Shown: positions 1-38,956 of the stretch, piece by piece | How the letters are laid out: every line of letters starts with the position of its first letter | Numbering within the stretch: position 1 is the stretch's first letter | Source: Pseudomonadota bacterium | GTDB lineage: Bacteria > Pseudomonadota > Gammaproteobacteria > SURF-13 | Assembly (NCBI GenBank): GCA_027624315.1 | Contig: JAQBXX010000009.1 | Location: 1-38,956 of the forward strand | Direction: 5' to 3' | Length of the DNA stretch: 38,956 nucleotides | Notes under the pieces: model-generated | Seen by the model: only the letters and a program-made list of their open reading frames with translations | Told to the model about the DNA's origin: nothing | Database searches by the model: none | Program-made: the position numbers and the translations under genes

Positions 1-2
1 GT

Positions 3-53
3 CGCCGTCACGGCTTCTCGGAAGCCAGTTACTACCTCTGGCGCGGCAAGTGA
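3..53 (+). pseudogene. Truncated IS3-family OrfA-like transposase remnant at window edge (RRHGFSEASYYLWRGK*)
   Basis: Frame 3 reads RRHGFSEASYYLWRGK then TGA; resembles the (R/K)HGFSEASYYLWR motif of IS3-group OrfA proteins; 5' part is outside the window. Confidence 0.5.
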
Positions 54-266
54 GTGAAGCGAGAGTGAATTAGTTACGCAACTAACCAAAGCTAGAAAAA
101 ATAGATTATCTACTAACCGGAGGGTAACGACATGAGAATAAGGGGACGCTACCCTTTTCTATTCAACGGCTCGCATTTTCGATCCGAAGAAGAGGCAAGC
201 GTAGTGTGCAAGGCCCCTCGGTTATTGCGCCCTACGAGCTTATCAATTCATCGGCAGTGCGGTCTC

Positions 267-367
267 AAATCCCCCCCTCGCTAACGCTCGACCCCCTTTA
301 AGAAAATCCCCCCTCGCTGCCGCTCGACCCCCTTTAAAAAGGGGGTGGCCGCAGATCTGGGGATTTT
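267..367. repeat. Tandem pair of C/G-rich palindromic repeats (AAATCCCCCCTCGCT..CGCTCGACCCCCTTT..AAAGGGGGTGGCCG..GGGGATTTT); first copy truncated
   Basis: Copy A about 267-300, copy B 304-367; same family at 19580-19643 and a shorter relative at 9293-9332. Confidence 0.8.
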
Positions 368-502
368 GGGCCGCTGCTGCTAGCGCTGCTCTGCGGCATT
401 CAATGCCGTCAGTAAATCGGGATGACATTCTCTGTGCCCAGCTGATCAAGGATGCCGGTCTACGCCGCAACAGTCCGGCGCGACTGGCTTCCAGTAGCGC
501 GA

Positions 503-1063
503 TCACTGCGGGTGCGGACGCTGCAGGCCGGCTTCGACCTGAGCACGCTTTTCTTTCCCGGACAATAGCTCGATCAGTTCGAGCGTGAAGTCCATCGCCG
601 TGCCGGGGCCGCGCGAGGTGATGACGTTGCCGTCTCTGACCACGGGATAATTCTCAATCGTGAATTTGGTGGACGCAAGTTTTTCCAGTGTGCCGGGAAA
701 GCCGGTGGCGCGTTTACCATCGAGCAGGCCTGCGTGTGCGAGCACGGCGGGGGCGGCGCAGATGGCGGCGGTGAATTTTCCGCCGTGCGCCATTTTTTTC
801 AGCAGTGTGTGGATGCGCGCGTCGTTATTGAGATTATCGCTGCCGGGTTGTCCGCCGGGCAGCACCACCATGTCGTAGTCGTGCTCCAGTGCCTCATCGA
901 GCGTGGTGTCGGGGAGCAGACGTGTGCCTCGACTCGCTACCACTGGTGTAGCGTCGAGACCAGCAGTGACGACGCTGATGCCCGCGCGGCGCAGCAGGTC
1001 GATGAGGGTGACCGCTTCTAGTTCTTCACACCCCTGCGCTAAAGGTATGAGCACTCTACTCAT
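503..1063 (-). CDS. yajL: DJ-1/PfpI (YajL-like) family protein
   Basis: ORF with MSRVLIPLAQGCEELEAVTLIDLLRRAG and AAICAAPAVLA nucleophile elbow. Confidence 0.85.
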   Translation of the reverse strand: MSRVLIPLAQGCEELEAVTLIDLLRRAGISVVTAGLDATPVVASRGTRLLPDTTLDEALEHDYDMVVLPGGQPGSDNLNNDARIHTLLKKMAHGGKFTAAICAAPAVLAHAGLLDGKRATGFPGTLEKLASTKFTIENYPVVRDGNVITSRGPGTAMDFTLELIELLSGKEKRAQVEAGLQRPHPQ

Positions 1064-1232
1064 GGGCCTCCAAACTACAACAATAAATCTGCGCCAGCTT
1101 TTAAAAACCTTACCTTCAAAGTTATCCCGCAGTCTTGCTGGGGCACTGGGGAATGGGGTTTCTAAAGGGGAGAGACGCAGTTCTCCCCTTTAGTCGCCCG
1201 CGCGAGTTCATCTCGCGCGGTGCGAAATCAAA

Positions 1233-2573
1233 CTAGTTGCGCGACTGAAGTATCGTCAGACCCTTGAGCAGATTGAGCGCTTCGTAGAGCTGGTAATCGC
1301 TGCTGACCAGTGGCTCTTTGTCTTTTTCCGCTGCTGCGGAGCCCGCCTCCGGTTTGGGCGATGCCACGCTCTTCTCTTCCGGCTTTTTGCCGTTGCTGAG
1401 GTGGCGGCTTAGGCTGGCTTCAGTGAGCGGTTCCACGTTGCTCTTTTCACCTACTGTGAGCTTGACGTTTTCGGTGATGATGTCAGGCACGATGCCTTCG
1501 GCCTGGATCGAGCGACCGTTCGGCGTGTAGTAGCGCGCCGTGGTGAGCTTCAGCGCGGTATCGTTGGTGATGGGCAGGATGGTCTGCACCGAGCCCTTGC
1601 CGAATGTCTTACTGCCCATGATGACCGCGCGCCTGTGATCCTGCAACGCACCGGCCACGATCTCCGAGGCCGAGGCGGATCCGCCATTCACCAGCACCAC
1701 CATCGGTGCGCCCTTGAGGGCGTCGTTGGGCGTGGCGGTGAACTTCATCTTGGAATCTTTCACCCGGCCTTCGGTGTAGACAATGAGTCCCTTTTCGAGA
1801 AAGGCATCGCTCACCGTGACCGCAGCACCCAACACGCCGCCCGGATTGTTGCGCAGATCGAGCACCATGCCCTTGAGGCTGCCGCCGCTGTCTTTCTTGA
1901 GCTGGTTCACGGCGTCGATCAGGTTGGTGCCGGTCTGGGCCTGGAATTGCGAGACGCGCACGTAACCGTAGCCCGGCTCCAGTGTCTGCGACTTCACGCT
2001 TTTGGTCTTGATGACGGCGCGCGTGAGTGTGATCTTGAGCGGCTTCTCCTCGCCCTTGCGCAGCAGCGTGAGTGTGATGTTGGTGCCGACCTGGCCGCGC
2101 ATCAGTTTGACGGCGTCGTTCAGCTCCATGCCTTGCAGCGGTGCGTTGTCGAGACGGATGATGAGATCGCCCGCCTGCACGCCGCCGCGCGCTGCGGGAG
2201 TGTCGTCGATCGGTGCGATCACCTTGACGAAACCGTTCTCCATGCCGACCTCAAGCCCGAGGCCTCCGAACTCGCCGCTGGTGCCGATCTGAAGTTCCTT
2301 GTAGGCGTCGGCATCGAGATAGGACGAGTGCGGGTCCAACCCCGACAGCATGCCGCGGATGGCGTAATTGAGCAGGGTTTTGTCGTCCACGCCTTCGACG
2401 TAGTCGCTCTTTACCCGGGCGAACACCTCGGTGAAGGTGCGCAGCTCGGCGAGCGGCAGGGTGGCGGCGCTCTTTTCTTCGCGCTCGGCGAACACACTCT
2501 GCCCGACCGTCAGGGATACGCCCAGCACGAGGCCGAGGGCGAGGATGAGAAAGGCACGTAATGTGGACTTCAT
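1233..2573 (-). CDS. ctpA: Carboxyl-terminal processing protease, S41 family with PDZ domain
   Basis: Signal peptide, PDZ (GGLGLEVG..), GGSASASEIVAGALQDHRRA.IMGSKTFGKGSVQ catalytic region. Confidence 0.92.
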   Translation of the reverse strand: MKSTLRAFLILALGLVLGVSLTVGQSVFAEREEKSAATLPLAELRTFTEVFARVKSDYVEGVDDKTLLNYAIRGMLSGLDPHSSYLDADAYKELQIGTSGEFGGLGLEVGMENGFVKVIAPIDDTPAARGGVQAGDLIIRLDNAPLQGMELNDAVKLMRGQVGTNITLTLLRKGEEKPLKITLTRAVIKTKSVKSQTLEPGYGYVRVSQFQAQTGTNLIDAVNQLKKDSGGSLKGMVLDLRNNPGGVLGAAVTVSDAFLEKGLIVYTEGRVKDSKMKFTATPNDALKGAPMVVLVNGGSASASEIVAGALQDHRRAVIMGSKTFGKGSVQTILPITNDTALKLTTARYYTPNGRSIQAEGIVPDIITENVKLTVGEKSNVEPLTEASLSRHLSNGKKPEEKSVASPKPEAGSAAAEKDKEPLVSSDYQLYEALNLLKGLTILQSRN

Positions 2574-2618
2574 GTGTAGCTCCGTGGCGCGAATTCGAAT
2601 TTAAGATGCGTCTGTTTC

Positions 2619-3740
2619 TTAGTTACTGCGGCCCAGCTTTAGTTCCTGGGGGCGGCACCAGACGAGCGGGTCGCGCGGTACTCCCTGCTCGCGGATTTCG
2701 AAATAGACGCCGGGCCGTTCGTTACCGCCGCTCGCGCCCATCGCTGCAATCACCTCGCCCGCCTCCGCCCGGTCGCCCACGCCCTTATACAGGGCCTGAT
2801 TGTGACCGTACAGGGTCATGTAGCCGTCACCGTGATCAATGATTATCATTAATCCGAAACCGCGCAACCACTCGGCGAACGCGATGCGGCCCGGCGCGAC
2901 GGCACGCACCTCGTCACCCGCGCGTCCCTCGATCAGCACGCCCTGCCAGCGCGCGCGGTCATCAAGGCGGCTGCTGCCAAACGGCGCGGTGGCGTTACCT
3001 TTGGCCGGCCAGGGAAGCTTTCCCTTGAGTGCTGCAAACGGGAGATAACCCTGTTTATCTGCTGCGCGCGGCAGGCGCTTCAGCAGGACACCGAGCGCGC
3101 GCTCATCTTCAAGCAGGCGCGCAAGCTGGCTATCTTTCCGGTGTATGTCGGCATTGAGACGGGCGAGGATTAATTCCCGTGTCTGCTGGCCGTCGTCCAG
3201 TACCGCCTTTTCCTGCTGTTGCTCCACCCGCAGTTCGGCGAGGTGCGCACGCTGTTGTTCGATGGCCTGCGTCGTCGCGGTCAACTGCTCCAGGCCCGCG
3301 CTGGCTTGCGCAATACGTTCCGCGCGCGCGCGATTAAAGTAATTATAGTATAGCAGGCCGCGTCCCAGCCGCGCAGGGTCTTGCTGATTGAGCAGCGTTT
3401 TCAGGTAGTCCTGGCGGCCCATCAGGTACGCGGAGCGGACCTGCGCAGTGAGGGCGTGTCTCTGGGCGCTCATCTCCGTGGCCAGTTGCTCCTTATCGCG
3501 CTGTAACTGCGCCAGCCGCGCATTGTGTTGTTGCGCCTCGGCGTCGAGATCGCGCAGACGCTGGTTGATGCGTCCGATGGCCTGTTCGCTGGTCTTGAGC
3601 GAGTTGAGCAGTTCGCCCTGTGTCCTGTGCGCGCTGACGAGTTCGGTGCGCAGGGCCTGTATGCGCGTGCGCAGTTGTGCAAGTTCCTGGCGTTTGGCGG
3701 CGGTGTCGGCCGCGGGGGCGGGCGCCGCCATGCACACCAA
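2619..3740 (-). CDS. envC: Murein hydrolase activator EnvC-like, coiled coil + M23 domain
   Basis: Signal peptide, long coiled coil, C-terminal LytM-like domain (IIIDHGDGYMTLYGHNQALYKGVGDRAEAGEVIA); gene order gpmI-envC-ctpA. Confidence 0.88.
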   Translation of the reverse strand: MVCMAAPAPAADTAAKRQELAQLRTRIQALRTELVSAHRTQGELLNSLKTSEQAIGRINQRLRDLDAEAQQHNARLAQLQRDKEQLATEMSAQRHALTAQVRSAYLMGRQDYLKTLLNQQDPARLGRGLLYYNYFNRARAERIAQASAGLEQLTATTQAIEQQRAHLAELRVEQQQEKAVLDDGQQTRELILARLNADIHRKDSQLARLLEDERALGVLLKRLPRAADKQGYLPFAALKGKLPWPAKGNATAPFGSSRLDDRARWQGVLIEGRAGDEVRAVAPGRIAFAEWLRGFGLMIIIDHGDGYMTLYGHNQALYKGVGDRAEAGEVIAAMGASGGNERPGVYFEIREQGVPRDPLVWCRPQELKLGRSN

Positions 3741-3778
3741 TAATATGGCGAGGAGCGGCAGCCACCCCCGGCGCGGAT

Positions 3779-5326
3779 TCAGTGCGTGATCTCCACCAGC
3801 GGCACGCCGCTCATCTCCCGCGGTATCGGCAGCCCCATGAGTTTCAGCATCGTGGGCGCGACATCGGCCAGCGCGCCGTCGCCGGCGAGATGCACGGGGC
3901 GGCCCACATAGATCAGTGGCACCGCGTTGGTGGTGTGCGCGGTATGTGCCTGGCCCGTACCCTCGCCGATGAGCTGTTCGGCGTTGCCGTGATCGGCGGT
4001 GATGAGCATCTCGCCGCCCGCCTTGTGCAGGGCCTGCTGGATGCGGCCGAGGCAGGTGTCGATGGTCTCGATGGCCTTGACGGTGGCGGCGAAATTGCCG
4101 GTGTGGCCGACCATGTCTGGGTTGGCGAAATTACAGATGATGACATCGTACTTGCCGCTGTCTATCGCCTTGATGAGCTTGTCGGTGACCTCAAGCGCGC
4201 TCATCTCCGGCTTGAGATCGTACGTCGCCACGTTGGGCGAGGGGATGAGGATGCGGTCTTCGCCCTCGAACGGCTGCTCCTCGCCGCCGTTGAAGAAGAA
4301 CGTCACGTGCGCGTATTTTTCGGTCTCGGCAATGCGCAACTGGCGCAGCCCGTGGCGCGCGATGTAGGCGCCGAACACGTTGTGCAGGCGCTCCGAGGGG
4401 AACGCCACCGGTACGTCGAATTCGTCGTTGTATTCGGTGAGGCTCACGAAGGCGGCGAGTTTCGGTTTGACCGCGCACGCGAAGCCGTTGAAGTCCGGCT
4501 CGATGAAGGCGCGCGTGATCTGGCGCGCGCGGTCGGAGCGGAAATTCATGAACACGGCAACATCGCCGTCCTGCATGCGTAGCGGTTGTTCGGCCGCCGG
4601 CACGATGGCAGTGGCCTTGACGAACTCGTCGGACTCGCCGCGCGCATAGGCGAGCTCAAGCGCGGCGCTCGCCGTAGGCGCCTGAAATTCCGCCTTGCCC
4701 TGCGTGATGAGGTCGTACGCGGCCTGAATGCGCGGCCAGCGGTGGTCGCGATCCATGGCGTAATAGCGCCCGATGATCGAGGCGATGCGCCCGTGACCGA
4801 GCGCGGCGCACTTGTCCTCCAGTAACTTGATCGAGGCTGCGGCGCTCTTGGGCGAGGTGTCGCGCCCGTCGAGGAAGGCGTGAACGTAGACCTGCTTCGC
4901 GCCGCGCTTCACCGCAAGTTCCAGCATGGCGAGGATATGTTCCTCGTGGCTGTGCACGCCGCCCGGCGACAGCAGACCCATGATGTGCAGCGCGTGGCCG
5001 CCGCTCATGGCCTGATCCACGGCGCGCGTGAGCGTCTGGTTGGTGAAGAATGCGCCGCTCTTGATGGCGCGGCTGATGCGCGAGAACTCCTGATACACCA
5101 CGCGCCCGGCGCCGAGGTTCAGGTGGCCGACCTCGGAGTTGCCCATCTGGTCGGCGGGCAGCCCGACGTCGGTGCCGGAGGTGCGCAGCAGCGTGTGCGG
5201 GCAGGTGCTCCACAGCCGTTCCCATACGGGTTTGCGTGCGTGGTAGATCGCGTTGCCGACGGGGTTTTCGCTATAACCCCAGCCATCGAGAATGGTAAGG
5301 ACCAGGGGTCTGGGCACGGATGACAT
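3779..5326 (-). CDS. gpmI: 2,3-bisphosphoglycerate-independent phosphoglycerate mutase
   Basis: [38 protein letters not shown] motifs. Confidence 0.95.
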
Positions 5327-5337
5327 AATGTGGCGTA

Positions 5338-5394
5338 TTTACTCAGGAGACACAAAGTAAGGATACACTGCTGACCAAGTGTCTCCTGAGTAAA
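5338..5394. repeat. Perfect 16-bp inverted repeat TTTACTCAGGAGACAC / GTGTCTCCTGAGTAAA, 25-nt loop
   Basis: Arms 5338-5353 and 5379-5394, in the gpmI 5' leader. Confidence 0.9.
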
Positions 5395-5420
5395 AATCTT
5401 ATTAACTCTACCCCCACCCT

Positions 5421-5449
5421 GTCCCGCCCCCTAAACAAGGGGCGGGGAC
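5421..5449. repeat. GC-rich hairpin CCCGCCCC-ctaaacaa-GGGGCGGG
   Basis: 8-bp perfect stem (5423-5430 / 5439-5446), extended by GT/AC across a bulge. Confidence 0.75.
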
Positions 5450-5537
5450 GCGCCTGAGAGTGCAGCCATAACAATGAACTCATGAGTAAATGATTTTATG
5501 CATATAGCTTGGTGGGCTATTATTATATAATGTTTAC

Positions 5538-6017
5538 GTGGCCAATACACTCTGGCACACCTTGGCACATCCGCTTCCAACGACGAGCCTCATGCAACAG
5601 TTCTTCGCCTTCGTAGTCAACCACTGGATATTATTTCTTGCGCTGGTCGTGATCAGCGTGCTGCTGGGCGCGACCATGCTGTCCGAGGTGTTGCTCGGGT
5701 TCAAGTCGGTCACCCCGGCGGCGGCCACGCAGCTTATCAACCGCGAAGGCGCAGTGGTGCTCGATGTACGCGAGGAAAGCGAATTCCGCGCCGGGCACAT
5801 CGTCAATGCCGTGCACGTGCCGCTTGCTGTGCTGGAGGCGCGGATCAAGGAACTGGACAAAATGAGAGACAAGCCGCTCATTGTGACCTGCCAGAACGGA
5901 CAGCTTTCCGCGCGTGCGGGCGATATCCTGCGCAAGCACGGCTTTGCCCAGATATATAAACTGGGCGGCGGCCTGCTGACATGGAAGGACGCCAAGCTGC
6001 CCTTGGTGACGACCTGA
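5538..6017 (+). CDS. Membrane-anchored rhodanese-like domain protein
   Basis: N-terminal TM helix; VVLDVREESEFRAGHIVNAVHVPL; CQNG active-site loop; GTG start. Confidence 0.88.
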   Translation: MANTLWHTLAHPLPTTSLMQQFFAFVVNHWILFLALVVISVLLGATMLSEVLLGFKSVTPAAATQLINREGAVVLDVREESEFRAGHIVNAVHVPLAVLEARIKELDKMRDKPLIVTCQNGQLSARAGDILRKHGFAQIYKLGGGLLTWKDAKLPLVTT

Positions 6018-6018
6018 G

Positions 6019-6288
6019 GTGCCCGTGCCCGAAGTCACTGTCTACAGCACCGGCATGTGCCCCTACTGCGTGCGCGCGCGCCAGTTGCTCGAACGCAAAG
6101 GGGTGCATTACACGGAGCATCGCGTCGACGAGCAGCCCCGTCTGCGCCACGAAATGGAGTCGAAGAGCAGGCGGCGCAGCGTGCCGCAAATCTTCATCAA
6201 CGACGTGCACGTCGGCGGTTTCGATGAGCTCGCGCAGCTTGAGCGTAACGGCAAGCTGGAGGCGTTGTTGCAGGGCAGTACCGCCTGA
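6019..6288 (+). CDS. grxC: Glutaredoxin 3
   Basis: VTVYSTGMCPYCVRARQLLERKGV, SVPQIFINDVHVGGFDEL. Confidence 0.93.
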   Translation: MPVPEVTVYSTGMCPYCVRARQLLERKGVHYTEHRVDEQPRLRHEMESKSRRRSVPQIFINDVHVGGFDELAQLERNGKLEALLQGSTA

Positions 6289-6321
6289 AGTGTCTCTCCC
6301 AAATGAATTTTAGGAAATAAC

Positions 6322-6795
6322 ATGACCACCGAATCCGAAACGCAAAAACCAGCCGAAGACGGCGCACAGTTCTCCATCCAGAAGGTGTACATCAAGGACC
6401 TCTCATTCGAGGCGCCGAATACGCCGCAGATGTTCACCGAACAATGGGCGCCGCACATCGATCTGCATCTGCAAAGCAAGGCCGTCCAAATCGACGCGAC
6501 CGTGCACGAGATCGTGCTCACGGTCACCGTCACGGCCAAGCTCGGCGATAAAACCGCGTATCTGGTGGAGGTGCAGCAGGCCGGTATTTTTACCCTCCAG
6601 GGTTTTGCGCCAGCAGACCTTGCGCGCACGCTGGGCAGTTTCTGCCCCAACATCCTGTTTCCGTTCGCGCGCGAAGCGGTGGCGGAGCTGGTGAGCAAGG
6701 GTGGGTTTCCGCAACTCCTGCTCACGCCGGTAAATTTCGACGCCATCTACGCGCACATGCAGAAGCAGGGTGCGGACAAGGAAGTTGAACACTAG
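6322..6795 (+). CDS. secB: Protein-export chaperone SecB
   Basis: FSIQKVYIKDLSFEAPNTPQMF; CPNILFPFAREAVAELVSKGGFPQLLLTPVNFDA. Confidence 0.95.
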   Translation: MTTESETQKPAEDGAQFSIQKVYIKDLSFEAPNTPQMFTEQWAPHIDLHLQSKAVQIDATVHEIVLTVTVTAKLGDKTAYLVEVQQAGIFTLQGFAPADLARTLGSFCPNILFPFAREAVAELVSKGGFPQLLLTPVNFDAIYAHMQKQGADKEVEH

Positions 6796-6807
6796 CGGAC
6801 GCTGCGG

Positions 6808-7815
6808 GTGAAGGCACCCTCACCCATCGTCGTGCTCGGCGCCGGGTCGTGGGGCACGGCGCTTGCAGTCCTGCTTGCGCGCAACGGCCAACCCACCATG
6901 CTGTGGGGACGCAACGCGGAGTTCATGGCGCAGCTTGCGCAAACGCGCCGCAACTCACGTTTTTTACCCGACGCCGCGTTTCCCGAAAATTTACAGACCA
7001 CGGACGATCTTGCCCGTGCCCTGGACGCGGCGAGCGATTGCCTGATCGCGGTGCCGAGCCACGGCTTCCGTGACACATTGCAACTGCTGGCAGCACGCGC
7101 ACAATCATCCCTGCGCATCGCCTGCGCCACCAAAGGCATGGAGCCCGGTAGCGGCAACCTGCCGCATCAGATAGCGCAAGAGGTGGTGGGCGCTGCCCAC
7201 CCGTTTGCCGTGATCTCCGGCCCCACCTTCGCGCGCGAAGTCGCCGCCGGTTTGCCGACTGCGGTCACCGTCGCCTCGCAAAACGCGGAGTTCGCTGCCG
7301 CACTCGCCGCGCGACTGCACAACGACGGCTTCCGCGCCTACACCTCCGGCGATGTGACCGGCGTGGAGCTGGGGGGCGCCGTTAAAAACGTACTCGCCAT
7401 CGCCGCCGGCATTGCGGACGGCCTCGGCTTCGGTGCCAACACCCGCGCCGCACTCATCACGCGCGGCCTGGCCGAGATGATGCGTTTAGGCGTCGCCCTC
7501 GGCGGCAAGCGCGAAACCTTCATGGGCCTCGCCGGGTTGGGCGACCTCGTGCTCACCTGCACCGACGACCAATCACGCAACCGCCGTCTGGGGCTCGCAC
7601 TCGCGCGCGGCACGCCGCTTACGGACGCATTGCGCGAGATCGGTCAAAGCGTGGAAGGCGTTGCCACTGCGCGCGAAGTCATGCGCCTGGCGCAAGCGCA
7701 GGGTATTGAAATGCCCATCAGCGAACAGGTATGCAGCGTACTGCACGAAGGCAAGAGCCCACGCAACGCGGTGCACGCCCTGCTCGCGCGCGAACAGAAA
7801 GCGGAAACGATTTAA
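6808..7815 (+). CDS. gpsA: Glycerol-3-phosphate dehydrogenase [NAD(P)+]
   Basis: VLGAGSWGTALAVLLARNG; ELGGAVKNVLAIAAGIADGLGFGANTRAALITRGLAEM. Confidence 0.95.
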   Translation: MKAPSPIVVLGAGSWGTALAVLLARNGQPTMLWGRNAEFMAQLAQTRRNSRFLPDAAFPENLQTTDDLARALDAASDCLIAVPSHGFRDTLQLLAARAQSSLRIACATKGMEPGSGNLPHQIAQEVVGAAHPFAVISGPTFAREVAAGLPTAVTVASQNAEFAAALAARLHNDGFRAYTSGDVTGVELGGAVKNVLAIAAGIADGLGFGANTRAALITRGLAEMMRLGVALGGKRETFMGLAGLGDLVLTCTDDQSRNRRLGLALARGTPLTDALREIGQSVEGVATAREVMRLAQAQGIEMPISEQVCSVLHEGKSPRNAVHALLAREQKAETI

Positions 7816-7878
7816 ATACTTAACAAACGTAGTCAGAGTAGGGTGGGCACGTTTTTGTGTCCACGCGGTAGTAACTGC

Positions 7879-7983
7879 CTAACGCTTACTCTCCTTCTTG
7901 GATTTCTTCGCGGCCCTTTTTTCTTTCATGGTCTTGGCCGGTTGCTTCTTGGCTTCCTTCTTACTGCCTTCGCCTTTACTCAT
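7879..7983 (-). CDS. 34-aa Lys-rich small protein (MSKGEGSKKEAKKQPAKTMKEKRAAKKSKKESKR), not in the ORF track
   Basis: ATG-to-TAG ORF; AGGAG Shine-Dalgarno about 8 nt upstream; strongly biased basic composition. Confidence 0.7.
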   Translation of the reverse strand: MSKGEGSKKEAKKQPAKTMKEKRAAKKSKKESKR

Positions 7984-8019
7984 GTGTTTCGCTCCTGTGT
8001 ATCCAAGTTATGAAGAGTA

Positions 8020-8102
8020 GTAGGTCGGCTCAAGGCATGGCCGTAGCCGACAACGCCTTTCATATTAGCAGTGTCGGATCCGCTACGCTTGATCCGACCT
8101 AC
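8020..8102. repeat. REP/BIME-like palindromic element, outer arms GTAGGTCGG / CCGACCTAC with two internal hairpins
   Basis: Outer arms 8020-8028 and 8094-8102; inner GTCGGCT(8024-8030)/AGCCGAC(8045-8051) and GTCGGATC(8073-8080)/GATCCGAC(8091-8098). Confidence 0.8.
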
Positions 8103-8170
8103 GAAGATGCATGGCGCAGTGACACGGTTGGCTGTCCGCGTGAAGCAGACGTTACGCGAGAAGGCTAAGG

Positions 8171-8416
8171 CTAATGAGTGCCTCGCAACAGACCCTCTAT
8201 GCTTAGGTCTTCGTCAATTTCAGGCCAATGGATTCCCTCGCCATCGCCAAGAAGCTCATAATTCTCCAGCTGGCTTCTGGTAGCATTCGATAAACGCGGG
8301 AACCATACTAGCGGGACTGTTACTTTTCGGCCGTCCACTAGAGAGACGACCAAATCGTCATCTGTAAACTCAACATTTTGAGCGAAAGGATGTGTTTCAA
8401 CTGCTAATGTACTCAT
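8171..8416 (-). CDS. DUF2442-like small protein, second gene of a two-gene pair
   Basis: MSTLAVETHPFAQNVEFTDDDLVVSLVDGRKVTVPLVWFPRLSNAT resembles DUF2442; start overlaps the upstream gene's 3' end. Confidence 0.75.
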   Translation of the reverse strand: MSTLAVETHPFAQNVEFTDDDLVVSLVDGRKVTVPLVWFPRLSNATRSQLENYELLGDGEGIHWPEIDEDLSIEGLLRGTH

Positions 8417-8633
8417 TCCAAGCCTCCAAGAGTTTGTTTCTGTTATCTTCAACGTGCCTCTGAATTGCTCGCAGCTCATGAGAGCTGAAGCGCTTTGAAC
8501 CTGCCAATGAAACAGGATTTAACCAAAACTTGGCAAGAAATCGCTCGCGCTGCACATGAATGTGTGGCGGCTCTCCTTTCTCGTTGCTATAGAAATAGAA
8601 ACGGTATGGCCCAGTCCTGAGTATAGTTGGCAT
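8397..8633 (-). CDS. DUF4160-like protein
   Basis: MPTILRTGPYRFYFYSNEKGEPPHIHVQRERFLAKFWLNPVSLA. Confidence 0.8.
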   Translation of the reverse strand: MPTILRTGPYRFYFYSNEKGEPPHIHVQRERFLAKFWLNPVSLAGSKRFSSHELRAIQRHVEDNRNKLLEAWNEYISS

Positions 8634-8750
8634 GCCTATCTGGCTACCCGCTCGACAATTCGTAATCGCAACACAAACCGCTCACACGTTAGGTATAAAG
8701 GACAGCGTTCTGCAATAACGTATTAAAATGTTTGCTTCCATGCACCCTCA

Positions 8751-8797
8751 TCGTCGAACTCGCTGTACTGTAATGTACCCCGAATTCATCCGCTCCG
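8751..8797. repeat. GTACTG-AATGTAC-centred repeat resembling the core of the 23167-23317 element
   Basis: tcgtcgaactcgctGTACtgtaatGTACcccgaattcatcCGCTCCGC versus tgctcggaatcctcatGTACtgatatGTACactccggttcctgCGCTCCGC. Confidence 0.5.
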
Positions 8798-8813
8798 CAA
8801 AGCTGGAAATCGC

Positions 8814-9278
8814 TTAATCAGCTCCAGCAAACCCCTGCTGCCGCCATGCTTCGTAAAGCACGATTGCAACCGCGTTGGATAAATTGAGGCTGCGGTTGTG
8901 GGGGCGCATGGGGATGCGCAGGATGTGATCCTTGGGCAAGGCATCGAGCATGGTTTGCGGCAGGCCGCGCGTCTCCGGGCCGAATAAGAGCGCATCACCC
9001 GGCTGATAGGAAACATCCGCATAGTTGCGCGTGCCGCGTGTGGATATTGCGAACAGGCGTGGGGGCTGCACGGTTTCCTTGAAGGCGTCGAGGTTGTCGT
9101 GCTGATGCACGCTGGCCCAGTCGTGGTAGTCGAGTTCCGCGCGTTTGAGCTTGCTGTCCGTGGGGCTGAAGCCCAGCGGTTTAATCAGATGCAATTGCGC
9201 GCCGCTGTTCGCGCACAGGCGTATAATGTTGCCGGTGTTGGGTGGAATCTCCGGCTCGAACAGGACGACATGGAACAT
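8814..9278 (-). CDS. trmL: tRNA (cytidine(34)-2'-O)-methyltransferase (SPOUT)
   Basis: FEPEIPPNTGNIIRLCANSGAQLHLIKPLGF; LLFGPETRGLP; RSLNLSNAVAIVLYEAWRQ. Confidence 0.94.
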   Translation of the reverse strand: MFHVVLFEPEIPPNTGNIIRLCANSGAQLHLIKPLGFSPTDSKLKRAELDYHDWASVHQHDNLDAFKETVQPPRLFAISTRGTRNYADVSYQPGDALLFGPETRGLPQTMLDALPKDHILRIPMRPHNRSLNLSNAVAIVLYEAWRQQGFAGAD

Positions 9279-9292
9279 ATAGGCGCCTCTAA

Positions 9293-9332
9293 AAATCCCC
9301 CCTTGCCCCCCTTTGATAAAGGGGGGAGGTTT
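9293..9332. repeat. Short copy/relative of the C/G-rich palindromic repeat (AAATCCCCCCTTGCCCCCCTTTGATAAAGGGGGGAGGTTT)
   Basis: CCCCCCTTT / AAAGGGGGG hairpin with AAATCC..GGTTT outer arms; immediately 5' of pyrD. Confidence 0.75.
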
Positions 9333-9333
9333 A

Positions 9334-10299
9334 ATGGATGAGATGAATCAGAATATGCTGGGTATGGAGTTCTGCGGCATGCGCTTCAATACGCCGCTCG
9401 TGCTGCTCTCCGGTTGCGTGGGGTTCGGGGAAGAATACACGCGCGTGCACGGTTTTTCCAATCGCGATGCGGGCGCGGTGTGTTTGAAGGGCACGACACT
9501 CAAAGCCCGCCTCGGCAATGCGCCGCACCGGGTGTGGGAAACGCCGATGGGGATGCTGAATGCCATCGGGCTGCAAAACCCCGGCACGGAATACGTCATC
9601 AAAAACATTTTGCCCACACTCGATTTCAGCGAGACGCGCTTCATCGCCAATGTGTCCGGCTCCACGGTGGAGGAATACGCCGAGATCACGCGCCTGTTCG
9701 ACGACTCGCCCATCGACGCGATGGAGATCAACATCTCCTGTCCCAATGTGAAGGAAGGCGGCGTGGCGTTCGGCAACGACCCGGACATGTCGGCGCGCGT
9801 GGTCGCGGCCTGCCGCGCGCAAACCAGGAAACCGCTCATCACCAAGTTATCACCCAATCAGACCGACATCGCGGAGAACGCGCGCCGCTGCATCGAGGCG
9901 GGCACGGACGCGTTCGCCGTGATCAACACCCTCATGGGCATGGCGGTGGACATCGAGCGGCGCACGCCGGTGTTGGGCAACGGCCAGGGCGGGCTTTCCG
10001 GTCCAGCCATCAAACCCATTGCGCTGCTCAAGGTGCATCAGGTGTATCAGGTGGCGAAGCAGCACAACATCCCCATCATCGGACAGGGCGGCATTACCAC
10101 GGCGGAGGACGCGCTGGAATTCATCATTGCCGGCGCCTCCGCGGTGGGCGTGGGTACGGCACTGTTTTATGATCCACTCGTGTGCGCCAAGATCAACGCG
10201 GGCATCGTGGCCTATCTCAAGCGCCACGGCATGAGCAGCGTCGCGCAACTGGTGGGTACGCTTAAGGGCAACCACGACGCACCTGACTGCTGCGGTTAG
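9334..10299 (+). CDS. pyrD: Dihydroorotate dehydrogenase, class 1B-like
   Basis: NISCPNVK (Cys base of class 1B), KLSPNQTDI, GGITTAEDALEFIIAGASAVGVGTALF; ATG at 9334 preferred over the upstream TTG. Confidence 0.82.
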   Translation: MDEMNQNMLGMEFCGMRFNTPLVLLSGCVGFGEEYTRVHGFSNRDAGAVCLKGTTLKARLGNAPHRVWETPMGMLNAIGLQNPGTEYVIKNILPTLDFSETRFIANVSGSTVEEYAEITRLFDDSPIDAMEINISCPNVKEGGVAFGNDPDMSARVVAACRAQTRKPLITKLSPNQTDIAENARRCIEAGTDAFAVINTLMGMAVDIERRTPVLGNGQGGLSGPAIKPIALLKVHQVYQVAKQHNIPIIGQGGITTAEDALEFIIAGASAVGVGTALFYDPLVCAKINAGIVAYLKRHGMSSVAQLVGTLKGNHDAPDCCG

Positions 10300-10360
10300 T
10301 GTGAGGGCGCTCGCCCCTTCCGTAAAAGGCTGATATAGCCAGTTTCCCGGCCGTTCTCGT

Positions 10361-11221
10361 TTACTTGAATACCACGGCACGCTCACCATGCACCAGCACG
10401 CGGTCTTCCACGTGATAGCGCACGCCGCGCGAGAGCACGGTCTTTTCCACGTCGCGCCCGAGGCGGATTAAATCTTCAACGGACTCGCTGTGGTCCACGC
10501 GGATCACATCCTGTTCGATGATCGGGCCTGCGTCGAGTTCGTGGGTGACATAGTGGCAGGTCGCCCCGATCTGTTTCACGCCGCGCTCGAAGGCCTGATG
10601 GTAGGGCCGCGCACCGACGAAGGCGGGCAACAGGCCGTGATGGATGTTGATGATGCGGTTGGGGTAGGCATTGCAAAAATCGTCCGGCAGGACCTGCATG
10701 TAACGCGCAAGCACGATGGCATCGGCCGAGTGCTGGTCGCACAGATACAGAATCTTTGCGTGCGCCGGTTTTTTGCTTTGCGGCGTCACCGGTACATGAA
10801 TATACGGGATGCCGTGCCACTCGGCGAGATTTCTCAAGGTGTCGTGATTGGAGATTACACAGGGTATATCGAAATCAAACTCCTTGCTGCGCCAGCGGTA
10901 CAGCAGATCGGCGAGGCAGTGGTCCTGCTTGCTCACTAAAAGCACGACGCGTTTTTTTACCGCCGAGTCGCTGATGTTCCACTGCATGTTGAAGCCGTCG
11001 GCGATGGGTGCGAAACGCATGCGGAACTCGTCCACGCCAAAGGGCAATGACGCGGCGAGTATCTCCTGGCGCATGAAAAAGTGCCGCGTGTCCGGCTCGC
11101 TGTGGCTCGCGCTCTCGCCGATGGTGCCGTTGTGCGCCGCGATGAACGAACTCACCGCAGCAATGATGCCGGGGCGGTCGGGGCAGGTCAGAGTCAGTAG
11201 ATAGCGGCGTGTGGCGGTCAT
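10361..11221 (-). CDS. purU: Formyltetrahydrofolate deformylase
   Basis: ACT domain (LTCPDRPGIIAAVSSFIAAHNG) + formyltransferase fold (IINIHHGLLPAFVGARPYHQAFERGVKQIGAT.HYVT.ELDAGPII). Confidence 0.95.
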   Translation of the reverse strand: MTATRRYLLTLTCPDRPGIIAAVSSFIAAHNGTIGESASHSEPDTRHFFMRQEILAASLPFGVDEFRMRFAPIADGFNMQWNISDSAVKKRVVLLVSKQDHCLADLLYRWRSKEFDFDIPCVISNHDTLRNLAEWHGIPYIHVPVTPQSKKPAHAKILYLCDQHSADAIVLARYMQVLPDDFCNAYPNRIINIHHGLLPAFVGARPYHQAFERGVKQIGATCHYVTHELDAGPIIEQDVIRVDHSESVEDLIRLGRDVEKTVLSRGVRYHVEDRVLVHGERAVVFK

Positions 11222-11258
11222 GGTAGTGTCTGGTTGGGTCAGTAGCCAAGGCTACATA

Positions 11259-12677
11259 TTATTCATTGGGTGACATCTTGAGTTCCCTGATTTTGCGCGT
11301 CAAGGTGTTGCGGCCCCATCCCAGCAGGCGTGCGGCCTCAAGGCGGCGGCCGCCGGTGTGTTTGAGTGCGCATTCAATCATGATGCGTTCGAAGCCCGGC
11401 GTGGCGGTCGTGAGCAGGTCGGTGTCGCCGCGCGAGAGGCGTTGATCCGCCCACCGCCGCAGCGCCGCCTCCCAGCTCTCGCTGCCGGAGGCCTGTGTGC
11501 CCGGCGCTGTGCCGGTCACACGCAATTCGGGCGGCAGGTCTTCGGGATGAATGATCTCGCCCACCGTCATCACGGTGAGCCAGCGGCAGATGTTTTCCAG
11601 CTGGCGCACATTGCCCGGCCAGTCCAGCTTGCTGAGGAAGGCCTCGGTGTCGGCGCGCAGGCGCTTGGGTTTGACGCCCAATTCCTTTGCCGCCCGTGAC
11701 AGGAAATGCCGCAACAGCAACGGAATATCCTCGCGCCTCTCGCGCAGCGGCGGGATGTGGATGCGAATCACGTTGAGGCGATGAAACAGGTCTTCGCGGA
11801 AACTGCCCTGCTGCACGCGCTGCTCCAGATTCTGGTGTGTGGCGGCGATGATGCGCACGTCCACCTTGATCGGGCTGTGTCCGCCCACGCGGTAAAATTC
11901 GCCATCGGAAAGCACGCGCAACAGCCGCGTCTGCAATTCGGCGGGCATGTCGCCGATCTCGTCCAGAAACAGGGTGCCGCCGTTGGCCTGTTCGAAACGC
12001 CCGTTGCGCTGGGTCTGGGCGCCGGTGAATGCGCCGCGCTCATGGCCGAATAATTCTGACTCCAGCAGATCGCGTGGAATCGCCGCCATATTGAGCGCGA
12101 TGAACGGCTTGTCCGCGCGCGGGCTGTGGCGGTGCAGCGCGTGCGCGACCAGCTCCTTGCCGGTGCCGGATTCGCCGTTGATGAGTACCGTGATGTGCGA
12201 GCGCGACAGCCGTCCGATGGCACGGAACACCTCCTGCATCGAGGCGGCCTCGCCGATGATCTCCGGCGTTTCGCGCTCTTCCGCCGGGGGGCGAGCGCTG
12301 CGTTGCCGTTGATGGGCGATGGCGCGCCGCACCACCTCCACCGCTTCATCGGTGTCGAACGGTTTGGGCAGGTACTCGAAGGCCCCGCCCTGATAGGCCG
12401 CCACCGTGCTGTCGAGGTCGGAATGCGCGGTGATGATGATGACCGGCAGCTCGGGATAGCGTGTACTGATCTCGGCGAGCAGCGCCAGCCCGTCGGTGCC
12501 GGGCATGCGGATGTCGCTGATGAGCGCATCGGGCCGCTCACGCGCAAGCGCAGTGAGCACTCGCGCGGCGTTTTCGAAGCACGTCACCTCCATGCTGGCC
12601 TGGTGCAATGCCTTTTCCAGCACCCAGCGGATGGAGCGGTCGTCATCGACGACCCAGACGCGATTTGTTTCAGTCAT
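11259..12677 (-). CDS. ntrC: Nitrogen regulation response regulator NtrC (sigma54 activator)
   Basis: Receiver domain, GESGTGKE Walker A, GAFTGA loop, C-terminal Fis-type HTH. Confidence 0.95.
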   Translation of the reverse strand: MTETNRVWVVDDDRSIRWVLEKALHQASMEVTCFENAARVLTALARERPDALISDIRMPGTDGLALLAEISTRYPELPVIIITAHSDLDSTVAAYQGGAFEYLPKPFDTDEAVEVVRRAIAHQRQRSARPPAEERETPEIIGEAASMQEVFRAIGRLSRSHITVLINGESGTGKELVAHALHRHSPRADKPFIALNMAAIPRDLLESELFGHERGAFTGAQTQRNGRFEQANGGTLFLDEIGDMPAELQTRLLRVLSDGEFYRVGGHSPIKVDVRIIAATHQNLEQRVQQGSFREDLFHRLNVIRIHIPPLRERREDIPLLLRHFLSRAAKELGVKPKRLRADTEAFLSKLDWPGNVRQLENICRWLTVMTVGEIIHPEDLPPELRVTGTAPGTQASGSESWEAALRRWADQRLSRGDTDLLTTATPGFERIMIECALKHTGGRRLEAARLLGWGRNTLTRKIRELKMSPNE

Positions 12678-13728
12678 GGCGCACTCCGTTGTCTATCGGC
12701 AGCAACAAGGTGAAGGTGGTTTCGCCGGGGCGGCTCGCGCATTCAATCAGGCCGCCATGCTGGTTAATGAGTGCCTGCGCGATGGAGAGCCCGAGGCCGG
12801 TGCCATCGGCGCGCCCGGTGACCATCGGATAAAAGATGCTCTCGATCAGGTGATCGGGAATGCCGGGCCCGTTGTCGATGACGTCGATGCGTGCCACCAG
12901 GCGATGACGTTTCTGGCCGATGGATGATTGGCGCTGGATGCGCGTGCGCAGCCGGATCGTGCCCTGCTTGCCGAGCGCCTGGCCGGCGTTACGCACGATG
13001 TTGAGCAGCGCCTGAATGAGTTGCTCAGGGTCGGCATGAAACTCCGGGATGCTGATGTCGTAGTCACGCAGCACGCGCACGCCCTCGGGCACCTCCGCCA
13101 GCACCAGGCTGCGCACGCGCTCCAGCACCTCGTGGATATTGGTGACGCGGCACTGCGGCAGGCCCTGAGGCCCGAGCATGCGCTTGAGCAGATTTTGCAG
13201 CCGGTCGGCCTCGCCGATGATGATGCGCGTGTACTCCTTGAGCGCCTCCGAAGGCAGTTCGCGTTCGAGCAACTGCGCCGCGCCGCGCAGCCCGCCGAGC
13301 GGATTGTTGATTTCGTGCGCGAGACCGCGCAGCACGGCGCGGTGGGCATGGTGCTGCGCCAGCAGATGCTCCTCGCGCGTGACGCGCAGATGCTGGTCCA
13401 CACGGGTGAGCTCCAGCAGCAGTTCCTGTTCGCTGAGAGGCGTGACCATCACATCGAGGGTCAACAGGGCGCTGTCAGCGAGACGCAACTGTAGCTCGCG
13501 CTCGGTGAACGGGTGCAGGGTGGCAAGCGCGCGATGCAAGGCGTTCATGAAGTTATCCGCATCGGGCATGAGATCGCGCGCCGTCATGCCGCGCATCTGG
13601 CGTGCGCTGGTGGCGAACAGCATCTCGCCCGCAGGGTTGGTGTAGCGCAGGCGCAGGGTGTGGTCGAACAGCAACACCGCGGTATTGAGGTTCTCGATGA
13701 TGCTTGAATAAAGTGCGTTGCGTGTCAT
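12670..13728 (-). CDS. ntrB: Nitrogen regulation sensor kinase NtrB
   Basis: PAS + GLAHEINNPLGGLRGAAQLLERE H-box + N/G boxes; overlaps ntrC. Confidence 0.95.
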   Translation of the reverse strand: MTRNALYSSIIENLNTAVLLFDHTLRLRYTNPAGEMLFATSARQMRGMTARDLMPDADNFMNALHRALATLHPFTERELQLRLADSALLTLDVMVTPLSEQELLLELTRVDQHLRVTREEHLLAQHHAHRAVLRGLAHEINNPLGGLRGAAQLLERELPSEALKEYTRIIIGEADRLQNLLKRMLGPQGLPQCRVTNIHEVLERVRSLVLAEVPEGVRVLRDYDISIPEFHADPEQLIQALLNIVRNAGQALGKQGTIRLRTRIQRQSSIGQKRHRLVARIDVIDNGPGIPDHLIESIFYPMVTGRADGTGLGLSIAQALINQHGGLIECASRPGETTFTLLLPIDNGVRHD

Positions 13729-13754
13729 GAGAGTATCGGCTGTATTACCGCGTG

Positions 13755-13770
13755 TGCAAGAAGCAAACCA
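13755..13770 (-). promoter_or_regulatory. Candidate sigma54 promoter of ntrBC (TGGTTTGCTTCTTGCA on minus strand)
   Basis: GG-N10-GC spacing with TTGCA -12 element, upstream of the ntrB start. Confidence 0.5.
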
Positions 13771-13868
13771 GTAGAAAGAATAATTATTTAAAACATAAAC
13801 TTAGGATGAACTTAGCCTCTGCGCGCATGGCGTGAGGAGCTAACAGGATAAACTAAAACAGGGCAATA

Positions 13869-13885
13869 TGCACCGTTATGGTGCA
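13869..13885. promoter_or_regulatory. NtrC-binding-site-like palindrome TGCACCGTTATGGTGCA
   Basis: Perfect dyad matching TGCACC-N5-GGTGCA, about 100 bp upstream of the candidate -24/-12 element. Confidence 0.75.
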
Positions 13886-13909
13886 GGAGGATGGGGGCGA
13901 GGCGAGGGG

Positions 13910-14530
13910 TTAAAATCGGGGAGCCATGAGCGGATTCTCCCTCACGAATTGTGTCGAGTGCCGCTTCATGTGAAAGGTGATGGTTTGTGAAGTAGCCAGC
14001 ACCGCTTCCTTGGCGTCGAGCATCATTGCTTGCAGCGTGTGTGTGCCGCGGTCAATATTTTTTAATTGAAATTTTGCCGTGGTCTGCATTTCAGGCAACG
14101 GTTTTCCATCGAGCATGACCCGGATCTTGTGCCCCCATTGCGGATTCCATTCGGGCTCGGTAACGAGCCCGATATCAACGTTGCCGGTGTTCTCGCGCAC
14201 GGTGGCATCGTTGGCAGGATTGACGATGGAAAACTTCGTATAACTTTTGAATGCCGGCACGGACTTCGCGTCCTTTTTCTCCGGCGGCGCTTTATCGCCT
14301 TGGGGCGCGCTGGCTGTGGGAGCGGTGGTGGATGTGGTGACAGGCGCTGTGACCGGCGCAACTGCGGGGAATTTCGGCAGTTCGATTTCGGTCGCGCCCG
14401 GTTGCGGCTGGTCGGAGTAGGTCACCTTGCCGTCCGGCCCCACCCACTTGTAGACGCCGCCGAAGGCGCAAAGCGGCAGCGCCAGGCCGAACAGAAGCAA
14501 CGCTAAACGCGATGCAAAATGTGTTTGCAT
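13910..14530 (-). CDS. DUF4124 domain-containing secreted protein
   Basis: Signal peptide + GVYKWVGPDGKVTYSDQPQPGA. Confidence 0.85.
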   Translation of the reverse strand: MQTHFASRLALLLFGLALPLCAFGGVYKWVGPDGKVTYSDQPQPGATEIELPKFPAVAPVTAPVTTSTTAPTASAPQGDKAPPEKKDAKSVPAFKSYTKFSIVNPANDATVRENTGNVDIGLVTEPEWNPQWGHKIRVMLDGKPLPEMQTTAKFQLKNIDRGTHTLQAMMLDAKEAVLATSQTITFHMKRHSTQFVRENPLMAPRF

Positions 14531-14630
14531 GACCCTAGCATAGACAAGAAGTCAGGTACTAACAATGCCGGCAGTGGTTACGCGTGATGCAGAAACGTGA
14601 AAGTAATGAGGATGCTGTGTATGGCGGTGT

Positions 14631-15044
14631 TCAGGCAAGTCGTGCACTGCGGTGCGGGGCCTCAAATGCAGAGGCGGCGGGTGCAGGTGGTGCACTAGTC
14701 GCTTCAAACGGCTTGTCAGAGTGCTTGCACTGGCCGTTGAAATAGGCGCCGGTTTCAACGCCGAACGTGTTATGCCACACGATGTCGCCGCTGACTTTGG
14801 CCGTTTGGGCAAGATGCACTCCGTCAGCGCGAATGGAGCCGTGCACCTCACCCCGGATGGCGACCTCACGCGCGTGTAGGTTGCCGTTGATGCGCGCCTG
14901 TGCGCCGACAGTGAGTTTGCCTGCGTGGACGTTGCCTTCTACGGTACCGTCAATCTGCATCTCGCCCTCGGTGGAAAGATCGCCCGTGACGGTGAGACCC
15001 GCACCCAGGAGGGAGGGGGCACTATTACTCTTGTGCTTGCTCAT
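14631..15044 (-). CDS. Bactofilin family cytoskeletal protein
   Basis: SLLGAGLTVTGDLSTEGEMQIDGTVEGNVHAGKLTVGAQARINGNLHAREVAIRGEVHGSI repeats. Confidence 0.93.
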   Translation of the reverse strand: MSKHKSNSAPSLLGAGLTVTGDLSTEGEMQIDGTVEGNVHAGKLTVGAQARINGNLHAREVAIRGEVHGSIRADGVHLAQTAKVSGDIVWHNTFGVETGAYFNGQCKHSDKPFEATSAPPAPAASAFEAPHRSARLA

Positions 15045-15057
15045 AGGTAGCGCCTTG

Positions 15058-16098
15058 TCACTTCTGAAAAACATACTTGCCCGCCTCCAGAAAACGGGCC
15101 GGATCATGGGGCTTGCCCTGGAACATGACCTCGTAGTGCAGGTGAGGGCCGGTGCTGCGGCCGGATGAGCCGACCAGGCCGATTTTATGACGCAGACCCA
15201 CCTGCTCGCCGGACTTCACCAGCAGCTTGTTCAAGTGACCATGGCGCGTCGTCAGGCCGAGGCCGTGATCGATCTCGACCATATAGCCATACGGACCGTT
15301 GCGGCCAGCGAAGGTGACCTTGCCCGGCGCGGTGGAGTAGGCCGGCGTGTTAAGGGGGGCGGAGAGATCGAGGCCATTGTGTGTCGCCCAGCGGTTGGTG
15401 AAGGGATCCTGACGTTTGCCGAAACGGCTCGACAGTTGGCCGGTGTTAATCGGTGCCACGATGGGCAGATGTTCAAACAGGCCCTCCAGGCGTGCCCAGC
15501 GGCTCATCTGAGTTTCCATCTCTGCCACGCTGTCTTCAAACATGTCATTCATGTCGGCAAACGGGTTTCCGGTTTTGGTCGCAGGCTTGCTGGCCGCCAT
15601 GAGGGGACCGCCCACTCCGGCATTGGTTTTGCCGCCCAAGGTGTTGAGGTTGAGGCCGGTGAGCTTGATCGCTTGCTCCAGCCGGTAGGCGTTGCCCTTG
15701 GTGCGCTCCTGAATCTGGGCCATAAGGGTAAACTGCGCATCCTTGATCTCCGCCACCTGATTGAGCGCGCCCGAGAGTTGTACATGCAGTGTGTTGATTT
15801 CGCTGTTCAGGTTTTGCGCGTGCGTGCGCGCACTATCGCGCTCGGCGGACAGTTGCGCCAGCAGCGCTTCCCTGGTGGAGAGGGCCTCGCGGTACGACGC
15901 CAGCACTTGTGTGTAGGGCCGCATCTTGATCCACGACGCGCCCGCCCAGCCGACCATCATCAGCACGAGCAGGCACATCGCGATCTGCACGTTGCGCGAC
16001 AGCGAGATATACCGCACCCGCCCCTGGCTGCGGTAAAGGAGCTGTCGTTCCGGGAATAGCTGGTTTACGTGAAGCCTGATAGTTTTAAGCAGTTGCAC
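15058..16098 (-). CDS. Membrane-anchored M23 metallopeptidase
   Basis: N-terminal TM, coiled coil, SSRFGKRQDPFTN..THNGLDLSAP / GRSTGPHLHYEV (HxH) motif. Confidence 0.93.
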   Translation of the reverse strand: MQLLKTIRLHVNQLFPERQLLYRSQGRVRYISLSRNVQIAMCLLVLMMVGWAGASWIKMRPYTQVLASYREALSTREALLAQLSAERDSARTHAQNLNSEINTLHVQLSGALNQVAEIKDAQFTLMAQIQERTKGNAYRLEQAIKLTGLNLNTLGGKTNAGVGGPLMAASKPATKTGNPFADMNDMFEDSVAEMETQMSRWARLEGLFEHLPIVAPINTGQLSSRFGKRQDPFTNRWATHNGLDLSAPLNTPAYSTAPGKVTFAGRNGPYGYMVEIDHGLGLTTRHGHLNKLLVKSGEQVGLRHKIGLVGSSGRSTGPHLHYEVMFQGKPHDPARFLEAGKYVFQK

Positions 16099-16281
16099 AA
16101 CCCGCTCCCTGATATGGCTTGGTCTTATTTAGCGTCCTGAACGATGAATTACATTACATCCCCTGCGCGATTGCAAGCTTCAGGATGAAACTTTTAGACC
16201 AGGTATAATTTTTCCGCCAACGGTTTGGCAACCGTTTGGACGACTAACGACGACCATCTTATTGATTACCCCATAAAATAA

Positions 16282-16304
16282 AACGCCCCCAAAACGGGGG
16301 CGTT
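16282..16304 (-). terminator. Rho-independent terminator downstream of glnA
   Basis: AACGCCCCC-loop-GGGGGCGTT perfect 9-bp stem followed on the minus strand by TTATTTTAT. Confidence 0.8.
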
Positions 16305-16331
16305 GTTGTTATTGTCGTATCCGCAGGTAAG

Positions 16332-17738
16332 TTACAGGCTGTAGTACATGTCGTACTCGACCGGGTGCGAGGTCATGCGCAGGCGGGTGACTTCCTGCAT
16401 CTTGAGGTCGATGTAGGAGTCGATCACGTCATTGGTGAACACGCCGCCCGCAGTGAGGAACTTGCGGTCCTTGTCGAGGTGTTCGAGCGCCATGTCGAGC
16501 GAATGGCATACCTTGGGGATTTTCTTTTCCTCTTCCGGCGGCAAGTCGTAGAGATCCTTGTCCATCGCTTCGCCCGGATGAATCTTGTTCTGGATGCCGT
16601 CCAGGCCCGCCATTACCATCGCCGAGAAGGCGAGGTACGGGTTGGCGCTCGGGTCGGGGAAGCGCACCTCGATACGGCGACCCTTGGGGTTGGCGACGTA
16701 GGGGATGCGGATCGAGGCGGAGCGGTTGCGCGCCGAGTAGGCGAGCATGACCGGTGCTTCGAAGCCGGGCACCAAACGCTTGTAGCTGTTAGTGCCGGGG
16801 TTGCAGAAGGCGTTCAGCGCGCGCGCGTGCTTGATGATGCCGCCGATGTAATACAGCGCGAGGTCGGACAGTCCGCCGTATTTGTTGCCGGTGAACAGGT
16901 TCTTGCCGGCCTTGGCGAGCGACTGGTGGCAGTGCATGCCGGAGCCGTTGTCGCCGACCAGAGGCTTGGGCATGAAGGTGGCGGTCTTGCCGTAGGCGTG
17001 GGCGACATTCATCACCACGTACTTCAAGATCAGGATTTCGTCGGCCTTTCTCGTCAGGGTGTTGAATTGGGTGGCGATTTCATTCTGGTTGGCGGTGGCG
17101 ACCTCGTGATGATGGGCTTCCACGATCAGGCCCATCTCTTCCAGCGTCAAGCACATCGCAGAGCGGAGGTCCTGCGCCGAATCCACCGGCGGGACGGGGA
17201 AATAACCGCCCTTGATGCCGGGGCGGTGGCCGATATTGCCGCCTTCAAACACCTTCTCGGAATTCCAGGCGGCCTCATCGGAGTCGATCTTGATGAACGA
17301 GCCGCTCATGTCGGCACCCCAGCGCACATCGTCGAAGATGAAAAATTCGGGTTCCGGGCCGAAGTAGGCGGTGTCGGCAATGCCGGTGGATTTCAAATAC
17401 GCCTCGCAGCGTTGCGCGAGTGAACGCGGGTCGCGCTCGTAGCCTTTCATGGTGGTGGGTTCGACCACATTGCAGCGCAGCAGCAGCGTGGCTTCGTCCA
17501 TGAACGGGTCCATCACGGCGCTGTCCGCGTCGGGCATCAGGATCATGTCGGATTCGTTGATGTGTTTCCAGCCGGCGATAGACGAGCCGTCGAACATCTT
17601 GCCGTCCTTGAACAGCGCGGCGTCGACCGTATGCGCAGGGGCGGAGACGTGTTGCTCCTTGCCCTTGGTGTCACAGAAACGGAAATCAACAAATTTGACC
17701 TTGTTGTCTTTGATCATCTTTAAAACTTTTGCAGACAT
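16332..17738 (-). CDS. glnA: Glutamine synthetase type I
   Basis: [53 protein letters not shown], adenylylation region [20 protein letters not shown]. Confidence 0.97.
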
Positions 17739-17813
17739 GATGCCTCCGAAAAATATTAAGCGCGCTCACCGCGACCTCATAAGGCCGCAGCCCAAAATTC
17801 AAGTCGTCATTTT

Positions 17814-17829
17814 TGCATGAAACATGCCA
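17814..17829 (-). promoter_or_regulatory. Sigma54 promoter of glnA (TGGCATGTTTCATGCA on minus strand)
   Basis: GG-N10-GC, near-consensus TGGCAYG-N4-WTGCA, about 75 bp upstream of the start codon. Confidence 0.8.
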
Positions 17830-17881
17830 TTAGGGAACCCCTTCATTTTGGCGGAGTTTTTAAACGCGAAGGTGAATAAAG

Positions 17882-17898
17882 TGCGCTGCGATGGTGCG
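17882..17898. promoter_or_regulatory. NtrC-like site 1 (TGCGCTGCGATGGTGCG)
   Basis: Half-site GGTGC with degenerate partner; 31 bp centre-to-centre from site 2. Confidence 0.6.
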
Positions 17899-17912
17899 CG
17901 CAGGGGGTGTGG

Positions 17913-17929
17913 CGCACCTTGTTAGTGCG
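17913..17929. promoter_or_regulatory. NtrC-like site 2 (CGCACCTTGTTAGTGCG)
   Basis: GCACC-N5-AGTGC dyad upstream of the sigma54 promoter. Confidence 0.7.
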
Positions 17930-17955
17930 CTATGGAATACTGCTGGCGAGCTTGT

Positions 17956-18540
17956 TTAATGCAAGCCCTGAAAATCGCCGTGTGCGACGGGGAGCGCGGC
18001 AGGGGCTGCGTTGCGCATGGCCTCGAAGGCCCAGCGGCTGCCGGTGTCCTGCCACAGATCGAAGGTCTGCAAGAGGGGCGGCGTGGGCGCGGTGCCTTTG
18101 CCGATGACGTGCAGTACGTCCATGAGGGGGACGAAGTCCTGCGACAGGTGGGCATACAACTCCGCCGAGGTGTTGCCCAGCAGCGTGGAAAGCTGGAGAT
18201 AGGCGCAGCGGCCCAGGTCGACGAAATAACTCGCCTTCACGCGCCGCCGCTCGGCCTGCTGCGGAAACAGGCCGGAGAACAGCAGGCACTGGTCGCCCAC
18301 GTCCTTGAGCCGCTCCTGTTGCAGCCGCCCCACTTCGCGCACGCCGTTCAGATATTCCAGCGCGAGCAGCGTATCCGCGATTTCCGGGCGCCGCGTAAAA
18401 CGCATCAGCAGAAACACGAGGTAGCTTTCCAGTTCCTCTACCAGAGGCTGGGCCGCGGCGGTTTCCGCCTCGTTCACCAACTCATACCATTGAGCGGTGG
18501 CTGTGGGGTGGGTGACCAGGGTTGTCCCCAAGGTTGTCAT
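17956..18540 (-). CDS. Conserved-looking protein of unknown function (about 194 aa, predicted alpha-helical)
   Basis: ORF with GGAA SD before ATG 18540; no recognised domain. Confidence 0.7.
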   Translation of the reverse strand: MTTLGTTLVTHPTATAQWYELVNEAETAAAQPLVEELESYLVFLLMRFTRRPEIADTLLALEYLNGVREVGRLQQERLKDVGDQCLLFSGLFPQQAERRRVKASYFVDLGRCAYLQLSTLLGNTSAELYAHLSQDFVPLMDVLHVIGKGTAPTPPLLQTFDLWQDTGSRWAFEAMRNAAPAALPVAHGDFQGLH

Positions 18541-18679
18541 AGGCGATTTCCTGTGTTGTCGCACTTAAAAAGCGGCAGCTTGGCCGTTAACTTGAGCGAG
18601 CAGGAGTCATGCCATCCGCCCGCACATGCCGGAACAGCGCTCTATCAGCTATACTGGGCGCTCCAAATCAGGGACAACA

Positions 18680-19612
<933 letters not shown>

Positions 19613-19673
19613 AAAGGGGGTGGCCGAATGGCCGGGGGATTTTATTCCGATCCGCACTGTTGAAAATAAAATC

Positions 19674-21782
19674 ATGCAAGAAAGTCTGCTCATAGAACTC
19701 CTCACCGAAGAGCTGCCGCCCAAGTCGCTGCTCAAACTTTCACAGGCCTTCTGTAAAGGAATATTTGACGGGCTGAAGGAGCAGGGCTTCGTCGCGGCAG
19801 AGGCGGATTACGCCGCGCTCGTCAGCGAGTTCGCAACGCCACGCCGCCTTGGCGTGCTGGTTAAAGACGTCGCCCACAAGCAATCGGAACGCATCATCGA
19901 GCGCAAAGGCCCGGCGCTGGCCAGCGCCTACGATCAAAACGAAAAGCCCACACCCGCGCTCATCGGCTTCGCCAAATCCTGCGGCGTCGAAATCTCCGCG
20001 CTGCAAAAACAGAGCGACAAAAAAGGCGAATACTTTGTGTTCCGCGCCCAGCAACCCGGCGAGGCGCTGGAAAAGCACTTGGCAACCATCGTCTCAGGCG
20101 TCATTAAAAAACTCCCCGTTGCCAAGCTGATGCGTTGGGGCGACAGTGAAGTGGAGTTTGTGCGCCCGGTGCATGGGCTGATGATGGTGCATGGGAGCAA
20201 GATAGTGTCTGGAGAGGTGATGGGTTTAAAGAGTGGTAACAAAACATCGGGCCATCGCTTCCTTTCCGAGGGCGACATTGTCATTACAGAGGCGGATGAT
20301 TACGAGCGAGTGCTGGGGGCGCAGGGTAAGGTAGTGGTTAAGCACGATGCTCGTCGTGACTCGATATATAATCAGCTTGATGCTGCTGCGCAGGGCTTGG
20401 GTGATTCGGTTACCTGGACCGCAGCCGATAATATCCAGTTGCTGGACGAGGTGGCCAGCCTCGTTGAATCTCCAGTAGTGTATGCCGGTAGTTTCGATGC
20501 GGCGTATCTGGAGGTGCCCCAGGAATGCCTGATTGTCAGCATGCAACAGCATCAGCGTTATTTTCCTCTGAAGCTGGAAGGCAAACTTCTGCCCCATTTT
20601 TTATTCGTCAGTAATAACGAGGCTGACGACCCATCCCACATCATCCACGGCAACGAGCGTGTGCTGCGCGCGCGCCTCAGTGATGCAAAATTCTTTTTTG
20701 AGCAAGATAAAAAAACAAAGCTCAAAGATCGAGTGCCGAAGCTCGCCAATGTGGTGTATCACAACAAACTGGGCAGCCAGTTGCAGCGCGTGGAGCGCAT
20801 CCAGAAGCTTGCCGTGGCCAGCGCCGAGCGATTTAAGGAAATAAATCGCGTGGCTGACATCCAGCAAGTCAAAGACGCCGCTTGGTTATGCAAGGCTGAT
20901 CTGCTTACCGACATGGTGGGCGAGTTTCCTGAGTTGCAGGGCATCATGGGCTATTACTACGCACTCCATGATGGAGAGGAGTTAGGGGTGGCTAATGCGA
21001 TACGCGAGCACTACGATCGTGTGCCGCGCAGCGCCGTAAGTGTGTGCGTGGGGCTGGCGGACAAGCTTGACACACTGGTCGGAATTTACGGTATCGGACT
21101 TATCCCCACCGGTGACAAAGACCCGTTCGGGTTGCGCCGTGCCGCCTTAAGCGTGTTGCGCACGCTGATGGAAAACAATTTATCGCTCAATCTGATGCAG
21201 CTTCTGGAGATCGCCGAGGCGCAGTTCCCGGCGGGTATGATAGCCAAAGACACCGTGCCCAAGTTGTACGAGTTCATGCTGGAGCGCTTGAAGCCGTATC
21301 TGCGTGACCAGGAGTTTGGCGCGGATGAAATAGATGCGGTGTTGAGTTTGCTTCCCACGCGCATGGACTGGATTATTCCCCGCCTCAAGGCGATACAGGA
21401 GTTCCGCAAGCTGCCGGAGGCGGAAAGTCTGGCCGCTGCGAACAAGCGCATCCGCAATATTCTGAAACAGGGCAAAGGCGCCGCGCGTGAGGTACTCGAC
21501 CATGCACTGCTCAAGGAAGAAGCCGAGAAAAATCTCGCGCGTCAGGTGGAGCAACTCGAGGCGCAGGTGGCGCCGATGCTGCACCGCGAAGAATATACGC
21601 AGGCACTCAAACATCTCGCGTCATTGCGCCCTGCCGTGGATACCTTTTTCGATAAGGTAATGGTAATGGTGGAGGATACAGCCCTGCGCGACAACCGGCT
21701 CGCGCTGCTCACCAAGCTGGAGGGTTTGTTCATGGGTGTGGCGGATATTTCCAAGCTGCAATACGGCGGCTCGCAGTCCTGA
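19674..21782 (+). CDS. glyS: Glycyl-tRNA synthetase beta subunit
   Basis: MQESLLIELLTEELPPKSL start; follows glyQ; DKLDTLVGIYGIGLIPTGDKDPFGLRRAA. Confidence 0.96.
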   Translation: MQESLLIELLTEELPPKSLLKLSQAFCKGIFDGLKEQGFVAAEADYAALVSEFATPRRLGVLVKDVAHKQSERIIERKGPALASAYDQNEKPTPALIGFAKSCGVEISALQKQSDKKGEYFVFRAQQPGEALEKHLATIVSGVIKKLPVAKLMRWGDSEVEFVRPVHGLMMVHGSKIVSGEVMGLKSGNKTSGHRFLSEGDIVITEADDYERVLGAQGKVVVKHDARRDSIYNQLDAAAQGLGDSVTWTAADNIQLLDEVASLVESPVVYAGSFDAAYLEVPQECLIVSMQQHQRYFPLKLEGKLLPHFLFVSNNEADDPSHIIHGNERVLRARLSDAKFFFEQDKKTKLKDRVPKLANVVYHNKLGSQLQRVERIQKLAVASAERFKEINRVADIQQVKDAAWLCKADLLTDMVGEFPELQGIMGYYYALHDGEELGVANAIREHYDRVPRSAVSVCVGLADKLDTLVGIYGIGLIPTGDKDPFGLRRAALSVLRTLMENNLSLNLMQLLEIAEAQFPAGMIAKDTVPKLYEFMLERLKPYLRDQEFGADEIDAVLSLLPTRMDWIIPRLKAIQEFRKLPEAESLAAANKRIRNILKQGKGAAREVLDHALLKEEAEKNLARQVEQLEAQVAPMLHREEYTQALKHLASLRPAVDTFFDKVMVMVEDTALRDNRLALLTKLEGLFMGVADISKLQYGGSQS

Positions 21783-21787
21783 ATCAC

Positions 21788-22327
21788 TTGAAGCTCATCA
21801 TCCTCGACCGCGACGGAGTCATTAACCATGACTCCGACGATTACATCAAATCGCCCGATGAATGGGTGCCTATCCCCGGAAGTCTGGAGGCCATCACGAG
21901 TTTGAAGCGCGCAGGCTACACCGTGGTGGTGGCCACCAATCAGTCCGGTGTCGGGCGCGGGTTATTCGATCTCTACACCTTGCAGCAAATACACGCAAAA
22001 ATGCAGCAGGAAGTTGCGCGTGCCGGTGGCAAAATAGATGGGATTTTTTTCTGCCCGCATACGCCGGATGATCACTGCGATTGCCGCAAGCCCAAGCCCG
22101 GTTTGTTACTGGATATCGCAAAAAAGTTTAACTGCGATTTAATGGATGTTCCCGCCGTGGGTGACTCGCTGCGCGATATCGAGTCTGCGCAGACGGTCGG
22201 TGCGCGGCCGGTGCTGGTGCGTACCGGCAAGGGTGAGGCGGTGGTGAAGAGCGGCAAGCTACCTGCCGGGGTCGCAGTATATGCTGATCTCGCGGCCTTT
22301 GTGGATGCGCTGTTAGCGAGGCGCTGA
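21788..22327 (+). CDS. gmhB: D-glycero-beta-D-manno-heptose-1,7-bisphosphate 7-phosphatase
   Basis: LIILDRDGVINHDSDDYIKSPDEW; CPHTPDDHCDCRKPKPG Zn site; TTG start. Confidence 0.94.
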   Translation: MKLIILDRDGVINHDSDDYIKSPDEWVPIPGSLEAITSLKRAGYTVVVATNQSGVGRGLFDLYTLQQIHAKMQQEVARAGGKIDGIFFCPHTPDDHCDCRKPKPGLLLDIAKKFNCDLMDVPAVGDSLRDIESAQTVGARPVLVRTGKGEAVVKSGKLPAGVAVYADLAAFVDALLARR

Positions 22328-23043
22328 TGCAGTTTCTGCGTGCTCTGCTGTTTGCCATCTGTCAGGTGATCTCCACGCTGATATTCGCGCCGCTCAGCGT
22401 GCTCACCGGCCTGTTGCCGTACCGCATGCGCTACCGCTTCATTACGCAATGGAACCGTTTCAATCTGTGGTGTGTGGAGAAGGTCTGCGGTCTGCGTTAC
22501 GAAGTGACTGGCCGCGAGCATATTCCACCCGGCCCCTGTGTGATTCTATGCAAGCACCAGTCGGCTTGGGAGACGTATGCGCTGCCCTGCATTTTTCCGC
22601 AAATGCTGGCCTGGGTGTGCAAGCGTGAATTATTGTGGATACCGTTTTTCGGCTGGGGTTTCGCCATGCTGCGGCCGATCGCCATTGACCGCAACGCGGG
22701 GCGCAAGGCGCTGGAGCAACTCGTCACACAAGGCATAGCTCGACTCCAGCGCGGACGCTCGGTGGTGATTTTTCCGGAGGGCACGCGCGTTGCGCCCGGT
22801 GAAAAACGGCGCTATGCAATCGGCGGCGCGATGCTGGCCGAGCGTTCCGGCTATCCGGTGCTGCCCATTGCGCACAACGCGGGTGTATTCTGGCCCAAGC
22901 GCGGCTTTATCAAACGTCCTGGCACGATACATTTAGTGATTGGGCCAGTGATCGAGAGCAAGGGCCGGAGCGCCGCCGAAATTAACGCGCTGGCGGAGGC
23001 TTGGATTGAATCCGCCATGGCGCGGTTACCCGTGACGGGGTGA
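22327..23043 (+). CDS. plsC: 1-acyl-sn-glycerol-3-phosphate acyltransferase
   Basis: CKHQSAWET (HX4D-like variant with HQSAWE), FPEGTR motif. Confidence 0.92.
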   Translation: MQFLRALLFAICQVISTLIFAPLSVLTGLLPYRMRYRFITQWNRFNLWCVEKVCGLRYEVTGREHIPPGPCVILCKHQSAWETYALPCIFPQMLAWVCKRELLWIPFFGWGFAMLRPIAIDRNAGRKALEQLVTQGIARLQRGRSVVIFPEGTRVAPGEKRRYAIGGAMLAERSGYPVLPIAHNAGVFWPKRGFIKRPGTIHLVIGPVIESKGRSAAEINALAEAWIESAMARLPVTG

Positions 23044-23166
23044 GGCGGGATGCAGTGATGTGTAGTTTGAGGGCCGTGATGAAGAAATGAAAGCGGCGCA
23101 CAGAAGTGGTCTGAGCTTGTATCGGTGGGTATTTAGCCCAAGATACTGTGCCTAGGCTGCGCGCGT

Positions 23167-23317
23167 CTATACATAGCGCCCTAAATCTACTGCGCGTCTT
23201 TGATGCGGGTGCGTGCGGTGCTCGGAATCCTCATGTACTGATATGTACACTCCGGTTCCTGCGCTCCGCCACCCCCGCCTGAAAGCCGCTCGCTACGATT
23301 TATGTCGCTATGTATAG
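23167..23317. repeat. 151-bp MITE-like long imperfect inverted repeat with perfect 12-bp termini
   Basis: CTATACATAGCG (23167-23178) / CGCTATGTATAG (23306-23317); arms continue to match inward (CCCTAAATC-TACTG.. vs ACATAAATCGTAGCG..). Confidence 0.8.
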
Positions 23318-23333
23318 CAAAGGGATTTGCGAA

Positions 23334-23660
23334 TTATTTCTTGCCGTAGGCGCTGTCATGGTCGGGTGAGATGGTCAACAATCGCAAGAAATCCTGTTGG
23401 CGATAAGCCGTCGCTCTCCTTGATCGGGTAATCCTCAAGGAGTAGATAGCATCGATTCCTTGCGGAGGCTTGACGCTTACAATCTTTTCCCACTTCAACC
23501 CCGGATCCCGATACAACTGATTCCAGGCCAGCTTGCGCAGCTTGTTGAACGTATCCAGAATGGCATTACGTTCCTGCTTTTCCAGGGCAAGCAAATTGTC
23601 CTGAAAGACAGGGTTGTTCAGGTCGAGCCTGACCAACGTATCCGTACTCGCCTTAGCCAC
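23334..23660 (-). CDS. Probable RelE/ParE-like toxin
   Basis: Small protein ending YSLRITRSRRATAYRQQDFLRLLTISPDHDSAYGKK; overlaps upstream antitoxin-like ORF. Confidence 0.65.
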   Translation of the reverse strand: MAKASTDTLVRLDLNNPVFQDNLLALEKQERNAILDTFNKLRKLAWNQLYRDPGLKWEKIVSVKPPQGIDAIYSLRITRSRRATAYRQQDFLRLLTISPDHDSAYGKK

Positions 23661-23928
23661 GAGCCAGCTTCTTGATAACAGTGTCTACGGCCGAATCGCC
23701 GGGCTCGTTGTTTTGCGCCCAAGCCAGTGCTTTCTGCAAAGCTGCCGCAGCCTTGGGTTGATGCAGCCAGCTTTCATTGTCGGGCAGCACCGTTGCGGTA
23801 CGCACTAGCCAGACACCCGGCTCCTGCTCTTCAACCAATACCTGCCGACCGGCAAATTGCTTGCCGAGGGAAATCTGGCCATTGGTGCCGACAACCTTGA
23901 CGCTGGATGCATTGGAGACCGTTGCCAT
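23653..23928 (-). CDS. Probable AbrB/SpoVT-like antitoxin
   Basis: SSVKVVGTNGQISLGKQFAGRQVLVEEQEPGVWLVR; GGAGG SD; 8-nt overlap with toxin ORF. Confidence 0.6.
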   Translation of the reverse strand: MATVSNASSVKVVGTNGQISLGKQFAGRQVLVEEQEPGVWLVRTATVLPDNESWLHQPKAAAALQKALAWAQNNEPGDSAVDTVIKKLARG

Positions 23929-24015
23929 GGCTTACCTCCGTGTTAGTAATATAGGATTGCACTATAGCACCAAAACAGGGCATGGCCAAAAGCATCGTCC
24001 TGACAACCTTCCGTA

Positions 24016-25083
24016 TCAGGCTGTAAAGCCCAGCGGCCAGCGCGCGCGCACGTCGAAGGCAAGTTGATCGAGTTGTATCCCCGCTACATAGCGCCGGTAA
24101 CCTGCGTAGGCGATCATGGCCGCGTTGTCGGTGCAGAATTCCAGGCGCGGGTAAGACACCTTCACATTGCCGATCTCGGCAAAACGTTCACGCAGGCGCT
24201 GGTTCGCGCTCACGCCGCCTGAGACTACAAGCCGCATGAGGCTGGTGGCGCGCAAGGCGCGCTCACATTTGATGGCGAGCGTATCCACCACTGCTTCCTG
24301 AAACGCGCAGGCGATGTCGGCGCGGGTTTGTGTGCTGGTCGCTCCCGGCATCCTGCCTCCCGCGACACTAGCACGTCCCTGTGCGTCGCCATCATCGTGG
24401 GTGCGCAGTGTGGTGAGGGCGTGGGTCTTGAGTCCGCTGAAGCTGAAGTCGAGGCCAGTGCGGGCGGTCATCGGGCGCGGGAAATCAAAGCGGGCAGGGT
24501 TGCCCTGGCGCGCGAGGCGCTCCAGCGCGGGGCCGCCGGGGTAGTCGAGGCCGAGCAGTTTGGCGGTCTTGTCGAAGGCCTCGCCTGCGGCGTCGTCCAG
24601 CGATTCGCCGAGCAGGCGGTAGCGCCCCACACCGCTCACCTCGACCAGCAGCGTGTGTCCGCCTGACACCAGCAGTGCGACAAACGGAAACGCGGGCGGA
24701 TCGGGTTCGAGCAGGGGGGCGAGCAGGTGGGCCTCCATGTGGTGCACCGGCAGGGCCGGCACGCCCCAGGCCCAGGCGAGGCTGTGGCCGACGGCGGCCC
24801 CGACCAAGAGCGCTCCGACCAGACCGGGGCCTGCGGTGTAGGCTACGGCGGTGATGTCCTGCGGGCGGCAGCCCGCCTCGGCCAGCACGCGGCGGATCAG
24901 CGGCAGGGTCTTCTGGATGTGGTCGCGCGAGGCCAGCTCCGGCACCACGCCGCCGTACTCGGCGTGCAGCGCGACCTGGCTGTGCAGGGCGTGCGCCAGC
25001 AGGCCGCGCTCGGCGTCATAGACGGCGGCGGCGGTCTCATCACACGAGGTTTCAATGCCTAGGATACGAATGGGGATGCGCAT
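24016..25083 (-). CDS. tsaD: tRNA N6-adenosine threonylcarbamoyltransferase, with internal insertion
   Basis: [45 protein letters not shown] motifs. Confidence 0.96.
24328..24378. repeat. 51-bp palindromic in-frame insertion in tsaD
   Basis: Encodes [17 protein letters not shown] between GDAQ and TRADIA; GTGCT..GTCGC / GCGAC..AGCAC and GGCA-tcc-TGCC nested hairpins. Confidence 0.65.
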
Positions 25084-25184
25084 GGGGCAGGGTGCGGTGG
25101 GTTTTGCAATTGTGTGGGCAAGCCGGTATCATGCCATGTTTACCATTCTCCACTCTTAAATAACTGACAACCGACAGGATATTC

Positions 25185-25454
25185 ATGCCGTCCGTACGAA
25201 TTAAGGAAAATGAGCCGTTTGAGATCGCGCTGCGCCGTTTCAAGCGCACCTGCGAGAAGGCCGGTGTACTGACCGAGTCGCGCCGCCGCGAGTTCTACGA
25301 GAAGCCGACCTCCATCCGCAAGCGCAAGGCCGCTGCCGCCGTCAAGCGGCAGGAGAAAAAGACCCTGCGTGGCAGTCTCGCCGCACGCGCCTTGCTGCTG
25401 CGCCCCGGCGCGGCCGAGAAGCTCGAGCGCCGTCCGCGCTCACATTCCTACTAG
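25185..25454 (+). CDS. rpsU: 30S ribosomal protein S21 with atypical extended C-terminus (89 aa)
   Basis: [52 protein letters not shown]. Confidence 0.93.
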
Positions 25455-25495
25455 TCGATGTCCTGGCGACGCCCCGGCGTCTGACGCCCTCAGCC

Positions 25496-26023
25496 GTGGC
25501 TGACTCCCCGCTCAAGCTGCGTGTCAGCGAAGACATGAAGTCTGCGCTGCGCGCGGGGGAGAAGCAGCGCCTCGGCATCATCCGTCTCATCCTTGCGGCC
25601 ATCAAGCAGCGCGAGGTGGACGACCGTTCCGCCGGGAGCGGAACGGGACACCCGCAGGGTGCCCAAGGGGGGCGCGCCATGGAAGGTGCGCCTCAACGCA
25701 TCGCCCTCGACGACGGCCAGGTGCTCGCGGTGCTGGAGAAGATGCAGAAGCAGCGGCGCGAGTCGGTGAGCCAGTACGAGGCGGCGGGGCGCCAGGATCT
25801 GGCCGATCAGGAACATTTCGAGATCGGCGTGGTGCAGGGGTACATGCCAGCGCCGCTGGACGAGGCCGAGATTGACGCCCTGATCGCTACTGCCATCGCC
25901 GAAACCGGCGCCCAGACCGCGAAGGACATGGGCAAGGTCATCAGTGCGCTCAGGCTCAAGGTGCAGGGCCGTGCCGACATGGGCAAGCTCAGCGCCAAGG
26001 TAAAAGCCAAACTGGGCGGCTAG
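25496..26023 (+). CDS. yqeY: GatB/YqeY domain protein, with internal insertion
   Basis: DMKSALRAGEKQRLGIIRLILAAIKQREVDDR ... IALDDGQVLAVLEKMQKQRRESVSQYEAAGRQDLADQEHFEIGVVQGYMPAPL; GTG start. Confidence 0.92.
   Translation: MADSPLKLRVSEDMKSALRAGEKQRLGIIRLILAAIKQREVDDRSAGSGTGHPQGAQGGRAMEGAPQRIALDDGQVLAVLEKMQKQRRESVSQYEAAGRQDLADQEHFEIGVVQGYMPAPLDEAEIDALIATAIAETGAQTAKDMGKVISALRLKVQGRADMGKLSAKVKAKLGG
25628..25699. repeat. 72-bp triple-hairpin palindromic in-frame insertion in yqeY
   Basis: CCGTTCCGC/GCGGAACGG (25624-25632/25638-25646), CACCC/GGGTG (25649-25653/25657-25661), GGCGCGCC/GGTGCGCC (25671-25678/25685-25692). Confidence 0.75.
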
Positions 26024-26107
26024 CCCTAAAAACGAGTTAAAATTTCAAGGCAAGGAATCTTGCTGGATTCACTGGTAACTTGAAACTTGTAACTTGATAC
26101 TGATGTT

Positions 26108-27865
26108 ATGGCAGGCCGTATCCCCCAGCAGTTTATTGATGAACTATTAACCCGCGTGGATATCGTCGAGGTGATCGACGCGCGCGTGCCGCTGCGCAAG
26201 GCCGGGCGGGAATACACCGCCTGCTGCCCGTTCCACGACGAAAAAACCCCCTCCTTCACCGTCAGCCCCACCAAGCAGTTTTATCACTGCTTCGGTTGCG
26301 GCGCGCACGGCACCGCGCTCGGTTTTTTGATCGACTACGAACACCTCGATTTCATCGACGCGGTGAATGATCTGGCCGCGCGAGTGGGCATGGAGGTGCC
26401 GCGTACGCAACAGGACGCCACACCGGCGCAGGCCGGGGCGGATTTATACGGCGCGCTGGAGCAGGCAGCGGCCTGGTACCGGCGCCAGTTACGCGAGCAC
26501 CCCGAGGCCGCGCGCGCGGTGGAGTACCTCAAGGTGCGTGGGCTGACCGGCGAGACCGCGGCGGAGTACGGCGTCGGCTATGCGCCGCCCGGTTGGGACA
26601 ACCTCAAGCGCGCCCTGGACGCGGAGGAAGCGGCGTTCGTCCAGGCCGGTCTGCTGATCAAAAAGGACGAGGGCGGCACCTATGACCGCTTTCGCAACCG
26701 CATCATGTTTCCCATCCACGACGGCCGCGGACGCGTGATCGGGTTCGGCGGGCGCGTGATCGACGCCGCCGACACCCCCAAGTACCTCAATTCGCCGGAA
26801 TCCGTGTTATTCCACAAAGGGCGCGAACTGTACGGCCTGTACCAGGCGCGCAAGGCGGTGCGCAAGCTGGAGCGCCTGCTGGTGGTCGAGGGCTATATGG
26901 ACGTGGTGATGCTGGCCCAGCACGGCATCCACAATGCGGTCGCCACGCTCGGCACCGCGACCACCCACGAGCATCTGGAACGGCTGTTCCGCGTGGTGCC
27001 GGAGGTGGTGTTTTGCTTCGACGGCGACCGCGCCGGACGCGAGGCGGCCTGGCGTGCACTCACCAACAGTCTGCCGCTGATGCGCGATGGCCGCCAGATC
27101 GGCTTTCTGTTTCTGCCCGAGGGCGAAGACCCGGACAGCCTGGTGCAGAAGGAAGGGCGCGAGGGCTTTATGGCGCGCGCCGCAAAGCCGGTGCCGTTAT
27201 CGGAATTCTTTTATGAAGGTTTAATGGCCGAGGCCGATATAAGTACGATGGATGGCCGCGCGCGATTGGTGGAACTTGCGCGCCCGCTGTTGTCCAAGTT
27301 AGCGGAAGGCGCCTTCCGTCACATGATGGTGGTGCGGCTTGCGGAACTGGTGCGCATCGATGTGCAGCACATGGTGCGCATGTTGTCACAAGGGGCCAAG
27401 GCGCCGCTCACGCATGGCGGGCCTGAACGGCGCGGGCGTGCGCCTGCCGCACCGACTCCCATGTCGCAGGCGCGGCTGGTGATTGCGCTGCTCCTGCATC
27501 GGCCCAGCCTCGCGCTGGAGGCGGGCGACCCGCAGCGCTTTGCAGGTCTGGAGGTGGCGGGCGCGGAATTGTTGCGCGAGCTGCTGGAGTTGGTGCAGGC
27601 GCGGCCGCATTTAGGCACGGCGGCGCTGCTCGAACACTGGCGCGATGATAGTAAGCGGTGCCGTCAGTTGATGAAGCTGGCAGAGTGGCGGCATCCGGTG
27701 CCGGAAGAAGGCATCGAGGCCGAGTTTCGCGTCGCGCTGGAGCGTTTGTACGCGGAAGGACTGGAGCGGCGCAAGGAGCGCCTGATTGACAAGTCACTCC
27801 AGGGCCCGCTGAGTGCCGAGGAAATGCGGGAAATGTCGACCTTATTCCCCACCGTCTCGCGTTGA
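26108..27865 (+). CDS. dnaG: DNA primase
   Basis: CPFHDEKTPSFTVSPTKQFYHCFGCGAHG zinc finger; VVEGYMDVVMLAQHG toprim. Confidence 0.97.
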   Translation: MAGRIPQQFIDELLTRVDIVEVIDARVPLRKAGREYTACCPFHDEKTPSFTVSPTKQFYHCFGCGAHGTALGFLIDYEHLDFIDAVNDLAARVGMEVPRTQQDATPAQAGADLYGALEQAAAWYRRQLREHPEAARAVEYLKVRGLTGETAAEYGVGYAPPGWDNLKRALDAEEAAFVQAGLLIKKDEGGTYDRFRNRIMFPIHDGRGRVIGFGGRVIDAADTPKYLNSPESVLFHKGRELYGLYQARKAVRKLERLLVVEGYMDVVMLAQHGIHNAVATLGTATTHEHLERLFRVVPEVVFCFDGDRAGREAAWRALTNSLPLMRDGRQIGFLFLPEGEDPDSLVQKEGREGFMARAAKPVPLSEFFYEGLMAEADISTMDGRARLVELARPLLSKLAEGAFRHMMVVRLAELVRIDVQHMVRMLSQGAKAPLTHGGPERRGRAPAAPTPMSQARLVIALLLHRPSLALEAGDPQRFAGLEVAGAELLRELLELVQARPHLGTAALLEHWRDDSKRCRQLMKLAEWRHPVPEEGIEAEFRVALERLYAEGLERRKERLIDKSLQGPLSAEEMREMSTLFPTVSR

Positions 27866-27953
27866 GCGGGCAGAACGAGGCGCAGATCCCTGATCTCAGG
27901 GGGCCGTCTGTTGTATAATAACCCATTAATTTAATTAGAGTCGTCAAGACAGC

Positions 27954-29795
<1,842 letters not shown>

Positions 29796-29805
29796 AAGGC
29801 AGGGA

Positions 29806-29889
29806 AAAGAGAAAAGATACAAGAGAAAAACAAAAACAAGATAACGACCCACTTGTCTCTTTTCTCTTTTCTCTTTGCTCTTTTCTCTG
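29806..29889 (+). terminator. Polypurine/polypyrimidine imperfect inverted repeat, probable rpoD terminator
   Basis: aaaagagaaaagatacaagagaaaaa ... cttgtctcttttctcttttctctttgctcttttctctg between the rpoD stop and the tRNA. Confidence 0.55.
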
Positions 29890-29898
29890 TATTTAACC

Positions 29899-29975
29899 GG
29901 GCCTGTAGCTCAGCTGGTTAGAGCTGGGGACTCATAATCCCTAGGTCGCAGGTTCGAGTCCTGCCGGGCCCACCA
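29899..29975 (+). tRNA. tRNA with CAT anticodon (tRNA-Met or lysidine-modified tRNA-Ile2)
   Basis: Full cloverleaf: GGGCCTG/CGGGCCC acceptor, GGGGA-CTCATAA-TCCCT anticodon arm, GCAGG-TTCGAGT-CCTGC T arm, encoded CCA. Confidence 0.95.
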
Positions 29976-29987
29976 TCTTTAAATATC

Positions 29988-30734
29988 ATGTCCTCAGCCT
30001 CGCCCAAAGTCGGTTTTGTCAGCCTCGGCTGCCCCAAGGCGCTGGTGGACTCCGAGCAAATCCTCACGCAACTGCGCGCCGAAGGTTACGCGGTGGCGCC
30101 GAGCTATCAGGATGCCGATCTCGTCATCGTCAACACCTGCGGTTTTATCGACGCGGCGGTGGAAGAATCGCTCGACGCGATTGGTGAGGCGCTGGCGGAA
30201 AACGGCAAGGTGATCGTGACCGGCGGCCTCGGCGCCAAGGGCGATGTCGTCAAGCAGACGCACCCTGCGGTACTCGCCGTCACCGGCCCGCACGCCTTGC
30301 AAGAGGTGATGAGCGCGGTGCATGCGCATCTGCCCGCACCGCACGATCCGTTCGTCAGTCTCGTCCCGCCGCAGGGTATCAAGCTCACACCCCAGCACTA
30401 CGCCTATCTGAAAATCTCCGAAGGCTGCAATCATCGCTGCACGTTTTGCATCATTCCGTCGCTGCGTGGCGACCTGGTGAGCCGGCCTATCAACGAGGTG
30501 ATGCAAGAAGCAATATCCGCTGCTAAGCTGCAACGCCGCTTGGGCCAGACCTGCCGGGTATTGATAGACGAGGTCAGCGCAGGCGGTATTGCCAGCGCGC
30601 GCTCGGCCCATGAGGCGCCTGAGGTCGATGGCGTAATACGCTTCCCCAGCGCCATTGGCCAGCGTGCAGGGGGATGGGCTCAAGTGCGCATCACAGCGGC
30701 CGGCGCGCATGATCTGGAGGCCGAAAATATCTAA
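29988..30734 (+). pseudogene. rimO: Ribosomal protein S12 methylthiotransferase RimO with large in-frame internal deletion
   Basis: N-terminal UPF0004 and [11 protein letters not shown] radical-SAM motif fuse directly to the TRAM end ([25 protein letters not shown]); 248 aa instead of about 440. Confidence 0.85.
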
Positions 30735-30837
30735 CGCTCAGCGTGTGTTGTGCGGCAAAAAATGTGCTACGCTCAGCGTGCCTGATGCTGGAATGGCTCG
30801 GGGGAATGCAAACATTAAAATTATTCCAGCGAAGTGC

Positions 30838-30867
30838 TTGACAAACGAAACGGCCCCGTCATACCAT
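30838..30867 (+). promoter_or_regulatory. Candidate sigma70 promoter (TTGACA-N18-TACCAT)
   Basis: Consensus -35 at 30838-30843, weak -10 at 30862-30867. Confidence 0.4.
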
Positions 30868-30960
30868 CTAATGTGGTTAATATAAAACCTTAAGAAATAG
30901 GTAATTCGTTGATTAACCTCATAAAATTAAAAAATCCACAAGCCAAATAGGAGAGTAACG

Positions 30961-32073
30961 ATGATGAATATCAGTCGCCGTAATTTCCTCAAGGGTGCTG
31001 CTGCTGCCGGTGTTGGCAGTATCATCCCCATGAGCATGGTCACGGTCGAGGCCGAGGCAGGTGCGTCATTCACCTTCGCCTGGGTCACCGACCAGCATCT
31101 GCAACTCATTTCTGGCCCTGGCGCCAAATTCGTAAAGAGCTGGGACGATGGCTTCAAGCTGGCGATCAGCGAAGTCATGAACATGAGGCCGCAGCCCGAC
31201 TTCTGCTTCTTCGGTGGTGATCTGGCCCAAGCCGGCCTGAGATCCGAACTGGATCACGGTATGGACATGTGGTCCAAGACCGGTCTCAAGGTTAAAGCCA
31301 TCCACGGTGAGCATGACTACTTCCTCGACATGGGCAAGTCTTCACGCGCCGCCTACGGCATGCCCGCTGACAACTACACCTTCGTGCACAAGGGCGTTCA
31401 GTTCATCATGCTGACCACCATCCGTGCCGCCGAGGACTGGGAAGCGAGACACGCCAAGGATGTCCAGAACCGCATGAATCAGATGATGCGCATTGACAAC
31501 TATGTTGATGGCTCTGCCTTCCGTCTGGGTCGTGAAGGCCTGGCCTGGTTGAAGAAGACCGTCGCCGGTCTGGACAAAAACAAGCACACCATCGTGTGCT
31601 CGCACTCCCCGATACAGAAGATCTACAACGGCTGGAACTTCTGGACCGAGGACGCGGAAGAGATCCAGGCTATCCTGAAGGACCTCAAGCGCGTGACCGT
31701 GCTTTATAACCACGTTCACCAGCCTATGGCCAGCCAGAAGGGCAACATCTCCTTCCTCTCCAACTTCTCCACCGCATGGCCGTGGCCGCATGTGAGCACC
31801 GTGGCTGATGCCACTATGTGCGGAGACGGCGCTTACAAGGGCTGCGCAAAGGGAGCGGACTACTACCCGAACCTGATCCTGCCTTATCACCGCGCCGATG
31901 TCGCAAACTTCCGCGATGCGACCGGCTGGAGCATCGTCAACACTAATACGGGCGGCAAGTTCGACGTCTCAGTTAACCAGTGGGGCGACAATCCCAAGCG
32001 TCATGTCACCTGGGATGGCAAGCTCAAGGAAGTGGGCGCCGGTCCTGCCACCAAAGCCCAGACGATGTACTAA
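30961..32073 (+). CDS. Tat-exported metallophosphoesterase
   Basis: SRRNFLKGAAAAG Tat motif; metallophos motifs WVTDQHL, FFGGDLA, HGEHDY, CSHSP, NHVHQ. Confidence 0.85.
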   Translation: MMNISRRNFLKGAAAAGVGSIIPMSMVTVEAEAGASFTFAWVTDQHLQLISGPGAKFVKSWDDGFKLAISEVMNMRPQPDFCFFGGDLAQAGLRSELDHGMDMWSKTGLKVKAIHGEHDYFLDMGKSSRAAYGMPADNYTFVHKGVQFIMLTTIRAAEDWEARHAKDVQNRMNQMMRIDNYVDGSAFRLGREGLAWLKKTVAGLDKNKHTIVCSHSPIQKIYNGWNFWTEDAEEIQAILKDLKRVTVLYNHVHQPMASQKGNISFLSNFSTAWPWPHVSTVADATMCGDGAYKGCAKGADYYPNLILPYHRADVANFRDATGWSIVNTNTGGKFDVSVNQWGDNPKRHVTWDGKLKEVGAGPATKAQTMY

Positions 32074-32092
32074 GAGAATAAGGAGAAAACCT

Positions 32093-32503
32093 ATGATGAT
32101 TCGTAAAAGCACATTGGCCGCGCTGGGCGCGTCCTTTATTCTGGGTCTTGCCGTAACGGTGCCAGCTCATGCCGAAGCCGTGAGAGACACGGCCAAGTGG
32201 GACCGTGAGTACAAGGCCTCCGTAGATCGCGGTGACGGTCTGTTCCACGGTGGTATCAAGAGCACCAACGAGGTGGCCTGCGTTCAGTGCCATCCGGAAG
32301 GCTCCAACACCCACGCAGAGACCTATCCCAAGTACCAGAAGCAGCTCGGCAAAGTGTCGCAGCTGTGGGAAATGGTCAACTGGTGCGTTGAGAACCCGCT
32401 GGAAAGCAAGGCTATCGCCGCGGACAGTGCGGACATGGTGGACCTGGTTGCCTACATGTCCAACATCCGTAAGGGCATGAAGCTGGCTCCAGGCAAGTAC
32501 TAA
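32093..32503 (+). CDS. Periplasmic monoheme cytochrome c, SoxA/TsdA-like
   Basis: Signal peptide; ACVQCH heme motif; EMVNWCVENPL and DLVAYMSNIRKGMKL; AAGGAG SD. Confidence 0.8.
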   Translation: MMIRKSTLAALGASFILGLAVTVPAHAEAVRDTAKWDREYKASVDRGDGLFHGGIKSTNEVACVQCHPEGSNTHAETYPKYQKQLGKVSQLWEMVNWCVENPLESKAIAADSADMVDLVAYMSNIRKGMKLAPGKY

Positions 32504-32537
32504 TATTTATTAGCCAGTAACATTGCAGTAGTTCAAG

Positions 32538-32569
32538 ACGGCACTGTGGGAACACAGTGCCGTTTTTTT
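32538..32569 (+). terminator. Rho-independent terminator after the cytochrome gene
   Basis: ACGGCACTGTG-GGAA-CACAGTGCCGT perfect 11-bp stem + T7. Confidence 0.95.
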
Positions 32570-32619
32570 ATGGGTTACAGAGAAAAAGATACAAGAGAAA
32601 AGGGATGAGGAAGCTGCTG

Positions 32620-34017
32620 CTAATCTCGCGTCGCCAGAGTGATTCCCCGCCACGCCATTTCTGCTACATGCTTTATCTCGTCCGGCGTAATCACATAGGG
32701 CGGCATGAAGTAAATCACATCGCCCAAGGGGCGCAACAAGACTCCGTTTTCTAGCGCGTGCTGGCAAACACGCAAGCCGCACCGCTCCTGCCACGGATAC
32801 GACGTGCGCGTGGCCTTGTCCAGAACCATCTCAATGGCGAGGATCATGCCTGTCTGCCGTACCTCGGCGACATGCGCGTGATCGGCAAAATGCGCGCTGG
32901 CGTTACGCATCGCCCGCGCGAGTTGCTGATTGTTCTCCAGCACATTGTCCTGTTCAAAAATCTCCAGCGTTGCCAGCGCCGCACGGCAGGCGAGGGCATT
33001 GCCGGTGTAGCTGTGTGAGTGTAGAAAACCCCTGCGTGTGGCGTAATCATCATAGAAAGCCTGATAAATTTCGTCCGTGGTAAGCACGGCTGAAAGGGGC
33101 AGATAACCGCCAGTGAGCCCTTTGCCGAGGCAGAGAAAGTCCGGCGTAATGTTGGCCTGTTCACAGGCGAACATCGTGCCAGTGCGCCCGAACCCCACGG
33201 CAACCTCGTCCGCAATGAGATGCACGCCGTGGCGGGAACAGGCCTCGCGCAGCAGGGTTAGATAAACCGGATCATACATGCGCATGCCGCCCGCGCACTG
33301 CACCAGCGGCTCGACAATGACCGCGCAGGCCTCCGCCGCATGTTTCTCCAAGGCCTGTTCCATATGGGCAAACATGCGCCTTGAATAGTCGCTACAGCTT
33401 TCGCCCGCTTCCCGATAAAAACAGTCCGGCGAGGTTACGCTGATGACTTCCATCAACAGCGGCGCATAGATCTCTTTATAAAGCGCGACATTGCCGGCCG
33501 CCAGCGCACCCAGGGTTTCCCCGTGATAGCTGTTGGTCAACGTGATGAATTTGGTTTTATTTGTCTGGCCTGCATTGCGCCAGTAGTGGTAGCTCATCTT
33601 GAGCGCAATCTCCACCGCCGCCGAGCCGCTGTCGGCATAAAAGCAGCGCGTGAGCCCTGCGGGTGCAAGCCGAATCAATCGTTCTGAAAGCTCAATGACA
33701 GGCTCGTGAGTAAAGCCGGCAAGCAGCACATGCTCCAATTGATCTAATTGATCGCGTAACGCCGCGTTGATGCGCGGATTACAGTGACCGAACAGGTTCA
33801 CCCACCACGAACTAATCGCGTCGAGGTAACGCTTGCCGTCGTAGTCTTCCAGCCACACGCCTTGCGCGCGTTTGACAGGGATGAGCGGGAACTGCTCGTG
33901 ATCCTTCATCTGCGTGCAGGGGTGCCACAGCCGCGCAAGATCACGGCGCAGTAAATCAAGGTTGTTCACCAGGCTATTGTGATGCGCATCAAGACGGGCG
34001 GCAACTGTGTCATGCAC
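32620..34017 (-). CDS. bioA: Adenosylmethionine-8-amino-7-oxononanoate aminotransferase
   Basis: LWHPCTQMKDHE, YLDAISSWWVNLFGHCNPRIN, SYHGETLGA, PLS-Lys region CLGKGLTGGYLPLSAVL. Confidence 0.95.
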   Translation of the reverse strand: MHDTVAARLDAHHNSLVNNLDLLRRDLARLWHPCTQMKDHEQFPLIPVKRAQGVWLEDYDGKRYLDAISSWWVNLFGHCNPRINAALRDQLDQLEHVLLAGFTHEPVIELSERLIRLAPAGLTRCFYADSGSAAVEIALKMSYHYWRNAGQTNKTKFITLTNSYHGETLGALAAGNVALYKEIYAPLLMEVISVTSPDCFYREAGESCSDYSRRMFAHMEQALEKHAAEACAVIVEPLVQCAGGMRMYDPVYLTLLREACSRHGVHLIADEVAVGFGRTGTMFACEQANITPDFLCLGKGLTGGYLPLSAVLTTDEIYQAFYDDYATRRGFLHSHSYTGNALACRAALATLEIFEQDNVLENNQQLARAMRNASAHFADHAHVAEVRQTGMILAIEMVLDKATRTSYPWQERCGLRVCQHALENGVLLRPLGDVIYFMPPYVITPDEIKHVAEMAWRGITLATRD

Positions 34018-34106
34018 AAATCCCGAACGGGAGCGCGTAACGAGGTCGCGGTGCGCGCAGCGCTCCGTGACACAGGGATGGTCTGCAGGACTTTTTCAAA
34101 AACCTG

Positions 34107-35801
34107 TTAGTGGCGCGTCTTCAGCCAGCGCGCGATCTTTTCTTCGTGCATCTGGCGGCCGATGAAGTAACCCTGGGCCTCGTCGCAGCCGAACCCGGTG
34201 AGACGCTCCAGTGTTTCTCTGTTCTCTACGCCTTCAGCCACCACCTTGAGGCCAAGGGTGTGGGCGAGATCAATCGTGGAGCGCACGATCGTCGCCGAGT
34301 CGGCATTCGAAATCATGTCGAGCACAAACGACTTGTCAATTTTGACGGCCGTGACCGGCAGCTTCTGCAGGTAGGCAAGTGATGAGTAGCCGGTGCCGAA
34401 GTCGTCAATGTAGAGGCGTATACCCAGGTCACTCAGCTCGCCCAGGATGCCGAGCGCGCGCAGCGGGTCTTCCATGAGCTCGCTCTCGGTGATTTCGAAC
34501 TCGAGCATGTCGGCCTCCATGGCGTGGCCGATGAGCAGCGTCTCGACCTTCCTTACCAGCGCCGGGTCAAGCATGTTGCGCATCGACAGGTTGACGGCGA
34601 CCGGCACGCGCCAGCCGCGCTCATGCCATATCCGGGCCTTCTGCACGGCCGTCTCCAGCACGCTCAGCGTGAGCGGGTGGATGAGTCCGCTTTTTTCGGC
34701 CAGCGGGATGAATTCGTCCGGCGGCACGTGCCCCAGTTCAGGATGTTCCCAGCGCGCCAGCGCCTCCACACCGCATACCGTGCCGTCGCGCAGTCTCACC
34801 TTGGGCTGGAAATGCAGGACGATCTGGTTGTTGCCGATGGCCGCGCGCAGATCACCTATGAGCAGCAGGCGCTTCGGGCTCGACGGGTCGCGCAGCGGGT
34901 CGTATAGGGAGAGCGGCGCGCCATCGCGCCGCGCGAGCGACAGCGCCACGTCCGCGTGCTGCAGGAGTTGGCCGGTACTGTCACCGTGATCGGGCGCGAG
35001 GGCGATGCCGAGACGCAGGCTCAACTCGATCGGGAAACCGGCTACATCGAGCGGTTGTTCGAAAGCCGCGAGAATCGCCCGTCCGCGCGCCAGTGCATCC
35101 TCGCGTCCGCACGGGTAGAGCAGCAGCGCGAACTCGTCGGCGCCGACGCGCGCCGCCATGTCGGAATGGTGCAACTGTGACTGTAACCGCCGCGCCACCT
35201 GCTGCAGGAACATGTCGCCGTTGTCGTGCCCGAGGGCCTCGTTCACCTCGCGGAAGCGGTTGATGTTCAGCATGAGCAGCGCAAAGCCTTGCCGGTCGCG
35301 TTGCGCGTCGGCATAAGCCTGTACCAGCCGTTCCTGCAACTGCGCGAGGTTTGGCAGGTCGGTGAGCGGGTCGAAGTAGGCGAGGTAATGCACACGCTCC
35401 TCCGTGCGGCGGTGGGCACGCCGCGCCTCCGCCTCATCGAGCGCATGTTTGACCGCCGTCACCAGGCGCGACATGCGGTCCTTCATGAGGTAGTCCTGCG
35501 CGCCCGCCTTGATGGCGGCCACGGCCATGTCCTCGCCGATCGCGCCCGTGACGATGATAAACGGGATATCCAGCCCCTTCTCCTGCACGATGCGGAGGGC
35601 ATCGAGCCCGCTGAACCGCGGCATCGCGTAATCGGAGATCACGATGTCCCAGGCCTGGCCGTCGAGCGCGCGGCGCATGGCTTCGGCGGTGTCCACGCGC
35701 TCGGCCTGCAAAGCATAGTCGTCGCGGCGCAGTTCGTGCAGGATGAGCTCGGCATCGTCCGCCGAATCTTCCACCATCAACACACGCAGCATGTTTGGCA
35801 T
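34107..35801 (-). CDS. Response regulator with degenerate GGDEF (GADEF) and EAL domains
   Basis: Receiver VLMVEDSADDAELIL..VISDYAMP; RVGADEFALL; VCGVEALARWEHP; DDFGTGYSSLAYLQKLPV. Confidence 0.92.
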   Translation of the reverse strand: MPNMLRVLMVEDSADDAELILHELRRDDYALQAERVDTAEAMRRALDGQAWDIVISDYAMPRFSGLDALRIVQEKGLDIPFIIVTGAIGEDMAVAAIKAGAQDYLMKDRMSRLVTAVKHALDEAEARRAHRRTEERVHYLAYFDPLTDLPNLAQLQERLVQAYADAQRDRQGFALLMLNINRFREVNEALGHDNGDMFLQQVARRLQSQLHHSDMAARVGADEFALLLYPCGREDALARGRAILAAFEQPLDVAGFPIELSLRLGIALAPDHGDSTGQLLQHADVALSLARRDGAPLSLYDPLRDPSSPKRLLLIGDLRAAIGNNQIVLHFQPKVRLRDGTVCGVEALARWEHPELGHVPPDEFIPLAEKSGLIHPLTLSVLETAVQKARIWHERGWRVPVAVNLSMRNMLDPALVRKVETLLIGHAMEADMLEFEITESELMEDPLRALGILGELSDLGIRLYIDDFGTGYSSLAYLQKLPVTAVKIDKSFVLDMISNADSATIVRSTIDLAHTLGLKVVAEGVENRETLERLTGFGCDEAQGYFIGRQMHEEKIARWLKTRH

Positions 35802-35814
35802 GGCTTGTTTTTCT

Positions 35815-36258
35815 TTAATGCGGACTGGGCGGCGGTTCGTTTATCATCAGCCAATAGAGGCCGAGTTGCCGTACAGCCTCAATGAATTTTTCGAAATCCA
35901 CCGGTTTAAGGATGTAGCTGTTGGCGCCCAGTTGGTAGCCGCTGATCAAATCCTGCTCCTCCTTCGAGGAAGTTAAAATTACCACCGGCAGCAGCCGGGT
36001 GCGCTCGTTAGCACGCAGACGCTTGAGTACTTCCAGTCCTTCGATCTTGGGCAGCTTCAGGTCCAGCAGTATCACCGAGATACGCTGGTTTGCGTCACGT
36101 TCGGCGTAGGCGCCCTGGCAAAACAGGTAGTCAAGCGCTTCTGCACCATCGCGCAGCACCGTCACTGGATTGAGAATATTATTTTTCTTCAGAGCCCGTA
36201 GCGTCAGTGCCTCGTCGTCGGGGTTGTCTTCCACCAGCAGTATCGTTTTATTATCCAT
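35815..36258 (-). CDS. Stand-alone response regulator (Rcp1-like)
   Basis: LLVEDNPDDEALTLRAL, VILLDLKLPKIEGLEVLKRLR, VILTSSKEE, LKPVDFEKF. Confidence 0.93.
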   Translation of the reverse strand: MDNKTILLVEDNPDDEALTLRALKKNNILNPVTVLRDGAEALDYLFCQGAYAERDANQRISVILLDLKLPKIEGLEVLKRLRANERTRLLPVVILTSSKEEQDLISGYQLGANSYILKPVDFEKFIEAVRQLGLYWLMINEPPPSPH

Positions 36259-36283
36259 TGTCTTCTCCTTAATAAAATTCCAG

Positions 36284-38824
36284 TTACAGGGAAAAATAAA
36301 ACGTTGCGCCTTCTCCCACGGCGCTTTCGGCCCATACCCGGCTGCCGTGGCGGTGGATAATGCGTTGCACCGTGGCCAGCCCGATGCCGGTGCCGGGAAA
36401 CTCGCTCACGCTGTGCAGGCGCTGGAAAGCGCCGAACAATTTTCCGGCATAGGTCATGTCGAAGCCGACGCCGTTGTCGCGCACGAAATAGGCCTGCCTG
36501 CCGGTTTCCTGATGGAGCGCGCCGAACTCGATGGTTGCGTTTGCCGTTTTGCCGGTGAACTTCCAGGCGTTGCCGAGCAGGTTATCCAGCACCACGCGCA
36601 GCAAATGGTCATCGCCCTGCGCGATCAAACCAGACTCAATGTGCCAATCCACCTTGCGTTCCGGCTCTCTTTTCCGAAGACTTGCCAACACGTCGGCGGC
36701 GAGCACGCTGAGATCGACGGCCTCGCGTTTCATTTCCGCGCGCGCCACGTGCGCCAGCTTGATCAGGTCGTCAATCAGATTCCCCATGTGCTGGGTGGCG
36801 GCGCGCACCCGGCCAAGATGCTCCCGTCCCTGGCCATCCAGTTTGTCCGCATAGTCTTCAAGGATGGCCTGGCTGAAGCCATCAATCGAACGCAGCGGTG
36901 CACGGAGATCATGCGACACCGAGTAGCTGAACGCCTCCAGCTCCTGGTTGGCGGCCTGCAACTCGGTGGTGCGCTCGAGCACGCGCCGCTCCAGATGAAC
37001 GTTGAGCTGGCGAATCTCCTCCTCGGCCCGTTTCTGCACGGTCACGTCGTGCGCCGCCGCGAATACGCCGAGCACGCTGTCGGCTGCGTCCCGGTAGACC
37101 GAGGCGTTATACAAGACATCGGTGAGGCCCCCGTCCTTGTGCCGGATAGTGAGGGGGTAGTCGGTGACGAAGCCTTTCTCGAATACCTCGCGATAGCCGG
37201 CGCGGGCCTTCTCCGGTTCCGTGAAGTAGTCGGAGAAGTCGGTCCCGATCAGCTTCTCGCGCGGGACGCCCGTTACCTTGATGCTGCCTTCGTTGACATC
37301 GGTGATCTTGCCGTCGGGGCTGATGGTGACCAGGGGATCGAGGCTCGCCTCGATCAGGCTGCGGGCGTACTGCGAGGCCTGCTGTATCTCCTCCTCGGCG
37401 CGCCTGCGATCGCTGATGTCGCGTATCATGCCGGCAAAAAACAGCCCAGCCGTTGATCTCCAGGTGGTGAGCGAAAGTTCAAGCGGAAACTCCGTACCGT
37501 CTTTTCTTTTGCCAACCAGTTCCACGGTTTTCCCTATGACGCGGGCTTTACCCGTCGCCAGATAAGTTTGAAATCCCACTTGGTGGGCGCTGTGGAATTT
37601 TTCCGGTATGAGGATAGTCAGTGGCGCGCCTATCGCCTCGTCAGTTGCGTATCCGAAAGCGTTTTCGGCGGCCTTATTGAGATAGACGATTTGGCCCTGG
37701 CTATTGGCCATGACAATCGCCTCATTGGCAGTGTCTGACACGGCGCGAAATTTTTCTTCGCTGACACGCAGCGCCGCGTCGGCACGCCTGCGATCGCTGA
37801 TGTCGCGCAGAAACACCGTAAATTGAAATTTGCCGTTTTCCTGCACCTTGGAGATGCTCGCCTCGGCGGGAAACTCGGTTCCGTCCTTGCGCCGTCCGTG
37901 AACCCCCCCGCGCCGGTTCATGTCGCGGGCCGCGTCCGGCTCGGCGGCGAAGCGGCGGACATGTGCGCGATGCGCCTCGGCGAGGTGCGCGGGCAGCAGC
38001 ATATTCAGCGGTTGACCCACGACCTCTGCCGCCGTGTAACCGAAAATTCGTTCCGCGCCCTAGTTGAAAATGAGTATGCGTTGCTCCTCGTCCACGCTGA
38101 TGATGGCGTCGGCCGCCAGGTTGACGATGTTGGTGAAGCGCTTCTCGGAGGAGGACAGCGCATTCATCGGCCGCACGATGGCGCGCGTCAAAAAGACAGA
38201 GACCAGCGCGCCGAGCGCGGCGACGGCGACGATGATGGCAATCACCGTCCAGAACGCGGTCCGGTAGTCCGCGACGGAATTATGATAGCGCTGCTTGGCC
38301 CGTTCCAGGCTGTAGTCCATGAGCGCGTTCATGGCGTCGCGCGCCTTGCGGAATTCCTCCACCGCCGCGCCGCGCGCCAACACCTCTGCTTCCGCGTCAC
38401 GGTTGGCCAGGCTGAGCACCAGGATTTCCTTTTCCACCCGGTTGAAGTAGGCCTGAAAATGCTTTTCGAAGGTGTCGACCAGCGCCTTTTCCTCCGGGGC
38501 CTGGCGCGTCGCCCGGTACTGGCTCAGGCGCTCGCCGATGCGTTTCTGCTGATCGTTGATTTTGCTCGCCAGCGTATGCTGGCTGGCATCGGTTTTGGCC
38601 AGCACGTGCTCCAGCGAATCGCCGCGAATGCGGTACATGCCCGACTTGGCGTCGTCCAGCACCTCGTTGGTGACCAGCTCCTGGGTGTACATGTTCTCCA
38701 CCCGCTGGTTGATCTCGCCCATATAGCGCAAGCCGATGAAACCCAGGAACGCGGCCAGCGCCATGAGCACGCCGAAGCCGATTCCCAGCCGGGTGCCGAT
38801 GCCGATATCCCGCAGGTGTGTCAT
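36284..38824 (-). pseudogene. Membrane sensor histidine kinase (4HB/HAMP-like N-terminus, multiple PAS, HisKA, HATPase) interrupted by one in-frame TAG at 38060-38062
   Basis: ORFs 38060..38824 and 36284..38020 are in the same frame; joined reading ...[37 protein letters not shown]... is one continuous PAS domain. Confidence 0.85.
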
Positions 38825-38956
38825 TACCGATTCCCTTTGGTGGTTGCGGCGGCGCCCCGATAACTACCCGGATATTTCACGCTGCTGATTTTGAGCTATA
38901 GCGCAGATTTGGCTCTTCCGGGTATTAGCTCCATATTGCTATCAGTATACTTTAAC

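Follow-up and report, generated by a model that had tools for sequence, protein, structure and literature searches.

The yqeY gene in the window (the whole stretch of DNA analysed here, 38,956 nucleotides) carries 24 extra codons which, with a probability of roughly 0.8, are a non-autonomous palindromic mobile element that would be recognised as DNA in trans and tolerated as an in-frame loop of the protein. We refer to this element as Y, and to a second, unrelated palindromic family, found in tsaD of the same window, as T; the best reading is that both are mobile, non-autonomous palindromes whose peptides the host proteins tolerate as loops. The genome of the window (G000) was compared with its congeners G002 and G001, with about 93% and 79% DNA identity, respectively. 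G000 was read in stretches, 1.18 Mb in all, of which about 0.5 Mb is covered by the comparison with G002.

Features of the window discussed in the text. Coordinates are positions in the window.
Feature	Coordinates	Strand	Description
yqeY ORF carrying the insert	25496..26023	+	175 codons, about 150 in relatives; Pfam YqeY match
Y-type palindromic element in yqeY	25625..25696	+	72 bp / 24 codons RSAGSGTGHPQGAQGGRAMEGAPQ, in frame; site empty in both congeners; covariance-model match of 103 bits
Hairpin 1 of yqeY Y element	25624..25646	+	9-bp perfect stem, loop CGGGA; covarying helix 1
Hairpin 2 of yqeY Y element	25645..25664	+	GGGACACCCGCAGGGTGCCC; covarying helix 3
Hairpin 3 of yqeY Y element	25669..25694	+	Loop context CATGGAAG, fits CANGGANG; covarying helix 4
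tsaD ORF, host of second, unrelated in-frame palindromic insert	24016..25083	-	
T-type palindromic element in tsaD	24338..24388	-	51 bp / 17 codons, in frame; both congeners have the empty site
Empty site in glyS-like gene	20019	+	G002 ortholog carries a 51-bp in-frame T element, reverse orientation

Against the syntenic yqeY genes of both congeners, the inserted DNA is exactly 72 bp long, running from CGTTCC to CTCAA between host junctions GTGGACGAC on the left and CGCATC on the right. The original prediction had correctly called an in-frame insertion of 24 codons, but placed it at 25628-25699, one Arg codon away from the position given by the DNA. It had also pointed to a repeated Arg codon (CGT/CGC) at the insert; CGT is the element's own first codon, CGC (25697-25699) belongs to the host, and the pair does not represent a duplicated target site. 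Comparison of filled and empty sites shows no target duplication exceeding 1-3 bp. A 24-residue loop shared and alignable among homologs was looked for, and relatives have no such loop: as had been expected, both congeners lack the insert, and its residues are absent from yqeY of 15 out of 15 aligned relatives. In about 88 genomes, the YqeY match is interrupted near query residues 44-45 and 67-68, and matches to the solved YqeY chains 8xjg and 1ng6 break at the insert too. In an AlphaFold model of the insert-bearing protein (overall pLDDT 85.8), the insert is unstructured between the helix at residues 23-42 and that at residues 73-96, which are helices 2 and 3; pLDDT is mostly below 50 across residues 45-62 (45-54 and 56-62 fall below 50), and the flanking helices average above 90. 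The insert is thus predicted to form a disordered loop between helices, in agreement with the tolerance at the protein surface that had been proposed.

The three consecutive hairpins of the insert were confirmed, as was the perfect 9-bp stem with a 5-nt loop, which pairs 25624-25632 with 25638-25646. An 84-nt fold reaches -46.4 kcal/mol, versus -36.0 +/- 3.4 for shuffled sequences (z = -3.0), of which 2 in 200 folded as well. A plain BLASTN search with the insert against G000 (E ≤ 0.001) returned its own copy only. The second copy in this genome escapes BLASTN because Y copies keep structure rather than sequence, so that a covariance model is needed. Two diverged copies, at 80% and 75% identity, were found in G002 by BLASTN, with stems changed in step on both sides, and the covariance model R1 was built from these two and the yqeY copy. 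At E ≤ 0.1, full-length R1 matches turned up in 37 out of 90 genomes of Gammaproteobacteria; there were 3 in G000, 5 in G002 and as many as 19 in a single genome. The elements are about 72-80 bp long with three hairpins, typically starting with (T)CGAC and finishing with GTCAA. Among 44 aligned copies, 21 of the 25 pairs change on both sides, with a covariation score of 0.60 against 0.16 for shuffled and at most 0.10 for slid alignments (reached by 0 of 500 shuffles); fitting the copies to a model built from three of their own sequences favours the structure, but the contrast with the slid controls is still very large. The picture is unchanged with 60 aligned copies.

Within G000, the second Y copy lies in frame in prmA (contig C52:14243-14327) and, like the yqeY copy, amounts to 24 codons. 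The two sides of the gene match contiguously in prmA of G002 and G001, where the insert is missing, the gap in G002 being 24 residues by match coordinates. Other genomic copies therefore do exist, both here and in G002 (contigs C11, C119 and C112), but the BLASTN search that had been suggested misses the one in the element's own genome. Together, empty sites and other copies support the proposal of a mobile palindromic element that stays open in frame within a loop of a housekeeping protein. Among named genomes, a strict Y pattern matched metagenome-assembled genomes (MAGs) of Ectothiorhodospiraceae, Woeseiaceae, Acidiferrobacterales, Muproteobacteria and unplaced Gammaproteobacteria. An Rfam search of eight loci returned tRNAs and weak unrelated matches only, with no curated family. 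A 181-bp Y unit (L191) matched nothing in phage and plasmid collections by distant BLASTN, and a search of viral contigs with one strict pattern found no carrier.

Of the 57 Y copies inspected, 37 have a tRNA gene no more than 600 bp away, and some of the others are at contig ends. Typically, an intact tRNA is followed downstream by an incomplete duplicate of the tRNA end, and the element splits this duplicate, in the arrangement ...GGTTCGA-element-AATCC...CCA. It sits at the TTCGA of the T-loop in these duplicated fragments in either orientation, the inverted arrangement on the other strand being possible because TTCGAA is a palindrome. A few copies lie within D-arm fragments of tRNAs. Thirty-two of 60 copies begin with TCGA, and the yqeY copy is preceded by ACGA, near the usual TCGA. 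Units of 163-180 bp are repeated in tandem at tRNA-Glu (L191) and tRNA-Ser (L199), and the Y unit at tRNA-Asn is present in G002 and missing at the syntenic site in G000. Y units were also seen in tandem runs of three or four, together with fragments of tRNA ends, beside tRNA-Met and tRNA-Ser, at L198 (G024 C1) and L199 (G014 C16). The tRNA-Gln locus has a Y-type unit in G002 (C119, L074) and a T2-type element in G000 (C1:4162-4365); the two families may share a target region there.

The T element is a 51-bp unit of two hairpins that starts with GACG and ends with GCGACC, present in about 20-30 copies in G000. BLAST gave 29 matches there and 12-51 in five relatives, and a strict T pattern found 19 in G000 and 101 in G004 (reversed control pattern, 0). 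In-frame hosts in G000 are tsaD, anmK, topA, rsmE, glmM, tgt, gcvT, ddl, murE and a P-type ATPase gene, these names and that of prmA coming from reading the translations, and YqeY alone from a family scan. MurC and HolC have copies at their N-termini too, possibly upstream of the genuine start codon. Exact 51-bp empty sites were identified in relatives for tsaD, tgt, ddl, murE and the ATPase gene; for topA and gcvT, one or more relatives have such a site. By protein matches, relatives are shorter by 24 or 17 residues in prmA, anmK, topA, gcvT and the ATPase gene. The insert in rsmE is filled in G000 and G002 and empty in G001, the pattern expected for an insertion in the common ancestor of G000 and G002. 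Since the glyS-like gene carries a T copy in G002 and is empty in the window, insertions have occurred in both species. All forward T copies (eight internal and one N-terminal) use one reading frame and encode GDVQGRTSVAGGRTPGAT-like peptides, though a second forward frame is also open; the reverse copies likewise use one frame, encoding one common peptide type of 18 residues. Two N positions of hairpin A vary freely, while GGA is kept. At G000 C50:2538-2599, a 62-bp insert relative to G002 has a T-like layout with another core, GGCTCATGGATGAGCC, and is perhaps a third related family.

Other repeats were noted in the same genome. A repeat of about 145-150 bp at 5341-5487 of the window (CTCAGGAGACAC...GTGTCTCCTGAG ... 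CCCCACCCTGTCCCGCCCCCT) is MITE-like, common in G000 and missing at the G002 sites; further copies are at C19:11815, C22:14665, C22:32432, C30:10120, C30:13185 and C6:5452. An insertion family of about 140 bp, TGCCTCTAAAAATGATGGATTTTGCTTCAAGAC...GCATTTTTAGAGGTGCC, also looks like a MITE (C30:12324, C31:2141, C40:4205 and C43:11695). A GC-rich repeat, AATCCCCCCTCGCT..CGCTCGACCCCCTTT.AAAAGGGGGTGGCC, occurs at 267-367 and 19578-19642 of the window, the latter copy within an 81-bp stretch absent from G002.

Y stems are nearly pure Watson-Crick, with 1.9% G-U pairs versus 6.7% in tRNAs at the same loci (p = 1.6e-7). Taken with the use of both orientations and the palindromic tRNA target, this suggests recognition as DNA hairpins. 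Among the residual non-Watson-Crick cells, G-U exceeds A-C by 18 to 6, and a partial constraint at the RNA level is possible. We propose that an enzyme supplied in trans would recognise the hairpins as DNA, probably in single-stranded form, with the TTCGAA palindrome of tRNA T-loops as the likely usual target and TCGA- or CGA-like sites within genes as occasional ones, the elements presumably passing from the tRNA niche into genes. To persist within a gene, an insertion would need a length that is a multiple of three, an open frame and a peptide that lies in a flexible loop. A RAYT (Y1_Tnp) origin is unsupported: no Y match lies within 1.5 kb of eight Y1_Tnp loci in G000, which has four such genes, and related genomes. 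One T copy is about 1.25 kb from one Y1_Tnp locus. G002 has Y and T elements and no detected Y1_Tnp.

Among other explanations, the one that survives best, although we consider it unlikely, is that Y is kept as an RNA regulatory module whose CANGGANG loops are putative CsrA/Rsm sites, either placing host genes under CsrA or titrating it. Rsm proteins bind 5'CANGGANG3' (PMC6849547), and CANGGANG is found in hairpin 3 of 36 of 56 distinct Y copies, with GGA there in 19 more; nearly all T hairpin-A loops retain GGA in the same context while N positions vary. Hairpins with this loop type exceed the Markov expectation (25 versus 0-4 at stem 6), an enrichment limited to the CANGGANG class, as there is no GGA-loop excess among all strong hairpins, and five of the six genomes of the family contain csrA. 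However, the elements lie in both orientations relative to host genes and tRNAs, such that some transcripts would carry the complement, the low G-U content favours DNA, a loop read by a transposase would be conserved equally, and the hosts are unrelated housekeeping genes. Going by the fit to the motif and the presence of csrA, an RNA-level role of Y and T loops is possible. A broader and tentative proposal, which we would not yet favor, is that Y is an undescribed class of structured hairpin mobile DNA of Gammaproteobacteria that targets TTCGAA, builds tandem tRNA-end cassettes and spills in frame into essential genes, where its CsrA/Rsm-type loops may plug host mRNAs into CsrA control.

An assembly or binning artefact, or a decaying yqeY, is highly improbable: the assembly is draft and MAG-like, with 53 contigs and runs of N, but inserts of exact multiples of three from two unrelated families occur in a dozen genes with clean empty sites, and the sequence flanking the yqeY insert is free of frameshifts, at about 93-95% identity to G002. 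Least probable of all is a lineage-specific functional YqeY loop with inverted repeats arising by chance. An open frame and an apparently intact host gene speak for it, but DNA of the same family lies in prmA and beside tRNA genes, where the non-coding copies contradict this reading, and the loop is seen in no relative and is predicted to be disordered.

Y and T were also compared with known systems. Rickettsia palindromic elements are short palindromic repeats found in frame in numerous unrelated protein genes, where they encode a conserved peptide (reviewed in PMC10969869). Y and T resemble them in having multiple copies per genome, in unrelated protein genes and largely in one reading frame. 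Rickettsia elements, however, are alphaproteobacterial and described as about 150 bp, whereas Y and T are gammaproteobacterial, at 72-80 and 51 bp; Y is further set apart, by description, by its three covarying hairpins and tRNA T-loop niche, and T by its 51-bp two-hairpin unit. The likeness to Rickettsia elements drawn by the original prediction thus extends to behaviour, but Y is probably a family of its own. Palindromes within genes were also known from bacteria other than Rickettsia: Di Nocera 2013 (PMC3733652) reported palindromic REPs inside coding genes, including gammaproteobacterial ones such as Thioalkalivibrio uvrA, and CGTC REP families without a dedicated transposase. The GTAG REP / RAYT system has a terminal GTAG tag, a single stem-loop and REPs flanking RAYT genes; neither Y nor T carries the tag, and Y, which has three hairpins, was not found flanking Y1_Tnp loci here. 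CGTC REPs have a CGTC tag, an 8-9 bp stem and a 4-5 nt loop, and although the left end of T is GACG (CGTC on the other strand), its hairpin A has a 4-5 bp stem and a 6-nt loop. Enterobacterial intragenic small mobile sequences are non-autonomous repeats carrying ORFs inside genes (Delihas 2007, PMC2759123); these and bacterial MITEs are small, non-autonomous, ORF-carrying and intragenic, as are Y and T, in which neither long terminal inverted repeats nor clear target duplication was seen. CsrA-sequestering RNAs of the CsrB/RsmZ type share with Y several hairpins with GGA loops, but Y is no RNA gene, being scattered in both orientations in genes and beside tRNAs, without an Rfam match.

No description of Y or T elements was found in the open-licence literature. 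What appears to be new is a covarying architecture of three hairpins, a niche at tRNA T-loops and the presence of two unrelated families in one small genome. The findings amount to an invasion of a dozen housekeeping proteins, similar to that by Rickettsia palindromic elements, by two unrelated families outside Rickettsiales, and the empty and filled sites in sister species make peptide tolerance and mobility directly testable. Y, widespread and covarying at tRNA genes, also has no entry in Rfam and is liable to be annotated as odd protein loops or spurious genes.
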